Shown here: positions 1 to 64,000 of the stretch, piece by piece
Numbering within the stretch: position 1 is the first letter of the stretch
Layout: every line of letters begins with the position of its first letter
From: Pseudomonadota bacterium
Lineage (GTDB): Bacteria; Pseudomonadota; Gammaproteobacteria; Acidiferrobacterales; Acidiferrobacteraceae
Assembly (NCBI GenBank): GCA_021785035.1
Contig: JAJYGP010000025.1
Coordinates: 220,351-284,350 of the forward strand
DNA length: 64,000 nucleotides
Direction of reading: 5' to 3'
Notes under the pieces: model-generated
Told to the model about the DNA's origin: nothing
Seen by the model: the letters and a program-made list of their open reading frames with translations, nothing else
The model's database searches: none
Made by a program: the position numbers and the translations under genes

Positions 1-1056
1 CTTCTCGCGGACCTGGCCCCGCGCGGGGTCTTCCGCGCCGCCACACCGATCGCGCATGTGCTCGTGACCACGATCACGCCATCACTTTTTCTTATCGCCC
101 TCTATACGCGGCTCCTGGAAACCCAATCCGATGCCGTCCTGGGCATTGGGCGCTTTAGTCAGGCGGTTAAGGATATCGCCGTATGGGGCACGCTCCTCGT
201 GGCCTATTTTGAGGTCGGCCAACTGGTTTCGCACTATCTCAATGCTCTGTACGCGGCCATGGCCCATGTCGGGTCGTTGCGTCAGGTGGCTCTGCGTATG
301 GCGGCGTTACTCAGGACGGCAGGGCGTGGTCCAAGTGGCGTCTGGGGGACCATCAAGGAGCTCAATGCCTTCCCGCTGCGCCTGACCACGGTATTGTTTT
401 ACTACGCAACGCTCGTCATGGCGACGTTCCTGGAGGCGCTGTTACGGATCGCCCAGGCGATCGGATATGAAGTCGCTTTCCTCTATGGCCTCATTGCCAT
501 TCCCTTGACCCTCAGTCGAACCTTATCGCTGTTACGCGGGTTCGCAAAGCTCATGGGATTCTTCGTCCTTTGGCCGGTCGTTCAAGCGCTTTTGCTCGCG
601 GTCTTTTCGCCGATCTTTACTCGTGCGGTGGCGGATCTTCAGACAATCCTGGGCCCCAGCGATTATATGGTTGTGTACGCGCACATGCTTTTTACAATCC
701 TAAATCTCATTCTTTGTGCGGTCTTGCTGGCCGCGCCCTACGTTACGGCAAGCCTTGTCGAAAACGCAGGTGCCGCAAGCCCCCTTATGAGCCCGTACTT
801 CGGGGCCCTGACGTCCACTGGCGCGTCGCTTGCTGCCGGAGTGGGCCTAGGCACTGCGTACTTGGCGCGCCCCTTACTTGAGGAAGATGAGCGTGAGCTT
901 GAGTCGGTTGCGCCACGACCGGTTGGCACCTTCCATGTGCCGAGAGATCCGGACTATTGGCCGCTTTCAGCCGATGCCACGGTGCCCCTTACCAATTACT
1001 TGGATCCACGGTTTGACGGTCCGCTCAAGAAGGAGGATAGCCATGACGGCCCTTGA
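1..1056 (+). CDS. VirB6/TrbL-like polytopic membrane protein (5' end outside window)
   Basis: The frame is open from base 1, so the gene starts upstream; the ORF-track start at 58 is only the first in-window GTG. Several hydrophobic segments are visible (around DIAVWGTLLVAYF, TTVLFYYATLVMATF, LYGLIAIPLTL through FFVLWPVVQALLLAVF, and LNLILCAVLLAAPY), followed by a soluble, charged C-terminal tail. The central 'aliphatic-P ... WPV' hydrophobic region resembles inner-membrane channel components of type IV secretion (VirB6/TrbL/TraG N-terminal type), and the three following genes fit the same kind of machine. It overlaps the next gene by 14 bases. Family assignment rests on topology and context, not on a signature motif. 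Confidence 0.5.
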   Translation, partial: LLADLAPRGVFRAATPIAHVLVTTITPSLFLIALYTRLLETQSDAVLGIGRFSQAVKDIAVWGTLLVAYFEVGQLVSHYLNALYAAMAHVGSLRQVALRMAALLRTAGRGPSGVWGTIKELNAFPLRLTTVLFYYATLVMATFLEALLRIAQAIGYEVAFLYGLIAIPLTLSRTLSLLRGFAKLMGFFVLWPVVQALLLAVFSPIFTRAVADLQTILGPSDYMVVYAHMLFTILNLILCAVLLAAPYVTASLVENAGAASPLMSPYFGALTSTGASLAAGVGLGTAYLARPLLEEDERELESVAPRPVGTFHVPRDPDYWPLSADATVPLTNYLDPRFDGPLKKEDSHDGP

Positions 1057-1669
1057 AACCAATGTTTGGCTGCGCCACGGACCGCAAGGAATGCTCATGC
1101 AGCGCTTGGCGCGCTACGCGATGTTGGGGTGGGTGCTTTTTGCTTGTGCCGCGATCGCCTTTGCTGTTTTGGCGGTCCTCACGGCTTGGCGCACGCCCCC
1201 TATTATTGCCGTGAGTCGCGATGGCGCCTTACTCGGGCATATGCAATGGTTAGGACGCGCACATCGCTCGCGGGCCGAAATCGTAGCGGCCTCAATGCGA
1301 TTTGTGCGGGATTATCTGAGCGTAAACCACAATACCGTGGTTCCAGATTACGTGCAGGCGCTCGATATGATGGCGCCTAGGCTGAGACGAGCGACCGTAA
1401 AGGCCCTACAAAAAACTGCCTATATAGCCAGAGTCCGCAACGCCCATATTCGTTCCTGGGTAAGCTTCGATAAAGGCCGTAAAAGGCCGCGTGTAGTGAG
1501 CGTGTCTGGAGGCGTCTCGCATGTGCGCCTATCCGGTGTCATTCACTTAATCTTTCCTTCGGGACCGAGCCGGCGTCAGGGCTTCACTGTGATTTTGACT
1601 GTGAGCTCAGTGCCGCGTCGAACGTACGATACCGCAGGACTTGTCATTCGCGATGTCCGGGGCTTGTGA
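1043..1669 (+). CDS. VirB8/TraE-like inner-membrane assembly protein
   Basis: The ORF track gives 878, but ATG 1043 follows AAGGAGG at good spacing and gives a 208-residue protein. It has a short cytoplasmic N-terminus, one transmembrane helix near residues 25-48, then a periplasmic domain. The pattern of a helix, 'F..DYLSVNHNTVVPDYV', a leucine/alanine-rich helix and then paired beta strands resembles the TraE/VirB8 family, which nucleates the periplasmic part of type IV secretion systems. It is translationally coupled on both sides: a 14-base overlap upstream and a TGATG junction downstream. It could instead be a DotI/IcmL-type homologue of the same fold. Confidence 0.5.
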   Translation: MTALETNVWLRHGPQGMLMQRLARYAMLGWVLFACAAIAFAVLAVLTAWRTPPIIAVSRDGALLGHMQWLGRAHRSRAEIVAASMRFVRDYLSVNHNTVVPDYVQALDMMAPRLRRATVKALQKTAYIARVRNAHIRSWVSFDKGRKRPRVVSVSGGVSHVRLSGVIHLIFPSGPSRRQGFTVILTVSSVPRRTYDTAGLVIRDVRGL

Positions 1670-2433
1670 TGGCCGCGCTACCGGCAAACATCGCCCCGCT
1701 TGTGCCGCGCGCACGGTACGTGGTATTGCGTCCGTACACATCTATCGGGGTCCTGGTGGTACCCAATCTCGGCCTGCGGCTGATGTTCCCGCAGTCCTAC
1801 GGCGCGCGGCTGACGTTTGCCGTGACGAACCCGCTTTTCAAAGCCACTCGGCTTGGTCCAACGTCTCTGCTCCTGACTGTGGCCCGCGGTCTTTCCCATC
1901 GCTATTGTGGGGACGTTTTTGTGGGTGCCGGTCGCTCGTCTGCGTCTATCCTTGTGTGTACCTCGGGAAGGGCTCAGGACTACGTAAGCGACATTATCTT
2001 CGTCCGTCCGCCCCTTAAGCCCTTGGCTAGACTATCCGCTATTAGGCCACCGCGCCCTCCCGTCTGGAGGAAAGTGTTAGCGAATGTGGCCTTTGGTCAC
2101 AACCCTCATGAGGACATAAAAAAGCGTCAAGTCTTAACGCGCGGAGATCTCTCAAGCACTGTGTCGGTAAGTCGATTTCTGTTCGCAAATCGTCATGCAG
2201 TCCTGGGATTTGCCGTGACCGCGTCACGAAAATCAGCCCTCCTTGTCAGTGACGCGGCCCTATACCGGGGCCGAAAGACGTGGCGCCGGATCCCTGGCGC
2301 CGTCGTCTGTACGGTCGTTCGTGGTGTCCATGAAACCCGCTGCGCTCTTGTTATAGCAAGACCTAAGTCGGCCGTATCGCGCTGGCACCTCGTCGTTATG
2401 CTCGGTTCCGGGGCCACGAGGCTATCGTGGTGA
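1669..2433 (+). CDS. Possible VirB9/TraK-like protein, function uncertain
   Basis: A protein of 254 residues starting at ATG 1669, which shares TGATG with the previous stop (a GTG at 1666 is the alternative). The N-terminal half is beta-rich (LGLRLMFP, ARLTFAVTNPL, TSLLLTVARG), the pattern expected of secretin-N/TraK or VirB9 domains. The middle is proline-rich, and the C-terminal half is again beta-rich with two cysteines. No convincing cleavable signal peptide is visible, unlike canonical VirB9 and TraK. The assignment therefore leans on its place between VirB8-like and VirB10-like genes. Confidence 0.35.
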   Translation: MAALPANIAPLVPRARYVVLRPYTSIGVLVVPNLGLRLMFPQSYGARLTFAVTNPLFKATRLGPTSLLLTVARGLSHRYCGDVFVGAGRSSASILVCTSGRAQDYVSDIIFVRPPLKPLARLSAIRPPRPPVWRKVLANVAFGHNPHEDIKKRQVLTRGDLSSTVSVSRFLFANRHAVLGFAVTASRKSALLVSDAALYRGRKTWRRIPGAVVCTVVRGVHETRCALVIARPKSAVSRWHLVVMLGSGATRLSW

Positions 2434-3167
2434 CTACGATGCCAACCCATACCGCAGCCATCGTACAAAGGCTTGCCCACCGCAGGCCTGATACGCCTTC
2501 AGTATTGGGTCGCATCTTGCGATGGATGCCGAGGCTCGAGAGAAGGCCAGTCCTGGCTTCGGCGCCAATACGGCGTCCTCATCCGACTGTGCGTGCAACA
2601 TCAATCGCGTTCACGATCTACACGCGCCATGCAACGCCGCACGTTTATCTCCCGCCGGCCGCCGGTATTGGCTTGCGTGCCGGAACCTGGATACCGGTTC
2701 GCTTGCGCCACGGTATTGCCGATACCGATCCTGCGCTCGTGGTCTTGCATGTGCTGCGGCCAATTAAAGGACAGATCGGGTCCCTGTCGCCAGGAACGCG
2801 ATTACTCGCGCGGGTGGAGTCAGCTTTTGGGCACAGGCTGGGCTTGTCGGTGTTCCAAGCGGTCACACCGAACAATCAAAGTATTCCCCTTAAAGCTCAG
2901 GTCTTCGACGTGCGCTTCCATTTCGGGTTGCCGGCATTCGTGGTGGGCGGGCGGCGGGCAGCGGTCCTAGTTGCGTTCGGGCGATCGTTTCTTGCGAGCG
3001 CTGACGTAGCTTTTGGCATGATGGGGGCGCAGGGATCGTTGGCATCGGCGGCATTGGGTCGCGCCGGGCAAAGAACGCTTGCCGCTACGATGCCCTCGCG
3101 CTCCACGCGATATGTCCTATATGCGCCGGCCCAAAACGCCTATGTTCAGACCCAGAGCGGATCATGA
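2430..3167 (+). CDS. VirB10/TraB/DotG-like C-terminal domain protein
   Basis: It starts at GTG 2430, overlapping the previous TGA as GTGA (ATG 2439 is possible), and encodes about 245 residues. The core reads in the order expected for the VirB10 beta-barrel domain: a 'AGTWIPVRLRHGI' segment, 'LRPIKGQIGSLSPGTRLLARVES', then 'QAVTPNNQSIPLKAQVFD'. These match the family's usual 'GT.I.A.L..GI', 'PGTRLLG' and 'PDG.SI.L' elements. VirB10 normally also has an N-terminal membrane helix and a proline-rich arm; here the N-terminus is short and lacks a clear helix, so this is a compact or truncated form. The next gene overlaps as ATGA. Confidence 0.5.
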   Translation: MTTMPTHTAAIVQRLAHRRPDTPSVLGRILRWMPRLERRPVLASAPIRRPHPTVRATSIAFTIYTRHATPHVYLPPAAGIGLRAGTWIPVRLRHGIADTDPALVVLHVLRPIKGQIGSLSPGTRLLARVESAFGHRLGLSVFQAVTPNNQSIPLKAQVFDVRFHFGLPAFVVGGRRAAVLVAFGRSFLASADVAFGMMGAQGSLASAALGRAGQRTLAATMPSRSTRYVLYAPAQNAYVQTQSGS

Positions 3168-3709
3168 TGCGTGCCCTGATCGCGGTCTGTCTGTTCCTTA
3201 TTCCTATCGACGTCCTCGGATGGCAGTTGGCCGTTGGCGGCGGCGTCACCGCCGGCCTCGTTCGTGGCCGTGCGCCTACCGGGACAGCCACCGGCTGGGA
3301 TGTTTTGGCGCAGTGGACTCGCCAGCCGTTCGTTGGGCAGCGCTGGGCCGTCGACCTAGAGGCCGGGCAATTCGCGACCGAAAAAATAAACGGCGGACTT
3401 CTCGAGCGCGGAAGACTCGAAAGTGCGGCAGTGTTGTGGGAGAGACGCGTACCCCTACGCTACGATTTGCGGCCCTGGTTCGGAATCGGAGCCGGTCTTG
3501 ACTACGTTCGTTACGACGATCGTCTGCGTCTCGACTCCCAAGAATATGCGGTAGCGGCCTATTCCGCGACACATGAGACCTCGGCGTGTCTCCAGGCGGC
3601 GATAGTTCTGCCGATCAGCAGATCGTGGTCGGCGTCTTTGGTCGGATCAACGGATTATCCAGGCCATCTTTCGACAATAACCATGACATTTATCTGGAGG
3701 CTATTGTGA
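3164..3709 (+). CDS. Small secreted outer-membrane beta-barrel-like protein
   Basis: A protein of 181 residues with an N-terminal signal peptide (RALIAVCLFLIPIDVLGW) and alternating beta segments such as QLAVGGGVTAGLV and WFGIGAGLDYVRY. It ends in hydrophobic strands with a terminal aromatic/leucine motif (MTFIWRLL), typical of small outer-membrane barrels. The size and shape recall the PagL/acyloxyacyl-hydrolase-like or OmpW-like groups, but no catalytic signature was seen. It overlaps the genes on both sides, so it belongs to the secretion-like operon and may provide its outer-membrane part. Confidence 0.5.
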   Translation: MMRALIAVCLFLIPIDVLGWQLAVGGGVTAGLVRGRAPTGTATGWDVLAQWTRQPFVGQRWAVDLEAGQFATEKINGGLLERGRLESAAVLWERRVPLRYDLRPWFGIGAGLDYVRYDDRLRLDSQEYAVAAYSATHETSACLQAAIVLPISRSWSASLVGSTDYPGHLSTITMTFIWRLL

Positions 3710-5127
3710 CAAAGTTATCACGAGTCTTAGTTCTCTCGATTTATAGTCTTACGCTGTGCGGATGCCAGCTTGGAAATCCCGGCACGCCCACAACCTTGCC
3801 CGCAGGATCGGTTGCCGGGTTCGTGGTTAGTAGTGGCCCCGTCGCCGGCGCCACGGTGACGGTGTACGGCCCAGGTGGCGCGGTCGCCAGCACCAGAACC
3901 GACGACAGCGGTTACTTCGCGGTTTCCCTTCAGGCTCTAAGCGGGACCATGAACGTTTCGGTGAGCGGCGGTTCTTCCCCTGGTGGAGCGACCGGCTCTA
4001 GCGCTCCACCGGGTCCCTTGAACGGAGTATTTTCCTACCAGGAAGGCCATGCCACCGAGATCGCAGTGACCCCGTTTACAACTGCCGCTGCGTCGCTTGC
4101 AAGCTTCTTCGTGACCCAAGGGTTATCCCTAGGGGCTGCGAGCGCAAAGGCAAATGGCGAGTTTACAGATTGGCTTGGCTTTGATGAGGCCAACGTCGTA
4201 CCTATTTTGGAGTCGCAACTCACAACCGCCCAGCCGTTTGACGCGGGAGTGCGTTATGGGCTTGTCATAGCGGCGCTATCCCAATGGGCAAGGTCCCAGG
4301 GTGTGCAGACCCCAGCGACTATTACGACGACCATGGTCTCGGATGTGGCGAATGACGGTGTCTTGAACGGGCAGGGAGCCCAGGGCGCCTTGTTTTTGGG
4401 GTCGGAGCCTTTGAGCCCGGAGGCTTACCGTAATGGTATCGCAAACGCGCTTATTCAGGTCGCTGCGTCGGAGCCAGCGGGAACGCCCGCATCGCTTTCG
4501 GGTCCTAACGCCACGGCCGTTATTGCTTACGCCCGCAGCCTAGCCCAGGGACCGGTCGCGCTGTTTGGAAATGAGACGCCGCCACCCTTCGCCGCAAGTC
4601 CCTTGGCGTTGAACGTACCGGCGTGGCCTACGTGGATCCATGGAAGCTTCCTGGTCTCTGGTTCTGTAATGGATCCGTTTGCCTTGCCGGCGACAGTCAC
4701 GGTCACGGTCGACGGCCAAGCCTACAGTCCGCTGCAAGCGGCTCCCGCGTTTGCGTTTTCCCTCAACACCATGGCACTCACCGACGGCCAACATAGCGTT
4801 GTCATCACAGCCCGCGATGCAGCCGGGCTCGCAGCCTCCGTAAGCCGAACCTTAGGGGTAGACAACAGTCCGCCGCGCGCTTGCCTATTGGTCTATGCAC
4901 CCCTGGTGCCAACCTTTATCGTATCCGGACAGTGGCAAGACATCTCGGGCGTGGTCGCGGCTACTATCAATGGTTTTCCGGCTCAGCTTTCCGGCACTGA
5001 CATATGGTACGGCACGGCGCCCCTCAGTGCGGGCCCGCTTGTCTTGACCTTGACGGATGCGGCCGGAAACGTCAATACCTTTTCGTGGCCGGTCAGTCCC
5101 TTATCAAACCCGGCCCCCTGCCCGTAA
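3706..5127 (+). CDS. Lipoprotein with carboxypeptidase-regulatory-like and Ig-like domains
   Basis: GTG 3706 overlaps the preceding TGA (GTGA) and gives 473 residues; the ORF-track start at 3586 lies inside the upstream gene. A lipobox is clear: SLTLCGC with lipidated Cys near residue 20. A short fold follows at residues 38-85 with GPVAGATVTVYG and TDDSGYFAVSL, typical of carboxypeptidase regulatory-like or SpaA-like beta domains. Then comes an alpha-rich middle part and two Ig-like repeats near residues 310-460 (VTVTVDGQAYSPL and DAAGLAASV, then GVVAATINGFPA and DAAGNVNTF). It is probably an exposed surface lipoprotein, last in the operon. Its ligand is unknown. Confidence 0.6.
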   Translation: MTKLSRVLVLSIYSLTLCGCQLGNPGTPTTLPAGSVAGFVVSSGPVAGATVTVYGPGGAVASTRTDDSGYFAVSLQALSGTMNVSVSGGSSPGGATGSSAPPGPLNGVFSYQEGHATEIAVTPFTTAAASLASFFVTQGLSLGAASAKANGEFTDWLGFDEANVVPILESQLTTAQPFDAGVRYGLVIAALSQWARSQGVQTPATITTTMVSDVANDGVLNGQGAQGALFLGSEPLSPEAYRNGIANALIQVAASEPAGTPASLSGPNATAVIAYARSLAQGPVALFGNETPPPFAASPLALNVPAWPTWIHGSFLVSGSVMDPFALPATVTVTVDGQAYSPLQAAPAFAFSLNTMALTDGQHSVVITARDAAGLAASVSRTLGVDNSPPRACLLVYAPLVPTFIVSGQWQDISGVVAATINGFPAQLSGTDIWYGTAPLSAGPLVLTLTDAAGNVNTFSWPVSPLSNPAPCP

Positions 5128-5238
5128 CATGGGGCCGCCTGATTGACGTTGGTCAGGAGCTGCGGTAGCGTGGCGCTTAGTCAAGTTCGAACAAGGAAGT
5201 TCGGACGGTAACGCTCTTCGATCAAGGATGAATAAGGT

Positions 5239-6420
5239 ATGGAAACCCTCGCGATTCCGCTGCCGGCCGATCTTCCGGCAGATATCTGCACTGAAATCAC
5301 AAAGCGCGCGTGTTATTGCGATACCTCAATTTTGAAATCCCGGTACCGAGCCGATTCGAATTGCCTCGAAATCGATCTCAGGGGGACTGGCGAGACCAGT
5401 GATATCGCAGCGAAAGTCGGGCTTTTGATCGGCAAGATGCAAGGCGAGCGTTTATCTGTGACTCCCAGAGTCCTTCGTAAACGGATTAGGGTAGGAAATC
5501 GTTTCGTGGCGGGTGCCTACCAACAGTTGACGGCCCGCGGGGATATCTGGGAGTCGGGCCAAGGGGTGACCGGCCGCGGTGGCGTGTTCATGGACCTTCT
5601 CGAGCGGCTTGACCGGCTGCTTGAGCGGGTCGCAGTCGGAAGTTTTGACGCGAAAAGACACGCATACAACGTTCTTCTTCCCAGCGACTGGCTTAAGCGC
5701 GCCGGCTATTTTGGATCGTTTTCTCACTCCGTGACGTTTGCTGTGCATCTCAACGAGAATTATGACGCGATCGAAAAGTTTTCGGCGCGGCATCGCAATG
5801 GAGAAAACCCGACCTTTCAAGATGTAGGCGAGATCGCCGCCCCAGAGCATTGTCTTTCCCCAGCCATTTGCTATCACACTTACGGCGCGCTTATGGGTAA
5901 AGCGCTTCCAGGGAACCTCTCGGTATTCACCGGAGGCGGCCGTTGCTTTCGATACGAGTCTAAAAATCTCGCGGGCCTAGATCGCCTGTGGGAGTTTTCC
6001 ATGCGCGAGATTATCTGGCTTGGCGAACAAGACCGGGTATTGGCGGCGCGAGAGGCGGCTATCGATGTCGGTTGGCAGCTAGTCGAGGCGCTCGATCTCT
6101 CCGCCAGGCTTGAGACGGCTTGCGACCCATTTTTCGCAAGCGATTTTCCGTCTTTGCGGTTCTTTCAGCTTGCGAACGATTTGAAATATGAGCTCAAGGT
6201 GGATATAGAGCGAGATCGTTCCATAGCCTGCGCGTCGTTTAATTATCACGAACGCTTTTTTGGTGCTCGTTTCGGCATTCAGACCGCCGGCCGGGAGGTA
6301 GCTCACACGGTCTGCGCGGCCTTTGGACTTGAGCGCCTCCTGTATGCTTGCTGTTGTCAGCATGGCCTAGAGCGGGCCGCCGAACTTATAGAGACGGCCG
6401 CCGGACAATGGGGAGCGTGA
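5239..6420 (+). CDS. Amino acid:[carrier protein] ligase, class II aaRS-like
   Basis: A protein of 393 residues resembling the catalytic core of atypical seryl-tRNA synthetases without a tRNA-binding arm. Known members of this family activate glycine or alanine with ATP and load it on a phosphopantetheine carrier protein. Visible motifs are a motif-2-like GGRCFRYES, MREIIWLGEQ, RFFQLANDLKYEL, and a motif-3-like GLERLLYA. Candidate zinc ligands are the Cys in AICYHTYG, the Glu in RYES and the Cys in ACASFNYHE; the family uses a Cys/Glu/Cys set. The two genes downstream encode acyltransferases, but no carrier-protein gene is adjacent, although the family is usually found beside one. Confidence 0.72.
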   Translation: METLAIPLPADLPADICTEITKRACYCDTSILKSRYRADSNCLEIDLRGTGETSDIAAKVGLLIGKMQGERLSVTPRVLRKRIRVGNRFVAGAYQQLTARGDIWESGQGVTGRGGVFMDLLERLDRLLERVAVGSFDAKRHAYNVLLPSDWLKRAGYFGSFSHSVTFAVHLNENYDAIEKFSARHRNGENPTFQDVGEIAAPEHCLSPAICYHTYGALMGKALPGNLSVFTGGGRCFRYESKNLAGLDRLWEFSMREIIWLGEQDRVLAAREAAIDVGWQLVEALDLSARLETACDPFFASDFPSLRFFQLANDLKYELKVDIERDRSIACASFNYHERFFGARFGIQTAGREVAHTVCAAFGLERLLYACCCQHGLERAAELIETAAGQWGA

Positions 6421-6493
6421 GTCAATCGGGGTTTGTCCCTGAACTACACGATAGGAGATAGCGTGTGTTGGCTACGGCCTTCCCGCCGGTATT

Positions 6494-7498
6494 ATGAAGA
6501 TTGAGTCGATCGAGCTTTTTAACGAGATTGTTAATCCCGATTTGGATCAGGTGAGCGCCCTCATGAGGGCCAATTGGCAGCCGCCGTGCTGGCTGTATGA
6601 ACCGGATCTTTTGGCCATGCATCTTCATAGGCCGACGGGAGACCCGACCATGGCGGTCGGGCTTCAAAGTCAAAGCGGCAAGCTCGCCGCGTATTTGGCC
6701 TTTGTTCCACTCCGGTTACGACTCTATGGGTCGACATATAAGGCGGTGTTTGCCAGCTTTTTCACTGTGTCTGGCGAGTTTAGGCGGCATAGACTGAGTG
6801 ATCGCCAGCAGCTGTTGATGGTCGACCGGGCGCGGGCTCGCGGTTACGATCTTTACGTTGCGGTCACCGTGGCCGGTACGCCGGCCAATCAGACCGTGTC
6901 GCGGGCGTTTGCGGCACGCGGCCTGCCGGTAAAGGCCGTTCGAAATTTTCGATATTTGGCGGGTGCCGCGGCCATTGTCTCGAGTCGCATCAATCGTGAT
7001 CCGGGTATGACCATTCGCTCCTACGAAAAAAAGGATGAGACGCAGGCTTTCGAGTTGTTGTCGCAAGCCGGTGCTATGGCGACTATCGCCAAGGTCGTCG
7101 AGCACGAGGATGTCGATTTCATGCTGCGCACGCGGCCGCGTATTGTCACCTACGTCTATGAAGATGATGGACGGGTTCTGGCCCTTTTGAATATCGCATT
7201 TTTGCCGGTGGTTTCGGGGCATGTAGGCATGAATGCCTATGTTGAGAATATTGCCCTGGGAAGCTTACCGGTCGCCACGAGAGAGCGATTCGTCGAAGCG
7301 GTTATGCATAGAATTTTGGGCGAGGGGGTGGAGGCGGTCATGGTGCCCGACACCGGCTATTGCGACCCGCAGCCGTTTCGGCGTCTCGGTTTTCGCGCGG
7401 CCCCCAGGAAGCTGCGCTTGTTGCTGGCGCCGCTGCGCGCGGGTGTACTAGCCGAGGTGCCAGACGCAATCGATTCCTTTTGTCTCGATGTTTTTTAG
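6494..7498 (+). CDS. GNAT-family N-acyltransferase
   Basis: A protein of 334 residues. The N-terminal half carries a GNAT-like acyl-CoA-binding stretch (a strand with VSGEFRRHRLSDRQQLLMVDRA, similar to the family's V.pe.RG.G....L motif, then a long helix and GYDLYVAVTVAGTPANQ). The C-terminal half, from about residue 175 (MTIRSYEKKDETQAFELLSQ), looks like a second GNAT-like fold ending in YCDPQPFRRLGFR. Two tandem folds match the double-GNAT architecture. It sits 73 bases after the carrier-protein ligase and directly before a second acyltransferase, so a role in transferring an amino-acyl or acyl group is plausible. The substrate is unknown. Confidence 0.6.
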   Translation: MKIESIELFNEIVNPDLDQVSALMRANWQPPCWLYEPDLLAMHLHRPTGDPTMAVGLQSQSGKLAAYLAFVPLRLRLYGSTYKAVFASFFTVSGEFRRHRLSDRQQLLMVDRARARGYDLYVAVTVAGTPANQTVSRAFAARGLPVKAVRNFRYLAGAAAIVSSRINRDPGMTIRSYEKKDETQAFELLSQAGAMATIAKVVEHEDVDFMLRTRPRIVTYVYEDDGRVLALLNIAFLPVVSGHVGMNAYVENIALGSLPVATRERFVEAVMHRILGEGVEAVMVPDTGYCDPQPFRRLGFRAAPRKLRLLLAPLRAGVLAEVPDAIDSFCLDVF

Positions 7499-7500
7499 AT

Positions 7501-8091
7501 ATGCGCAAAAAATTGAAGGAAGGGGTACGCTGTGTGCTCATGCTGTCGGGAGCCGTGCTGGCGTTCCCGTTTGTCGCTTTGACCAAGCTTGATCGCTGGG
7601 TTGACGAACGAGACGCCCTCTTTATCTTGAGTGCTCAGGCGCTTGCCGGACTGCCCGGGGTCATCGGAAACGCGGCCCGGGCGGCCTACTACGAACGGAC
7701 GCTCGCGCTTTTTGAGAAGGGGGCGGTCATCAGCTTCGGTAGTTATTTTTCGAAGCGCGGCGCGCGCGTCTTCGCTCATGCCGGGATCGGCGCCTATTGT
7801 ATTATTGGTCTTGCCGATGTGGGCACCCATGCCCGGATAGCAAGTCGCGTGTCGATTACCTCGGGCTTACACTACCATGGCGGGGCAGGAGGCTTAAGCG
7901 ATAAGGATTGCGTGGAAAGGGTGTCGATCGGCGCCTATGCCTGGATCGGGGAGGGTGCCGTGATCGGGGCCGACATCGGCGCCCATAGTATTGTCGGCAT
8001 GGGTTCGGTCGTAGTCCAAGCGGTTCCCGAGGGGGTCACAGTCCTCGGGAATCCGGCGCGCCGGATTCCCCCGATAGCGCACTCCGCTTAG
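7501..8091 (+). CDS. Left-handed beta-helix (hexapeptide) acyltransferase
   Basis: ATG 7501 begins two bases after the upstream stop and gives 196 residues; the ORF-track start at 7360 lies inside the previous gene. An N-terminal hydrophobic or amphipathic segment (CVLMLSGAVLAFPFVAL) precedes hexapeptide repeats (VFAHAGIGAYCIIGLADVG, IGAYAWIGEGAVIGADIGAHS) and the typical NPAR.I end of the family. A candidate catalytic His is in SGLHYHGG. Such enzymes acetylate sugars or amino groups using acyl-CoA. The stop overlaps the convergent rpoH stop (TTAG at 8088-8091). Confidence 0.75.
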   Translation: MRKKLKEGVRCVLMLSGAVLAFPFVALTKLDRWVDERDALFILSAQALAGLPGVIGNAARAAYYERTLALFEKGAVISFGSYFSKRGARVFAHAGIGAYCIIGLADVGTHARIASRVSITSGLHYHGGAGGLSDKDCVERVSIGAYAWIGEGAVIGADIGAHSIVGMGSVVVQAVPEGVTVLGNPARRIPPIAHSA

Positions 8092-8957
8092 GCAGGCTCG
8101 GGAAGTTGGAGCACGCCTTTCATGGTATCAAGCGCCTTTTTCTCTATCTGCCGAATGCGTTCGGCGGACACCCCGTACTCCTCGGCGAGTTCGTGCAGCG
8201 TTGGCTTCTCGGTAGCAAGCCACCGTCTGCGGATAATGTCGCGGCTGCGATCGTCGAGAGACACCAGAGCGGAGCGCAGTAAGTCTTGTTGCGTGGTCTC
8301 GGCATCGGCATGGGTCAGCAGGGTTTCGGGGTTGTAGCGCATGTCTTGAAGATAGCCGGCGGGAGACGCCCGGAACTCCTCGTCGTCGGTGTCGTCTTGC
8401 GCGTCGAAGGGGATGTCGGCGCTGGCCATGCGCGACTCCATCTCCTTGACCGTCTCGGTGGGCACATCGAGGTCGGCTGCCAGTCCTTCGATCTCGCTTT
8501 CGTTCATCCAGCCGATACGCGCCCGCGACTGACGCAGATTGAAGAAGAGTTTGCGCTGCGCCTTGGTCGTGGCCACCTTCACGATGCGCCAATTGCGCAG
8601 GATGTAATCGTAGATCTCGGCGCGAATCCAGTGGATAGCGAACGAGACGAGGCGAACCCCGTGCGCTGGGTCAAAATGCTTGACCGCCTTCATAAGCCCG
8701 ATATTACCCTCTTGTATGAGGTCCGCTTGCGGTAGGCCATAGCCAGCAAAGGCCCGGGCTACGCGAATGACGTAACGGAGTTGGGACAAGACAAGTTGGC
8801 GCGCCGCCTCGAGATTGTCGTGCTCGCGGTACTCAATGGCCAGCAGACGCTCCTGTTCGGCATCCAGGACGGGTGCCGCGTGGGCGAGCCGCATATAATG
8901 GGAAAGCCCGCCCTCGGCGCGCAGATTCACAGCAACTGGCAAGGTGTGTGTCGTCAT
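8088..8957 (-). CDS. rpoH: RNA polymerase sigma-32 factor RpoH
   Basis: A protein of 289 residues that directs transcription of heat-shock genes. Region 2 (QADLIQEGNIGLMKAVKHFDP, then FAIHWIRAEIYDYI) is intact, and the RpoH box QRKLFFNLR, which separates RpoH from other sigma factors, is present. Region 4 has the helix-turn-helix TLHELAEEYGVSAERIRQIE. The ATG at 8957 follows GAGGGG. It is last in the conserved ftsY-ftsE-ftsX-rpoH series, but the 104-base gap and a CIRCE operator on its own promoter show separate control. The end overlaps the convergent acyltransferase by four bases. Confidence 0.96.
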   Translation of the reverse strand: MTTHTLPVAVNLRAEGGLSHYMRLAHAAPVLDAEQERLLAIEYREHDNLEAARQLVLSQLRYVIRVARAFAGYGLPQADLIQEGNIGLMKAVKHFDPAHGVRLVSFAIHWIRAEIYDYILRNWRIVKVATTKAQRKLFFNLRQSRARIGWMNESEIEGLAADLDVPTETVKEMESRMASADIPFDAQDDTDDEEFRASPAGYLQDMRYNPETLLTHADAETTQQDLLRSALVSLDDRSRDIIRRRWLATEKPTLHELAEEYGVSAERIRQIEKKALDTMKGVLQLPEPA

Positions 8958-8990
8958 CTTCTTACCCCTCGACTGTCCATATCGAATGCC

Positions 8991-9020
8991 ATTTTAGCAT
9001 TCTCGTCGTGAGAGTGCTAA
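8991..9020 (-). promoter_or_regulatory. rpoH promoter overlapped by a CIRCE operator (HrcA site)
   Basis: TTAGCATTC (8994-9002), nine bases, then GAGTGCTAA (9012-9020). This matches the CIRCE consensus TTAGCACTC-N9-GAGTGCTAA with one mismatch. On the minus strand the element contains a sigma-70-like promoter: TTAGCA, 18 bases, TAAAAT (-10 at 8991-8996), about 35 bases upstream of the rpoH ATG. CIRCE is the operator of the repressor HrcA, so HrcA would block polymerase at this promoter. No hrcA gene lies in the window. Confidence 0.88.
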
Positions 9021-9061
9021 TCCTTCTAAAAGTTCCCGATCTTCTCCAGGAGCGGGGCTGT

Positions 9062-9955
9062 TTACTGAACGCTTTGGCGCAGTTGGCGCCCAACCGCCCA
9101 CCGCGCCCCGATCCAGCCCAGGATGGTCCCTATGACAACAAGTTTAAGGGCATCCCCTCCCCCTATCCCTGTAAGTGAGTACTTGCTCGCGTAAAGATGA
9201 GCGAGGTTGTGGACGGGGTCATGCAGGAGGAGTAAGGAGAGCTCCAAAAGGATGAGGGCGCAGACGCCCCCTAGGCCCCCGAGGAGTGCCCCGGTGTACA
9301 GGAAAGGCCGGCGGATAAAGGCGTCCGTGCCCCCCACGAGGCGGATCACGTCGATCTCGGTCGCACGATTTACCACCGCGACCCGGGTCGTGTTCCCTAA
9401 AATAAGAATCAGCGCAAATCCCAGGAGAGCGCCCAGGATCATCACCAGCCGATGTCCTAAGGCAAGTGCTGCGTCTAGCCGTTCGAGCCAAGCGAGGTTC
9501 GACTGAACGTGAGCGACGCCGGCCTCGGTTCTGAGGGCTGCCACAAGCGCTGTGAGGGCCTGGGGGCTACTCGGTGTGCGGATGACGACGACACCTGGAA
9601 GCGGGTTCTCGTGGAGGGCGGTGAGCGTACGGCCGAACCCCGATTGCTGCTCAAACTCCCGTAACCCTTGTCGCGGAGAGATGTAGCGGACCGATTGGAC
9701 CCCGGGAAGTCGTCTCATCGCGGCCACGGCCGCTTGACCAGATGCCCCGCGGTGGAGATAGACCGAAAGCGCACCGCCCCGATCCCAGCTATGACTTAGT
9801 TGTTTCAGGTTCAAAAGTCCGACATAAAGTCCGGCCGGTAGGGCAAGGGTCACGCCGATCATAGCGATGGTCAGAAAGGATGCGCCCGGATGGCGTATGA
9901 GGTCTCCGAGGGTTGCCAGGAACACCTGGATGTGGCGAGCGAAATAGGCTTTCAT
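9062..9955 (-). CDS. ftsX: Cell division protein FtsX
   Basis: A protein of 297 residues, the membrane partner of FtsE. Together they act at the septum and signal to cell-wall hydrolases. Four transmembrane segments fit the family: one near residues 25-48 (ASFLTIAMIGVTLALPAGLYV), one at about 170-192 (RLVMILGALLGFALILIL), and two near the C-terminus. Between the first two is the periplasmic domain (SVYLHRGASGQAAVAAMRRL through RYISPRQGLREFEQQSGFG). It overlaps ftsE by four bases (ATGA). Confidence 0.95.
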   Translation of the reverse strand: MKAYFARHIQVFLATLGDLIRHPGASFLTIAMIGVTLALPAGLYVGLLNLKQLSHSWDRGGALSVYLHRGASGQAAVAAMRRLPGVQSVRYISPRQGLREFEQQSGFGRTLTALHENPLPGVVVIRTPSSPQALTALVAALRTEAGVAHVQSNLAWLERLDAALALGHRLVMILGALLGFALILILGNTTRVAVVNRATEIDVIRLVGGTDAFIRRPFLYTGALLGGLGGVCALILLELSLLLLHDPVHNLAHLYASKYSLTGIGGGDALKLVVIGTILGWIGARWAVGRQLRQSVQ

Positions 9956-10611
9956 GTCGAAGCCACCATATGCCCACGGCCCAAAGCGATCACCCGTTTT
10001 TGGAGGCGTTCGATGTGACGGGTTTCGTGGGTCGCAATCAAGACCGTTACCCCATGGTCGTTGAAGTCCTTGAAGAGATCTATGATTTCGTCGGACATGG
10101 CCGCGTCGAGGTTGCCTGTCGGCTCGTCGGCGATCAAAAGCACCGGGCGATGGGTAATGGCCCGGGCAATTCCGACCCGTTGTTGTTCGCCGCCCGAAAG
10201 CGTCAACGGGTAGCCGCGCGCACGCGCCAAAAGCCCGACTTTGTCGAGGGCTGCCTGCACCCGTTTACGAACTTCGTCGCCGGTGATGCCGGCGACCACG
10301 AGCGGCAAGGCGACATTGTCGAAGACCGTGCGGTCATTCAAAAGTTTGTTGTCCTGAAACACGACTCCGATCTCGCGCCGAAAATAGGGTACGCGCCTAG
10401 GGCTGAGGCGTCCGAGGTTGTGGCCGTTGACCAGGATTTGGCCGCGGGTGGGTCGTTCCATAAGGCTTATGAGCTTTAAAAGCGTACTCTTGCCGGCGCC
10501 GGAATGTCCTGTGAGAAAGACGAGTTCCCCTTTGTCGACTGCAAAGCTGACGTCGCTCAAGGCCTCGTTGCCACCGGGGTAGCGCTTAAAGATGTGGTTC
10601 AGTTCGATCAT
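9952..10611 (-). CDS. ftsE: Cell division ATP-binding protein FtsE
   Basis: A protein of 219 residues, an ABC-type ATPase. Walker A is GHSGAGKST, the signature is LSGGEQQRV, Walker B is VLLIADEPTGN, and the switch His is in LIATHE. Length and motifs are those of FtsE, which binds FtsX and couples ATP hydrolysis to division-site wall cleavage. It lies five bases after ftsY and overlaps ftsX by four bases, the classic order. Confidence 0.96.
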   Translation of the reverse strand: MIELNHIFKRYPGGNEALSDVSFAVDKGELVFLTGHSGAGKSTLLKLISLMERPTRGQILVNGHNLGRLSPRRVPYFRREIGVVFQDNKLLNDRTVFDNVALPLVVAGITGDEVRKRVQAALDKVGLLARARGYPLTLSGGEQQRVGIARAITHRPVLLIADEPTGNLDAAMSDEIIDLFKDFNDHGVTVLIATHETRHIERLQKRVIALGRGHMVAST

Positions 10612-10616
10612 GGAGG

Positions 10617-11576
10617 CTAGGCTTCCGCAGGTAATACGGCGTCGACAAAGCCCCGGGCCTCGAATGGCCGCAGGTCTTCCGCGCTTTCTCCGACACCGAC
10701 GAAGTAGATGGGAAGTGCAAAACGTTTGGCCAAGGCGAAGACCACTCCGCCCTTCGCGGTCCCGTCAAGCTTGGTGAGACAAAGCCCGGTGATGCCCACA
10801 ACTTTATGGAAATGTTCCAGCTGCGCGATGGCGTTCTGCCCGATGCTCGCGTCCAATACCAACAAAGTTTCGTGGGGTGCGGTGGGGTCGACGCGACCAA
10901 GAACCCGCTTAATTTTGCCAAGCTCGTCCATAAGCCCGGCTTGGGTATGGAGCCGCCCGGCGCTATCGATGAGAAGGATGTCGCTCCCGCGCGCTTTGGC
11001 CGCCGCCAAGGCGTCGTGGGCTACGGCCGCGGCATCGGCGCCACGCGGCTGGCTGATAAGGCCTACCCCCGTGCGCCGCGCCCACTCGCCCAGTTGTTCT
11101 ATGGCCGCCGCGCGAAAGGTGTCCCCAGCCGCGAGCAGAACCGAATGCCCCTCGGTAACAAAGCGCGCCGCCATTTTGCCGATTGTTGTGGTTTTCCCGG
11201 CGCCGTTGATCCCGACTGCCAGTATGACCTGAGGCTTAGGTCCTGTCGGCCAAGGGCGTTCGCAGGGCTTTACGATATCGTACAGGATGCCCCGCAAGGC
11301 CCCGTAAACCGCATCCGAGTCGCTGAGTTCTTTGCGGGATATCCGTCGGGTGATCTCGGACATGACCGCCGAGGCCGTATCTAGGCCAAGATCGGCGGTT
11401 ATGAGGGCGGTTTCGAGCTCTTCTAGAAGTACCGCGTCCAGCGCCCGTTTACGCCCTAACAGCTGACCTACGTTCTGGCCGAGAGCATGGCGGGTGGAAG
11501 CGAGCCGCTCATTGAGACGCGCCAAAACACCGGGTTTCTCGCTCTTGTCGCCGGACGACTTACGGAAGAGCGCCAT
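10617..11576 (-). CDS. ftsY: Signal recognition particle receptor FtsY
   Basis: A protein of 319 residues, the SRP receptor GTPase that docks ribosome-nascent-chain complexes at the inner membrane. The NG domain is complete: GINGAGKTTTIGKMA (G1), DTFRAAAIEQL, DSAGRL (G3), and TKLDGTAKGG (G4). The acidic A domain seen in longer FtsY is nearly absent; only a short charged N-terminus precedes the N domain, as in many bacteria with compact FtsY. First gene of ftsY-ftsE-ftsX. Confidence 0.96.
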   Translation of the reverse strand: MALFRKSSGDKSEKPGVLARLNERLASTRHALGQNVGQLLGRKRALDAVLLEELETALITADLGLDTASAVMSEITRRISRKELSDSDAVYGALRGILYDIVKPCERPWPTGPKPQVILAVGINGAGKTTTIGKMAARFVTEGHSVLLAAGDTFRAAAIEQLGEWARRTGVGLISQPRGADAAAVAHDALAAAKARGSDILLIDSAGRLHTQAGLMDELGKIKRVLGRVDPTAPHETLLVLDASIGQNAIAQLEHFHKVVGITGLCLTKLDGTAKGGVVFALAKRFALPIYFVGVGESAEDLRPFEARGFVDAVLPAEA

Positions 11577-11582
11577 GAACCC

Positions 11583-12332
<750 letters not shown>

Positions 12333-12336
<4 letters not shown>

Positions 12337-12911
12337 TGCGACTCCTTATGTAAGGTGGCAAGACCAAACCGCACTTTTCCCGCGCATCCTTGCCGGTGCC
12401 AACGAAGATCCGGGGGCAGCTCCCAAGCCGTGCCTGCAGCGGTTTCGACATAGATCATGCCCGCCGGCGTCAGAATGCCGCGCTCTTGCACAAGGGTCAA
12501 GGCCGCCGCCAAGAGTTCGGTTTCAAAAGGCGGGTCCAGGAACACAATATCGAAAGCTGCAGGCGGTGTCGCTGCCAAAAAGTCCAAAGCATCTTCAGCC
12601 ACAACGGTGGCGGTCCTCGCGTCTAAGAGGTGCGCCGTCTGGCGCAGGGCGGCCTGAGCGGCGCGATCCTTCTCGACCAAGACCGCGGTGGCCGCGCCTC
12701 GCGAGAGGGCCTCGAAGCCGAGCGCGCCCGAGCCGGCAAAAAGATCGAGACAACGGGCCTCGGGAAGGGAAGGGGCGAGCCAATTAAAGACCGTTTCCCG
12801 CACCCGGTCGGGGGTCGGCCGCAGCCCTTCGCGGGCCGGAAACGAGAGGTGGCGGCTACGCCAAAGACCTCCTATAAGGCGCACTCTTTGCGTGTTAGTT
12901 GGGGCCGACAT
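12333..12911 (-). CDS. rsmD: 16S rRNA m2G966 methyltransferase RsmD
   Basis: ATG 12911 gives 192 residues starting [15 protein letters not shown], which fits the family; the ORF-track start at 12950 adds an unsupported extension into clcA. The SAM-binding motif is [18 protein letters not shown] and the catalytic motif is FLDPPF. The [15 protein letters not shown] segment is the RsmD signature. It methylates G966 of 16S rRNA. It overlaps clcA by 17 bases and coaD by four. Confidence 0.94.
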
Positions 12912-14244
12912 AGTCCTGAACCTCGAGGTTCGGAGCGGGGGTTTGGGCAAGGAATCGGGCCGCGAGCGCCTGGTAGATGGGTTCCCGGCAAATCAATTGG
13001 GCCGTCAAGGCGGCAAGCCAGGCGGTGGCCATGAGCGGGAAGAGCAGGGTATTGTTGGCCGTCATTTCCATGACAATAACGAAAGCCGTGATCGGAGTTT
13101 GCACGACGCCACTCAGGTAGCTCACCATACCCAAGATGATGGCAGCTTGTGTGGGCTCCTGGCTCAGGAGGTGGCCGACATCCGCCCCGATTCCGGCGCC
13201 TGTGGCCAGAGCCGGGGCAAAAAGACCGCCGGGTATCCCACTCAAATAGGAGAGCAGGCTCGCCAACCACTTGCCAAGTGGGAAAAACCACGAGAAGCGG
13301 GCTGTACCGAGAACCAAGGCGCGCGCCTCGGGGTAGCCGGTGCCAAAAGTGCTCCCCCCCAAAAGCATCCCAATGATCGCTATGGCAAGACCAAACGCCA
13401 GAGCGAGGCGGTAGGGGTGACGTTTAAGGACTTCTTGCAGACGTTCGCTCAGATCAAGAACGATGCGGCTAAAAACGCCTCCCGCCAGCCCACCGATCAC
13501 ACCGATCACGGGAACCAGCAGCCATTGGCGCGGCGCGAGCGTCGCCTGCGTGATGCCAAAATAGGTGTAGTTCCCCTCTATGGCGACCGCCGTAAGCCCG
13601 GCGATCAGGATCGTAATGATGATGGTGCCGCTCGCGTGTTCATCAAAGCCGCGGGCCAGTTCCTCGATCGCAAACATGATCCCGGCTATGGGGGTATTGA
13701 AGGCCGCGGCGATACCAGCTGCGCCCCCGGCAAGAATAAGGGCTCGCTCGAGCTGTGGTCGTTTAATGCCGGCGATCCGTCCGGCCGCGGCCGTAAAGGC
13801 AGCGCCCACATGGACAGTGGGCCCTTCCCGACCGATAGAAGCGCCGACAAAAAGGCCAAGCGTCGTTAACAAAATTTTCCCGACCGCTATCCGTACCGAC
13901 AAGAGGCGCGTCTGCGCGTCACTGGCTTGCGGGTCGAGCGTTGCGATCACCTGGGGGATGCCGCTCCCTTGGGCACCCGGGAAAAACCGCCGCGTCAGCC
14001 ACAAAGACAGCCCGATACCCCCTGGGGTCAAGAACAACGGCGCCCACGGCCAGCGCCCGTAGATCATGCCAAAGCTGTAATTTGCGAGGTTGCCGAGCTC
14101 GGTCAAGGTCACGGCTGCGAGACCAACGAGGACCGCTCCGCCCCAAAACACCAAACGCAAAGTCCAGTGTCGGCGATACAAAAGGCCCAAGAAACGCCGC
14201 CGGGGCGACCGCCAAGAGCGCCCCGGTTGGCGATGGATACGCAT
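12895..14244 (-). CDS. clcA: ClC-family chloride channel/H+-Cl- antiporter
   Basis: A protein of 449 residues with the three selectivity motifs of the family: GSGIPQV, GREGPTVHVG (with the external gating Glu) and GIPGGLFAPAL. The internal proton-transfer Glu is expected in FAIEELARGF and is present as EE, and the C-terminal Tyr appears in REPIYQAL. By family knowledge these point to an antiporter rather than a channel. Such proteins help bacteria survive acid. No C-terminal CBS domains. It sits downstream of a dynamin-like GTPase (three-base gap) and overlaps rsmD. Confidence 0.9.
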   Translation of the reverse strand: MRIHRQPGRSWRSPRRRFLGLLYRRHWTLRLVFWGGAVLVGLAAVTLTELGNLANYSFGMIYGRWPWAPLFLTPGGIGLSLWLTRRFFPGAQGSGIPQVIATLDPQASDAQTRLLSVRIAVGKILLTTLGLFVGASIGREGPTVHVGAAFTAAAGRIAGIKRPQLERALILAGGAAGIAAAFNTPIAGIMFAIEELARGFDEHASGTIIITILIAGLTAVAIEGNYTYFGITQATLAPRQWLLVPVIGVIGGLAGGVFSRIVLDLSERLQEVLKRHPYRLALAFGLAIAIIGMLLGGSTFGTGYPEARALVLGTARFSWFFPLGKWLASLLSYLSGIPGGLFAPALATGAGIGADVGHLLSQEPTQAAIILGMVSYLSGVVQTPITAFVIVMEMTANNTLLFPLMATAWLAALTAQLICREPIYQALAARFLAQTPAPNLEVQDYVGPN

Positions 14245-14247
14245 ACC

Positions 14248-16176
14248 CTAGGGGGCCTGGGTCAGCGCTGTGCGGATCCGACTAAACGAGGCGTGTGCCG
14301 CCCTGTGTTGTTCGTCGATCTCTTCCAATACCTGCTTTAATTCGGCCATCCGCGCCTCCAAGGTGTCGCTCGCTTGGTGGATGCGCTTGATGCTCTCAAG
14401 GCGTCGACGTAACTGGGCCTGGTGCTCGCGCACCTGAGACTCCATCGGCGCCATCATGTCGCGCAGCCAATCATCGGCATCGCGGTTGATACTGACGAAG
14501 ATCGCCCGGACCTTGCTGACCGCCGACTCGAAAAAGCTGCGGACAACGGTCTTTTGTTCGGTCATGATCAGCGACAGGCCTTTCACAAACTGCTCGTGTT
14601 TTTCCTGCAGACGCTTAATTTCCCGGGTGTAGCGCATGACCGAGAATGAGGCCGGTTTGATGTTAGCAAGTCCGTGCTCCTCTTGAAATTTACGGTGCAT
14701 GCCGTCTATCAAGGTCTTGATCTGTTGCGCGTCTTGCGTCAATTGCTCTATGTGTGACCCGGAATAGGCAAAGAACTCTTGCATGGCCGTTTTAAGCCCG
14801 CCCGTGGTCAGGCTCGTTTCCATGTTTTTCTTGGTTTCCGCGATCATCGCATCGAGCTGGCGCAGACTGATTTTTGTGTAAAGAGCCGAGCTTTGCTCGG
14901 CAAAGATGGTGCGCGTGGCATGAAAGCGCTGGAGGCTTTTGTCGAACTCCGTTTTGTCGCGCCGCACCTTTTCCATCATATGTTCGATGACGTCCATGTT
15001 TTTGCCATTCAGCGTGCTGAGCTCGCCCCAGTGTTCGCGAAGCCCCTGCAACCTTTGCGTGATAACCCGCTCTATGCAGGCCTGGACCTCGTTAAATTCC
15101 GCAGACACGGTCTCTGCCACCAGCCCGCCTTTGCTGGGAAGCAGTTCTTCGGCTAAGGCTTTCTCCAGGACCCTAATTCCACTGCGGTCCTCGAGCAAGG
15201 CATCGTTACGGACCTTGGCTGTTAAAGCCTTCTGTGCCGAGACCGGGTAGATGCGGTTTTCCGCGACCCCCAGGTAGCGGGCGGTTTCGGTGACTTGCCG
15301 CGCTATTTCGCGTTCGACATCCTGTTTATTTTTGAGCTCGTCCCACAAGCCGTCGACCTTGTTTAACACCACAAGACGCCCCTTGTGGCTCCCGGCGATA
15401 TGTTCCCGCCATACCGAGATCTCGGATTGAGTGACTCCGGTGTCGGCCGCCAGTACGAACAGGACGGCGTGGGCGTTGGGGAGCGTGTTTAACGTCAGCT
15501 CCGGTTCGGCCCCAAGCGCGTTCAGGCCCGGGGTATCAAGAATCACCAACCCGTCTTTTAGAAGCGGATGCGGAAAGTTGATGAGCGCGTAGCGCCATTT
15601 AGGGATCTCAACTTTACCGTCACCACCCACGGTGGCCCCGGCCTGGGCTACGTCGTTTGTGACGGCAAGCCCCAGGGCCCGCGCTCGTTCGGCGTCGACG
15701 ATCTGGGTTTCGGCGATATGTTTTAGGGCCTCGGCCATGGTAGCGGGGGCCGAAAGGTCTAAGGGTATGGTCTTCCACTCGTCAGGAAAACCCTTGAACT
15801 CGGCGATGGTGCCGCCATTTTCGCGAGTTTCTATGGGAAGGAGCTTGACGCTCGGCGGCTTGTCGCTGTCATACAAGATCTCGGTCGGGCACATCGTGGT
15901 GCGCCCCGCGCTCGAGGGAAGGATTCGTTGTCCCTGTTCGCCAAAAAATATGGCATTGATCAGTTCCGACTTGCCGCGCGAAAACTCCGCCACGAACGCC
16001 AGATACAGTTTGTCGTCGTGGAGCGCGTTCAGCATGCGGTCGAGGTGCGCCTCGCTTTGGGGCTGGCTTAGGCCTTGGTCGGCAAGCCATGTGCGTAACT
16101 CGCGGGTCGCATTACCCAGGTTTGCGCGCCATAAACCATAGGCCTCAAAGCGGGCTTCGATCGCGGTGTGGCTCAT
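14248..16176 (-). CDS. Bacterial dynamin-like GTPase
   Basis: ATG 16176 (MSHTAIEARF) gives 642 residues; the ORF-track start at 16368 runs into the mutM end. The GTPase motifs are EFSRGKSELINAIF (P loop), the switch Thr in SSAGRTTMCP, DTPGLNALG (G3) and LNKVDGLWD (G4). The C-terminal half is a long helical stalk with coiled-coil-like heptads (LREHWGELSTLNGKN, then QAQLRRRLESIKRIHQASDTLEARMAELKQVLEEI). Bacterial dynamins remodel or protect membranes. There is no clear transmembrane paddle. A single large GTPase is seen, without the paired second dynamin found in some systems. Confidence 0.85.
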   Translation of the reverse strand: MSHTAIEARFEAYGLWRANLGNATRELRTWLADQGLSQPQSEAHLDRMLNALHDDKLYLAFVAEFSRGKSELINAIFFGEQGQRILPSSAGRTTMCPTEILYDSDKPPSVKLLPIETRENGGTIAEFKGFPDEWKTIPLDLSAPATMAEALKHIAETQIVDAERARALGLAVTNDVAQAGATVGGDGKVEIPKWRYALINFPHPLLKDGLVILDTPGLNALGAEPELTLNTLPNAHAVLFVLAADTGVTQSEISVWREHIAGSHKGRLVVLNKVDGLWDELKNKQDVEREIARQVTETARYLGVAENRIYPVSAQKALTAKVRNDALLEDRSGIRVLEKALAEELLPSKGGLVAETVSAEFNEVQACIERVITQRLQGLREHWGELSTLNGKNMDVIEHMMEKVRRDKTEFDKSLQRFHATRTIFAEQSSALYTKISLRQLDAMIAETKKNMETSLTTGGLKTAMQEFFAYSGSHIEQLTQDAQQIKTLIDGMHRKFQEEHGLANIKPASFSVMRYTREIKRLQEKHEQFVKGLSLIMTEQKTVVRSFFESAVSKVRAIFVSINRDADDWLRDMMAPMESQVREHQAQLRRRLESIKRIHQASDTLEARMAELKQVLEEIDEQHRAAHASFSRIRTALTQAP

Positions 16177-16228
16177 AGCGCTTCCCTCAGTATCTAATGG
16201 TTCTTCGCATAGTATAGGCCAAATCGCG

Positions 16229-17041
16229 CTATCGTTGACAATGAGGGCAATAATAGCTGCTGCGGGTGAGATGGCTGAGGCGCACGATCTGGGTGCCGCA
16301 GCCCAGGCAAGGGTCGCCGGCACGCCCGTAGACCTGGAGTTGTTGCTGAAAGTACCCGGGGCGCCCATCGCTCCCGGAGAAGTCTTTTAGAGTTGTCCCC
16401 CCAACCGCGATCGCCCGGTTTAAAACCGCGACAATGGCCGCGGCCAGGGTATCGTAGCGGGTCCGGCTTATGCGCCCGGCGGCCCGCCCGGGGTGGATGC
16501 CGGCGCTAAAAAGTGCTTCATTGGCGTAGATATTGCCGATGCCGGCGACGATCTGGCCGTTCAGCAGAAAATCCCGAATCGCGATACGCCGGCCTCGTGC
16601 CCGGTGGTAAAGATAGGCGCCGCTAAACTCAGGCTCGAGCGGTTCCGGTCCGAGATGCCTGAGGAGCGGGTGATGGGGCCGGTCTTCGGTGTAAAGGAGC
16701 GCCCCGAAGCGCCGGGGATCGCGCATGCGCAAGCACTGGCCCCCCGTGACCACGATATCGAAGGGGTCCCAGGGCCCAGGTGGTTTACGGGTCGCTACCA
16801 TCTGGAGGCTCCCCGACATCCCGAGATGGATGATGAGCGAGCCTTCCCCAAGGTCCAAAAGAAGATATTTACCGCGCCGGTCGATTCGGGCGATGGTGCG
16901 GCCAGGAAGCAGGGTCTCGAGCTGTGGGGCGATGGGCCACCGGAGGCGGCGATCGCGCACCACGAGGGCTATAATGCGGGTCCCGCACAAAAGCGGTACC
17001 AGACCCCGGCGGGTGGTCTCGACCTCAGGGAGTTCTGGCAT
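16229..17041 (-). CDS. mutM: Formamidopyrimidine-DNA glycosylase MutM (Fpg)
   Basis: ATG 17041 gives 270 residues starting MPELPEVETTRRGL; Pro2 and Glu3 are catalytic and need the Met removed, so this start is firm and the track start at 17140 is wrong. The conserved Lys is in GGTTLKDFSGSDG, and the C-terminal zinc finger is CLGCGTQ...YYCPHCQR. It excises 8-oxoguanine and formamidopyrimidines and nicks the strand. It overlaps the end of the DUF4340 gene by 17 bases. Confidence 0.97.
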   Translation of the reverse strand: MPELPEVETTRRGLVPLLCGTRIIALVVRDRRLRWPIAPQLETLLPGRTIARIDRRGKYLLLDLGEGSLIIHLGMSGSLQMVATRKPPGPWDPFDIVVTGGQCLRMRDPRRFGALLYTEDRPHHPLLRHLGPEPLEPEFSGAYLYHRARGRRIAIRDFLLNGQIVAGIGNIYANEALFSAGIHPGRAAGRISRTRYDTLAAAIVAVLNRAIAVGGTTLKDFSGSDGRPGYFQQQLQVYGRAGDPCLGCGTQIVRLSHLTRSSYYCPHCQR

Positions 17042-17900
17042 CCGGGCCGAGATGCAAAAGACGCTGGCCGATCTCCTCGGGAAAGTGATACGCGAGCCCC
17101 TGGTCTTGTCGCGCCAGGACGAGCTCTGGTTGGGTCGCAAGAATATCGAAGGTTAAGGCCCGCAGGCGCCCCGGTTTCTTGGCCCCTTGGGTCCGGTAAC
17201 GAATGACGATTCGCCCGAGCGCCGTTTGTCCGTGGTAGCGGGTCACAGAGAGGGCCCGGGCATAACGCCATTCTTCCACGAAGGTGTTGATCCGATCGTT
17301 TGAGATCCGAGCAATCTTCGGTATCGCTCGCCAAATTCCGCGTTTTCTCACGATTGCGAAATGCGGCAGGATAAAGCCGACCGGATGGATTTTGGCGCTC
17401 AGAAGCTTGGTGCTTAAAAAGCTATCGGGACTCAGGCGTCGCGGGTGAATGGCGGCGGCGGGTACGAGCGAAATCATGTTATTCACAAGGACGTAGCGCA
17501 GGTCGCCGAACGGACGGCGCCGACCGATCAAGACCCGCTGCTTATTGAAGGTGAGGACCGCTTGCGGAGGCGCCAATCCAAACCCGGCGAGCCGACCCTG
17601 GGGGGCCGCGAAGCGACCGCGTGTGCGCGCCTGCACGAGATCAGTCAAGGCCTCGACCCGAAATTTGGCGGCTCGCGCCTTCAGGGGCTTGAGTAGGAAC
17701 CAACGCGCGCCCACGCGCTTTAAGAGGATGGTCGGCTGGCCTTTGCGTTGGATCTCGATGGTCGCCACATCGGCGGTTTTTATGACTGCGAGCTGGGGCA
17801 CCGGGGTGTGCGTGGCCACCTCGGGCCTGTGCCATAGGAAGAACCCGAGACCGAGAGCGACACACAGCAGGAGGCCGTTGATAAACCATCGGTTCGTCAT
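17025..17900 (-). CDS. DUF4340 domain protein, partner of GldFG-type ABC exporter
   Basis: ATG 17900 gives 291 residues, two bases after the previous stop. One N-terminal membrane helix (WFINGLLLCVALGLGFFLW) is followed by a periplasmic domain with DUF4340 features: the stretch VATIEIQRKGQPTILLKRVGARWFLLKPL, and the later pattern of beta strands around GLAPPQAVLTFNKQRVLIG. DUF4340 genes typically follow gliding-type ABC permease/GldG genes, as here. Its biochemical role is not established. Confidence 0.82.
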   Translation of the reverse strand: MTNRWFINGLLLCVALGLGFFLWHRPEVATHTPVPQLAVIKTADVATIEIQRKGQPTILLKRVGARWFLLKPLKARAAKFRVEALTDLVQARTRGRFAAPQGRLAGFGLAPPQAVLTFNKQRVLIGRRRPFGDLRYVLVNNMISLVPAAAIHPRRLSPDSFLSTKLLSAKIHPVGFILPHFAIVRKRGIWRAIPKIARISNDRINTFVEEWRYARALSVTRYHGQTALGRIVIRYRTQGAKKPGRLRALTFDILATQPELVLARQDQGLAYHFPEEIGQRLLHLGPDARTP

Positions 17901-17902
17901 CG

Positions 17903-19231
17903 CTATAGGCGCCGCCTTCGCCACCAAGCCATTACCCCTCCGCCTAAAAACAGGAGGGGTAGGACCAACAGAAAGCCATACGCTATGACGTCTTCCTCGC
18001 CGCCTGTCAGCGCCAAGGTGAGATCGGGTGAGACGCGATTGGGAAGGTTTATGAAGGTATCGTCATGCGCAAGCCAATTGGCAAGGTTCATGGCAAGTGC
18101 CAAGTTGCCGCCTTCGCCGATAAAACTGTTAGAGGCGAAGTCGCTATCGCCGACGATCACAACCCGCTGCGTATGGGGGCCGCGCGCCCGTTCTAAGGCG
18201 AGGCCGAGGGTAAGCGAGCCTGGCACAACCCCCGGTGGGGGCTGGACTAGGCCTGCCAGCGGCCGACGCTGTTCCCAAGCTGTCCGATCGGTACGCAGGA
18301 TGGGGAGCGCTTTGATTCCCTTTACCGGAGTGACCATCAAGGCCGTGGCGGTCGGGAACACCGTGACCAAATGCATGCCCCGTACCGGCCCCACCGCGGG
18401 GTAGCGGTCGATCGCAATAAAGTCGGGATTGGTTCCGGTCAAGAGGCTTGAGGTTGGATCTACAACAAATCCGTGCCGGATCGTGACACCAAGGCCTCGT
18501 GCAAGCCCCGTCAAGCCCTCAGCATGATGGGGCTCAAGCAGCCATAGCAGTTCGCCCCCTTGGTGCACATAAGCCTTTAAGGTCGCGATTTCCCCGGCCA
18601 AAAATGGCGTGCGCGGATCGGCGATGACGAGCACCCCGGTTTTTGACGGAAGGGGTTGGGCGGACCCAAGATTAAAAGACGCGACCTGGAATCCGCGCGC
18701 CTTCAGCTGTTTGGCCCACAAGGACAGGCCCAATACGCCGGTATTTGTCTCTGTGCGCTCACCATTGCCGGTGAGGAAGGTGATGTGTCGCAGGCCGGTG
18801 CGCTCAAGCCGTGCCAGAAGATTGGTGATCCCGGTTTCAGTCGGGCTTAGCACTACGGCTGACCGCTTCCCGTAATGGATCTGGAGTTCGCCGTTGAAGG
18901 TGATCCCGGTGCGCCGGACGAGCGCCGGATGTTTGTCGGGGTTGATAAAAACGAGTCGTATGTGGCCGTCGACGCGCTGATATTTGGCGATCAAGGCCTG
19001 GATGTCGTGACGCAATGTGGGCCCGTGGGCAAAGGCGTCGATGGTGACAGGTCGCCGCAGGGCCTTGACGATGCCGACGCTCGGGGCTGTGAGGCTGTTG
19101 CGCCCGGTCGCGGTCCAGTCGGCCACGTAGCGATAGATGTGGGCGGCATACAGCACAAGGCCGGCCACAACGAGCCACAACACCAAGAAGCTTCCCTGGC
19201 TACCGAGTCTACTGAGTCGGTCTCCTTTCAT
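17903..19231 (-). CDS. GldG-like ABC-type auxiliary membrane protein
   Basis: ATG 19231 follows an AGGTG-like site one base after the permease stop and gives 442 residues (GTG 19240 is the alternative). The N-terminal helix (FLVLWLVVAGLVLYAAHIY) is followed by the GldG/intraflagellar-transport-like periplasmic domain (LTAPSVGIVKALRRPVTI, VFINPDKHP, FLTGNGERT, VVIVGDSDFASN). A C-terminal helix ends in WWRRRRL. It is homologous to the GldG component of gliding exporters but occurs widely in non-gliding bacteria. It couples with the permease and ATPase encoded just upstream. Confidence 0.85.
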   Translation of the reverse strand: MKGDRLSRLGSQGSFLVLWLVVAGLVLYAAHIYRYVADWTATGRNSLTAPSVGIVKALRRPVTIDAFAHGPTLRHDIQALIAKYQRVDGHIRLVFINPDKHPALVRRTGITFNGELQIHYGKRSAVVLSPTETGITNLLARLERTGLRHITFLTGNGERTETNTGVLGLSLWAKQLKARGFQVASFNLGSAQPLPSKTGVLVIADPRTPFLAGEIATLKAYVHQGGELLWLLEPHHAEGLTGLARGLGVTIRHGFVVDPTSSLLTGTNPDFIAIDRYPAVGPVRGMHLVTVFPTATALMVTPVKGIKALPILRTDRTAWEQRRPLAGLVQPPPGVVPGSLTLGLALERARGPHTQRVVIVGDSDFASNSFIGEGGNLALAMNLANWLAHDDTFINLPNRVSPDLTLALTGGEEDVIAYGFLLVLPLLFLGGGVMAWWRRRRL

Positions 19232-19232
19232 G

Positions 19233-19985
19233 TTAGGCACCTAGCCGCTCCGCGTCGAGCCTTCGGATACTAAATAGCAGGCAGGTCACCGACAGCACGA
19301 CGTAATAGGCCACGTTGGATGTGTTAAAAAGCCCGCGCAGAAATGGCTCGTAATGATTGACGATCGACAAATACGCCACGATCTGACCGCCGTCGCCCCG
19401 CCCATGACCTGCGTAGTCGATGATCCAGAGCAGAAACAGTATACCAAGGGTCCCCATCGCGGCGACCGCCGGATATTTGGTAAGTGTCGATACTAGCAGC
19501 CCTATGGCCGCTAAAGTTGCAGACAACAGCGAAAGTCCGAGGACGCCACACAAGAACATCCCCCAATCGATATGACCACCCATGAGGAGAGACAAGGGCA
19601 TGGCGAGACTGAGGGCCACGATGAGAAAGAAAAACATCAGGATTCCAAGATACTTGCCCAGCACAATCTCGGTCATCGAAAGCGGTGCCGAATAGAGAAG
19701 TGTGAGGGTCTTGTTGTGGCGCTCGTCGGCGACCAATCGCATGGTGGCAAGCGGCGTAATGAAGAGCAGAAAAACCCCGGCGTTACCCAGCAAGGGCGCT
19801 ACCACCAGGGTCGTAAGCCCCGGAGGATTGGGGAGGGTCACGAGACGTGCTTGTATCATCAAAAACAGGTTGACGTGGCCCAGGAAAAGGCGCGCCAGGA
19901 TGATTTGGATGATGCCGAGAATGACAAAGGCCAGCGGCGATAGGAACAGGCTGCGAAATTCTCGCCAGGCTATGGTTCGGATCAT
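19233..19985 (-). CDS. ABC-2 type permease, GldF-like
   Basis: A protein of 250 residues with six predicted membrane segments (LAFVILGIIQIILARLFL, GNAGVFLLFITPLATM, ILMFFFLIVALSLAMPLSLL, GVLGLSLLSATLAAIGLL, AAMGTLGILFLLWII, VAYYVVLSVTCLLFSI). The motif RLVADERHNKTLTLLYSAPLS is the conserved coupling region of ABC-2 permeases. It overlaps the ATP-binding subunit by four bases and forms its translocation partner. Confidence 0.88.
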   Translation of the reverse strand: MIRTIAWREFRSLFLSPLAFVILGIIQIILARLFLGHVNLFLMIQARLVTLPNPPGLTTLVVAPLLGNAGVFLLFITPLATMRLVADERHNKTLTLLYSAPLSMTEIVLGKYLGILMFFFLIVALSLAMPLSLLMGGHIDWGMFLCGVLGLSLLSATLAAIGLLVSTLTKYPAVAAMGTLGILFLLWIIDYAGHGRGDGGQIVAYLSIVNHYEPFLRGLFNTSNVAYYVVLSVTCLLFSIRRLDAERLGA

Positions 19986-20923
19986 GAGGTGGGTTCGCCT
20001 TCGCCGGTGAGCTCAACAAAAATGTTTTCGAGCGACGAGTGCTCTGGGTTGATCTCACAGAGCCCCCATCCTTGCTCCATGGAGAGCTTTACGAGGGCAT
20101 CCGTCGGATCGGTGTCGGGTTCGTGCAAAAGCCGCACCCGGTTTTCCTCGACGACCGTGACCCCGCGCACGCCTGGAACACCCGAGATCAACGCTATGTC
20201 GGGGCTGCGACGAAACGCGGCAATCAAGGCTTGCGATTGGACCCGGCGCATAAGGTCATGGATGCTCTCGTTGAGCAGCAGCCGACCTTTGTTGATGATC
20301 TGGACGCGGTCGCAGCTCGCCTGGACCTCCGACAGGATGTGTGTCGAAAGGATAACCGCGTGGTTTTGTCCGAGTTCGCGGATCAGGCTGCGCACCTCGC
20401 GAATCTGTATGGGGTCTAGGCCGACCGTGGGCTCGTCTAGGATAATCACGGGTGGCTCATGGATGATCGCTTGCGCGAGCCCGACGCGTTGTTGGTAACC
20501 CTTGGAGAGGTTGGCGGTCACGCGGCCGCCGACTTCGCTCAGGCCGCAACGACCCTTGGCCCGTTCGCGTGCTATGCGGCGCTGGCGGCGCGGAATGCGG
20601 TGGAGTGCGGCGCAATAGTCGAGGTATTCGTCGACCGTCAGTTCCCGGTATAGCGGCGGGTGCTCGGGTAGGTAGCCAAGGGCCGCCTTGGCGGCTTGGG
20701 GCTCGGTCCGCATGTTGTGACCGGCGATCAAGACGCGGCCGGATGAGGGCGCGATATTGCCGCTCAGCATATGCATGGTCGTAGTCTTGCCGGCGCCGTT
20801 GGGGCCCAGAAACCCCAGCACCTCGCCGCGCCGGATCATAAAGCTGACGTCCGCCACGGCAGCGGTTTTTCCGTAGAAACGGGTAATGGTTTCGGTTTCG
20901 ACGAGGACCTCAGAATAGGTCAT
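19982..20923 (-). CDS. ABC transporter ATP-binding protein, GldA-like
   Basis: Start chosen at ATG 20923 (MTYSEVLVETETITRFYG; 313 residues), because the extra 41 residues of the track start (21046) do not look like a nucleotide-binding domain. Walker A is GPNGAGKTTTMHML, the signature is LSKGYQQRV, Walker B is VIILDEPTVGLD, and the switch is LSTHIL. The C-terminal segment after LLLNESIHDLMRR is the extra domain common in exporters of this group. It is the first gene of the ABC/GldG/DUF4340/mutM run. No close SD is visible before ATG 20923, so the start is uncertain. Confidence 0.88.
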   Translation of the reverse strand: MTYSEVLVETETITRFYGKTAAVADVSFMIRRGEVLGFLGPNGAGKTTTMHMLSGNIAPSSGRVLIAGHNMRTEPQAAKAALGYLPEHPPLYRELTVDEYLDYCAALHRIPRRQRRIARERAKGRCGLSEVGGRVTANLSKGYQQRVGLAQAIIHEPPVIILDEPTVGLDPIQIREVRSLIRELGQNHAVILSTHILSEVQASCDRVQIINKGRLLLNESIHDLMRRVQSQALIAAFRRSPDIALISGVPGVRGVTVVEENRVRLLHEPDTDPTDALVKLSMEQGWGLCEINPEHSSLENIFVELTGEGEPTS

Positions 20924-22067
20924 ACTGCGGGCGTACCGGTCCTGATCTTCATAGCGGGCATTAAAGGCCGGGTCCGACTTTTTGTCAACGCACAGATCCG
21001 AGACCGTCGATTTCGCGGGTTCATGAGCGTGCTCGGGGAGGGACACTGCTCGGGTCGCTACTCCGCATAATGTTCGGCTCTTAGGCGATGCGGCAATACG
21101 CCGCTGTTAAACCGACCGGATGAATAGCGGCGATTACATAGACCTCTGGCAGGCTCGCGACGGGCCAAGCTGGCGCTTCGACCGGGTGCCCTGACTGAAC
21201 TCATGGCCGAGGCCAGTCGCGCCCGGGGTCTGCTCATGGGCCGTATGCCCATGAGGGCAGGGCGCTGCGTGGTCAGACGAGTTTGGCTGTGCTTACCAAA
21301 GACGTGCATTTGTGGTTTGTGACCGTGCACCCGTGCGATGACGGCGACGGTCGTTGCCATCGGGGTTTGCTGTTGACGTGAGCTGATGGCGGCCCGCAGC
21401 GCTTCTCCTAGGTCAGTGGGCCGCCATAGTCACGTGTTCACCAGACACGGCATGGCGCGATATCAACGATCTCCAAAAGCGCGACCTCGACCGAACGCTG
21501 CTGCGGGCCGGCGCAGTACCCGCTATGAACTGAACAACCCGCCACAGTAGCCTGGCCTTGTAAACGACCGCCAAGATCCGCGCCTTGCGGTTCGAGAAGA
21601 CACAAGAGGTCTGAAGGGCGTCATACGCACCCACGAGCTCCAGCAGGTTATTGGCCGCTTTCGTTTCATGATCCTGCTTCATGCGCGGCGCCCACCGTGC
21701 TTGCGCTCGCGTTACGCGGTCATCGCCGATTGGCGGGCGGCCAGGGCGTACCGCCCCTCCCTTCCTTCTCGATCTCGCCCACTTTGCGGGACAGGGCCGT
21801 CTCATCATGGACTCAATGGATGTCGTCTGACCGCCGATTCTCGCGGCGACGAGCATCAATGCCTTCCCTGTGGGCTGACGAGTCTCGAGCGGACACGGCT
21901 TGCCCGCAATGCTCGATATGCGGCACAGGATGATGGAAGCCCGTCATGAGCTGAGCGCGCACCTAAGTCAGGAGTGACATCGGTTTACATTCAAAACGAC
22001 TAGCGATCACCACCGCTCTTTCGCAAAGCGCGGCTTTTAGCGACAATGGTCGCCTCTTGTCCTTAGG
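20924..22067. other. Long intergenic region, no recognisable gene
   Basis: About 1.1 kb between the divergent ATPase gene and the AscD-like gene. Several ORFs of 60-150 codons occur on both strands (for example 21413-21859 minus and 21058-21360 minus), but their translations show no motif I recognise, they overlap each other and have an arginine-rich composition typical of out-of-frame reading in GC-rich DNA. It may be a decayed gene. The promoters for both flanking genes must lie at its ends. Confidence 0.6.
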
Positions 22068-23090
22068 GTGCGGCCTTTGAAAGTACGGATCGAGCCAAGC
22101 GGCCACGAGTTTGAGGCCAATCCGGGGGAGACCCTTCTTGAGGCGGCTTTACGGGAGGGTTTTCACCTGCCGTACAGTTGCCGTAACGGGGCCTGTGGTA
22201 CCTGTAAGGGTCGGGTCGTTTCGGGCTTGATCGACCATAAGGCCTATGAGCCGAAGGCCTTGAGCGCCGCGGATCGAGCCGCTGGCAAGGCACTCTTTTG
22301 TCGCGCGGTCCCGATGGAGCCCGTGGTCATCGAGGCCCGCGAGATCGGAGTGGCGAAGGATATCATCATCAAGACCCTCCCTTGCCGAGTGGCGCGCCTC
22401 GAAAAGTTGGCGCCGGACGTCATGCGGCTTTTGCTGAAGCTTCCGCAAAATGAGCGACTCCAGTTCCTGGCTGGGCAATACATAGATATCCTTTTGAAGG
22501 ATGGCCGCCGCCGAGGGTTTTCCTTGGCCAATGCCCCGAGCGACGACGAGTTTTTGGAGCTGCATGTGCGCCACGTCCCAGGCGGGCTTTTTTCCGGTCA
22601 TGTCTTTGAGGCGATGAAGGAGCGGGCGCTCTTGCGTTTCGAGGGGCCGCTCGGGACGTTTTTTCTGCGCGAGGACTCGACTGCGCCCGTGATTCTCATG
22701 GCCGGTGGTACCGGGTTTGCGCCCATGAAGGCGATCCTCGAGCAGGCGTTCCATGGCGAATCCCAGCGGCCCTTACATCTCTATTGGGGGGCGCGCACGC
22801 GTCAGGATTTATATCTTCACGATCTCGCCCTCGCATGGGCCCGGCGTCATCCGCATTTTCTCTACACCCCAGTCCTATCCCAGGCTTCGGCCTCGGACGA
22901 ATGGGCGGGCCGCACGGGCTATGTGCACGAGGCCGTGGCCTCGGACGTCCGGGATCTTTCGGCTTACGAGGTGTATGCGAGCGGCCCGCCGCAGATGATC
23001 GAGGCCGCCCGAGACCTGTTCCCAAGGCAAGGCCTGCGTGAAGAGTCTTTTTATTATGACGCCTTCAACTACGCCAAGGATCCTGAATAG
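22068..23090 (+). CDS. AscD-like 2Fe-2S/flavin NAD(P)H reductase
   Basis: A protein of 340 residues. The N-terminal plant-type [2Fe-2S] domain has the CRNGACGTCK motif plus a distal Cys (ALFCRAV); then an FAD domain (RRGFSLANAPS in the place of RxYS) and an NAD domain (ILMAGGTGFAPM, YWGARTRQDLYL, YASGPPQM). This is the CDP-6-deoxy-L-threo-D-glycero-4-hexulose-3-dehydrase reductase-like family, often encoded near ubiD or other flavoprotein partners. GTG 22068 and TTG 22077 are both possible starts; AGGG lies at better spacing for TTG. Confidence 0.82.
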   Translation: MRPLKVRIEPSGHEFEANPGETLLEAALREGFHLPYSCRNGACGTCKGRVVSGLIDHKAYEPKALSAADRAAGKALFCRAVPMEPVVIEAREIGVAKDIIIKTLPCRVARLEKLAPDVMRLLLKLPQNERLQFLAGQYIDILLKDGRRRGFSLANAPSDDEFLELHVRHVPGGLFSGHVFEAMKERALLRFEGPLGTFFLREDSTAPVILMAGGTGFAPMKAILEQAFHGESQRPLHLYWGARTRQDLYLHDLALAWARRHPHFLYTPVLSQASASDEWAGRTGYVHEAVASDVRDLSAYEVYASGPPQMIEAARDLFPRQGLREESFYYDAFNYAKDPE

Positions 23091-23093
23091 TCG

Positions 23094-24011
23094 ATGAGCG
23101 ACGCCCACGGTCATGATCACCACGTAGGCGCCGAAGGCCGGGGCCTATGGGTGTCTCTGGGCCTGACTTTGTTGTTCGCGCTGATCGAGGCCGGGGCGGG
23201 ATTCTTCGCCCATTCCCTGGCACTCTTGAGCGACGCCGGCCATATGTTTTCGGATACCTTGGCCTTGGCGCTTTCCCTCTTTGCGGCCTGGATGGCGAGA
23301 CGGCCTCCGTCGGCGCGTCACTCCTATGGTCTTGTCCGCAGCGAAATCATCGCCGCGTTTGTGAATGGCCTCGTTTTGCTTGCCGTGGTGACGGCCATCG
23401 TGGTCGCGGCCATCGAACGTCTTCAACACCCCGAGCCGGTGGCAGGCGGTACGGTGATGATCGTGGCGGCTTTGGGGATCGTTATGAACGGAGCGGTAGT
23501 CTACGCCTTGAGCCAGGAGCAGCGGACCCTCAATACCCGAAGCGCGATTCTGCATGTCTTGGGCGATCTCCTCGGATCGGGGGCGGCCGTGATCGCAGGC
23601 GCCGTCATCTTCTTTACCGGATGGTTGCCCATCGACCCCATTCTCTCGCTGGTGATCTGCGGTTTGATCCTGTACTCGACGATTCAGCTTTTGCGTGAGA
23701 CGCTCAATGTGTTGATGGAAGGGGTTCCGAAGCATCTCGATTTGCGTGCTGTCGGACGCGCGCTAGCCGAGGTTTCCGGCGTGATTGCGGTGCACGACCT
23801 GCATATCTGGGCGGTATCGTCCGGCACGCTCGCGCTCTCGGCCCATATCGTGGTCGACGATATCGCCCACTGGAACGCCCTGCTGGAGGCCCTACAAGGG
23901 CTTTTGCGCGAGCGCTTCGATATCGACCATGTCACCTTGCAGCCGGAGTTGTGGGATGTGTCGGCGGCTCGTGGCCGACCGGTCATCCTCATCCACCAGC
24001 GCGGCGCGTAA
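23094..24011 (+). CDS. Cation diffusion facilitator, ZitB/CzcD type
   Basis: A protein of 305 residues exporting divalent cations, probably Zn2+, in exchange for protons. The start is His-rich (HGHDHH). Six membrane helices carry the two metal-site motifs HMFSD (in LSDAGHMFSDTLA) and HVLGD (in AILHVLGDLLGSG). The HxxxD pair in both TM2 and TM5 is the pattern of zinc-selective members. The cytoplasmic domain ends around HVTLQPELW. Begins three bases after the reductase stop. Confidence 0.92.
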   Translation: MSDAHGHDHHVGAEGRGLWVSLGLTLLFALIEAGAGFFAHSLALLSDAGHMFSDTLALALSLFAAWMARRPPSARHSYGLVRSEIIAAFVNGLVLLAVVTAIVVAAIERLQHPEPVAGGTVMIVAALGIVMNGAVVYALSQEQRTLNTRSAILHVLGDLLGSGAAVIAGAVIFFTGWLPIDPILSLVICGLILYSTIQLLRETLNVLMEGVPKHLDLRAVGRALAEVSGVIAVHDLHIWAVSSGTLALSAHIVVDDIAHWNALLEALQGLLRERFDIDHVTLQPELWDVSAARGRPVILIHQRGA

Positions 24012-24032
24012 AGGTCCCAAGGCGGGCGGTCG

Positions 24033-24052
24033 CCCCTCGACCACGCGAGGGG
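24033..24052. terminator. Candidate bidirectional hairpin between CDF gene and hemY
   Basis: CCCCTCG, loop ACCACG, CGAGGGG forms a perfect seven-base-pair stem in the 98-base convergent gap. There is no U-run directly after it on either strand. A second inverted repeat, CCGTTTT (24092-24098) with AAAACGG (24112-24118), overlaps the hemY stop and would give a U-run for either direction. Confidence 0.4.
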
Positions 24053-24109
24053 ACCCAAGGATGCGCACTATCCGAGGTTTAGCCCCCCTACCCGTTTTGT
24101 GAGTCGCCT

Positions 24110-25327
24110 CTAAAACGGCAAGAGCGCGGTATCGGGGCGGTGGTCGTTGCGGTTTTTCTGGTACTCTAATCCGCGCCGGTAGTATTCACGGGCCCGCTCC
24201 TCGTCTCCTAAGCGCTCCATCGTCTGGGCCAATTCCGCATAGGTATCGCTGGTCGGGTTTTGGCGCGCGCAACGCTCGGCGTATTCGCGGGCCTTGCCGG
24301 GGAGATTGGCCCCGAGCGCTAACTTGGTAAGGCACAGGAGCAGACTGCCGTTTTCCGGGGAGGTTTTGAGCCAAGTCTCGGCCTGCGAAAGCAGGCGTAG
24401 CGAGTCTGGCCCTTGGGGCAGCTCGCTGTAGGCCGAAAAGAGGTCCTCGGCCGGCTGGTGACGTAAGGCGGCCACTAAAAGCTGTTCGGCCTCGACGGCC
24501 GCGCCACGGCGGATGAGGCTGCGGGCGTAGACCGCAACCAGTGCGGGGTGTTGACGGCGGTTTTTGGGAACGGCATGCCAGGCGCTCTCGGCATCGTTTT
24601 CCGGATGGGTTGTCGCGAGCATAAGCAACTGGCGATGGGCTTCAAGCTCGAGTTCGTCGATCGCGGCGGCGTCCATGGCCTTATAGCGGCGCAATTCCGG
24701 TGCGAGATGGGCGACTACGGTCCAGTCACGCAAGCCCCGCGCCCTTTGGGTCAGGAAACGCAACACGGTGCGGTTGCCGGGGTGGGCGATCCTTAACGCG
24801 CTTAAGGTGGCAAGGCTCCGCTCGTATTCCCGGGTTGCCTCGAAGAGGTGGGCTTGCAGGAGCCCCGTGGCGAGTGTCAAGCCGGGTGCGGCTTGGGCCA
24901 CGGTCAGGTACTCGTCCCGGCGCTCGTACTGACCTTGTCCTTGCGCGGCGCAGGCCGCGGCGAGGTAATGGATGCCCGGCACATCCTCCGCCTTGAGGTC
25001 GCTGACAAGGTCGCGTTCGGCGCCGGCATGGTCGCCCTCGAGAAGCTTGGTTAAGCCCGTATGTAGGGCCTGTTGAAGATGACGGATCCGGCGGTCGAGA
25101 CGCCAGCGGCCGACATCGCGTGGGATATGCAAAAGCCGCCACACGACGTGCAAGGCAAAATAGAGGAACCCGACGGTCGCCAACAAGAGCAGCACAAAGA
25201 GCGTGAGCGGCATTTCAAGGCTCCACGGGCTGCGCTCGATAAGCACGTAGCCTGGGTTGTGGAGGGCCGCGAGCGTCAGTACGACCGTAAGGAACAGCAG
25301 GATGAGGATTGTGGAAAGCGTCTTCAT
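24110..25327 (-). CDS. hemY: HemY protein, TPR-containing heme-biosynthesis-associated
   Basis: ATG 25327 overlaps the hemX stop (ATGA) and gives 405 residues starting MKTLSTILILLFL; the longer track start is inside hemX. Two N-terminal membrane helices (TILILLFLTVVLTLAAL, LTLFVLLLLATVGFLYFAL) precede a tetratricopeptide-rich domain that ends in ERLGDEERAREYYRRGLEY. It is conserved behind hemC-hemD-hemX in gammaproteobacteria. The exact function is unknown; it is not the protoporphyrinogen oxidase also called HemY. Confidence 0.92.
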   Translation of the reverse strand: MKTLSTILILLFLTVVLTLAALHNPGYVLIERSPWSLEMPLTLFVLLLLATVGFLYFALHVVWRLLHIPRDVGRWRLDRRIRHLQQALHTGLTKLLEGDHAGAERDLVSDLKAEDVPGIHYLAAACAAQGQGQYERRDEYLTVAQAAPGLTLATGLLQAHLFEATREYERSLATLSALRIAHPGNRTVLRFLTQRARGLRDWTVVAHLAPELRRYKAMDAAAIDELELEAHRQLLMLATTHPENDAESAWHAVPKNRRQHPALVAVYARSLIRRGAAVEAEQLLVAALRHQPAEDLFSAYSELPQGPDSLRLLSQAETWLKTSPENGSLLLCLTKLALGANLPGKAREYAERCARQNPTSDTYAELAQTMERLGDEERAREYYRRGLEYQKNRNDHRPDTALLPF

Positions 25328-26328
25328 GAGGTCTTCTGCGCCAATTGCCGTAAAAGATGCAAAGACCTCGAGATATCCGGCCACGCCAGGGTCGTGGCGC
25401 GGGTTTGCAGGGTCTGCAGTTTCGCGCCGACCGCCCGCACGCCCGGGGCGTCCTTATCGAAGTAGCGATTGATCCAGCGCTGGGCCGTCAGCAGGTTGGC
25501 GCGCATGACGGCGGTGTGGTGTTCTAGAAGCGCCAATTCCGCGGCATACAGCCGCAGTTGCAGGTTCTGGCGCAGGTAGTAGGCGCGTTTGGGCGCTAGC
25601 AGGGCCGGTTGCCGAATGATCTGCTTGTGGAACTGTATAAGGCTCGTAAAGTCGCGCCACAGGCCATGGGCAAGACGCCGCCAGAAGGGCAGTTTGACGG
25701 CGCGCACGGGGGCTTTCGGGGGGTGGGCCCGAAAGTCGGCGGGTACGGCAAGTGGCAACGTCGGGACCGCGCGCGCCAGCGCCACGAGCTCCAAGGCCAT
25801 GGTCGAGATGTGTTGCTTATCCGCGGCCCGCAGCCTAAGGATCTCTTGAACGATGGCCAAGCGCACTGGAAGCAGGCGCGGGCTATTTTGGCGGCGGATC
25901 TCGCGTTCAGCTTGATGCAGCGCCAGAAGCGCCAGCGGCACGTTGTGTTCGAAGCGCAGCTGGTCGTTTGCGATCAAAAGCAAGTCTTGGGCGGCACGTA
26001 GCCGCCAGCGCCGCTGTGCGCCGCGCCCCCCGTGGACTGCTTTCACGTGGCGCGCCAGCGCCTTTATAGCCTGTTGAGTCTGGAGATCGGTCCGGTTTAA
26101 GCCAGCCACGGAGAGGCTTAAGGCGTTTATCGCCTGGTTTTGGGATTGCAGTCTTTGACCGACATTGAGACCCAGAATATGGGCTTGGTAGGACAAAGCG
26201 TACCAAAGGTATCCAAGGCCCATGAGCGCTACCAGCGACAACAGGAGGGCGAGTCCACCCGCGACCGAACGCGTGCGGTGTGGCAAAGGGGCAATCGGTA
26301 CGGCCTGGTTAGTGTGAGTGTCGACCAT
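25324..26328 (-). CDS. hemX: HemX-like membrane protein
   Basis: A protein of 334 residues: a short cytoplasmic N-terminus, one transmembrane helix (GGLALLLSLVALMGLGYLWYAL), then a helical periplasmic domain with the HemX pattern (RWRLRAAQDLLLIANDQLRFEHNVPLALLALHQAE; LLAPKRAYYLRQNLQLRLYAAELALLEH). The family is annotated as uroporphyrinogen-III C-methyltransferase-like, but no SAM-binding motif is visible here. Third gene of hemC-hemD-hemX-hemY. Confidence 0.9.
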   Translation of the reverse strand: MVDTHTNQAVPIAPLPHRTRSVAGGLALLLSLVALMGLGYLWYALSYQAHILGLNVGQRLQSQNQAINALSLSVAGLNRTDLQTQQAIKALARHVKAVHGGRGAQRRWRLRAAQDLLLIANDQLRFEHNVPLALLALHQAEREIRRQNSPRLLPVRLAIVQEILRLRAADKQHISTMALELVALARAVPTLPLAVPADFRAHPPKAPVRAVKLPFWRRLAHGLWRDFTSLIQFHKQIIRQPALLAPKRAYYLRQNLQLRLYAAELALLEHHTAVMRANLLTAQRWINRYFDKDAPGVRAVGAKLQTLQTRATTLAWPDISRSLHLLRQLAQKTS

Positions 26329-26354
26329 CTGGGTAACCTTTTCTCATGACAGAA

Positions 26355-27137
26355 TTATAGGGGGCTTTTCGTACGCCATGTCAGTAGTGCCGCCACCAGC
26401 GCCTCATCGTCAGCCCCCTCTGCTACGATGATAGGCCCTTCGAGCCCCAAGGCTAGACAAGCGTCCTTTAAGCGCACACTTACAACGATGAGCGTGGTCT
26501 TGGTGAGCCACCGCTGGCCGACCTGTCCTAGTACGTCATACAGGTGGTGCAGGCCTTCGACGCTTGTGAGCGTGATGGCATCTAGGCCTTGGCGGGCCCA
26601 TTGGCGCAGCAGCATCGAGACGTCGGCCGTGGGAGCCCCGCGGCGGTAACACTCCGCGTATTGGACATGGGCCCCGCGCGCCTCTAGTGTGTCGCCTAAT
26701 AGCTCCCGCCCCCCTTCTCCTCGGAAGATAATAAACTGAAGCCCGGCCACATTCTGCATGGGGTCAAGAGAGAGTAGTGATTCACTATCGAAACGGCCAG
26801 TCGGCACCAGGACATCGGTGAAGCCGAGCCGTTTCAATTCCCGCGCGCTGCCACGTCCGATACCGGCGATTCTAACCCCGGGGGGCCAATCGAGGTTCAT
26901 GCTACGGAGCATATTCAGGGCTCGGGACACGGCGTTTGGGCTGATAAAAACCGCCCAATCATAGTGCGCAAGCCGCCCCATCAAAGACTTGAGGGCCGTG
27001 GTGTCGCGCGGCTCAAGGATCTCGATCGCGGCGAAATGGATAGGAGTTGCACCGAGTGCCGTGAGCTTATCCATCAGCCCCTGTGCCTGGCCTTGTGGCC
27101 GCGTGACCAGGATCTTGAGCCCGGCAAGCGGCGTCAC
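26355..27137 (-). CDS. hemD: Uroporphyrinogen-III synthase HemD
   Basis: A protein of 260 residues that closes and inverts ring D of hydroxymethylbilane. Family features: ILVTRPQGQAQGLMDKL at the N-terminus, WAVFISPNAVSRAL, GIGRGSAREL, LQFIIFRGEGGRELLGDTL, and DAITLTSVEGLHHL. Sequence conservation in this family is low, but the operon position directly after hemC, with a four-base overlap, makes the assignment firm. Confidence 0.95.
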   Translation of the reverse strand: MTPLAGLKILVTRPQGQAQGLMDKLTALGATPIHFAAIEILEPRDTTALKSLMGRLAHYDWAVFISPNAVSRALNMLRSMNLDWPPGVRIAGIGRGSARELKRLGFTDVLVPTGRFDSESLLSLDPMQNVAGLQFIIFRGEGGRELLGDTLEARGAHVQYAECYRRGAPTADVSMLLRQWARQGLDAITLTSVEGLHHLYDVLGQVGQRWLTKTTLIVVSVRLKDACLALGLEGPIIVAEGADDEALVAALLTWRTKSPL

Positions 27138-28066
27138 GGGGCGGCCTTCAGTAGCCGGTCGATGATGGCCATGGCGCCCTGGGTGCGAAGCCGCTCAGCC
27201 ACAGTCGCGGCAAGTTCCTGGGCTGCTGCGACCGGGCCTGTGGCGGCGGCCTTGATCAGGCGGCTGCCGTTCGTCTCGCCGACGAGTCCGCGAATCGTGA
27301 TCTGGGCCTCGGCCACCATCGCGAAGGCAGCGATTGGCAGACGGCAGCCGCCGGCAAGGGCTGCGGTCACGACACGTTCGGCCTGCACGCAGAGGGCCGT
27401 CTCAGGGTGGTTTAAGGGCGCTATGAGGGCCTGCGTGTCCTGGTCGTCGGCGCGACACTCGATTCCGATGGCCCCCTGAGCGGCCGCCGGGAGGCTCACC
27501 TCGATCGGAAGATAGCCTGCGATGCGGTCCGCGAAGCCCAGGCGTTTCAGGCCGGCCGCTGCAAGTACGATGGCCGCGAACTCTCCGGCGTCAAGCCGGG
27601 CTAGGCGGCTATTGACGTTGCCGCGGAGGTTTTCGATGACCAGATCCGGACGGCTGTGAAGGATTTGGCTCGCCCGCCGTAGGCTGGCAGTCCCGATCCG
27701 GCTTCCGAACGGTAAATCCTCGAGGGTTTGGGCGCTTAAGGGGCTTACAAGGGCGTCTCGAGGGTCTTCTCTTGCCAATATGGCCCCGATCGTTAAACCC
27801 TCCGGTAATTGTGCTACGACATCTTTCATGGAATGAATGGCGATGTCGATACGTCTCTCACAGAGACCCTGCTCCAATTCCTTTGTGAACAGGGCCTTGC
27901 CGCCCGCCGCGATGAGGGGCGCGCTTAAGAGCCGGTCGCCTTCCGTGGTCATGGCGATCGTTTCGACCGTAAGGTGGGGATGTAGAGCAAGAAGTTGGTC
28001 GCGCACATAGGCGGCTTGCCATAAAGCGAGTGCGCTCTTGCGAGTCCCGAGATGCAGCGTCGTCAA
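27134..28066 (-). CDS. hemC: Porphobilinogen deaminase HemC
   Basis: A protein of 310 residues that joins four porphobilinogens into hydroxymethylbilane. LGTRKSALALWQA is the substrate-binding start; the signature around the dipyrromethane-cofactor Cys reads VTAALAGGCRLPIAAFA. GSRIGTASLRRASQI and NLRGNVNSRLARLD are also intact. It is divergent from the thioredoxin-like gene with only 12 bases between the starts, so each promoter must lie inside the other's coding region. Confidence 0.97.
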   Translation of the reverse strand: MTTLHLGTRKSALALWQAAYVRDQLLALHPHLTVETIAMTTEGDRLLSAPLIAAGGKALFTKELEQGLCERRIDIAIHSMKDVVAQLPEGLTIGAILAREDPRDALVSPLSAQTLEDLPFGSRIGTASLRRASQILHSRPDLVIENLRGNVNSRLARLDAGEFAAIVLAAAGLKRLGFADRIAGYLPIEVSLPAAAQGAIGIECRADDQDTQALIAPLNHPETALCVQAERVVTAALAGGCRLPIAAFAMVAEAQITIRGLVGETNGSRLIKAAATGPVAAAQELAATVAERLRTQGAMAIIDRLLKAAP

Positions 28067-28078
28067 GGAGAGCCTAAA

Positions 28079-28582
28079 ATGGTGAGGTCAGAAGGGTGTC
28101 ATCGTAAGAGGTCAGCGGCGCTTACGCAAATCCTCAGTCTCGCGCTCATCCTGACCTGGTCCAGCCTCGCGGTCGCTTCCGCTATCCCGCGGGCGGTGAA
28201 TCTTAAGGCGCTAGCACGAGTGGCCGAAGCGCATCATGCGCCTATCGCACTGCTTTTTTGGTCTCCGGGATGCCGCTATTGTGCCGTGGTCGAGCGCGAT
28301 TTCTTGCAGCCAGCGACCACAGATCCAAGGTTTCGTCATGTCATCTTTCGGCGCATTGATATTAAAAGTAGCAAGGTCCTACGGGATTTCGCCGGACGTG
28401 CCACCACCGAGGCCCGGTTTGCAAAACGCCTAGGTGTTACACTCGTTCCGGATATTCGTTTCTATAACGCTCAAGGACAGAAGGTCGCTCCAGAGATGTT
28501 GGGGCTTTCCACGCCTTCGTTTTACGCGTCCTATCTCGACGCGGCTTTGCGGCGGGCCCAAAACCTATGCCAAAGATCATAA
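28079..28582 (+). CDS. Periplasmic thioredoxin-fold protein (SoxW-like)
   Basis: ATG 28079 follows AAGGAG at good spacing and gives 167 residues. A signal peptide (ALTQILSLALILTWSSLAVASA) is followed by a thioredoxin fold with the active site WSPGCRYC (CxxC) and the cis-Pro in LGVTLVPDIRFY. This suggests a periplasmic disulfide reductase or thiol carrier. Neighbours are two DsrE-like periplasmic proteins and a porin, so it may keep their single cysteines reduced or handle bound sulfur. Similar proteins are called SoxW in sulfur oxidisers. Confidence 0.75.
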   Translation: MVRSEGCHRKRSAALTQILSLALILTWSSLAVASAIPRAVNLKALARVAEAHHAPIALLFWSPGCRYCAVVERDFLQPATTDPRFRHVIFRRIDIKSSKVLRDFAGRATTEARFAKRLGVTLVPDIRFYNAQGQKVAPEMLGLSTPSFYASYLDAALRRAQNLCQRS

Positions 28583-28623
28583 GAAAACGATATGCATAAA
28601 AACCACAAGAGGAGTAGCCTGAT

Positions 28624-29073
28624 ATGAGATATAAAACGATTCACCAGCGGTTTGTTCTGGCGTTTTCGGCCCTGTTGTTCTTGACGTTTGCAGCCCCCAG
28701 TTACGCCTATTCGCAAACTCATGCCTTCGCGACTCACCATGTCGTGTTTCAGATCAGTAATGGCAGTGCGCCGATGCAGGAGTTAGTGTTGGCCAATGCC
28801 GCCAATGTTTTGAAGTATTTCGGACCCGACAAGGTCCAGTTGGAGATCGTGGCTTTTGGGCCGGGTCTGCGCCTCCTCCTCAAAAACAACGTGCACGCCA
28901 AGATGATTCAGAGTCTGCACGCCGAGGGAGTCGAGTTCGCCGCTTGCCATAATACGATGATGAAGCTGCATTTGACGAAAGCGGATTTAAATCCGGTGGC
29001 CCACGTCGTTCCGGGGGGCGTGATCGAAATCATGCGTCGGGAGAGCGAGGGCTGGAATTACATCCGTCCGTAG
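28624..29073 (+). CDS. Periplasmic DsrE/F-like protein (first copy)
   Basis: A protein of 149 residues with a signal peptide cleaved after about residue 28 (AAPSYA|Y). The mature part has the DsrE-fold pattern: VVFQISNGSAPMQELVLANAANVLKYFG, a strand LEIVAFGPGLRLLL, and a conserved Cys near 108 in VEFAACHNTM, where DsrE-family proteins carry a persulfide-forming Cys. Usual DsrE is cytoplasmic; this one is exported. About 1.5 kb downstream is a second, diverged copy. SD AGGAG lies before ATG 28624. Confidence 0.78.
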   Translation: MRYKTIHQRFVLAFSALLFLTFAAPSYAYSQTHAFATHHVVFQISNGSAPMQELVLANAANVLKYFGPDKVQLEIVAFGPGLRLLLKNNVHAKMIQSLHAEGVEFAACHNTMMKLHLTKADLNPVAHVVPGGVIEIMRRESEGWNYIRP

Positions 29074-29146
29074 ATTGCTCGCGCTGAGATACAAGATTAA
29101 AGTGCAGTACAATAAAGAAAAAAGTGAGTCTATCTAGGAGGAGTTC

Positions 29147-30574
29147 ATGAAAAATAAGTCGCTCGTCGCGGCCGCGGTGGCCGCTGTGTGTTTGGGGGGG
29201 GTGGCCCACGCCACCAATTGGTTCCAACTGCAGGGGACGGAGCCAAGCGGCGTCGCCGCTCCATTCCACCTCTTTGGGTTTATCCAACCGACTTACGAGG
29301 ATGCGGGCGGTTCGGCCGTCACCGGTCTTGTGGGTGCGGGCGCGCCTTTTAACGGCGCCGTTCCTAAGTTCAATGAGGTCGCCCCCCAGGATACCTCGGC
29401 TAGCAGCTTTAATATGTTAAGGGCCCGTATCGCGGTGCGCGGCACGGTGACGCCGATCAGCAACCAGATCGATTACTTCATCATGGCCGAGTTCGGCAAT
29501 AACGGCTATACCACCACGGGAGGCTCCAGTGGTTCGACCCCGCGCCTGACGGATGCGTCCGTGACCTTCAACCAAATCCCAGGCGCACGCGTGCGTGTGG
29601 GCCTTTTTAAGACCCCGGGTCCCGAAGAGGTGCTGCAAGGCATCCCGGATTTTGATTACGTCAATTTCACGAACGTAAGCCAGCAGTTGATCCTGAATCA
29701 ATTCGTGGGTTCGGCCTTGGCGGTTCCGGAGGCGGGCGGCGCCTATGCGGTGCAATCGGCCCCCATCACGGCCGGGCGTGATCAGGGTATCCAGGTCTTC
29801 GACTGGTTCAATAACGGTCCCTGGCAGTTCGCGTATGCGGCCATGATCGGTAACGGCTCGCCGCTTTACGCCAATGCCACAACCAATAGTTCCGACTACT
29901 ATGGGCGCCTGCAAGAGTCCTATATCTTTAATCACAGCAAAGGCCCGCATCAGGCCGGTATCACGGCCTGGGTCTGGGAGCATTTGGGGCATCAAACCCT
30001 GAATGTAGATGGTCCGGTCGGCGGTGGATTTACCCAGCAAAACTACACCTATAGGCGCGATGGTATCGGGGCCCAGTATCGCAGCGGCTTTATGACACCG
30101 GGCGCTGTGCGGGTGACCGGAGAGGTGATGCGGGGTAGCGGTTGGATCCTCTCCCAGGCGCCGTTTTCAAGCGCTGCGGCGGGTTATACCGGTGCGCAAC
30201 CCGTGTGCAGCGTGAGCGCAGGGGCCAACCCTTTGTGCACGGAGACCTTGTATCCGGGCGCCAACAACCAGGCCGCGGGCGGTTATATCGAGACCGGGGT
30301 CTTTGTGACCAAGCATTGGGATCTTGAGGCCCGTTACGACCAGTACAATCGCTTGACTAATAATCCGGGGCTTGAGCGCATCTTTAAGACGACGACGCTC
30401 GGCGTTCAGTATTACATATCGCCCATGGCGCGCGTCACATTCAATTATGCGATCAACCGCATCGATATCCCCCATTTGTCGTCAGTGGGCCCGGCGGCGG
30501 CGCAAAGCAACGCCTCAGCGGTGGCGGGCGCGCGGGATAATGTGATCTCCCTGCAAACGACGTTGATGTTTTGA
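29147..30574 (+). CDS. Outer-membrane porin
   Basis: A protein of 475 residues with a signal peptide (SLVAAAVAAVCLGGVAHA) and a pattern of alternating strands through the whole length (HLFGFIQPTYED, NMLRARIAVRGTV, DYFIMAEFGNNG, ARVRVGLFKTPG). It ends in a strand with C-terminal Phe (NVISLQTTLMF), the sorting signal of outer-membrane barrels. It resembles the phosphate-selective/OprP-like group in the way the first strands run, but selectivity cannot be read from the sequence. SD AGGAGG precedes ATG 29147. It sits between the two periplasmic DsrE-like genes. Confidence 0.8.
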   Translation: MKNKSLVAAAVAAVCLGGVAHATNWFQLQGTEPSGVAAPFHLFGFIQPTYEDAGGSAVTGLVGAGAPFNGAVPKFNEVAPQDTSASSFNMLRARIAVRGTVTPISNQIDYFIMAEFGNNGYTTTGGSSGSTPRLTDASVTFNQIPGARVRVGLFKTPGPEEVLQGIPDFDYVNFTNVSQQLILNQFVGSALAVPEAGGAYAVQSAPITAGRDQGIQVFDWFNNGPWQFAYAAMIGNGSPLYANATTNSSDYYGRLQESYIFNHSKGPHQAGITAWVWEHLGHQTLNVDGPVGGGFTQQNYTYRRDGIGAQYRSGFMTPGAVRVTGEVMRGSGWILSQAPFSSAAAGYTGAQPVCSVSAGANPLCTETLYPGANNQAAGGYIETGVFVTKHWDLEARYDQYNRLTNNPGLERIFKTTTLGVQYYISPMARVTFNYAINRIDIPHLSSVGPAAAQSNASAVAGARDNVISLQTTLMF

Positions 30575-30591
30575 CCTCCAGGAGGGTGCAA

Positions 30592-31104
30592 GTGAAAAAA
30601 GGAAGATTATGGGGGGCGCTAGGCCTTCTGGCAGTGAGTGTCCCGGCGTTGGCGGTCCAGGGAGCGGCGCACTGGCATACCATCCACGTCCAGATCCCGG
30701 TCCGCTTGAAGCGGGCCAAGGTGGTCTTCAATATGGACCACCCGGTCTTTGTTCCGCATACCCGGGAGCCCGTGGGCCTGTCTCAGTTGCGCATGATGTG
30801 GGCGAAGTTTCATCGCGACCACACCCGCTGGAAGATCGATGCGGTCTTTCAGGGAGCGGACGGTTATATGCTCTTGAATAACAAGGCCTATGACCGGTTT
30901 ATGCACGTCCGCACCGGGAACCCGTATCGGGGGCAGATAGAAAGTTTGTTCCATAAAGGCATCGATATCGAGGAGTGCGGCGTCACTATGCGTGCCCATC
31001 ACTGGGGCAATAAGCAGCTCTTGCCCAACGTGAAGGTGAACGCCGGCGCCGTCGCTCGCATCATTTATCTCGAGCAACACGGTTATATCGAGGTTAATCC
31101 TTAA
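30592..31104 (+). CDS. Periplasmic DsrE-like protein (second copy)
   Basis: GTG 30592 follows AGGAGG and gives 170 residues; the track start at 30571 lies inside the porin stop. A signal peptide (LWGALGLLAVSVPALA) precedes a DsrE-type fold (AKVVFNMDHPVF; RWKIDAVFQGADGYMLLNNKAYDRF) with one Cys near 129 in IDIEECGVTMRAHHW, at the same position as the Cys of the first copy. The region next to it (HWGNKQLLPNVKVNAGAVARIIYLEQHGY) matches the DsrE C-terminal helix-strand pattern. Its stop overlaps the convergent rlmJ stop by four bases. Confidence 0.7.
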   Translation: MKKGRLWGALGLLAVSVPALAVQGAAHWHTIHVQIPVRLKRAKVVFNMDHPVFVPHTREPVGLSQLRMMWAKFHRDHTRWKIDAVFQGADGYMLLNNKAYDRFMHVRTGNPYRGQIESLFHKGIDIEECGVTMRAHHWGNKQLLPNVKVNAGAVARIIYLEQHGYIEVNP

Positions 31105-31898
31105 CGGATACGGTAACGCGGTATCCCGTCTTGGGTAAGGGTCTGGGCGAGAGTCGGTACGATCTCGCCCAGTCTTTTTTTGAGGCCAAAAGGGGGATTT
31201 AAGATCACTAAGCCTGAGCCATTTAGCCGGCTTCGCACGTCGGCCGGCCACGTGAGAAGCTCGACTACCAGATGTTCTCCCAATTGCGACACAACCGTTA
31301 TCAGACGATCGGCATCCCGCCTATCTTTGATCGGGTACCAAATCAGATAGACCCCTTGTCGAAAACGCAGAAGGGCAGTTTTAAGACCCTCCAAAAGTGC
31401 GCTGCGCTCGGTCACCTGCTCGTAAGGAGGGTCTATCAGAATGAGGCCGCGGTGTTCGGGTGGCGGCAGTAGGGCTTTTAAGGCATGGTAACCGTCTCCG
31501 AGAAAGATCTGGGTGTGTTCAGAGCGCAAGGCCTGCTGAAGGGCGGCATGCGCCTGCGGCGCTTGTTCCACGGCGACCAAGCGGTCGCCGTTGCGTAAAA
31601 AATGGCTGGCGATCAGAGGCGAGCCCGGGTAATTGCGCAGACGCGCCCCGTTATGCTGGCCCACGGCGCTCATGTAGGGTGCCAAAAGCGGCCATTCCTC
31701 TCGGCGTGGCCAGAGTCGCATGATGCCGTCTGCGGCCTCGCCATCGGCCTGTAAACGATACAGACCTTCGCCCGCATGGGTATCGAGAACGAAGAGTGGT
31801 TTGGGTTTTTGGCCGAGGCATGTCAGCGTTTCTATGAGCACAACATGTTTAAGCACATCGGCTGCCGAGCCCGCATGAAACGCATGCTGGTAGTTCAC
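31101..31898 (-). CDS. rlmJ: 23S rRNA m6A2030 methyltransferase RlmJ
   Basis: A protein of 265 residues. The N-terminal MNYQHAFHAGSAADVLKHVVL is the RlmJ signature, followed by FVLDTHAGEGLY (SAM-binding) and the catalytic motif IDPPYE (N6-adenine methyltransferase DPPY). It methylates A2030 of 23S rRNA. It overlaps the next minus-strand gene upstream by four bases and the convergent DsrE gene by four bases. Confidence 0.95.
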   Translation of the reverse strand: MNYQHAFHAGSAADVLKHVVLIETLTCLGQKPKPLFVLDTHAGEGLYRLQADGEAADGIMRLWPRREEWPLLAPYMSAVGQHNGARLRNYPGSPLIASHFLRNGDRLVAVEQAPQAHAALQQALRSEHTQIFLGDGYHALKALLPPPEHRGLILIDPPYEQVTERSALLEGLKTALLRFRQGVYLIWYPIKDRRDADRLITVVSQLGEHLVVELLTWPADVRSRLNGSGLVILNPPFGLKKRLGEIVPTLAQTLTQDGIPRYRIR

Positions 31899-32245
31899 GT
31901 GTAATCCGAGTACTTGCGGGAGCTCCCGCGTACCTTATCGGCGGGATATTTCACGCCGTTCTTCTCAATCTTATCCCAAGCTGCCTTTTCCAGATCGATA
32001 CCGAGCCGGTCTGCAAATCGGATGAGATACAAAAGAACGTCCGCGGCTTCCTCGCTGATCGCCTGGTGTTGCTGAGCGGATAAGTGGCGGCTCTCCTCTT
32101 CGCTCAGCCATTGAAGGGGCTCTACAAGCTCGCCGGCCTCCACAATGAGGGCCATAGCCAGGTTCTTCGGGGAGTGGAACTGCTCCCAGTCGCGCTCTTT
32201 GGCAAACTCGGCCAGGCGTTTTTTAAGATCGTCAAGACAACTCAT
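31895..32245 (-). CDS. MazG-like nucleotide pyrophosphohydrolase
   Basis: ATG 32245 with GGAG just upstream gives 116 residues. The all-alpha NTP-PPase motif is visible as EAGELVEPLQWLSEEE and, later, EEAADVLLYLIRFADRLGID, which supply the E-x-x-E and E-x-x-D metal ligands. A C-terminal KYPADKVRGSS is typical of the short RS21-C6/MazG-type dNTP pyrophosphatases that clean non-canonical nucleotides. It is coupled with rlmJ by a four-base overlap. Confidence 0.88.
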   Translation of the reverse strand: MSCLDDLKKRLAEFAKERDWEQFHSPKNLAMALIVEAGELVEPLQWLSEEESRHLSAQQHQAISEEAADVLLYLIRFADRLGIDLEKAAWDKIEKNGVKYPADKVRGSSRKYSDYT

Positions 32246-32978
32246 AGGTCTCCTGCCCCGTGCCAAGCGCAGCACGCGGTATAAAAGGGGCTTGCCGTTT
32301 TGACCCCTAGTCTACCGAATTTTCAACCATCCGTCTGGTCGGCGATGTCGTGGTCTTTCATTTCAGACGACTTCAGTCCTTGAGGGCGGGGTTCAAGATG
32401 CCGCAACTGTGATGCAAACGAACAAGATTTTCCGGCGCGCAGCACACAAAGTCCTGGTCAGGCTCGCACTGTTCTTAACGACCAAAACGCGCAAGACGCA
32501 AAAGCCCGCTGCAGGCGGTGTAAAACGCCGTCCGATGCAAGCGGCTGTGCTCACCGCATGTGCCTCGCGTGTGTGTCCAACTGACTCGGGGCCGCCACTT
32601 GGTCATGGTTCCGTCGGTCGGGGCGCCACGGTGCATGGCCTAGCAGATGTTCGGCGCCGCCCCGATCGGTGGCCGTGATGAGCGGTGAGATCGACACGTA
32701 TTCCATGAGGCGGTAACCGGGCCGTCTCCAAACGGGTGGTCATGCATCGGCATACCGTGCAACAAGATAACGTAAGTTGGCGAATAAATAGATGGCTTGC
32801 TGTTGGTTGCGTTGACGAAGGCGCAAAGCCGCCGAAGCCTCTTGGCCCGTTATGCCGCTGGCTTCGAGGTTTAGGAACCAAAACGACTGCTACGAAATCA
32901 ACTCCCCAGACCGCGTTGTTTTTTAGTTGCGTGACACATCACACGGTTCGCTTACAAGTTATTGACAAAGCCTTGTTG
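32246..32978. other. Intergenic region with unresolved ORF fragments
   Basis: About 730 bases without a convincing gene. On the minus strand, a 49-codon stretch ending in ANLRYLVARYADA and a stop near 32752 looks protein-like but has an in-frame stop in front and no start, so it may be the tail of a decayed gene. Other ORFs here overlap and have no recognisable motif. This marks the left edge of a less GC-rich accessory stretch. Confidence 0.45.
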
Positions 32979-33776
32979 TCACAAAGACAGCTGATGAATT
33001 TGTTTCCAAACAATATAAACTCCCACAATGGCGATCACGACGACAAAAATTGCATTGAGAGTGCCCTTTTTTGTTTTGTCTAAATAGCCCGCTAAAATCG
33101 ACCCAAAATAACCGCTGACAATGCCCCCGGTCAGCAATATAAGCACAAGCCACCAATTGACAAGGCCAGATATCGCGTAGCTTGCCGCACCGGTCCCCGC
33201 GAAGATCGTAATAGCGGCAAGCGACGAGCCAATGGCATCGATAATGGATAAGCCGTTGGCCCATATAAGACTGGGAACTATTAAAAACCCTCCGCCTACC
33301 CCGAAAAATCCTGAAAGTGCGCCGACGCCGAATCCCGATCCTAAAGACGCCGATACGCGCCTGATGCCGCTATTCAAGGACACGGAGGGAACTTTCTGCC
33401 GGTTTCTCCACATCTGGTACGCGATCCAAAGCATCAGCAAACCAAACAGAAACAACAGGTCTTGACCGTTCATCAGTTTCCCGAGATCAGCGCCCACCAA
33501 CGCCCCAAAAACGCCAGCCACGGTAAAAAACGTTATGGCGCGCCATCGGACATGGTCGCACCGGGCGTGCGTGTAGCAATTGGTCAAGGCGTTGATTGTG
33601 ACCACGGCGGCCGTGGTACCCACCGCTACGTGGACATTGTTTATGCCCACGAGATAGACGAGAAGCGGCACGGCCAATATCCCCGCTCCACTACCGATCA
33701 GGCCCAACGTAAAACCGATTAAAGTGCCCGATACAACACCAAGAATCAGCTGGTGAGTTGTCAATGCCATGATCAT
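32979..33776 (-). CDS. TauE/SafE-family (DUF81) anion transporter
   Basis: A protein of 265 residues with about eight hydrophobic segments and the two glycine-rich repeats of the family: GFTLGLIGSGAGILAVPLLVYL near the start and GALSGFFGVGGGFLIVPSLI in the second half. These proteins export sulfite, sulfoacetate or related sulfur and organic anions. The substrate cannot be read from sequence; in this sulfur-linked genome sulfite is a reasonable guess. Its codons are visibly more A/T-rich than those of neighbouring blocks. Confidence 0.85.
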   Translation of the reverse strand: MIMALTTHQLILGVVSGTLIGFTLGLIGSGAGILAVPLLVYLVGINNVHVAVGTTAAVVTINALTNCYTHARCDHVRWRAITFFTVAGVFGALVGADLGKLMNGQDLLFLFGLLMLWIAYQMWRNRQKVPSVSLNSGIRRVSASLGSGFGVGALSGFFGVGGGFLIVPSLIWANGLSIIDAIGSSLAAITIFAGTGAASYAISGLVNWWLVLILLTGGIVSGYFGSILAGYLDKTKKGTLNAIFVVVIAIVGVYIVWKQIHQLSL

Positions 33777-33990
33777 GGGAGTGCCTCGCTGGTGACGCTA
33801 CCTTAAGAGCCACGGAAACCCGGCGCATAATGGTTTTACTTAACCGTATTCCGCGTTGTTTTACCTGAAGGGTAGGCTCGCCACGCCGCCACCAGTCGCT
33901 TGTGTCAATCACGGCGTGGCCGAGTGAGGGAAACGGCAGCGCGGGCGCATGCGACTGTTTCTGAGCCATGTTTCGCACTTACCCTGACCG

Positions 33991-36378
33991 TCAAGTAAAA
34001 GTTATGAACATCGCCGACGTCCAAACCTTGGCATCGTCCACCTGGCGAGCAAATAGGTACACAGGCCGAAAACCATGCGGTCCATTTTCGGGAGATATGG
34101 AGATTTCCCCGGATATATCACGTGGTGTTGGTGTTTCACTCATGCGCTCTAGAGAAACGAACATGTCGATGCCAGGTAAATCCTTACGCACACGACCCTT
34201 TTCAAGCAGTTCCTGCCCAGAAATATCCCAGGCCACAGACGGGCAATGAACAAAAGGATTGCTTTTAAGGGGGTCTCCAAGCTTCACGTATCCGTCTATC
34301 GAACAGGAGATGTGAAAGGTCGCGTTTTGCAAGTTTGAAATATCCATTTCAATCGCGTCCGCGTCGCCGTAGGTGTCGCTTTTAAAGCCGATTCCTGTAG
34401 CGCTTTCTCGCCAGCACGTCTCCTCGATATGCTCAAACCCGCGCGGAGTGAAACCGTTTATGACGCCATTGTGTATAGTGACAAGGCCTTTCCAGTCAGC
34501 GCTTCTGTAACGGTCCTTTACGCGCGCACCGCCCCAGCGTAGTCGAATTTTCCGTGACGAGTAGCCAAGCTCCTTTTGAAGGTCTCGTTGCCATATAGGG
34601 CCCGTATGATCATAGGCGACAAGTTCGTCCCAACCGCAATCACCGAGAAAACGATAGGTGATGTTGGCAGGCCCCTTATGGTTGAACTCATCTCCCTGAA
34701 TATATTGACCACAGCGTGCCAGCCCCACGGTCCGCTCGCCCGTCGTGGCAAACGTATGCCGTGCCCGCAAAGCCTTGGCCACTTCTACGCGGTTGAGGGC
34801 TGAGGCCAATACGCCCGAAATCCCGCCTTTGGTGCCGAATACGGCGGTCCCTGGAACCCCGCCGCCGCATCGACCACGATGCTCGTCACCCGCCATCGAA
34901 GCGCCCAATTTGTAGCCCCGTTCCATCGCCTCCTGATAAAGCCAACCAAAATGTCCCCACGACGATCCGATCTCGATGAGGCGTTCCAGCGCGGGGTAGT
35001 GCCAATCAAGAATGCAACGACGACCGCCTACATGGGGAATGAGAAGGTGACCCTCTGGATCTTTAGCATAGGCGGCCCAAAGTTCCTCCAGCGGCCACGC
35101 CCCTGGCTGAACTTGGGTGGTGGCGCCCATGTCCTCGTTCCACTCAAACGAACGAACATGCTCCCCGGTCAACAGATAGGGAAACTCCGGCGTCTGTCCA
35201 TGAAGAAATACGACGTTATGATCGCCACCGGCACAAGAGCTCCCGCACCACTCAGTGCCGGGAAATGCGATGAACACATCGTCTTTGTTGATGGCGTGGA
35301 TAAGTTCAACGGTCCGGTCCCATTTGGCTTTAGTAATATTGAAGTCGTTATGGGAGAACGCAAGGATGTCAAGTCCCGATACGTCGCGGCCGTACGTAAG
35401 ATTGTAAGTGGTGCTGTTTGTTCCAATGGTGTCTTCTGAGTGGACGTGAAGGTCGCAATAGTACATGCGCGGTGCGTAAAAACTTTTGTCCACGGTTATG
35501 TAAAACGTCTTTTCCGGAACCCGGGGATAATCTTTTAACCGCGCCGTCACGACAAGCTCGCCCGCTTTGTGCGTGGGTAAATCATCGATAATAAGAATGG
35601 CCCAACCGCTGGCTGCTAAAAGCGCCTGATTTTCGTACACCAGAACGCCGTCAAGTGTAGCGCTAATGATGACCCGCTCCGGCCGATTCCAGCATGTATT
35701 ACCCCACGCGTCTTCCGCCCGTACCCGCAACAAGCAGTGCTCCCCTAACCGCACAACGCGCGACGCAGCGACAACAAGCTGCGCGGGCTCCCCTGGCACA
35801 ACCTGTATGACAATGTCGTTTGGTACTGTGGCGGCACGTGAAGTGCCTAAAGGATCAACGTAACAGCGAATACGAAAGTTCTGTTCAACAAATGTCTGTA
35901 CACGCGTCCCGGGACCACCGTGGCGCCGGTCTCCAAGCCTTACGATAATGTGATCGCCAGCCTTAAGATAGCCATCTATTGTGTCGACAATGACGGCTTT
36001 CTGAAACGGACGCTCATGGCCCTTTTGGTCAAAACGCACCTTGAGACTTTGGACAGTTGCCGGGCTTTGACCGGAAACTAAGGGGCCCGCTTGATATTCA
36101 GCGGAGATATAGTTGGCGCCTTTGGGGTCTACAACCTGAAACAGAGCCCAATCCGAGTAGAAACGAAAGGTGGCCTTAAACCAGGAACCGTCGGCCATTC
36201 CGGATGCGCCAAGTTCGTAATCAAGAATTATCTCCTGCCAGGAGCCCGCGACAATACTGTCGACATTGCATGTCACGTTCCCCAAAAATGGCATATCCTT
36301 GGTCTGAGCGTATAGCCCTTGGGGTGCCGTGTAGGCGCCTAACAGGGCCTTGAGCTCACTTTCGGTTTTTTTCTTCAT
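33991..36378 (-). CDS. DUF3604/PHP-like metal-dependent hydrolase with N-terminal beta domains
   Basis: ATG 36378 follows AGGAG and gives 795 residues; the track start is 33 residues too long. Residues 1-300 are beta-sandwich-like (QEIILDYELGASGMAD, PAQLVVAASRVVRLGEHCLLRV). From about 308 a PHP-type amidohydrolase-like domain follows with candidate metal ligands: DLHVHSED (HxH), FSHNDFN, FPGTEW, GGDHNVVFLH, LIPHVGGRR and GDEHRGRCGGG. The order matches DUF3604 proteins, which are poorly characterised; related CehA-type PHP proteins hydrolyse esters or carbamates. No signal peptide. The C-terminal 180 residues are beta-rich. Confidence 0.8.
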   Translation of the reverse strand: MKKKTESELKALLGAYTAPQGLYAQTKDMPFLGNVTCNVDSIVAGSWQEIILDYELGASGMADGSWFKATFRFYSDWALFQVVDPKGANYISAEYQAGPLVSGQSPATVQSLKVRFDQKGHERPFQKAVIVDTIDGYLKAGDHIIVRLGDRRHGGPGTRVQTFVEQNFRIRCYVDPLGTSRAATVPNDIVIQVVPGEPAQLVVAASRVVRLGEHCLLRVRAEDAWGNTCWNRPERVIISATLDGVLVYENQALLAASGWAILIIDDLPTHKAGELVVTARLKDYPRVPEKTFYITVDKSFYAPRMYYCDLHVHSEDTIGTNSTTYNLTYGRDVSGLDILAFSHNDFNITKAKWDRTVELIHAINKDDVFIAFPGTEWCGSSCAGGDHNVVFLHGQTPEFPYLLTGEHVRSFEWNEDMGATTQVQPGAWPLEELWAAYAKDPEGHLLIPHVGGRRCILDWHYPALERLIEIGSSWGHFGWLYQEAMERGYKLGASMAGDEHRGRCGGGVPGTAVFGTKGGISGVLASALNRVEVAKALRARHTFATTGERTVGLARCGQYIQGDEFNHKGPANITYRFLGDCGWDELVAYDHTGPIWQRDLQKELGYSSRKIRLRWGGARVKDRYRSADWKGLVTIHNGVINGFTPRGFEHIEETCWRESATGIGFKSDTYGDADAIEMDISNLQNATFHISCSIDGYVKLGDPLKSNPFVHCPSVAWDISGQELLEKGRVRKDLPGIDMFVSLERMSETPTPRDISGEISISPENGPHGFRPVYLFARQVDDAKVWTSAMFITFT

Positions 36379-36812
36379 AAGCCGCTCCTGTGTGCCGTGC
36401 ACTGTGAGAACGTGCTTATGATGATATACGGAACGAGAGAGGTCAGAATGTCGCGTGGCTGACAAATGCCCAATCATGTTGGAAATAGAGATTGCCTCGA
36501 CAAAAATACGGAATAAAGGTGTCGATCATGAACACGGAACGATTGGTGACCTGTCGTAAGCGAAGTTATGTGCAAAACCTCAAAGATCCGGGTGTCGCGA
36601 AGCAAGCGCATGGGCCTAGGTTCGCGGGCTGGACCGGAAAAGTCCGATTGGAAAAAAAATACTTACAAATAGTCCGGATTTTACTAGGCCGCGAAATGAC
36701 GCAGCGCAGTGACCCAGCGGCCGATGAAGAAGTACGCTGGTCGCATACCGGACTCACCCGGCCACTGTGGGCGTGGCACCTTCGTTTACTTGATGACGGC
36801 AGGAGGTGAAGA
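36379..36812. promoter_or_regulatory. Divergent promoter region, with a doubtful 93-codon ORF
   Basis: This 434-base gap separates the DUF3604 gene (minus) and the Crp-type regulator (plus), so it should hold both promoters and perhaps the regulator's operator. An ORF at 36528-36809 (plus) reads MNTERLVTCRKRSY and so on; its end contains the AGGAGGTGA that serves as SD of the regulator. It has no SD of its own and no recognisable domain, so I do not call it a gene. Confidence 0.5.
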
Positions 36813-37514
36813 ATGCTTCGCCATGACAGCACGAACCTTGTCAGCCATGACCCGCTGTTGACGGTACCTTCGAGCGTTTTGGAGCAGCTTGATAAGGGCG
36901 ACCTTCAAAATCTATTGGCGATTGGGAAAACTCGACAATACCCAAAAGGTGGGTATATTTTTTCCGCCGGCGATTCAAGTGACAGCGTGTATGTTCTACA
37001 AAGCGGTCAGATCAAGGTGTTTCAGATAACCGCCGAAGGCCGCCACGTTATTCTATGGTTTTGTTTTTGTGGTGAGGTGTTCGGTTTGGCAGAGGCAGTA
37101 TACGGTGGTGGACGGGTATTGAGCGCGCAGGCTTGCGAAGATTGTACTGTCTTGTGCGTGCCTCGGAAGGAGTTCAATGCCTATACGGAAACGCATGGAC
37201 GGGCCGCTTTGGTCATGATGCGCGTACTGGCCTGCCGCGCACGAGTGTTGGGCGACATGCTTGTGAATCTCGTTAACGATGATGTCAATACCCGTATTAC
37301 CAAACTGATATTGCGGTTAAGTGCCTGTTACGGGATTCGAACTGGAAATGAGGTGCACCTCAATATACGTATGACCCATCAGGAGATCGCCGACATGGTG
37401 GGAAGTAGTCGGCAGACCGTCACGAAAATTCTTGGGCAGTTACAGTGTAACGGGTTGCTTAGCATCCGCAATCACCGGATTCGTATTCACGGTCCAGAGC
37501 TTATGTCAGAGTGA
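36813..37514 (+). CDS. Crp/Fnr-family transcription regulator, cysteine-rich
   Basis: A protein of 233 residues with an SD AGGAGG before the ATG. Residues 25-130 are a cyclic-nucleotide-binding-type fold (YPKGGYIFSAGDSSDSVYVLQSGQIKVF), then a dimerisation helix and a winged helix-turn-helix (MTHQEIADMVGSSRQTVTKIL). It carries eight cysteines: 84 and 86 (FCFCGEVFG), 108, 111 and 115 (ACEDCTVLCV), 141, 172 and 212. The cAMP-binding Arg-Ser is not evident, so it does not look like a classical Crp. The Cys cluster suggests a metal, thiol or sulfur sensor (inference). Divergent from the DUF3604 gene. Confidence 0.88.
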   Translation: MLRHDSTNLVSHDPLLTVPSSVLEQLDKGDLQNLLAIGKTRQYPKGGYIFSAGDSSDSVYVLQSGQIKVFQITAEGRHVILWFCFCGEVFGLAEAVYGGGRVLSAQACEDCTVLCVPRKEFNAYTETHGRAALVMMRVLACRARVLGDMLVNLVNDDVNTRITKLILRLSACYGIRTGNEVHLNIRMTHQEIADMVGSSRQTVTKILGQLQCNGLLSIRNHRIRIHGPELMSE

Positions 37515-38032
37515 CGAAACAGCGCCTAAGTTTTTGTCGGCGACTTGATGAGAACAAAACAAAGACGAGACAGACTGTTTGTAATCGCCGTGATAAGCGG
37601 GAATCGCTTTGTTTTGATCAAGAGCGGCCTTTAGTGATTTCTCGTGCTCTAGAATTCGGCCGCCGTTTCGTCGGTGTCACCTAGGTCGACCGCGAACTCG
37701 ACACGACACCTGGGAATACGAGAAAAACGACTTAAAGCGCTTCACTTCCTTGAGCAAGGTGGTCAGGGGGCGGCTTGATTGTCGGTTAAAATGACGGCGG
37801 GGATGTTCGGCCCCCGGGGCGCCGGCGACAGTGGCAGGCGCGAGTCGTCGGCTGTCCCAGTGAGGTTACGCAGCTCGGGTCACAGGGGACTTTCCGAGCG
37901 ACTTGTCGGAGTCGATTTGCATATAGTCAGTTTTTTTGTGACCAAGCGGCGAGACGAATGGATCATGATCCAGCCCGCGACTTAGGTCGCTTTTGAATTG
38001 CTTGAGACTTGAAATCATTGAGGTTTTGAATC
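37515..38032. other. Intergenic, no gene recognised
   Basis: A 518-base gap. A short ORF at 37779-37985 has no SD or recognisable motif. I see no strong terminator or promoter; TTGATCAA at 37615-37622 is only a short palindrome. Confidence 0.5.
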
Positions 38033-38527
38033 ATGTTCAAGACGAAAATACCACCACCGCTCTACGCGCTCGCCACGGCCTTGCTTGTTTATGCAGTTCA
38101 CCGCTTTCTGTCGGTTCCCATGGGTTTTCCTGTGGCAGTTGGGGGGTGGATGATCGCGTCGGTGGGCCTTATTCTGATTGCTTGGGCAGGGATGACGTTT
38201 CGACGGGCCCACACAACGATCAATCCCACCGTCCCATCGAGGGCCAGCCGGTTGGTGACCGAGGGGCCCTTCCGGTTCACGAGAAACCCTATGTATCTGG
38301 GTCTTGCTTTAATGCTCACCGGATGGGCGCTTTGGCTCAACAACTGGGTGGGGTTATTGGGCACACCGCTGTTTGTGGGGATGGTGACGATCCTGCAAAT
38401 TTCTTCAGAGGAGCAAGCCCTTCGGTCGCGCTTCGGGGAGGACTATATCAGTTACCAGCGGCGTGTCCATCGATGGTTCGGTCCGGTTAAAGCTGTCTTG
38501 CCGCGGCTGAATTCCAAGCGCAAGTAA
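38033..38527 (+). CDS. Isoprenylcysteine carboxyl methyltransferase-family membrane protein
   Basis: A protein of 164 residues with four membrane segments. The C-terminal half has the SAM-binding pattern of the ICMT/PEMT family: VTEGPFRFTRNPMYLGL, and then EEQALRSRFGEDYISYQRRVHRWFG. Members methylate carboxyl groups or lipids; the bacterial substrate is unknown. It has no clear link to neighbours. Confidence 0.8.
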   Translation: MFKTKIPPPLYALATALLVYAVHRFLSVPMGFPVAVGGWMIASVGLILIAWAGMTFRRAHTTINPTVPSRASRLVTEGPFRFTRNPMYLGLALMLTGWALWLNNWVGLLGTPLFVGMVTILQISSEEQALRSRFGEDYISYQRRVHRWFGPVKAVLPRLNSKRK

Positions 38528-38528
38528 G

Positions 38529-38557
38529 CGCGGCTAATAGCCGCTTGGCTAGCCGCG
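38529..38557 (+). terminator. Inverted repeat after the methyltransferase gene
   Basis: CGCGGCTA (38529-38536) and TAGCCGCG (38550-38557) form a perfect eight-base-pair stem directly after the stop. No U-run follows, so it may be a terminator-like or RNA-stabilising hairpin. Confidence 0.35.
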
Positions 38558-38666
38558 ATGCCCGCTTGGGCCACGGTCCACCGAGAGCTACACTCTAAAG
38601 GCGTTATTCTCAGGCCAAGTAGGAGGGTACGAGGAGACCCATCCGCCTCGGTACGAAAAAGGAGGC

Positions 38667-38852
38667 GTTTATACCATTTCCGAGAACCAGCTTGCCACAG
38701 GGCAGGACCAGACGAAAAGCGAGGTCGCTCGCGCACTATTGCGTCGACATATCGCGGTACGTGAGATGAAAGAAACCCGAAACAAGCTTCGTCCTTCTGC
38801 CGAGGTCACAGGTTATCTAACTGACGAGGACTTTTTCCGAGACATCTCTTAA
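38667..38852 (+). pseudogene. Remnant of a ribbon-helix-helix antitoxin
   Basis: Reading in frame, YTISENQLATGQDQ, then TKSEVARALLRRHIAVREM, then KLRPSAEVTGYLTDEDFFRDIS and stop. This is the pattern of CopG-like antitoxins (RSEVIREALRR...) with the toxin-binding tail YLTDEDVFRDIS common before PIN toxins. No start codon is present upstream and the N-terminal strand is missing, so it is a fragment. It ends in TAAGG, overlapping the toxin frame, as in intact pairs. Confidence 0.7.
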
Positions 38853-39255
38853 GGATTGTCCTCGACACCAATGCGCTCGCCAGCGGATGGGTGGGCCGCG
38901 CACGGTGTCATGATCTGCTTGACGCATTCTTATTGGACATATCGCGCTGCTCGGCGTCCCGGTGCATGAAAAGCTATTTAGAAGGCGGACCGCGAAATTT
39001 CCTGTTCCGGCACAGTGGTGACGCCAGATAGAGACTGCGCGAGATGCGCTTCAGCGGACACCTTCCGTGACCACGCCACTCGCTATCCCATCTCCGACCT
39101 TGACGATGCCCCCAATTCTGGCTTATGTGCTCGCTGCCCGGGCCGACATCTTTGTCACCGGTGATAAAGCGCTGCTTGGCATCCGCAAGATAGACGATAT
39201 GCCTATTGTGTCGCCGAGGCGGTTACGGTGGATACTTTCCAGTATAGGCGGATAG
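38852..39255 (+). pseudogene. Broken PIN-domain toxin (VapC-like)
   Basis: The start of a PIN domain is intact (RIVLDTNALASGW, with the acidic residue of the first motif) but the frame runs into a stop near 39029. The C-terminal part reappears in another frame: ILAYVLAARADIFVTGDKALLGIR ... DDMPIVSPRRLRWIL. At about 39105-39115 'SDLDDAP' and 'ILAYV' are separated by an extra base, consistent with a frameshift. The middle segment is also too short. The remnant sits directly after an antitoxin remnant. Confidence 0.8.
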
Positions 39256-39702
39256 CTAAAACTTTCCACGGCTCAGATGATGCCGCTTGGACCAGGCGCT
39301 GACACCGACCGGGGTGCCCGTGCCTTTAACCTATGCCATCCCCGATTCTGCCATCATTTATCAGGAGTTGAAGTGCAAGGGCGCGACCCCCGCGGCTAAT
39401 GAGCATGGGATGGGGTTTGCCCTCAAAAGTGTTCACGATCATGCGAGACGGGACGTCATCCTTCTGGCGAGGGGGGCTTATGGGTGTCGTCTCTTACGTC
39501 ACGCCGTTTTTGCCAAGTAAGCGGCAACCGCGCGGCTTGGGGGCGTCATAGTGGCGGGTGTTTTGAGGTTTGGTGCTCTCGGGGCGGCGATATCGGCTAA
39601 TATGGCGGGGTTTTGGGGAACTTAGGCGGCCTCGGGAGGTCTTTCGGCTGTGAGCCTGGGGGTGTGACCCGAACATCCCCGAACGTACGAGAGGAAGCAA
39701 CC
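39256..39702. other. Intergenic, no gene recognised
   Basis: A 447-base gap after the toxin remnant. ORF 39287-39520 (77 codons) has weak resemblance to an IS21-type start (SAIIYQELKCKGAT) but this is too little to call. A GAGGAAG SD serves the next gene. Confidence 0.45.
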
Positions 39703-40098
39703 ATGGATTATCAACAGGCAGAAAACCAACTGGCGGTGGTACAGCAGCAAACCCAAGCGAGCCTCCAAAAGCTTCAAGCGCTGGCCCAGAAGCTCACGGC
39801 CGCGGCCCCGGATCCGACCACCGGGCGTGAATGGGCCATGGATCTGCGGGAAGTGGCGCTGGCTGTACAGACCCAGGCCCAGAACAGCACGACGCTGGCC
39901 CAGCAAATGGCCGAGTACATCCGTCGTCTCGAAAGCGATGTAGCGACCCATCCAAGCCCCACGGTCCAACCCACGGGTTGGGCGAATCAGCCCCAGGCCG
40001 GTGGCGGGTTCTTAAGTTCCTTGACGAGCGGGCTCGGCATGGGCGCCGGCTTTGCGGTGGCGGACGACCTCGTGGGCGACCTATTTAACATGTTTTAG
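39703..40098 (+). CDS. Conserved hypothetical coiled-coil protein with Gly-rich tail
   Basis: ATG 39703 follows GAGGAAG and gives 131 residues; the track start at 39613 is too long. The N-terminal half is a Gln-rich coiled coil ([25 protein letters not shown]). The C-terminal end ([29 protein letters not shown]) resembles the glycine/alanine-rich tails of DUF2076-type proteins. Function unknown. The stop overlaps the convergent argH end by 18 bases. Confidence 0.72.
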
Positions 40099-41481
40099 CT
40101 GGGCCAGCCGTTCGTGGCCGCGGGCGACCGCGGCTCGAACCTGGCGGGGTGCCGTGCCCCCGAGATGATCGCGGGCTGCGAGCGATCCTTCCAGGGTCAG
40201 CACCGGGAAAATATCCTCCGCTATGAGAGGCGAACACGCTTTAAGGTCGGCCAGAGCGAGAGCCGAAAGGTCGACCTTTTGCTCGATGGCGAGCCGTACC
40301 GCCCGCCCGGCGGCCTCGTGAGCATCACGAAACGGCAGGCCCCGGCGCACGAGATAATCGGCAAGGTCGGTCGCTGTGGGATAGCCGCGGGTCGCCTCGA
40401 GCCGCATGCGATCCCTATGAAAGGTGGTGGTCGGCAGGAGCTCGGCAAGCGCGCGGAGTGAATCCTTTAGGGTGTCTAAAGTGTCAAAAAGCGGTTCTTT
40501 GTCTTCCTGGTTGTCTTTGTTGTAGGCCAAGGGTTGGCCTTTCATGAGGACCAAGAGGGCGGCCAAATGACCTATCACCCGGGCACTCTTGCCGCGCAAG
40601 AGCTCCGGGACGTCCGGGTTTTTCTTTTGCGGCATGATCGAGGATCCGGTGCAAAAGCCATCGGCAAGTTCGATGAAGCCAAACTGAGGCGTCGACCAGA
40701 GGACGAGTTCCTCGGCCATGCGCGACAAATGGACCATAACCAGGGCGGAGGCCGCGGTAAATTCGATTACGAAATCGCGATCGGAGACGGCATCGAGTGA
40801 GTTTTCCGCAGGGCACGAAAACCCAAGGGTACGGGCCACCATGTCCCGATCTATGGGAAAGCTTGTTCCAGCGAGAGCGCCGGCCCCGAGCGGCAGGACA
40901 TTGACGCGCTTACGGGCGTCTAGGAGGCGTTCTTGGTCGCGCAGGCTCATCTCAAACCAGGCGAGGATATGGTGGCCTAGGGTCACTGGTTGGGCGACCT
41001 GGAGGTGCGTGAAGCCGGGCATGATGGTGTCGGCCTCGCGCTCGGCGATCAATAAAAAGACCTGACCGAGCGCCTGGAGTTGGTCCAGAAGGGCGTCTAT
41101 GCCGTCACGCAGATAGAGACGCACCGTGGTGGCGACCTGATCGTTACGAGAGCGTGCGGTGTGGAGCTTTTTCCCGACCTCCCCAACGTGCTCAATGAGC
41201 GCCGCCTCGATATTCATATGGACATCTTCGCGTTCTATGGACCACGAGAAGCGGCCTTCGTCTATATCCTTTTCGACGGCAGCAAGTCCGGATACGATGG
41301 TAGCGGCCTCGTCTTGGCTTATGATGCCGACTGCGCCGAGCATGGTGGCATGGGCCTTCGAGCCCGCGATGTCGTGGCGATAGAGTCTATGGTCGAAGCT
41401 CACGGAGGCGGTAAAGGTCTCCACGAAGGCATCGGTCGGCTGGGTAAAGCGGCCTTTCCAGGCCTTCTCGGACGGGGGCAT
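40081..41481 (-). CDS. argH: Argininosuccinate lyase ArgH
   Basis: Start chosen at ATG 41481 ([17 protein letters not shown]; 466 residues), the usual N-terminus of the family; upstream starts at 41493 and 41559 lack an SD. The last step of arginine synthesis, cleaving argininosuccinate to arginine and fumarate. The signature [20 protein letters not shown] is intact, as are [19 protein letters not shown] and the His in [11 protein letters not shown]. The algZ-algR pair starts divergently 306 bases away, an arrangement seen in gammaproteobacteria. Confidence 0.96.
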
Positions 41482-41594
41482 ACGGCTTCTCATATCCAAA
41501 GGGCCCTTATAGTAACGAACCCGACGGGCCACGTTAAGCGCCGAGGGCCGTTTTGCCATTTATCCGTTGGGGGGAGCCGATCATCGGTCTTGGA

Positions 41595-41623
41595 TTGAGA
41601 CCCTACCGTCCGTCCACTAGAGT
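41595..41623 (+). promoter_or_regulatory. Sigma-70-like promoter for the candidate sRNA
   Basis: TTGAGA (41595-41600), 17 bases, TAGAGT (41618-41623). The -35 differs from TTGACA by one base and the -10 matches TATAAT at four of six. Predicted start near 41630. Confidence 0.45.
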
Positions 41624-41629
41624 AGATCT

Positions 41630-41725
41630 CGTTGTTCCTGGGCCGGACTCTCCTTATGCACCCCCACCCCGAAATACCGGCCCAGGTTGCCGGTCCCCCG
41701 AGGAAAGACTCGGGGGACGCTTTTT
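41630..41725 (+). ncRNA. Candidate structured small RNA with intrinsic terminator
   Basis: A region of about 96 bases with no ORF, upstream of algZ. Hairpin 1: CCTGGGCCGG (41637-41646) pairs perfectly with CCGGCCCAGG (41677-41686), closing a 30-base loop that contains CTCCTTATGCACCCCCACCCC. Hairpin 2: GTCCCCCGAG (41693-41702), loop GAAAGA, CTCGGGGGAC (41709-41718), then GCTTTTTC, a textbook terminator. A promoter-like element precedes it at 41595-41623. The loop holds CUCCUU, complementary to Shine-Dalgarno AAGGAG. No plus-strand gene lies upstream that this terminator could serve. It could alternatively be an attenuated leader of algZ, whose ATG is 63 bases beyond the U-run. Confidence 0.6.
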
Positions 41726-41787
41726 CCTGGTAGTCTAGAAGGACCTCCCGTCTCGGCGGGCCTCTACCTTTAAGACTTAAGGTGGCA

Positions 41788-42867
41788 ATGAAGGATCAGA
41801 CTAGCTACTTTCTGCCCGACTTCGGTTCCCTAGCAATAGCTGCCAAGATTCTCCTCTTGGCGGAGGCCATTGCGGTCATATTTACGATCGGCCTCAATAA
41901 CCATGTCGGGCCTAAGGTCGTCAAAGACTTCGTGTTTTTGTCCACCTACACCCTCACTATCGCCGTGGCAAGCCTCTTTCTCATGCGGATCGCCAATCGC
42001 GGTCTGCGCAAACTGTCGGTGATCGTGGGATCGCTCACGGTGATTGCGCTTATGCAGATTGCGATCGTGGTCGTCACGGAGCTCATGATCTTGGCTCTTT
42101 ATAAGCTGCAGCTGATCCCCAGCCGTTGGCCCGATTGGCAAATGGCCGTGCTTGCCCATAGTCTTCTGATCGGCACAATCGTGATGTTGCTCGCTTTACG
42201 GCATTTGTTTGTCTCACATAACGCGCAAATAGACGCCAAAATGGAGCAGGAGGCCCGCATTCAGGCCTTGCAGTCGCGGATTCGCCCTCACTTTTTATTT
42301 AACAGTATGAACAGCATAGCGAGCCTTACAAGAAGCGATCCGCCACGCGCCGAGGCCGCCCTCCAGGACCTCGCCGATCTTTTTCGGGTGCTGTTGGCAG
42401 ACGCCCGCAAGCTCGTCCCGATATCGGCTGAGCAAGAGATATCGCGCCAATATCTTGAGATTGAGAAGCTCCGTCTTGGGGATCGTTTACAGGTGAACTG
42501 GACTGTGAGTAATGTCCCGCGCAATGCCCTTATTCCCACCCTCACCTTGCAACCGCTCCTCGAGAACGCCATATACCATGGCATAGAGCCGCGATTCGGG
42601 GGCGGGGTTGTGAAGGTCGAGCTATGGGGCGACAACGCCGGCACGCTCAATATCTTGATCAGTAATCCGGTTCCTGAAGTCCGCAAGCATGCCCACGGAC
42701 GGGGCAATAAAATCGCCATGGACAACATTCGTCAGCGCTTGTCTTCACATTTCTTTGAAGCAGCCACTTTGCAGACGTTCGAGGAAGGCGACCAGTACCA
42801 TGTCAAAATTAAAATGCCTATTGTCAAAAATCAGGGGGATCGATACCTAGCGGAGACATCACGATGA
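41788..42867 (+). CDS. algZ: LytS/AlgZ-type sensor histidine kinase
   Basis: ATG 41788 gives 359 residues; the preceding GTG at 41782 is less likely. Five or six hydrophobic segments form an N-terminal sensor (LAIAAKILLLAEAIAVIF, LVFLSTYTLTIAVASLFL region and following), then a His_kinase domain of the LytS type: QSRIRPHFLFNSMNSIASL (His in the PHFLFN motif), DLADLFRVLL, and LQPLLENAIYHGI (N box), with the ATP site HGRGNKIAMDNIRQRL. Partner of the response regulator just downstream, overlapping by four bases at the next frame and coupled with it. Confidence 0.88.
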   Translation: MKDQTSYFLPDFGSLAIAAKILLLAEAIAVIFTIGLNNHVGPKVVKDFVFLSTYTLTIAVASLFLMRIANRGLRKLSVIVGSLTVIALMQIAIVVVTELMILALYKLQLIPSRWPDWQMAVLAHSLLIGTIVMLLALRHLFVSHNAQIDAKMEQEARIQALQSRIRPHFLFNSMNSIASLTRSDPPRAEAALQDLADLFRVLLADARKLVPISAEQEISRQYLEIEKLRLGDRLQVNWTVSNVPRNALIPTLTLQPLLENAIYHGIEPRFGGGVVKVELWGDNAGTLNILISNPVPEVRKHAHGRGNKIAMDNIRQRLSSHFFEAATLQTFEEGDQYHVKIKMPIVKNQGDRYLAETSR

Positions 42868-42905
42868 GAGAGACGGGCGTGTCAGGCGAGCAGAGGAGGG
42901 AACCT

Positions 42906-43637
42906 ATGAAGGTTTTGATTGTGGACGATGAGAAATTGGCGCGCGACCGGCTCCGGGAACTGGTTGGGGAGATTGGCGAGCACACGGTGGTGGGCGAAGC
43001 CATGAACGGCAGTGAGGCCATAGAACAAACGGAGAGACTGAACCCGGACGTCTTGCTCATGGACATACGCATGCCCGGCATGGACGGGCTTGAGGCGGCC
43101 ATGCACCTCATGGGATTGGATGCGCCCCCGGGCGTCATCTTTACGACCGCCTACGACCAGCACGCTCTGGATGCGTTTGAGGTGAACGCGGTCGATTATC
43201 TCCTGAAGCCTATTCGCAAGGACCGTCTGGCGAAGGCCTTGAGTAAGGCCGGCAAGCTGACTTTGCAGCAGCTTCAGGATTTTAACCAAGCGCAAGATAC
43301 CCCAGTGGTGCGCACCCATCTCAGCGTGCATCTACGGGGAAATATTCGCCTCGTGCCGGTACAGGACGTACTCTACTTTTTAGCCGACAACAAGTATGTG
43401 ACGGTCAGAACTGCGAGCGAAGAACATTTGATCGAGGACTCGCTTGTAAACTTGGAGCGCGAATTCGGCGAAAGCTTTTTACGGATTCACAGAAACGCCC
43501 TGGTCGCGACGCCTTATATCAGCGGCATCGAGAAGGACGGTAGCGGCACCTGGCATGTGACTTTGAAAGGCCTCGAAAAGCGTCTTGCCGTGAGCCGCCG
43601 CCACGCCGCTGCGGTGCGGAGATGGGCACGCCGCTGA
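42906..43637 (+). CDS. algR: LytTR-type response regulator AlgR
   Basis: ATG 42906 follows AGGAGGG and gives 243 residues; the track start at 42864 overlaps algZ. The receiver domain (MKVLIVDDEKLARDRL; phospho-Asp in DVLLMDIRMPGMDG; Lys in DYLLKPIRKDRL) is followed by a LytTR DNA-binding domain (LVPVQDVLYFLADNKYVTVRT; LRIHRNALVAT). It acts with AlgZ; in Pseudomonas the pair controls alginate and type IV pilus genes, and the targets here are unknown. Confidence 0.9.
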   Translation: MKVLIVDDEKLARDRLRELVGEIGEHTVVGEAMNGSEAIEQTERLNPDVLLMDIRMPGMDGLEAAMHLMGLDAPPGVIFTTAYDQHALDAFEVNAVDYLLKPIRKDRLAKALSKAGKLTLQQLQDFNQAQDTPVVRTHLSVHLRGNIRLVPVQDVLYFLADNKYVTVRTASEEHLIEDSLVNLEREFGESFLRIHRNALVATPYISGIEKDGSGTWHVTLKGLEKRLAVSRRHAAAVRRWARR

Positions 43638-43640
43638 CTG

Positions 43641-44153
43641 TTACATGCGCCATAAGGCCGCGAGAGGTTGATCGAGGGCCCCGGGGGGAAGTGGCAGCTG
43701 ACGGTGGCGGATGTCGTCGAGAGTTTCGGCAATCCGCGCAAAGTCGTGCTGGAGCCGCCAATAAACCCGAGCCTGTCCACTGTTTTTTTCGAAGTCGGCG
43801 GTTTGACCAAAGGCTGTGCGTCCATGATCGGCGTAGTAAGACAACTGTCCGCGGGCCTTTAAGCGGTCCCGGAAAAAACCGCTCATAAAAAGCGTGTATT
43901 CGGCTAAGTGGCGGACGATGATCATTTCATAGCCACGACTGTCTTCTTGGGCGGCCCGTTGTTCCGTTAAAAATTGCACCAGCGTGGTGAGAGGACGTTG
44001 TTCGCTGTCGTTGAGAGGGTAGAGGGCATCCGTGCGCGCAAAGCGCGTCAGTAGGTCGCTCACGTAGGCGACGGTGGCGGGCTCGGCCATCCCAGCGCGC
44101 TTGAAGCCATGCTGAATATGGCGATGAAAGAACTGGTAGAGAGTCGGCGTCAT
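43641..44153 (-). CDS. Conserved hypothetical protein
   Basis: ATG 44153 follows GAGGAG and gives 170 residues; the track start is 21 residues longer. All-alpha composition with no transmembrane segment (LYQFFHRHIQHGFKRAGM, SRGYEMIIVRHLAEYTLFMSGFF, YYADHGRTAFGQ). I do not recognise the family. Its stop lies three bases from the convergent algR stop. Confidence 0.65.
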   Translation of the reverse strand: MTPTLYQFFHRHIQHGFKRAGMAEPATVAYVSDLLTRFARTDALYPLNDSEQRPLTTLVQFLTEQRAAQEDSRGYEMIIVRHLAEYTLFMSGFFRDRLKARGQLSYYADHGRTAFGQTADFEKNSGQARVYWRLQHDFARIAETLDDIRHRQLPLPPGALDQPLAALWRM

Positions 44154-44391
44154 GATGGTCTCCTCACGCGGTCCCAATTTTATTATAGTGAACGGGAAGC
44201 GAAGCGAAAGGGGCAATCGTCGCTTAGGTCTCGTTCTTTTCCGCGCGTCTCTCGTGGGGCGGGTGGCGTGCCCCGTACTCTTCCTTCAGCCTTGGCCCAC
44301 AGACCGCGACCGGACTAGAGATGCGCCGGGCACCTTTTCGGGGGCTAGCTCTGGCCTCCGTGGAGCGGAGGTGGGCGGCCCCTGGCGAGAA

Positions 44392-44419
44392 TTGACAGGG
44401 GGGGCGGCAAATGTATGAT
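44392..44419 (+). promoter_or_regulatory. Strong sigma-70 promoter upstream of purT
   Basis: TTGACA (44392-44397), 16 bases, TATGAT (44414-44419): perfect -35 and a -10 with one mismatch to TATAAT. The purT ATG is 33 bases beyond the -10. I see no clear purine-repressor box in the short leader. Confidence 0.75.
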
Positions 44420-44451
44420 GCCCCTCAATCTTGGGCCCCGTGGGAATTTGC

Positions 44452-45660
44452 ATGACGACTTTAGGTACACCGCTTACGCGGGATGCTGTGCGCCTGCTGC
44501 TGCTTGGAAGCGGCGAACTAGGTAAGGAAGTGGCCATAGAGGCGCAACGTCTAGGGGTTGAGGTGGTGGCGGTCGATCGCTACGCCGATGCTCCGGCGCA
44601 TCAAGTGGCACACCGTTCCTATGTTATCGATATGCGCGACCCGACCGCTGTGCGGCGCCTTATCAAGAAGGAGCGCCCCAATTTTGTGGTGCCGGAGTTG
44701 GAGGCTATTGCCACCGAGACCTTGATGGAGATCGAAAGCGAGGGCTTAGCCGAGGTGATTCCTACGGCCCGCGGGGCCTTCCTTACGATGAACCGCGAGG
44801 GTATACGGAGATTGGCGGCTGAGGAACTGAAGGTGCCGACCTCGCGTTACGCGTTCGCAGGCAGTCTGGAGGAATTGCAGGCGGCGGCGACCAGTATCGG
44901 GTTTCCCTGCGTAGTGAAGCCGGTCATGTCTTCGTCCGGGAAAGGCCAGTCGTTCGTATCCGGGGAGGCGGAGCTTTTGGCGGCTTGGCAGGAGGCCGAG
45001 AAGAAGAGCCGCGTGGTCATGCCGCGTGTCATCGTCGAATCCTTTATAGAGTTCCAGTTCGAAATCACCCTCCTTACAGTGCGCGCGCGTTCCGCAGATG
45101 GAGGCGTCGAGACCCATTTTTGTGAACCGATAGGGCATCGCCAAGAACGCGGCGACTACGTGGAGAGCTGGCAACCGCAACCCTTGAGCGAGAAGGCCCT
45201 TTGTCGGGCGCGGGAGATTGCGGAGCGGGTGACGACAGCCCTCGGGGGTCGCGGAATCTTTGGGTGCGAGTTTTTTGTGAGCGAGGATGAGGTCTGGTTT
45301 TCGGAGGTCAGTCCGCGTCCGCATGATACCGGCCTTGTGACGCTTGCCACCCAATACCAAAGCGAATTCGAGTTGCATGTGCGCGCGATTCTCGGACTGC
45401 CGGTTTCGACCGTTCTGCAGCAACCTGGAGCGAGCGCTGTGATCTATGGGGGCCGGGACGCCCATGGTGTGCGGTTTGCCAAGGTGGCTGAGGCCTTATC
45501 CGTACCGGGCACCAAATTGCGGCTCTTTGGTAAGCCTGAGAGCTTTACCTATCGGCGCATGGGGGTGGCGCTCGCGGTCGCAAGCGATGTCGATACCGCT
45601 CGCAAGCGCGCCCGCGAATGCGCACAGACGGTCGAGGTCCTAGGTCCGAGCGAGGCCTGA
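44452..45660 (+). CDS. purT: Formate-dependent phosphoribosylglycinamide formyltransferase PurT
   Basis: ATG 44452 gives 402 residues starting [35 protein letters not shown], as in the family. An ATP-grasp enzyme of purine synthesis that uses formate and ATP instead of formyl-tetrahydrofolate. Motifs: [19 protein letters not shown] (ATP), [18 protein letters not shown], and the metal-ligand region [25 protein letters not shown]. The stop is adjacent to the convergent slp gene. Confidence 0.95.
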
Positions 45661-46170
45661 TTACATACCGAGCCCGATACCAAAGCCAAACGTCCAGTGG
45701 GAGCGCGGACGACGTCGATAGAAACGCCAGATGTGGGTTTCGAGAATGCGGACCTGTGGGTAGATGTAGGGTGCTTGCCCTATGAGCCCGGTCCTGGTGC
45801 CAGCGACGAGGCCGACTACGGTGACCAGTCGGCCTTGGGCAAATACGGCGGGGTCGAGGTAGCCGGGTGCTAGGGCCTGAAATCGTCCCCAGGAGGAGCG
45901 TTGTAGACGCGGGCGTCCACGCCGGTTGAGCGGGTAGGCCAGGATAGTCAGCGTGCTGTGCACGGGTCCTACGTTATCACCGATCACCATGCCGCCCCAG
46001 CGTATGCGCGCCTCGCGGGTCGCTCGCGGGTGGGCGAGTACGTCCTGAGGCGTAAGGTGCGCTTCCACATGACGAGCGCGCGGTTGGGGGTGCACGGCGC
46101 AGCCGTTCAGCGTGAGCAGAAGGACTGTGATGAACGTGGCCGAGCGGGTGGCACGAGCGAAACGAGGCAT
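45661..46170 (-). CDS. Slp-family outer-membrane lipoprotein (copy B)
   Basis: A protein of 169 residues with a lipobox (FITVLLLTLNGCAVH). The Slp core is visible: ARIRWGGMVIGDN, STLTILAYPLNRRGRPR, GRFQALAPGYLDPAVFAQGRLVTVVGLVAG and YIYPQVRILETHIW. Slp proteins are starvation or acid-induced outer-membrane lipoproteins of unknown biochemical role. The neighbour upstream is a paralogue 23 bases away. The tail ends in FGFGIGLGM. Confidence 0.85.
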   Translation of the reverse strand: MPRFARATRSATFITVLLLTLNGCAVHPQPRARHVEAHLTPQDVLAHPRATREARIRWGGMVIGDNVGPVHSTLTILAYPLNRRGRPRLQRSSWGRFQALAPGYLDPAVFAQGRLVTVVGLVAGTRTGLIGQAPYIYPQVRILETHIWRFYRRRPRSHWTFGFGIGLGM

Positions 46171-46193
46171 ATGGTAGTCCTCCGAAGGATGCG

Positions 46194-46739
46194 CTAGGGT
46201 CCGAAGCCCGGTCCGTCGTCGTCATCATTCCAGCCCCACCCGAAGCCGGGCCCAAAACCGATGCCCCAACCCCAGGGCCAGGCGCTACCATAGCCATAAC
46301 GCCTCACCGGACGCGGCCGCCATAGGTAGGTCGAGAGGGTCCGAACGACCGGGAAATTATATAAATAGTTTCCTATCGGGTCTTTTTCGTAGCCCGAGAA
46401 GACGCCGACCACGGTGACCTTGCGGCCCGGCGCATAGACGTCAGGATCCAAAAACCCGGGGACCCGCGCCAAGAACCGGCCGCCGCTTCCGGAGGTGCGG
46501 CGCGGCCTTCCATCGTGACGCAGAGGCTTGGCGATGATCTGCACCCAGGTCGCTTTCGGCGTATTGCTGACTTTGGCTATCACTCCGCCCCACCGTACAC
46601 GCAGGCCAATTGGGACCAGATGGGCGCGGGCGCCCATGACGGTGGCGCGCGAGATATGGGGTTGGCGCAATTCTTGGGGTATTCGACTCGCGCATCCGCC
46701 GAGTAGGAGAAGGTTCACCACTAGCCAAAGTCTCTTCAT
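46194..46739 (-). CDS. Slp-family outer-membrane lipoprotein (copy A)
   Basis: ATG 46739 gives 181 residues; the track start adds 11 residues. Lipobox LLLLGGCAS. Slp core: LRVRWGGVIAKVSNTPKATWVQIIAKPL, GRFLARVPGFLDPDVYAPGRKVTVVGVFSGYE, YLYNFPVVRTLSTYLW. It then has an unusual tail of Gly/Trp/Phe and Asp residues (WPWGWGIGFGPGFGWGW followed by NDDDDGPGFGP). Paralogue of the next gene; the two form a tandem pair next to lon. Confidence 0.85.
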   Translation of the reverse strand: MKRLWLVVNLLLLGGCASRIPQELRQPHISRATVMGARAHLVPIGLRVRWGGVIAKVSNTPKATWVQIIAKPLRHDGRPRRTSGSGGRFLARVPGFLDPDVYAPGRKVTVVGVFSGYEKDPIGNYLYNFPVVRTLSTYLWRPRPVRRYGYGSAWPWGWGIGFGPGFGWGWNDDDDGPGFGP

Positions 46740-46874
46740 GGCTTTGTTTCCTCCATTGTCAAGCAAGATCATAAGGCCCGGGCGGTTTCTTTGCTAGGGC
46801 CAGCGGCGCTCGGCGATAGCGGGTGATGCCGCGTTGTATGCGCTGCCCTCTCTAGTCTGGCACAATGGGGCACC

Positions 46875-46902
46875 CTTGAAGCCAGCAGCTATGGCCCCAT
46901 TA
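46875..46902 (+). promoter_or_regulatory. Sigma-32 (RpoH) promoter of lon
   Basis: CTTGAAG (46875-46881), 13 bases, CCCCATTA (46895-46902). The E. coli consensus is CTTGAAA-N11-16-CCCCATNT, so there is a mismatch at the last -35 position and one at the end of the -10. The lon ATG lies 36 bases downstream of the -10. Confidence 0.85.
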
Positions 46903-46938
46903 AAAGCCCGTCCCTCAGAGTAAGAATACGGCGATCTC

Positions 46939-49329
46939 ATGACAAGAAGCGAACCTGAAGCGGCGCAAGCCCCCGATAACGTGTCCGGCAGCGCCCTGGC
47001 GCGGGCCGGGGACGTTCTGCCGACGACCGTCCATGTCCTCCCTATCACCAATCGCCCGTTTTTCCCAGCCCAAGCCGTCCCGCTGGTCTTGGAGCGTGAG
47101 CCCTGGCTTAGGACGGTGGAGTTGGCTATGGGGACTCCGCACAAGATTGTGGGCCTCGTGCTCGTTCGCAAGGATAAGGCCGCTGAGGTGGTTAGCCAGG
47201 ATTTCTACACCATGGGGACCGCCTGCCGGATCCACAAGGTGGTACAGAATGGCGATACGCTACAGGTATTCGTCGAAGGCCTGCAGCGATTCCGGATCGA
47301 GCAATGGTTGAGCGAGGACCGGCCGTTTGTGGTCCGGGCGCGGTATTTCCTTGAGACGGAGGTCCGCGAGACGCACGATTCCAAGGCCTACTCGGTGGCC
47401 ATTATCAACACCATAAAGGAGCTTTTGCCGCTCAATCCGCTGTACGGCGAGGAGCTCAAGTTTTTTTTGACGCGCTTTGGTCCAGACGAGCCCTCGCGGC
47501 TCGGTGATTTCGCGGCGAGCCTGACCACCGCCAGCAAGGAGGAATTACAGGACGTCTTGAAGACGACCGATCTCGAGCCGCGCCTAGAAAAGGTGCTGTT
47601 GCTGTTAAAGAAGGAAGTCGAGATAGCCAAGACCCAAGTCCGCATCAGCGAGCGCGTCGAAGAGAAGATCAACGAACAGCAACGCCAGTTTTTTTTGCGT
47701 GAGCAACTGAAGGCCATCCAAAAGGAATTGGGTATCAATAAAGACGATAGGACCGCAGAAATAGAGATGTTTCAGGCGCGTCTGGAGCCGCTCGTTCTGC
47801 CCCCCAATGCCGCTAAGCGGGTCGACGAAGAGCTCCAGAAGATGGCGGTGCTCGAGATGGGTTCTCCCGAGTACGCCGTGACTAGGAATTATCTTGACTG
47901 GCTCACGCTTTTGCCTTGGGGCCAATATTCGAGCGATAAGATCGATCTCAAGCAGGCGCGTGCAGTGCTCGACCGGGACCATGACGGCCTAGACGACGTG
48001 AAGGACCGGATCATCGAGTTCCTGGCGGTGGGAGCCATGAAGGGCGAGGTGACGGGCTCGATCCTACTTTTGGTGGGCCCCCCCGGCGTCGGAAAGACCT
48101 CGATCGGTCGCTCTATCGCTACCGCGCTCGGCCGCAAGTTCTACCGTTTCTCGGTTGGGGGCATGCGTGACGAGGCTGAGATCAAGGGTCACAGGCGCAC
48201 CTACATAGGAGCGATGCCGGGCAAGTTCATACAAGCCATCCGTGAGGTCGGAGTCGCGAATCCGATCATCATGCTAGACGAGATCGATAAGATCGGGTCC
48301 TCGTTCCAGGGCAATCCCGCCTCGGCGTTACTCGAGGTGCTGGATCCCGAGCAGAATGTGGACTTTTTGGATCATTACGTTGATCTGCGGTTTGATCTTT
48401 CAAAGGTGTTGTTCGTGTGCACGGCCAACCAGCTCGATACCATACCGCGTCCGCTGCTAGATCGGATGGAGGTGATTCGTCTAGCCGGCTACATCACGAG
48501 CGAGAAGCTTGCCATCGCGAAGCACCATCTTCTACCAAAGCAGATGCGTAAGGTCGGACTAAAGCGCGGGCAATTGCGGATCGAGGATCAAGCCATCCGA
48601 GAGATCATCGAGGGCTATGCGCGCGAGGCCGGGGTTCGCAATCTTGAAAAGAAGCTTGGGTCGATCGCGCGCAAGGCGGTCGTTGCCATGATCAACGGGA
48701 AGGAGCCGCCTATTAAGGTCGGGCCGCGCAATCTCGAGGCCTATCTCGATCGCCCGGTCTTCCAGCCGATCAAGCCTCTACGTGGCATAGGCGTTATGAC
48801 CGGCTTGGCGTGGACGCCTATGGGGGGCGCGATACTCGATATCGAGGCGACCCGCGTCCATCGGGCCAGTCGAAGCTTTAAATTGACGGGCCAGCTGGGC
48901 GATGTCATGCGCGAATCGGCGGAGATTGCCTATAGCTATGTGTCGTCACACTGTAAGCAGTACTCTTGTCCCGAGGATTTTTTTGATAAAGCCTCTTTGC
49001 ATTTGCATGTCCCCGCGGGGGCCATCCCGAAGGACGGTCCGAGCGCCGGCATCACGATTGCGAGCGCACTTTTGTCGCTCGCTCGGGGCAAGCGCGTCGC
49101 GCGCTCCTTGGCCATGACGGGCGAGATTACCCTTACGGGCTATGTGTTGCCGGTCGGGGGTATTCGCGAAAAGATCATTGCCGCGCGCCGTGTCCGTATT
49201 CCGGAGATCATCTTGCCGGATTCTAACCGCAACGATTTTGAGGAGTTGCCGGATAATGTCCGCAAGGGCCTTGTGGTCCATTATGTGAAGCACTACCGTG
49301 ATGTGGCGGCGTTGATTTTTCCAGACTAA
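46939..49329 (+). CDS. lon: ATP-dependent protease Lon
   Basis: A protein of 796 residues, full length. N-terminal substrate-binding domain (VHVLPITNRPFFPAQAVPLVLE), a coiled-coil region (KINEQQRQFFLREQLKAIQKELG), AAA+ module (Walker A GPPGVGKTSIG; Walker B IIMLDEIDKIG) and the protease domain with catalytic Ser in PKDGPSAGIT and Lys in PVGGIREKIIAA. It degrades misfolded and regulatory proteins in the cytoplasm. Heat-shock promoter in front. The stop overlaps the small convergent ORF by four bases. Confidence 0.98.
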   Translation: MTRSEPEAAQAPDNVSGSALARAGDVLPTTVHVLPITNRPFFPAQAVPLVLEREPWLRTVELAMGTPHKIVGLVLVRKDKAAEVVSQDFYTMGTACRIHKVVQNGDTLQVFVEGLQRFRIEQWLSEDRPFVVRARYFLETEVRETHDSKAYSVAIINTIKELLPLNPLYGEELKFFLTRFGPDEPSRLGDFAASLTTASKEELQDVLKTTDLEPRLEKVLLLLKKEVEIAKTQVRISERVEEKINEQQRQFFLREQLKAIQKELGINKDDRTAEIEMFQARLEPLVLPPNAAKRVDEELQKMAVLEMGSPEYAVTRNYLDWLTLLPWGQYSSDKIDLKQARAVLDRDHDGLDDVKDRIIEFLAVGAMKGEVTGSILLLVGPPGVGKTSIGRSIATALGRKFYRFSVGGMRDEAEIKGHRRTYIGAMPGKFIQAIREVGVANPIIMLDEIDKIGSSFQGNPASALLEVLDPEQNVDFLDHYVDLRFDLSKVLFVCTANQLDTIPRPLLDRMEVIRLAGYITSEKLAIAKHHLLPKQMRKVGLKRGQLRIEDQAIREIIEGYAREAGVRNLEKKLGSIARKAVVAMINGKEPPIKVGPRNLEAYLDRPVFQPIKPLRGIGVMTGLAWTPMGGAILDIEATRVHRASRSFKLTGQLGDVMRESAEIAYSYVSSHCKQYSCPEDFFDKASLHLHVPAGAIPKDGPSAGITIASALLSLARGKRVARSLAMTGEITLTGYVLPVGGIREKIIAARRVRIPEIILPDSNRNDFEELPDNVRKGLVVHYVKHYRDVAALIFPD

Positions 49330-49595
49330 GGGATCGCCTGGGCCATAAAGCCGATTTTCGGTGTTTCGGGTGTCGGTATGAGGAGAGCGATCTCGCGGTC
49401 GGCCGGAGGCGGCGCCCAAGCGCTTATTTCCGCTTGTTTCGCTGAAACAATTGCCGCTTCATTGGAAGCGCCTGGGTCGAAGAGAGCAAGACCCCGCGTT
49501 GCAGTTTTTGTTACCACGACGAGATTGCGCTTTTGGCGGATGACGTCACTCTCGTCGAGCGTCCCAAGTCCGCGTAACGAGGGGTTATCGTTCAT
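49326..49595 (-). CDS. Small hypothetical protein downstream of cyaY
   Basis: ATG 49595 (or TTG 49601) gives 89-91 residues with a normal amino-acid balance and usual codons; no motif or membrane segment is recognised. It follows cyaY by about 20 bases on the same strand and its stop (CTAA on the plus strand) overlaps lon's stop by four bases. No SD is visible. It fills an otherwise empty 290-base gap. Confidence 0.4.
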   Translation of the reverse strand: MNDNPSLRGLGTLDESDVIRQKRNLVVVTKTATRGLALFDPGASNEAAIVSAKQAEISAWAPPPADREIALLIPTPETPKIGFMAQAIP

Positions 49596-49620
49596 AGGCA
49601 AGACGAGGCGTGGGAATAAT

Positions 49621-49941
49621 TTAACGGAGACGAACCGGCATCTTGAGTTGTTGTCCGGCGAAGTGCTCGAGGTCTGCGATCAGTTCTTGGTCGCCGGCCC
49701 GGATCCAGCGTTTATGGGCTGGGTCGTATTGGTAGTGAAAACCACCGCTCCGGGCCGCCACCCATATCTGTTTCAGGGGCCGCTGCTTGTTGATGATGAT
49801 GCGCGAGCCGTCCGGAAACTCCAGCGTCAATATCTCGTCTTCGGTTTCGAATTCGATCTCGGCCCCGCTGGCCTCGATGGCCTGCTCGATGCGCGTGAGC
49901 GTCTCATGGGCGAGGCTCTCGTATTCTGCTTCTGTGAGCAT
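49621..49941 (-). CDS. cyaY: Iron-binding protein CyaY (frataxin homologue)
   Basis: ATG 49941 (MLTEAEYESLAHETL; the track start adds two residues) gives 106 residues. The acidic first helix and strand (YESLAHETLTRIEQAIE, AEIEFETEDEILTLEF) and the central SRIIINKQRPLKQIWVAARSGGFHYQYD are diagnostic of frataxins. CyaY supplies iron or regulates IscS in iron-sulfur cluster assembly. The lptM-lysA-dapF group starts divergently, as in related genomes, with a reductase gene in between. Confidence 0.94.
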   Translation of the reverse strand: MLTEAEYESLAHETLTRIEQAIEASGAEIEFETEDEILTLEFPDGSRIIINKQRPLKQIWVAARSGGFHYQYDPAHKRWIRAGDQELIADLEHFAGQQLKMPVRLR

Positions 49942-50178
49942 AGACACCCCTTCCTATGTCGTAAGAGAACAACCGTTCGTCTGCCGTCGAAAAAATGCGA
50001 GACCGACTTTGCGTTCCGGGTTGCTGTGGGCTGACCCTTAAAGGGGGCCATCCTAGCGGGCTTGCCGCCAAAGGACCAGCCCAAAAGGCGCCTCGTTCCC
50101 GCCGGACGCCCGGTTTGCCTCTGGCCCGGGAAACCCCCGCTCTTGAGTCGACAGCCTTTTACCCTCTATTCTTGGCAC

Positions 50179-51258
50179 ATGACAAAAAAAGTTCTGGTTT
50201 TGGGTGGCTACGGCACGTGCGGTCGGCGGATTGCGGAAATCCTGGCGCAGGATCCCGCCGTGGAGTGCGTCATAGGGGGCCGGGACGTGCGCCGGGGTCA
50301 GGCGGCGGCCTCTCAAGTCGGGGTCGAGTTTGTGGTTGTCGAGGCCCAACGGGCGGCGTCGCTCAATGCCGCCCTGGATGGGGTGTTCGCGGTCGTGAAT
50401 ACCTGCGGGCCCTTCCATTGGCGCGATTATACCGTGGCCGAGCGCTGCGCGCGTCGGGGCGTATATTATGTCGACATGGCCGACGACAGGTCTTATATCT
50501 TGGGGATCCGCGATCTTTCCCAACGGGCCGTCGAGGGGGGCGTGGCCCTGGTGTCGGGCGCGGGGTCGGCATTGACGTTTTCTTCGGTGCTGGCTGAGGC
50601 CGTGGCGCCGGCCTTCGATGTGATCGAGCGCATCGATATTGCGATGCTCTCTGGGAATCGCAATCCACAAGGACCTGCGAGTATACGGTCCTTGCTTGCG
50701 ACCCAGGGGCAGGCCGTGCGGATATGCGAGCGCGGCCGTTGGCGCGAGGCGCCGGGCTTTAGTCGCGCTCGCGCGATCGATCTGCCGGTGCCGTTTGGGC
50801 GATGCCGCCTCTATGCGCGGGATGCGCCGGAGGTCGAGATTTTGAGTGCGCGCTATGGCGCGGCGGTCACGTATCGGACCGGGTTTGAGCTACCGCTTTT
50901 AAATCGGGGCCATGCGTGGCTTGGATCTCTGAATCGTTGGGGACTTATTCGTGACATGGGGCGTCTTGCCGGGGTTTTGCAGGTGGCGCAGAAGGGGTTA
51001 CGGAGTTTTGGGCAGGCGGCTTTCGGTCTGACTGTGGTGATGACCGGTCAATCCGGGGGTCGCTCGGTGGCGCGAACCGCAAGCTTTGTGGCGCGTGAAG
51101 ACGGACTGTCTTTTCGCTGCATTCCGGCGGTCGGACTCGTCCGGAAGTGGATAGCCGGTGACGCCGAGCCGGGTGCGTTTCCCTGCGCGGGCCTCTTGAC
51201 GCTTCAAGACCTGGCTTACGATTTGAAGAGGCGCGACGTCGTGTTGCAGCTTTCATGA
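50179..51258 (+). CDS. Saccharopine dehydrogenase-like NAD(P)-binding reductase
   Basis: ATG 50179 gives 359 residues; the track start at 50062 is too long. N-terminal Rossmann motif KVLVLGGYGTCGRRIAEIL, then VIGGRDVRRGQAAA, AVVNTCGPF, ARRGVYYVDMADD and GAGSALTFSSVLAEAV, the pattern of the saccharopine dehydrogenase/carboxynorspermidine synthase-like family. Real substrate unknown. Not usual in this cyaY-lptM-lysA neighbourhood. It overlaps lptM by four bases (ATGA), so it is co-translated with it. Confidence 0.82.
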   Translation: MTKKVLVLGGYGTCGRRIAEILAQDPAVECVIGGRDVRRGQAAASQVGVEFVVVEAQRAASLNAALDGVFAVVNTCGPFHWRDYTVAERCARRGVYYVDMADDRSYILGIRDLSQRAVEGGVALVSGAGSALTFSSVLAEAVAPAFDVIERIDIAMLSGNRNPQGPASIRSLLATQGQAVRICERGRWREAPGFSRARAIDLPVPFGRCRLYARDAPEVEILSARYGAAVTYRTGFELPLLNRGHAWLGSLNRWGLIRDMGRLAGVLQVAQKGLRSFGQAAFGLTVVMTGQSGGRSVARTASFVAREDGLSFRCIPAVGLVRKWIAGDAEPGAFPCAGLLTLQDLAYDLKRRDVVLQLS

Positions 51259-51377
51259 GGCGGCGCCTAGCCGTTTTGGTGATTCTGACCGTAGTCCTGG
51301 GGGGGTGCGGGAAACAGGGTCCTCTCTATCTCCCGACCCATAAGACCCCTCCACCGCTTTCGGTGTCGAAAGGATGA
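51255..51377 (+). CDS. lptM: LptM-like small lipoprotein (YifL), missed by the ORF track
   Basis: Only 40 residues: MRRRLAVLVILTVVLGGCGKQGPLYLP and a short Pro-rich end. The lipobox LGGC and the following GKQGPLYLP are the hallmark of LptM/YifL, a lipoprotein that helps LptD fold and form the LPS-export complex in the outer membrane. Starts in ATGA overlap with the reductase and ends in ATGA overlap with lysA; the same position as yifL beside dapF in E. coli. Confidence 0.9.
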   Translation: MRRRLAVLVILTVVLGGCGKQGPLYLPTHKTPPPLSVSKG

Positions 51378-52630
51378 CGAATTTCGCCTATCGGGACGAC
51401 CGGCTCTTTGTCGAGGGGGTCGCAGTGGCCGAGATCGCGGCGACCGTCGGCTCGCCTTGCTATATCTATAGCAAACACACGCTGTATTCGGCCTTTAGGT
51501 CGTTTCGCGACGCCTTGGGCCCCGAGGAGGGGCTTATTTGCTACGCGGTCAAGGCCAACGGCAATTTGGCTCTGCTCTCGGCGTTGGCCGGCCTTGGTGC
51601 CGGCTTTGATATCGTGTCGCAAGGAGAGCTTGAGCGGGTGGTGGCGGCGGGAGGGGACGCGTCGCGCGTCGTATTTTCGGGGGTCGGGAAGACCGAAGCC
51701 GAGATGCGCCGCGCCCTGGCGCTGGGAATCCATTGTTTCAATGTTGAGTCGCTGCCGGAACTTGTGCGTCTGAACGCCATAGCCGAGGCTATGGGCCTTA
51801 AGGCCCCGGTGTCCTTGCGCGTCAACCCGGACGTCGACGCCCGCACTCATCCGTATATTGCCACCGGACTTAAGGAGAACAAGTTTGGTCTGCCGATCGC
51901 GGAGGCCGTCGCCCTCTATCGCAAGGCCGCGTCTTTTCGGGGCCTGCGTTTCGTCGGCGTGGATTGCCATATCGGTTCGCAATTGACGGACCTGCGTCCG
52001 TTCGCCGATGCCCTGGATCGGGTCTTGCCGGAAGTGCGCCGGCTACGGGAGGCCGGCATGGATCTCGAGCACATCGATGTCGGTGGGGGTCTCGGTATTT
52101 GTTATCAAGACGAAACCCCGCCCAGTGTTCAGGCCTATGTTGGCCTGATCAAGGAGCGGCTCGCGGCCCACGGCTTAGGGGCAATGAACATACTGCTGGA
52201 ACCAGGGCGCGCGCTCGTGGCGGCAAGCGGGATTTTGGTGACCGGCATTGAATATGTGAAGGAGACCCCGGACAAGCGGTTTGCGATCGTCGATGCCGGC
52301 ATGAACGATTTGATCAGGCCGGCCTTGTATGGGGCTTGGCAACGTATCGTTCCGGTTCGTAAAAGGCCAGATCAAGAGCTTTTGTATGATGTTGTGGGCC
52401 CAGTGTGCGAAAGCGCCGACGTCTTGGGGCGAGGACGGAGTTTAGCCGTCAAGGCCGGAGATTTTCTGGCGATTTGTGATGCCGGGGCGTACGGGTTTTC
52501 TATGAGTAGCCAATACAACGCGCGTCCGCGTCCGCCCGAAGTCTTGGTCGATGGCGAGCGGTTTCATGTCATCCGCGACCGTGAGACCTATGAGGATCTG
52601 ATGCGCGGAGAACATATCCCCCGTTCTTAG
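51374..52630 (+). CDS. lysA: Diaminopimelate decarboxylase LysA
   Basis: A protein of 418 residues, the final step of lysine synthesis, PLP-dependent. The PLP Lys is in ICYAVKANGN; the SxQGELERV region (IVSQGELERVVAAGGD), GSQLTDL, the PLP-phosphate loop DVGGGLGICY, LEPGRALVAASG, and the active-site CESADVLG and YGFSMSSQYNARPRP are all intact. Overlaps lptM by four bases and precedes dapF by eight. Confidence 0.97.
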   Translation: MTNFAYRDDRLFVEGVAVAEIAATVGSPCYIYSKHTLYSAFRSFRDALGPEEGLICYAVKANGNLALLSALAGLGAGFDIVSQGELERVVAAGGDASRVVFSGVGKTEAEMRRALALGIHCFNVESLPELVRLNAIAEAMGLKAPVSLRVNPDVDARTHPYIATGLKENKFGLPIAEAVALYRKAASFRGLRFVGVDCHIGSQLTDLRPFADALDRVLPEVRRLREAGMDLEHIDVGGGLGICYQDETPPSVQAYVGLIKERLAAHGLGAMNILLEPGRALVAASGILVTGIEYVKETPDKRFAIVDAGMNDLIRPALYGAWQRIVPVRKRPDQELLYDVVGPVCESADVLGRGRSLAVKAGDFLAICDAGAYGFSMSSQYNARPRPPEVLVDGERFHVIRDRETYEDLMRGEHIPRS

Positions 52631-52638
52631 GACGACGC

Positions 52639-53484
52639 ATGACCAGAGCCCTACCGCCGAAGCTTGTTTTTACCAAGATGCAGGGTCTGGGGAACGACTT
52701 TGTCGTGTTAAACGGCATAAGTCAGGTTCTTGACCTGACACCGGAACAGGTGCGTTGGATAGCCGATCGCCGTTTCGGGATCGGCTGCGATCAGGTTTTG
52801 ATCGTGGAAGCGAGCACCGAACACGGGGTCGATTTCCGGTACCGTATTTATAATGCTGACGGGGCTGAGGTTCAGCAGTGTGGTAATGGCGCGCGGTGTT
52901 TTGCTCGCTATGTACGCGATGAGGGTTTAGTGTCTAAGGACGTCATAACCGTGCGGACACAAGGCGGCCTCATCACCTTGCGTGTACTGGAAAACGGCGA
53001 TGTCCTTGTGAACATGGGGATCGTGCGTCTCAACCCGAGCGACGTGCCCTTTATCGCAACGGAACAAGCGCTTGTCTATAGTTTGGATGTGGGGGGGCGC
53101 AGCGTGGACGTTACGGTCCTGTCGGTTGGTAATCCCCACGCAGTACAGGTAGTCGAGGACGTCGAGAGTGCCTTGGTGTTAGCCGAAGGACCACTTATCG
53201 AGCGTCACGAACGTTTTCCGGAAGGGGTGAACGCGGGTTTTATGCAGATCGTCGATCGGCGTACGATCCGTCTCAGGGTGTATGAGCGTGGTGCCGGAGA
53301 GACCTTGGCCTGCGGGACCGGGGCCTGCGCGGCGGTGGCGGCGGGAAGGCTGAGAGGTCTCCTGGACGATACGGTGGAGGTTCATCTCCGTGGCGGCTGC
53401 CTGACGGTGAGTTGGGAGGGGCGCGGGCCGATCTGGATGCAAGGGCCGGCCGCGCGGGTGTACGACGGGCGTTTGAGTCAGTAG
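52639..53484 (+). CDS. dapF: Diaminopimelate epimerase DapF
   Basis: A protein of 281 residues that interconverts LL- and meso-diaminopimelate for lysine and peptidoglycan. The two active-site cysteines are in YNADGAEVQQCGNGARC and in ETLACGTGACAAV. FTKMQGLGNDFVV is the family start. Confidence 0.97.
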   Translation: MTRALPPKLVFTKMQGLGNDFVVLNGISQVLDLTPEQVRWIADRRFGIGCDQVLIVEASTEHGVDFRYRIYNADGAEVQQCGNGARCFARYVRDEGLVSKDVITVRTQGGLITLRVLENGDVLVNMGIVRLNPSDVPFIATEQALVYSLDVGGRSVDVTVLSVGNPHAVQVVEDVESALVLAEGPLIERHERFPEGVNAGFMQIVDRRTIRLRVYERGAGETLACGTGACAAVAAGRLRGLLDDTVEVHLRGGCLTVSWEGRGPIWMQGPAARVYDGRLSQ

Positions 53485-53494
53485 GGATGGGGCT

Positions 53495-54181
53495 ATGAAG
53501 CAACCAAATGAAGAGCTCTCCTGGGAAGACGCGGTGGCCCGTTATCTCCGCGATAATCCCGACTACTTTCAGCGCCACGAAGATCTTTTGGAGATGTTGC
53601 AGATTCCCCACGCGGGCCGTAACGGGGCCTCGTCCCTATTAGAGAGACAGGTGGCCTTGCTGCGGGCGCGAATCACAGCCAAGGATCGGGAGCGGCAAGG
53701 GTTTTTGGGGGTGGCGCGCGATAACGACGCCCTAGCCGAAAAGCTGCACCGACTGGCTGTGGCCTTAATCGACGCCTTAACGCTCGACGATGTATTTGGG
53801 TGCGTTTACGATCTCGGGCGCCATGAGTTGCAACTCGATGTCGTCGTCATAGTCTTGGGGGTAGACGGCGGTCCGCTCGGGGGTCGCCCCGAGTTCGTGG
53901 CCCCCGACGACCAACGCCTTCGTTTGGCCTTGACGCTGACCCATGACAGGCCTCTGTGCGGACCTAAGCCGGTGTTGGGGGAGGCGCGTGGTTTATTGGG
54001 TGCGCAGGAGTCCGAGATCGGCTCTGTGGCCCTTGTGCCCTTGCGCGATCCCGCCCGTAGCGGGGTTTTGCTCTTAGGGAGCCATGATCCCCAGCGTTTC
54101 CCGGTTGGGGTCGGCACCGTTTACTTGAGCCGGTTGGGCGAGCTTTTGATGCGTGCTGCCGCCCGCCAATTGAACCGCTAA
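53495..54181 (+). CDS. DUF484 family protein
   Basis: A protein of 228 residues with the DUF484 start VARYLRDNPDYFQRHEDLLEMLQIPH and a GAF-like C-terminal region (SEIGSVALVPL, RSGVLLLGSHDPQRFPVGVGTVYLSRLGELL). It is conserved between dapF and xerC in gammaproteobacteria; function unknown. Ten bases after dapF. Confidence 0.93.
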   Translation: MKQPNEELSWEDAVARYLRDNPDYFQRHEDLLEMLQIPHAGRNGASSLLERQVALLRARITAKDRERQGFLGVARDNDALAEKLHRLAVALIDALTLDDVFGCVYDLGRHELQLDVVVIVLGVDGGPLGGRPEFVAPDDQRLRLALTLTHDRPLCGPKPVLGEARGLLGAQESEIGSVALVPLRDPARSGVLLLGSHDPQRFPVGVGTVYLSRLGELLMRAAARQLNR

Positions 54182-54193
54182 GGGGCGTATCAC

Positions 54194-55084
54194 ATGGGTG
54201 CTTGTGCGTGGTCTCAGGCGATAGAAGACTGTATCGCAAGGCTCCGGTTCGAGCGCCGTTATTCGTCCCATACGCTCAGCGCGTATCGGATCGATCTCGA
54301 GCGCCTAGCAGCCTACGCCGTGTCCGAGTCCTGTCTTGTGCTCGAAGAGATGACGCCGGACATGGCCCGGCGCTTTGTCTCGACATTGCATCGCAGCGGG
54401 CACCAAGGCCGAAGTATTGCACGATCCTTAGCCGCGGCCCGCACTCTGTATCGGGAACTCGGGCTCGCGACCAACCCATTTCGCGGCATCAAGGCCCCGC
54501 GTTCCCCCAAGCGCTTGCCGACCGATCTCAGCGTCGATCAACTGCAGGGTCTTTTGCGCGACCAACCGACCACCCCACTCGAGATACGGGACCTAGCGCT
54601 GGTGGAGCTTTTATATGGGGCGGGCCTACGTCTGTCCGAGCTTGTTGGTCTCCGTCTCACCGAGCTTGATTTGGCCGAGGGTTTGGTGCGCGTAACCGGC
54701 AAGGGTAAGCGCGAGCGGCTTGTCCCTATCGGACGGGCCGCTTCGGCCGCGCTGAAGGCATGGCTCCCTTTGCGCTCGGAAGGGGACCCTTTGGGTCCAG
54801 TCTTTACCGGGCGTGGCGGCCGTCCCCTGGGGGCCCGCGCCATCCAAAAGCGGCTCGCCGTCTTCGCAAGAAACCGCGGCCTCCCCGTTCCGCTGCACCC
54901 GCATATGCTGCGGCATTCATTTGCCAGCCACATTCTCCAGTCGAGCCAAGATTTGCGGGCGGTTCAGGAGTTACTTGGGCATGCTCATTTGACCACGACC
55001 CAGATCTACACCCATCTCGATTTCCAGCAGCTCGCTCGCGTCTACGATACCGCCCACCCCCGCGCGCGCCGCAAACCGCGTTAA
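54194..55084 (+). CDS. xerC: Tyrosine recombinase XerC
   Basis: A protein of 296 residues, one half of the XerCD recombinase that resolves chromosome dimers at dif. N-terminal SAM-like domain (YSSHTLSAYRIDLERLAAYA) and catalytic domain with Arg in YGAGLRLSELVGL, HPHMLRHSFASHIL (HxxR), LGHAHLTTTQIYTHL (His and the nucleophilic Tyr). Position after DUF484 and before hslVU is the usual one. Confidence 0.95.
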   Translation: MGACAWSQAIEDCIARLRFERRYSSHTLSAYRIDLERLAAYAVSESCLVLEEMTPDMARRFVSTLHRSGHQGRSIARSLAAARTLYRELGLATNPFRGIKAPRSPKRLPTDLSVDQLQGLLRDQPTTPLEIRDLALVELLYGAGLRLSELVGLRLTELDLAEGLVRVTGKGKRERLVPIGRAASAALKAWLPLRSEGDPLGPVFTGRGGRPLGARAIQKRLAVFARNRGLPVPLHPHMLRHSFASHILQSSQDLRAVQELLGHAHLTTTQIYTHLDFQQLARVYDTAHPRARRKPR

Positions 55085-55369
55085 AGATCGCGCCCCGTGC
55101 TTCGGTAGCAACACCTCTCTCAGGGGCTGTGCCTGACAACAAGAGGCATCTCGCGCTGGTTTGGACCGTTCCTTAAGGCGTGCGGCCCCGTCGGCTGCTT
55201 AGGCTCATGGGCGCAAGCGGACTCAAGATTCACCACGGCATTGCGCGTTCCCTGCTCAAGCGGCACCGCCGAAACCAAGGGTGTGGCCTGGCTTGATCTC
55301 TCGTCCAAGGCTTGTCTTTACCGATTCGCGTCACCACATTACGGTTTGGAGCCATATGAGGGGGCGCGG
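55085..55369. other. Leader region upstream of hslV
   Basis: A 285-base gap that must hold the hslVU promoter. I looked for a CTTGAAA/CCCCAT sigma-32 pair and found no acceptable one, although hslVU is heat-induced in related bacteria. ATG or GTG codons in frame with hslV here belong to the over-extended track ORF. Confidence 0.5.
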
Positions 55370-55912
55370 TTGGAACAATTTCACGGAACTACCATTCTGT
55401 CCGTCCGACGCAACGGCGCAGTCGTCATCGGCGGCGATGGGCAAGTCACCATGGGTCATACCATCATGAAGGCCAACGCCCGCAAGGTGCGCAGATTATA
55501 CAAGGACAATATTGTGGCTGGTTTCGCCGGCGGAACGGCCGATGCCTTCACCTTGTTCGAGCGTTTTGAGGCCAAACTCGAAAAGCATCAGGGCCATCTG
55601 ACGCGGGCGGCGGTGGAATTAGCCAAAGATTGGCGCACTGATCGGCTTCTGCGGCGCTTGGAGGCCCTGCTTGCAGTAGCTGACAAAACAGCGTCTTTGA
55701 TCCTTACCGGCAATGGCGACGTCATTGAGCCGGAGGAAGGCCTGATCGCGATTGGCTCGGGGGGGCCTTATGCCCAGGCCGCGGCCCGCGCCCTTTTGGC
55801 CCATACTTCATTGTCGGCGCGCGAGGTGGTCGAGAAATCGCTCCATATCGCCGGCGATATTTGCCTTTACACCAACCACAATCTCTGCATTGAAGAGCTG
55901 GGGACGCCCTGA
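55370..55912 (+). CDS. hslV: HslV, peptidase subunit of the HslVU protease
   Basis: Start chosen at TTG 55370, preceded by GAGGGGG at good spacing, giving 180 residues starting M(L)[15 protein letters not shown]; the track start at 55241 adds 43 unlikely residues. The catalytic Thr is the first of GTTILSV, so a six-residue propeptide must be removed, as in the MEQ-type HslV of other proteobacteria. [13 protein letters not shown] and [12 protein letters not shown] are also diagnostic. Ends in TGATG with hslU. Confidence 0.95.
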
Positions 55913-57255
55913 TGTCGGATATGACGCCGCGGGAAATCGTACAAGAACTCGACAAACATATCGTCGGCCAGGGGGCGGCCAAGCGCGCGGTCGCGATCGC
56001 GCTGCGTAATCGTTGGCGGCGAGCGCAGGTTCAAGACTTGGATTTACGCAGCGAAATCACGCCCAAAAACATTCTCATGATCGGTCCGACAGGTTGCGGC
56101 AAGACCGAGATCGCGCGCCGCCTTGCGCGGCTTGCCCAGGCCCCGTTTTTGAAGGTCGAGGCGACCAAGTTCACCGAGGTCGGTTATGTGGGTCGGGATG
56201 TGGACTCGATCGTTCGCGACCTCGTCGAAATCGCGGTCAAGATGATACGGTCCCAAGAGGTCGAACGTGTGCGTAACCAGGCCGAGGACGCTGCCGAGGA
56301 ACGAGTGCTCGATGTGTTGGTCCCGCGGGCACGCGACAGCGCCTACACGATGGGCCGGTCGGACGCGGACCACGAGGGCGGAGCGGCCCGACAACGCTTT
56401 CGCCAGAGATTACGAGCCGGCGAGTTGAATGAAACGGAGATCGAGATCGAGCTTCATCCGGTCCCCGCCGGCATTGAGATCTTTGCGCCTCCGGGCATGG
56501 AGGAGATGACAAGCCAACTCCAAGGGATGTTCCAGAATCTCGGCAACAAGCACCCCAAGCTCCGCAAGGTTCGGGTGCGCGAAGCTATGAAGTTACTGAC
56601 GGAAGAGGAGGCTGCGCGCTTAGTCAACGAGGAGGACCTTAAGGCCCGGGCGGTCGACCGCGTCGAGCAGCACGGCATTGTCTTTATCGACGAGATCGAT
56701 AAGATCGTGGGTCGTTCCGAAAGTCAGGGTCCACAAGTCTCCCGGGAAGGCGTCCAGCGGGATTTGTTGCCGCTTGTCGAGGGGTCGACGGTATCGACCA
56801 AATATGGAATGGTGCGCACCGATCATATTCTTTTTATCGCCTCCGGCGCCTTTCATGTGGCGCGGCCGTCCGATTTGATCCCCGAACTGCAGGGTCGTCT
56901 CCCCATTCGGGTGGAGCTCGACGCCCTCACCGCCGACGATTTCGAGCACATACTCAAAGACACTCATGCCTCATTGACCGTCCAATATGCGGCGCTTTTG
57001 GCAACCGAAGGGTTCGTGCTCAGCTTTACGCCGGATGGCATACGGCGCATTGCGGAGCTTGCCTTTCAGGTCAACGAGCGGACCGAAAATATTGGCGCCC
57101 GAAGGCTCCATACCGTCATGGAGCGCCTTCTGGAGACCCTTTCATACGAAGCCCCGGACAAGAGCGGGGCTTCGCTGTCGGTTGATGGGGCTTATGTCGA
57201 TAAGCACCTCGAGGCCTTGGTTGGTAACGAAGACCTGGCCCGCTATATCCTCTAG
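55912..57255 (+). CDS. hslU: HslU, ATPase subunit of the HslVU protease
   Basis: A protein of 447 residues, AAA+ unfoldase that feeds HslV. Start [21 protein letters not shown]; Walker [16 protein letters not shown]; Walker [15 protein letters not shown]; sensor region [14 protein letters not shown]-like [14 protein letters not shown]-terminal RYIL that docks into HslV (ARYIL). The I domain (between the Walker motifs) is present. Overlaps hslV by one base. Confidence 0.97.
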
Positions 57256-57292
57256 GTTCGCCCGCGCGCGGCCTTCAAGGCGCTTGGTAAAA

Positions 57293-59647
57293 TCAGGCCG
57301 CGATGTTCCCTTTGGGGGTCCTGTCGTCGTGTAGTAGGGGGACCTTTATTAGGTCGAGCAGCACGATATAGGCGAAGGTAAATGCCAGCAGTGCGCCTAT
57401 GTACGACCACGGTATAGGGGCCATTAAGACCCCAAAGTGCGCGAACAGCGAGATCAGTACGATATCGGATCCACTGGCGATCAAAAGATATTTACCGGGT
57501 CGCGAGGACCAAAAGTATGAGCGTTCGCGCACCAGAAACACGTTGGCGAGTCCCGAGAAGACAAGACCCAAAAAGCTCAAGGTCTGGAGGTTCGCGATCG
57601 GCAGTGCCAGCACATCTTTGCCGACCAGAAAGACCGCGAATATATAGACAAGCCAAGCGATCGCGATAATGACCGCAGTCTTTATGAGGACCCTGACGTT
57701 CCAGATGTCCGGTTGCGGCGAGACACGTACGTTGTCGTTCGCGATCGACATCGTCACAAAGTCATTGGCAAACAGCAGCAACAACACCAAAAGCGGCGTT
57801 ACGACAAACTGCCGAAAGACGATGAGCCCGATGCTCAGAAAGACCGCGACCTGGATCGTCTTGACGATCTTGTTCAGTGTATATGTCAAAAGTCGCTGGT
57901 AGACCCGTCGCCCGGTTTTTACCGCTTCCACGACACCTTTGAGCCCCGAATCCGTCAGCACCATGCTGGCGGCGGCCTTGGCCACATCCGTCGCCGTCGA
58001 TACCGCGATCCCGACCTCTGCCTGCTTTAAGGCCGGCGCGTCGTTTACGCCGTCACCTGTCATGCCGACCGTGTGGCCGATGTTCTGGAACGTCTGAACG
58101 AGCCGGTATTTATCTTCGGGGTAAACCCCCGCATACACGTCGCAGATGGTACCGGCCGCGATTTCCTCACGTCCCCCCATCCGGACGCTTTCCATGCCCA
58201 GTTCGGCGGCCACCACGCGGGCGGTGGCCAGACTGTCGCCGGTGACCATGCGCACCCGGACCCCAAGCTTTCTAAGCTCCGCTATGATGGCGCGGGCCTC
58301 CGGCCGCGGCGGATCCGCCAAGGCCAGAAGTCCCTGGAACCGCAACTGTCCATCGGGCCCCGCAGCGACTCCAAGAACCCGTGCCCCGCTCGCCGCAAGG
58401 TCGGAAATCGCTGATTCCCAAAACGATCCCTCGACCCCAGCCAATTTGGCGACCACATGGGGTGCGCCCTTTATCGCGCGCCACGGCGCGCCTTCATGCA
58501 TAAACGTGGCTTCGGATCGCTTTGTGCTCGGATCGAAAGGCACAAAACTCGTTTTTTCCGGGAGCTTTACGCCCTTTTCTTTCAGGCTTTCGAGGATCGC
58601 CTTATCGAGCGGGTCTTGGGTGCGTTCGTCGGAGGCAAGCCCTCCCATGAAAACAAGATCCGCGTCTTCTATGCCGTCGGCTGACTGGATCGCCGACAGT
58701 GTCAGTTCGTTTAAGGTTAAAGTCCCGGTCTTGTCGCTACAGAGCTCGTTCATCGCCGCCGATTCCTCGATGGCGGCCAGTCGCGTCAGCAGCACGCCTT
58801 TGCTCGAAAGATCGAGCGAGGCGACAGCACTCGTCAGCGTAAAGGTAGCGGTCAAGGCCACCGGCACCGACGCCACGAGCAAAATAAGCGCAAATGGCAT
58901 CACCTGCATCAGGTTGAGGTGGGTCGTGACGGCGTAGACCAGGATCGCGACCACCAAGGCCGCGTCCATCATAAGAAGGTAGCGCACGATCGACATCACG
59001 AGCGCCTCGGCGTGCCCTCGGCTTCCGGCCCCGCGCATGAGCTCGGCGGTCTTTCCGAAGTAGCTATGGCTGCCGGTTGCCGTAATCGTCCCGCTCGCCT
59101 CCCCCCGGCGCAAAACCGATCCCGAATAGACGGTATCCCCGGGCTCGCGTTCGACCGGAACCGACTCGCCGGTCAGTGCGGATTGGTCGACCAGTACTTG
59201 ACCTTCGACCAAGGTAAGGTCGGCTGGAGCGAAATCGCCGACCCGTAAATGCACGTAATCGCCCGGCACGAGCTCGGCCGATGGGATCTGGATCCAGGCC
59301 CCATCGCGCAGTACCCGGGCCATGATTTGCAACTTATTACGAAGCATATTGAGCGCGTTCTGGGCCTTTTGTTGATGCATGAAGCCAAGAACCGCGTTAA
59401 AGAGTAGCAGAAAGGCGATGATGGTGGCCTCGATGCGGTTCCCCAAAATCAGCTCCAGCACTAAGGTTGCTTCCAGCATCCAGGGAACCGGCCCCCATAA
59501 TTTCTTGAAAAATAGTCGAAAGGGGTTGGGCTTATCTTCACGGATGATATTGGGCCCGAATTCGGCAAGAGCCTTTGCGACCTCCGCTTGGCTTAAGCCC
59601 TTGGGCCGTTGTTGCCCAGCCGCGTTTTCTTGTGCTTGGCTTTCCAT
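57293..59647 (-). CDS. Plasma-membrane-type P-type H+-ATPase
   Basis: ATG 59647 has GGGGA at the right distance and gives 784 residues. Type IIIA P-ATPase features: LSQAEVAKALAEFGPNII, LTGESVPVE, phosphorylation site CSDKTGTLTLNEL, hinge MTGDGVNDAPALKQADVG-like MTGDGVNDAPALKQAEVG, and eight to ten membrane segments. The KGVLLTRLAAIEE stretch and total length match bacterial and archaeal homologues of the fungal proton pump. It would expel protons from the cytoplasm, fitting an acidophile. Confidence 0.9.
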   Translation of the reverse strand: MESQAQENAAGQQRPKGLSQAEVAKALAEFGPNIIREDKPNPFRLFFKKLWGPVPWMLEATLVLELILGNRIEATIIAFLLLFNAVLGFMHQQKAQNALNMLRNKLQIMARVLRDGAWIQIPSAELVPGDYVHLRVGDFAPADLTLVEGQVLVDQSALTGESVPVEREPGDTVYSGSVLRRGEASGTITATGSHSYFGKTAELMRGAGSRGHAEALVMSIVRYLLMMDAALVVAILVYAVTTHLNLMQVMPFALILLVASVPVALTATFTLTSAVASLDLSSKGVLLTRLAAIEESAAMNELCSDKTGTLTLNELTLSAIQSADGIEDADLVFMGGLASDERTQDPLDKAILESLKEKGVKLPEKTSFVPFDPSTKRSEATFMHEGAPWRAIKGAPHVVAKLAGVEGSFWESAISDLAASGARVLGVAAGPDGQLRFQGLLALADPPRPEARAIIAELRKLGVRVRMVTGDSLATARVVAAELGMESVRMGGREEIAAGTICDVYAGVYPEDKYRLVQTFQNIGHTVGMTGDGVNDAPALKQAEVGIAVSTATDVAKAAASMVLTDSGLKGVVEAVKTGRRVYQRLLTYTLNKIVKTIQVAVFLSIGLIVFRQFVVTPLLVLLLLFANDFVTMSIANDNVRVSPQPDIWNVRVLIKTAVIIAIAWLVYIFAVFLVGKDVLALPIANLQTLSFLGLVFSGLANVFLVRERSYFWSSRPGKYLLIASGSDIVLISLFAHFGVLMAPIPWSYIGALLAFTFAYIVLLDLIKVPLLHDDRTPKGNIAA

Positions 59648-59698
59648 CGCTGTCCCCTTCGGATCGGTCTGTTGTGTCATCACGGGCTATCGCAAGGC

Positions 59699-60190
59699 CT
59701 AGCGGCGTGGCTTCAGGTCGGTCTTCGCTCCTTCCTGGCCGAATTTTCTGTCGAATGTTTCCTTCAAAACCGCCTTATGTACGTCGCCGATGCTAAGGAT
59801 TCCTACAAGCCGCTTGCCGACCGCGACCGGGATACGACGGATTTTATGCGCGATCATGACCGCGACCGCGCGTAGGATCGGGTCGTCAGGGCCGACGGTA
59901 AAGACATGTTGCGTCATAAATTCCGAGACGCGCGCGTCCAATACGTCATGGAATTCCTTTTCGAGATCGTCAAATGCTACGGATTGGGAAATCTGAATGG
60001 CGTCGTCGATCTTTGGGTACATGGCGCGGAGGACATCTTTCTCGGATACGACTCCGACGATAGTGCCGTCATCCGTCACCACCGGGAGGCCGCTTATGTG
60101 ATAAAAGCCGAGCAAGGTAGCAACGTCGCGAATGGCGCTGCTGGGCTTGACCGTCTTTACCTTCGTGGTCATGACATCTTTTACCATCAT
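59699..60190 (-). CDS. Tandem CBS-domain protein
   Basis: Start ATG 60190 (or 60187), with GGAG upstream, gives about 163 residues. Two CBS domains: MTTKVKTVKPSSAIRDVATLLGFYHISGLPVVTDDGTIVGVVSEKDVLRAMY, and MTQHVFTVGPDDPILRAVAVMIAHKIRRIPVAVGKRLVGILSIGDVHKAV. CBS pairs bind adenine nucleotides and often regulate transporters. It lies 51 bases upstream of the H+-ATPase on the same strand, so it may sense energy state for it (inference). Confidence 0.88.
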   Translation of the reverse strand: MMVKDVMTTKVKTVKPSSAIRDVATLLGFYHISGLPVVTDDGTIVGVVSEKDVLRAMYPKIDDAIQISQSVAFDDLEKEFHDVLDARVSEFMTQHVFTVGPDDPILRAVAVMIAHKIRRIPVAVGKRLVGILSIGDVHKAVLKETFDRKFGQEGAKTDLKPRR

Positions 60191-60834
60191 GGCGTTATCT
60201 CCGATCGCCGATTGGGTCGGCGCAAGGTGGATGAGCAAAAATCAAAATGTGTTTATAAGTCTCCCATTATATTTAGCGGCCGGTTTTATCACCGTATAAA
60301 ACGAGCGAATGACAGAGCGCTATTATGCAACGGTTGGTTTCCCGACTATAGGACGAGACGTCTTTCATCGCAAGTTGTGACTGCGTACTAAGGCCACGAT
60401 ACGCGGGTAAGGATGCCTATAAGACCCGGGTCAAATCGAAGTGATGGCCGTTGTCGTCATGTGAAAGATAGTGAAGAACTAAAGATATATAGAAGTATTG
60501 ATGGATATCAAAGCGACGAGTCCGGAGCGGGCGACGCTTATGAAAGCTGGGGCGCGGCCTTACTTTGGGCGCGAGCTGCGTCACTTGAGTATCACTGCGC
60601 CCACGTCTATGGGCAAAACCGTTTGGCGGAAGATGGCGGCTATGGCGCAGCTGGGAAGGCGGCGCGCTGCCCGGCGCAGCCATGAAGCGGACGGCATGGG
60701 TTCGGCACCGGGGCCTTTGGGCGGTCATGGGTCCGCGTCCGGGGTCGGCAGTTCGGGACGTGGAGATCGCAACGGCGCGTTCGAGAACCGTTCGGGGTGC
60801 TTAGCGATATGCCGATAAAAAGACTTGTTTTCCG
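60191..60834. other. Intergenic region, no confident gene
   Basis: About 640 bases between the CBS gene and the hsp20 promoter. 60240-60330 is AT-rich and may hold the CBS/ATPase promoter. ORF 60498-60818 (plus) has no SD and a Gly/Arg-rich end, and I do not accept it. Confidence 0.5.
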
Positions 60835-60862
60835 CTTGAAAAATTGTCTTTGGCCCCCAAAT
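60835..60862 (+). promoter_or_regulatory. Sigma-32 (RpoH) promoter of hsp20
   Basis: CTTGAAA (60835-60841) exactly as in the sigma-32 -35 consensus, 13 bases, then CCCCAAAT (60855-60862) against CCCCATNT. The hsp20 ATG is 58 bases downstream of the -10. Confidence 0.85.
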
Positions 60863-60920
60863 ATTGCCCATGCCGGGGAAGCTTCCCGGGGAACCTGAGG
60901 AGACTAAGGAGGTGGTTACT

Positions 60921-61370
60921 ATGACTGCATTAATGCAAAGCCCGAGTAATTCCGGATGGACTCTTGTAAACGATGAGCTGGATAATTTGCTTGAGGGGTT
61001 TTTCCGGCCGCTACGCCGCCGCCCTGAAGGGGCGCCATCAACCGGGGCCGTGCCCGCCATGGATGTGACGGAGCGCGAGAATGAGTATCTGATTCGGATG
61101 GACATGCCCGGTGTGAGCCGTGAGGACATAGATATCACTTTGGCGGATGGTGTGCTCACCGTCTGTGGCGAAGTGAAGCGCCAGCACGAAGATAAGGCGG
61201 GGGACCGGCTCATCCGTGAAGAGCGGTGCTACGGTAAGTTGTCGCGGAGCGTACGTTTGGGTTCACATATCAACGAAAAGCAGGTGGCCGCGAATTACAA
61301 AGACGGGGTTCTTGAGCTTACCTTGCCGAAGGCCGAAGAGGTAAAACCGAAGAAGATCACCGTCTCTTAA
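60921..61370 (+). CDS. Small heat-shock protein Hsp20
   Basis: ATG 60921 follows AGGAGGTGG and gives 149 residues; the track start at 60864 lies in the leader. The alpha-crystallin domain runs from about residue 48 (VPAMDVTERENEYLIRMDMPGVSREDIDITLADGVLTVCGE) to GVLELTLPKAEE. C-terminal KPKKITVS carries the I-x-V motif. An ATP-independent holdase. Confidence 0.95.
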   Translation: MTALMQSPSNSGWTLVNDELDNLLEGFFRPLRRRPEGAPSTGAVPAMDVTERENEYLIRMDMPGVSREDIDITLADGVLTVCGEVKRQHEDKAGDRLIREERCYGKLSRSVRLGSHINEKQVAANYKDGVLELTLPKAEEVKPKKITVS

Positions 61371-61390
61371 AAAAGTCCGGTGGCGCTTAC

Positions 61391-61415
61391 AGGGCCCCTT
61401 TCCCGGGGCCCTTTT
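61391..61415 (+). terminator. Intrinsic terminator after hsp20
   Basis: AGGGCCCC, TTTCCC, GGGGCCCT, then TTT. Perfect eight-base-pair stem followed by a U-run, 20 bases after the hsp20 stop. Confidence 0.85.
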
Positions 61416-61557
61416 GCGCGGACAAAGACAGGGGCACCCTTGGTTTTCCCGTGGGGTCTCGGGCATCCTTGCCTCTAGGCCTTGTCGTGCCGCGCTCAAA
61501 GTGGCTAAAGAGGCTGACTTCGGAACGGAAATCGGGTAATTTGGATGCCGATCCTAG

Positions 61558-62451
<894 letters not shown>

Positions 62452-62461
62452 GAGAGCTTTT

Positions 62462-62725
62462 ATGGATCAGTCGGCGATAGACCGGTTTTTCGTCCAAACA
62501 CCTTTGCTTGCCTCGTTATGTACACAAAATGGTTGGCCGGACAGCGATTCGCTCAAGGTCGAGGTATTGGAGCGGACCGTGGCCGGGGTTGTATGCGCGG
62601 TGTCCTTTGATGAGATTTTGGTGGAGGGCGCGGGATGCGTCGCTGGACGTGTGCCGTGTTGGGGGCGATTTCGTCTCGATGTGGACCCCGCAGGTCAGGT
62701 GGTGCATGCCGAGCGCGATTCATAG
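62462..62725 (+). CDS. Small hypothetical protein between argB and slmA
   Basis: A protein of 87 residues starting at ATG 62462 with GGAG upstream. It has a short helix (AIDRFFVQTPLLASLC) and a beta-rich half (VVCAVSFDEILVEG, CWGRFRLDVDPAGQVVHAE). Four cysteines; no family recognised. Ten bases after argB and two before slmA, so it is probably co-transcribed. Confidence 0.65.
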   Translation: MDQSAIDRFFVQTPLLASLCTQNGWPDSDSLKVEVLERTVAGVVCAVSFDEILVEGAGCVAGRVPCWGRFRLDVDPAGQVVHAERDS

Positions 62726-62727
62726 TC

Positions 62728-63324
62728 ATGGCCCGTCCACGCCGCGGGGAGCGTCGCCAAGAGATACTAGAGACCCTGGCCCGGCTTCTTGAGGAAACCC
62801 CGGGGGCTCCTATCACCACCGCCCAACTCGCTGCGGCGGTCGGGGTTTCCGAGGCTGCGTTATATCGCCACTTTCCGAGCAAGGCACGGATGTTCGACGG
62901 GCTTTTCGACTTTGTCGAGGAGACCGTTTTTTCGCGTATCAACCGGATCACCGCCGAGGACTTAGCGACACCGGCCAAAGTCGGCCAAGTGCTCCAGCTC
63001 TGGTTGGTTTTCGCCGATAAGAATCATGGTCTAGCTCATCTTCTCCAAGGGAGCGTCCTGGCCGGAGAAAACGAGCGTCTGCGCGAGCGCTTGACGCAGT
63101 TCTATGAGCGCTTTGAGACCCATCTTCGCTTACTGTTACGCGAGGCCCCCTTGCGGCCGGGGATGCCGACGCCGCTGATATGTGCTCAGCTGCTCTTGGC
63201 CGTAGTCGATGGCCGCGTAGCCCAAGCGGTTCGAACCCGCTTTCGCGCATCACCCCTCGTCGACTGGGATCAGCAGTGGGCGGTCTTGCAGGCCGCGCTT
63301 TTCGGGGACAAAAGCGCCGCTTAA
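62728..63324 (+). CDS. slmA: Nucleoid occlusion factor SlmA
   Basis: ATG 62728 gives 198 residues starting MARPRRGERRQEILETLA; the track start is in the previous gene. TetR-type HTH: TTAQLAAAVGVSEAALYRHFPSKARMFDGLFDFVEETVFSRI, close to E. coli SlmA. It binds chromosomal sites and blocks FtsZ assembly over the nucleoid. The position behind argB is typical. Confidence 0.93.
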   Translation: MARPRRGERRQEILETLARLLEETPGAPITTAQLAAAVGVSEAALYRHFPSKARMFDGLFDFVEETVFSRINRITAEDLATPAKVGQVLQLWLVFADKNHGLAHLLQGSVLAGENERLRERLTQFYERFETHLRLLLREAPLRPGMPTPLICAQLLLAVVDGRVAQAVRTRFRASPLVDWDQQWAVLQAALFGDKSAA

Positions 63325-64000
63325 GCCTTGCTGTCCGCCGGCATGCTTTTGTGCAAGCGGCTTTAGAGGCTTATTCCTCCTCGTCTCGTTCGATAAATCC
63401 GGAGAAGCGGCTCTCATGGCCATCGGCGGTCTTGTCTTGGTACAAAAAGGCGGGTTCACGTTTGTCAAAGGTCCGGAAAAACGCATTCCAGGAGACGGCC
63501 TCCAGGGAATCCCGATGGCCCTAATCCTGGAAATCAATGCGCACAAGCCCTCTGTCGTGTTCATCAGAGGTGGACTTCACGTGCGCAGGTCGCTGTCCGC
63601 AGTGCCCGGCCTACGACCGGATCTTTTCGTGATCCGAAGTGGTCTTTCCTTGCAAGACAGAATCTCCTATCCGTTGATAACGACGCCCCCGTTCGGATGC
63701 AGAACCTGACCCGTCATACACGACGAATCCCGAGACGCAAGAAAACGTAGCAGGGCGCGACCTCGGCGGGTTGGCCGGGTCGCTTAAGCAAAACCTCTTG
63801 CCCCAAATGAGCCACGCCTTCGCTACCGGTGGTGGAAGAAATGATATGAGGCACCTAGTTCTGTCCGACGACCCTTGATATTAGACTGAAGTTCCCCCGA
63901 AAATTTCTCTCTTAAAACGATAAAACCTGAACAAAATGAAGCGGTAAGAGCGTATTTGGCCTCTTTTTATGTGTCATAATGTAGCCATGTAAATGGCAAT
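63325..64000. other. Mostly non-coding end of window, with an SDR remnant
   Basis: No intact gene. ORFs 63250-63564 (minus) and 63416-63709 (plus) overlap each other and the SDR remnant and lack motifs. The last 110 bases are AT-rich and may hold a promoter for a gene beyond the window. Confidence 0.5.
63667..63840 (-). pseudogene. Frameshifted 3' remnant of a short-chain dehydrogenase
   Basis: Minus-strand reading gives GVAHLGQEVLLKRPGQPAEVAPCYVFL in one frame, then ASRDSSCMTGQVLHPNGGVVING and a stop in another, with one base missing at the join near 63740. The combined sequence is the C-terminus of an SDR (RPGQPAEVA..YVFLAS...TGQVLH.NGG). The Rossmann fold and catalytic Tyr are absent upstream, so this is a truncated, frameshifted relic. 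Confidence 0.8.

Follow-up and report, generated by a model that had tools for sequence, protein, structure and literature searches.

The heat-shock sigma factor gene rpoH of this gammaproteobacterium is preceded by a CIRCE element that is very probably (we put the probability at roughly 0.84) a functional HrcA operator and part of one composite control site, in which two rpoH promoters, one of sigma-E type and one of sigma-70 type, would overlap the operator. From the sequence elements described below, we infer HrcA binding, promoter use and GroE dependence at this locus. The following features, numbered along the window (the whole 64-kb stretch of DNA that was analysed), make up the site and its surroundings.

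8088..8957, minus strand: rpoH, encoding sigma-32 (289 aa), with the RpoH-box stretch QRKLFFNLR
8964..8969, minus strand: probable Shine-Dalgarno sequence AGGGGT of rpoH, assigned from sequence
8991..8999, minus strand: extended -10 element TGCTAAAAT of sigma-70 type, the TGCTAA part of which belongs to CIRCE arm 2
8994..9020, minus strand: CIRCE element (predicted HrcA operator), reading TTAGCACTC-TCACGACGA-GAATGCTAA in the rpoH direction, with 1 mismatch
9009..9013, minus strand: sigma-E-type -10 element TCTCA (TCnnA), composed of TC from the end of CIRCE arm 1 and spacer bases 1-3
9015..9020, minus strand: -35-like TTAGCA, which forms the outer end of CIRCE arm 1 and is separated from TAAAAT by 18 bp
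9030..9036, minus strand: sigma-E-type -35 box GGAACTT, identified by alignment of upstream regions, at a fixed distance to CIRCE
9062..9955, minus strand: ftsX, the upstream neighbour, with its stop 41 bp ahead of CIRCE

A predicted HrcA operator ahead of rpoH

The gene downstream of the site had been taken for rpoH, and its product indeed scores above the cut-off of the RpoH equivalog model TIGR02392 (370.9 bits against 323.1), with ftsX and ftsE both lying upstream. The CIRCE element sits in the 104-bp gap between ftsX and rpoH, and the rpoH start codon follows 36 bases further on. On the plus strand, positions 8994-9020 read TTAGCATTC-TCGTCGTGA-GAGTGCTAA, which differs from the CIRCE consensus TTAGCACTC-N9-GAGTGCTAA at one base, as the preliminary description had stated; its extent of 8991-9020 holds for the operator only as far as 8994-9020, the remaining 3 bases belonging to the -10 element. 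This is the sole match at up to 3 mismatches within the window, and no match arose in 100 shuffles. The probability that the palindrome arose by chance is negligible, given this result and the conservation of the site at the same place in nearly all relatives.

The genome encodes HrcA in an intact ORF of 349 aa (PF01628, 227.7 bits, E 1.5e-67), so the predicted operator has a candidate repressor, the absence of which would have spoken against the earlier proposal. Only three CIRCE matches (up to 3 mismatches) were found in the whole genome, ahead of rpoH, groES(L) and hrcA. A look for CIRCE at groESL had been proposed as a check; hrcA is preceded by one as well. The two additional sites are located as follows.

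L003, 1501-1527: groES CIRCE, followed by the groES ORF at 1586-1918
L001: hrcA CIRCE, about 16 bases ahead of the hrcA start, with a grpE-like ORF after hrcA

At L001 (165-1169), hrcA on the plus strand diverges from a nadK-like gene on the minus strand with the hrcA CIRCE in between, so HrcA might also affect nadK.

Conservation in the order and class

To place the site in a wider context, we compared rpoH upstream regions in relatives, as the preliminary description had proposed, and the site proved to be conserved. Within the order we located 30 rpoH loci, counting that of the genome studied here, and all but one of them (29 of 30) are preceded by CIRCE. Nearly all relatives carry 2-4 CIRCE sites per genome, mostly three. 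We also examined a class sample of 100 rpoH upstream regions, drawn from one genome per family where possible. Among these, 78 of 83 genomes with hrcA had CIRCE at rpoH (up to 3 mismatches) compared with 3 of 17 without detected hrcA (Fisher p 1.5e-10), in a sample that leans towards closer homologues of this RpoH because its 100 regions are those of the highest-scoring rpoH matches. Among the genomes that have the site but no detected hrcA, G110 holds a perfect CIRCE elsewhere and probably lacks hrcA through an assembly gap, and G095 and G210, from one family, have degenerate CIRCE sites only. G060, which has hrcA and no site at the sampled rpoH, carries a CIRCE at its second rpoH. These comparisons overturn the earlier expectation that control of rpoH by HrcA would be unusual among gammaproteobacteria: a predicted HrcA operator at rpoH is the usual arrangement in class members that bear hrcA. 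The E. coli rpoH promoter, which has no CIRCE, therefore looks like an exception.

Taking the first base of CIRCE as position 1, the 17 rpoH upstream regions of the family (own included) show little or no variation at positions 1-12 and 17-30. Positions 13-16, in the spacer, are variable, and conservation drops straight after position 30. The conserved block of positions 1-12 plus 17-30 thus corresponds to the predicted operator and promoter parts combined. The single mismatch (window position 9000, CIRCE position 21, in the GAATGCTAA arm) is fixed in 17 of 17 family rpoH loci (the window and L006-L021) and was not seen in the remaining order members sampled. Variants elsewhere (L110 of G192, L114 of G040, GACTGCTAA arms) have C7 changed to G in arm 1 and G21 changed to C or T in arm 2; that of G192 is symmetric (TTAGCAGTC...GACTGCTAA). 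Such C7/G21 variants could reflect a shift in HrcA specificity.

In the family of G092, the composite site seems to have another target. There, an intact CIRCE, with GAACTT spaced from it as at rpoH, precedes a clpB-like gene (L314, 1370-1396; G092:C8:47869-47895), and the rpoH site is missing. We considered whether this extra site marked a second rpoH and rejected the idea, as the gene behind it is clpB.

An alternative is that the palindrome is a relic or forms a hairpin at the RNA level, in a transcript reading through from ftsX into rpoH, with rpoH under an mRNA thermosensor like that of E. coli. CIRCE can influence mRNA stability in Bacillus, and read-through from ftsYEX is possible because a sequence scan found no intrinsic terminator between ftsX and rpoH. 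However, the site follows the presence of hrcA across the class, which a hairpin would not, and a start site 7 bases past TAAAAT would leave CIRCE outside the rpoH transcript. The rpoH leader plus the first 230 nt was not predicted to fold more stably overall than its shuffled versions (z 0.93), and there was no match in Rfam; neither of these two analyses gave a thermosensor signal. We regard this alternative as very improbable. A genus-conserved rpoH 5' leader was also considered and dropped, as it is absent in the sister genus.

Two predicted promoters interlocked with the operator

The preliminary description had suggested that CIRCE covers a plausible -10 and -35. An independent promoter scan of 8900-9120 returned TTAGCA-N18-TAAAAT, with TG ahead of the -10, running from 9020 to 8991 as the sole sigma-70-like site (shuffle mean 0.1). 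TTAGCA matches TTGACA at 4 of 6 positions and is weak on its own. The extended -10 TGCTAAAAT consists of the end of CIRCE arm 2 and the three bases that follow it. The third base past CIRCE is T in 73 of 81 rpoH sites compared with 5 of 40 hrcA or groES sites (p 2e-17). In this order, the groES CIRCE is preceded by a TATGAT-like element, whereas the rpoH CIRCE itself contains -10 elements.

The second predicted promoter is of sigma-E type. The sigma-E -10 consensus is TCnnA, and the 16-bp spacer between GGAACTT and TCTCA gives a pattern that fits a sigma-E rpoH promoter. In E. coli, GGAACTT is an RpoE target and rpoH P3 is RpoE-dependent (PMC8103513). The genome studied here encodes a true RpoE equivalog (TIGR02939, 312.9 bits, above the curated cut-off), followed by a probable rseA ORF recognized by eye. 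Directly ahead of rpoE lies GAACCT-N16-TCACT (L163, 1439-1466), possibly an autoregulatory sigma-E promoter.

Across genomes, GAAC occurs 14-16 bases ahead of CIRCE at 27 of the 29 rpoH sites in the order and at 61 of the 81 in the class sample, compared with 0 of 40 CIRCEs at hrcA or groES (p 2e-17). The spacing between -35 and -10 is 16 in 69 of 89 sites and 17 in 16 of 89, and at 57 of 81 rpoH sites the full sigma-E pattern is present with its TC coinciding with CIRCE positions 8-9. In the 100 rpoH upstream regions of 300 bp each, GAACNN-N15-17-TCnnA had 79 matches on the forward strand and 2 on the reverse strand. About one-fifth of the CIRCE-rpoH sites of the class have no recognizable sigma-E box. 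Seven further class sites show a second arrangement, in which the sigma-E -10 lies 8-10 bases ahead of CIRCE; here (class sample L063-L162; for example, G195, G069, G081, G185 and G089) the sigma-E-like promoter is located approximately 15 bp further upstream, and its -10 ends just ahead of CIRCE, which would place the start site, rather than the -10, under the operator.

HrcA could repress rpoH without GGAACTT...TCnnA being a sigma-E promoter, the extended -10 promoter alone being used. Consistent with this, the TC of TCnnA is supplied by CIRCE itself, 15 of 27 hrcA CIRCEs likewise carry an A as the third spacer base and the sigma-E pattern is not enriched in this genome (G000), with 5 matches compared with 5 in the reversed control. 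As the genome-wide pattern showed no excess over that control, we set it aside as evidence, and the sigma-E claim is therefore based on comparison across genomes. That comparison argues against the extended -10 promoter acting alone: the GAAC box keeps its fixed distance of 15-16 bases from rpoH CIRCEs and is absent from all 40 control CIRCEs, and GAACTT lies 33 bp from TAAAAT, too distant to be its -35. Furthermore, the geometry is identical to that of E. coli P3, and hrcA-less genomes that have no CIRCE keep the box, again with TCnnA at 15-16. We consider this alternative unlikely and favour a sigma-E-type promoter interlocked with the operator, a structure that gives no support to the earlier view of sigma-E and HrcA control as alternatives to each other.

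Loss of hrcA or of the operator

The genomes that have lost hrcA or the operator show which parts persist. In the hrcA-less G211 and G097, GAACTT...GCACTC...GCTAAAAT is intact with TCnnA in place, such that the -35, the -10 and the extended -10 are kept, but the palindrome is broken, with one base missing between the arms; neither genome has a CIRCE (up to 3 mismatches) anywhere. In G174, G176, G032 and G172, likewise hrcA-less, GAACTT-N15/16-TCnnA is kept and CIRCE is absent. A member of the order, G020 (L032), retains hrcA and one remaining CIRCE; its rpoH CIRCE has decayed and the sigma-E-like GGAACTT-N16-TCAGA is retained, a natural uncoupling of the HrcA operator from the sigma-E-like rpoH promoter. 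Given the decayed site, we had expected G020 to be hrcA-less, wrongly, as hrcA was found.

Distribution of the composite site

A scan for GAACTT-N6-13-CIRCE across a genome collection covering 84,980 species yielded at least 118 matches. In at least 73 of the 80 that were classified, rpoH lies directly behind the site, and in one more (L214) the locus ends before the next gene. Although spacings of 6-13 were permitted, 49 of these 80 classified matches (of at least 118) have a spacing of 9 and 15 a spacing of 10. The matches listed come almost exclusively from beta- and gammaproteobacteria. In a phylum-wide sample, 7 composite matches were found, all in the same class as the source and none in other classes. 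One contig labelled Verrucomicrobia (L175) has the composite site at an rpoH that resembles those of proteobacteria, and is probably mis-binned.

Discussion

HrcA activity depends on GroE in the bacteria studied, so rpoH would be released on titration of the chaperonin. In the mechanism that we propose, HrcA dimers, which GroEL/ES would maintain in active form, would bind at 8994-9020, occlude both -10 regions and exclude polymerase. Titration of GroE by heat or misfolded protein would cause HrcA to dissociate, and rpoH, groESL and hrcA-grpE would be derepressed together. Envelope stress would contribute sigma-E, boosting rpoH transcription. As HrcA would block both the sigma-E and the sigma-70 promoter of rpoH, chaperone status would gate sigma-32 synthesis, and transcription of the sigma-32 gene would rise only when chaperone capacity is exhausted. 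Control of sigma-32 activity at the protein level may continue alongside, because the RpoH box is present. The preliminary description had placed a repressor circuit on top of the sigma-32 circuit; the sequence elements, hrcA and the conservation of the site agree with that proposal, which was nevertheless incomplete in that it missed the sigma-E promoter apparently built into the same site.

A CIRCE upstream of rpoH was predicted in Geobacter sulfurreducens by Rodionov et al. 2004 (PMC545781). As here, the HrcA operator lies directly ahead of rpoH in that species, with further sites at groESL and hrcA-grpE-dnaKJ. Ueki and Lovley reportedly followed with bench work. Unlike the site described here, which is class-wide and interlocked with predicted sigma-E and extended -10 elements, the Geobacter case is a single deltaproteobacterial one, with no sigma-E element reported in or beside the operator. 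The regulons of Bacillus subtilis and other bacteria with HrcA and CIRCE share the operator consensus, the repressor family and the groESL and hrcA targets with this genome, but the site described here belongs to a gene for a sigma factor, whereas the B. subtilis regulon comprises groESL and hrcA-grpE-dnaK. In the open-access literature, of which our coverage was partial, CIRCE ahead of rpoH was reported only in this Geobacter prediction, and we came across no description of the composite promoter.

The closest parallel to the sigma-E half of the site is E. coli rpoH P3, where GAACTT-N16-TCTGA (TCnnA) follows ftsX upstream of rpoH with identical spacing. E. coli differs in having neither CIRCE nor hrcA (it was not among the control genomes with an hrcA match); here, by contrast, the sigma-E -10 forms part of the predicted HrcA operator. 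We are inclined to think, with some reserve, that the composite sigma-E/HrcA promoter is ancestral for rpoH in Gammaproteobacteria (betaproteobacteria included), and that the E. coli combination of sigma-E and an mRNA thermosensor is what remained after loss of HrcA, with P3 as a remnant. The site also offers an evolutionary case in which a repressor is lost, its operator decays and the embedded promoter persists.

The textbook account of sigma-32 control is based on E. coli, an organism that lacks HrcA. If the composite site operates in most HrcA-bearing gammaproteobacteria, these bacteria would integrate the status of their cytoplasmic chaperones and envelope stress at one 45-bp site, and models of the heat-shock network in many environmental and host-associated bacteria would change.

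Follow-up and report, generated by a model that had tools for sequence, protein, structure and literature searches.

The C-rich loops of sX13, an sRNA of the Xanthomonadaceae (RF02232), act on mRNAs that carry G-rich motifs close to the start codon, repressing them without a need for Hfq (PMC3771888), and NmsRA and NmsRB of Neisseria act through anti-Shine-Dalgarno (anti-SD) motifs (PMC5362039). A two-component type of control is described for SpoZ of C. difficile, an sRNA activated by the VirR-like regulator RgaR via a pair of direct repeats, the key bases being −51 and −72 (PMC10602386). For the AlgZ/AlgR system of Pseudomonas, the consulted part of the literature gives CCGTTCGTC as the core bound by AlgR, with CCGTTTGTC and CCGTGCGTC also bound, and describes protein-coding promoters with scattered sites; a directly controlled sRNA beside argH does not figure in that part (PMC4064291).

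The window analysed here, a stretch of 64,000 nucleotides from a member of the Acidiferrobacteraceae, carries between argH and algZ what the initial annotation had proposed to be a trans-acting sRNA (Table 1). Genome comparisons give good support to a real sRNA gene, conserved throughout an order that comprises acid-mine bacteria and their relatives, because order-wide conservation, covariation of stem 1, a nearly invariant loop, a conserved promoter and terminator and independence from algZ all argue for it. The overall reading that we consider likely is that of a stand-alone, trans-acting sRNA of ~95 nt, activated by AlgR, whose loop would block Shine-Dalgarno (SD) or G-rich sites; within it, the gene and its independence are the parts supported by comparison, and we infer target pairing and control by AlgR. 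This regulator, whose gene lies two genes away, would bind two repeats 21 bp apart just before the −35 element and turn the gene on; the transcript would fold into one hairpin plus terminator, with CUCUCCUU and CACCCCCACCCC displayed in its 30-nt loop as two C-rich modules. These would pair with SD sites and G-rich sites close to start codons, lowering translation of several mRNAs.

Table 1. Features of the argH–algZ region (positions in the window).
Feature	Position	Strand	Basis or remark
argH, divergent neighbour	40081..41559	-	longest ORF
AlgR/LytTR-like box 1 (CCATTTATCCGT)	41556..41567	+	direct repeat, upstream of 43/43 sRNA copies
AlgR/LytTR-like box 2 (CCGATCATCGGT)	41577..41588	+	21 bp from box 1; ~-49 relative to predicted start
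-35 element TTGAGA	41595..41600	+	TTG-to-box distance constant in nearly all copies
-10 element TAGAGT	41618..41623	+	N17 after TTGAGA; conserved
Putative sRNA transcript, ~96 nt	41630..41725	+	5' end predicted from -10 spacing; conservation and fold
Stem 1, 5' arm	41637..41646	+	covarying stem
30-nt C-rich loop	41647..41676	+	nearly invariant in alignment
CUCUCCUU, anti-SD-like motif	41648..41655	+	alignment
CACCCCCACCCC, second loop motif	41659..41670	+	alignment
Stem 1, 3' arm	41677..41686	+	covarying stem, 10 perfect pairs with 5' arm
Intrinsic terminator hairpin and T run	41693..41725	+	10 pairs 41693-41718, T5 41721-41725
algZ/fimS-like sensor kinase (PF06580)	41782..42867	+	PF06580 domain
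algR-like LytTR response regulator (PF00072 + PF04397), candidate activator	42864..43637	+	domains

The promoter pair and the two perfect 10-bp hairpins, the second with a U-run and read as a terminator, had all been claimed in the initial annotation; they are present and conserved in relatives, and directly upstream the plus strand carries no gene, argH being on the minus strand. The real start of argH is probably near 41481 (41481–41559 of the window), the longest ORF beginning too early, with homologs aligning from residue 24–31. The sRNA fold had a minimum free energy of −45 kcal/mol (z = −3.62), a stability equalled by 0 of 200 shuffled sequences. By itself, the scan for promoter consensus was at the level of chance (2 found versus 1.8 expected); promoter, hairpin and terminator are credible because they are conserved across relatives.

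BLAST matches to the region (E ≤ 1, and for most well under this limit) were obtained in 57 of 60 related genomes, so the region is conserved in relatives, and the divergent argH adjoined the sRNA in every relative whose context was checked. Among the aligned RNAs the loop is nearly invariant, ACUCUCCUU..UGCACCCCCACCCCGAA, while the flanking arms vary, with arm pairs such as CCUGGGCCGG/CCGGCCCAGG, CCUGGUUCGG/CCGAACCAGG and UCCGGGCUGG/CCAGCCCGGA, among others. In stem 1, 96.7% of the cells were paired and two-sided changes occurred at seven of the ten pairs; two-sided cells numbered 37 versus 12.6 in shuffles, and the covariation score was 0.421 versus 0.228. Pairing fell to ~56% when the partner was shifted by one column. 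The terminator keeps its shape among relatives while its letters change. The C-rich 30-base loop and the CUCCUU in it, on which the anti-SD proposal had been founded, are present and conserved; the motif had been drawn too short, since conservation extends further, with the CACCCCCACCCC part no less conserved. Across the order's genomes the loop ranges from CUCCUUAUG to CUCCUUUGUG. A leader peptide (GUG/AUG CAC CCC CAC CCC ...) was rejected, because the RNAs of different genera differ in length by single bases around the loop, which puts them out of frame with one another and breaks any reading frame.

The terminator ends only ~57 nt before algZ in the window and the gene order argH–sRNA–algZ is common, which would suit a cis-acting leader or attenuator of algZ whose terminator governs read-through, the alternative entertained in the initial annotation. 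That proposal is contradicted by genomes with a distant algZ: the sRNA, with its boxes and promoter, stays beside argH both in G042, whose algZ lies on a different contig, and in G055, with algZ 324 kb away. At locus L041 some 1 kb of additional DNA lies between terminator and algZ, the distance between the two is very variable among genomes, and most argH–algZ gaps of the class have no such element. Because the sRNA stays with argH where algZ is elsewhere, an algZ leader is untenable and we regard it as very improbable. Least probable of all is a functional minus strand forming a structured 5' leader of argH: a TATACT-like motif does lie beyond the sRNA in some genomes of family f7, but the T run and the conserved −35/−10 pair suit the plus strand only, and an argH-like promoter motif is found between argH and the boxes at L020 and L057. 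Between terminator and algZ, a palindromic AAGTATACTT-like motif occurs ~90 nt after the loop in f7 (L019, L029, L045, L052 and L053), possibly an algZ promoter or operator. Directly beside the first kinase gene, a second, more distant AlgZ-like one was found in G018, G023, G042 and G055.

The stand-alone sRNA has an upstream feature that the initial annotation overlooked, an AlgR-like double box that links it to the adjacent two-component system. It consists of two direct repeats, CC(G/A)NYY(A/G)TCSG, 21 bp apart and at a constant distance before the −35 box; the fuller consensus is CC(G/A)(C/T)(T/C)(T/C)(A/G)TCCGT followed by CCG(A/G)(T/C)(C/T)(A/G)TCGGT. All 43 distinct sRNA copies scored at least 11/12 at spacing 21 (34 strict), with no enrichment at other spacings and none in shuffles, and the double box was found in 0 of 54 argH–algZ gaps that carry no sRNA. 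A search with the strict pattern returned one match each in 17 of 21 relatives, 15 of them at the sRNA, and 0 with the reversed control. The match in G018 is beside argH, where the contig breaks. The match in G024 (L201, C2:94452) falls within a fimT/fimU-like pseudopilin ORF whose 5' part holds four CCGTTTRTC boxes, recalling the way AlgR controls minor pilins in Pseudomonas.

The distance from the boxes to the −35 element is fixed, whereas that from promoter to stem differs by family, and the boxes are therefore most likely part of the sRNA promoter. For a start near 41630 their centres lie at ~−49 and ~−70, a geometry close to the −51/−72 of RgaR and SpoZ, whose repeats are also 21 bp apart; the RNA is unrelated, and RgaR has several other direct targets. 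The conserved box letters are largely those common to CCGTTCGTC, CCGTTTGTC and CCGTGCGTC; a degenerate match to the Pseudomonas core stands, as a pair, upstream of the sRNA, and the adjacent response regulator, of the same type of two-component system, has a LytTR domain. The paired boxes thus probably belong to the neighbouring AlgZ/AlgR system, with AlgR controlling the sRNA.

Another regulator might instead bind the double box of a real sRNA, or the box might serve argH. This would accord with Pseudomonas AlgR sites, which are not described as 21-bp pairs (PMC4064291); known LytTR repeats are moreover often ~12 bp apart, which counts against AlgR. It is nonetheless unlikely in our view, given the agreement of the box core letters with the AlgR core, the LytTR regulator encoded next door, the constant distance of the boxes to the sRNA promoter against a variable promoter-to-stem distance, and their absence from the gaps that lack the sRNA. 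A further point against AlgR is G020, in which the boxes are present and a match to algZ is absent at 1e-20, although the contig ends within the sRNA. Under AlgR control, the hypothesis offered for AlgZR is that the response regulator's only strict double site per genome would be the promoter of the adjacent sRNA.

The absence of a known family, as initially claimed, was borne out: Rfam 15, searched at E ≤ 5 and E ≤ 1, assigned neither the window nor its homologs to a family, weak matches being driven by the terminator, and no argH–algZ sRNA was found in the literature searched. The sRNA shares with sX13 a highly structured form and a C-rich loop; sX13, however, has three C-rich hairpins and lies downstream of polA (PMC3771888), whereas here one C-rich hairpin with a long two-module loop is followed by a terminator, beside argH. 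Neither window nor homologs had any match to the sX13 model; the sole one, at L064, had 27.4 bits against a gathering score of 50 and is not taken as an ortholog. NmsRA and NmsRB share an anti-SD, UC-rich loop and the occurrence of tandem siblings, as in family f64 (PMC5362039), and differ in having three stem-loops, at another locus in another organism. Among Rfam families, some relatives came closest, below threshold, to anti-hemB (RF02837; at best 28.5 bits, at L044, against a gathering score of 49.5, with no match in the window), and this similarity was mostly in the terminator, the loops not corresponding. As judged by comparative sequence, the sRNA has a free-standing gene with its own promoter and terminator, and its covarying stem bears a conserved loop of C-rich or CUCC type. 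In kind it resembles the anti-SD sRNAs with C-rich loops, although it belongs to neither sX13 nor any other listed family, and like them it may repress mRNAs by pairing with start regions.

In the loop, CUCUCCUU resembles the 3' end of 16S rRNA, and the loop may mimic the ribosome's SD-binding tail. It could alternatively be a protein-binding site, a sponge or decoy for an RNA-binding protein. Its conservation exceeds the need of a multi-target seed, and sponge sRNAs driven by two-component systems are known, as with GacA and RsmY/RsmZ; on the other hand, the resemblance of CUCUCCUU to 16S rRNA fits pairing better, and the repeated conserved GGA motifs of CsrA sponges are absent from the loops of the alignment, for which reason a CsrA/RsmA sponge of the RsmY/RsmZ type was rejected. 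A protein-binding loop is accordingly judged doubtful.

Candidate targets of a pairing loop were ranked among 386 start regions, from ~464 kb of the window's genome, which also has hfq. The start region of csrA is predicted to pair with both loop modules at −30.6 kcal/mol, placing it in the best 1.3% of the 386, and csrA is one of 13 sites of the form AAGGAGAG-N2-9-ATG in this genome, versus 5 for the reversed pattern. A pilG/H-like gene has the same SD but ranks at 52%. In the order, csrA leaders gave −26.1 with real versus −23.3 with shuffled loops, and in genomes without the sRNA −19.6 versus −19.4; they pair better in the order (−26.1 and −23.0 versus −19.6), a difference much of which shuffled loops reproduce, much of the csrA signal being G-richness. 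For start regions generally, the real loop was not more complementary than shuffled loops (−17.6 versus −18.1), and no perfect 12-nt target was found elsewhere in the genome. From these predictions csrA is a weak lead as a target. The wider proposal that in the order AlgZ/AlgR acts chiefly via the sRNA, on many SD sites including that of csrA mRNA, and so would reach the CsrA network through csrA mRNA and not through sponge RNAs, is speculative and seems rather improbable.

Upstream of argH, no sRNA was detected at E ≤ 5 in 80 other class genomes. The divergent argH–algZ pair was present in 54 of 80 sampled genomes of the class, as a rule closely spaced and lacking this RNA in the gap; these distributions indicate that the gene pair is older than the sRNA. 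A covariance model built from the order's sRNAs matched 15 of 369 class genomes. Weak matches at engB, ruvB and other loci (L059, L061, L063–L066) were not accepted as orthologs, as they have no double box; together with L062, these are other RNAs made of a C-rich-loop hairpin and a terminator, likewise devoid of the box. The same kind of locus was found in named records labelled Acidiferrobacter, Acidiferrobacteraceae and Acidiferrobacterales. The sRNA would be an unlisted family in a little-studied order of acidophiles and their relatives. Besides members of the order, the covariance model recovered distant relatives elsewhere in the class: family f116 is represented by one genome with one copy, likewise between argH and algZ, and in family f64 two tandem copies lie between these genes (L056, L058, L060 and L068). 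The tandem copies and the wider distribution in the class offer material on the origin of anti-SD sRNAs. Each of the f64 siblings has a separate 21-bp double box upstream.
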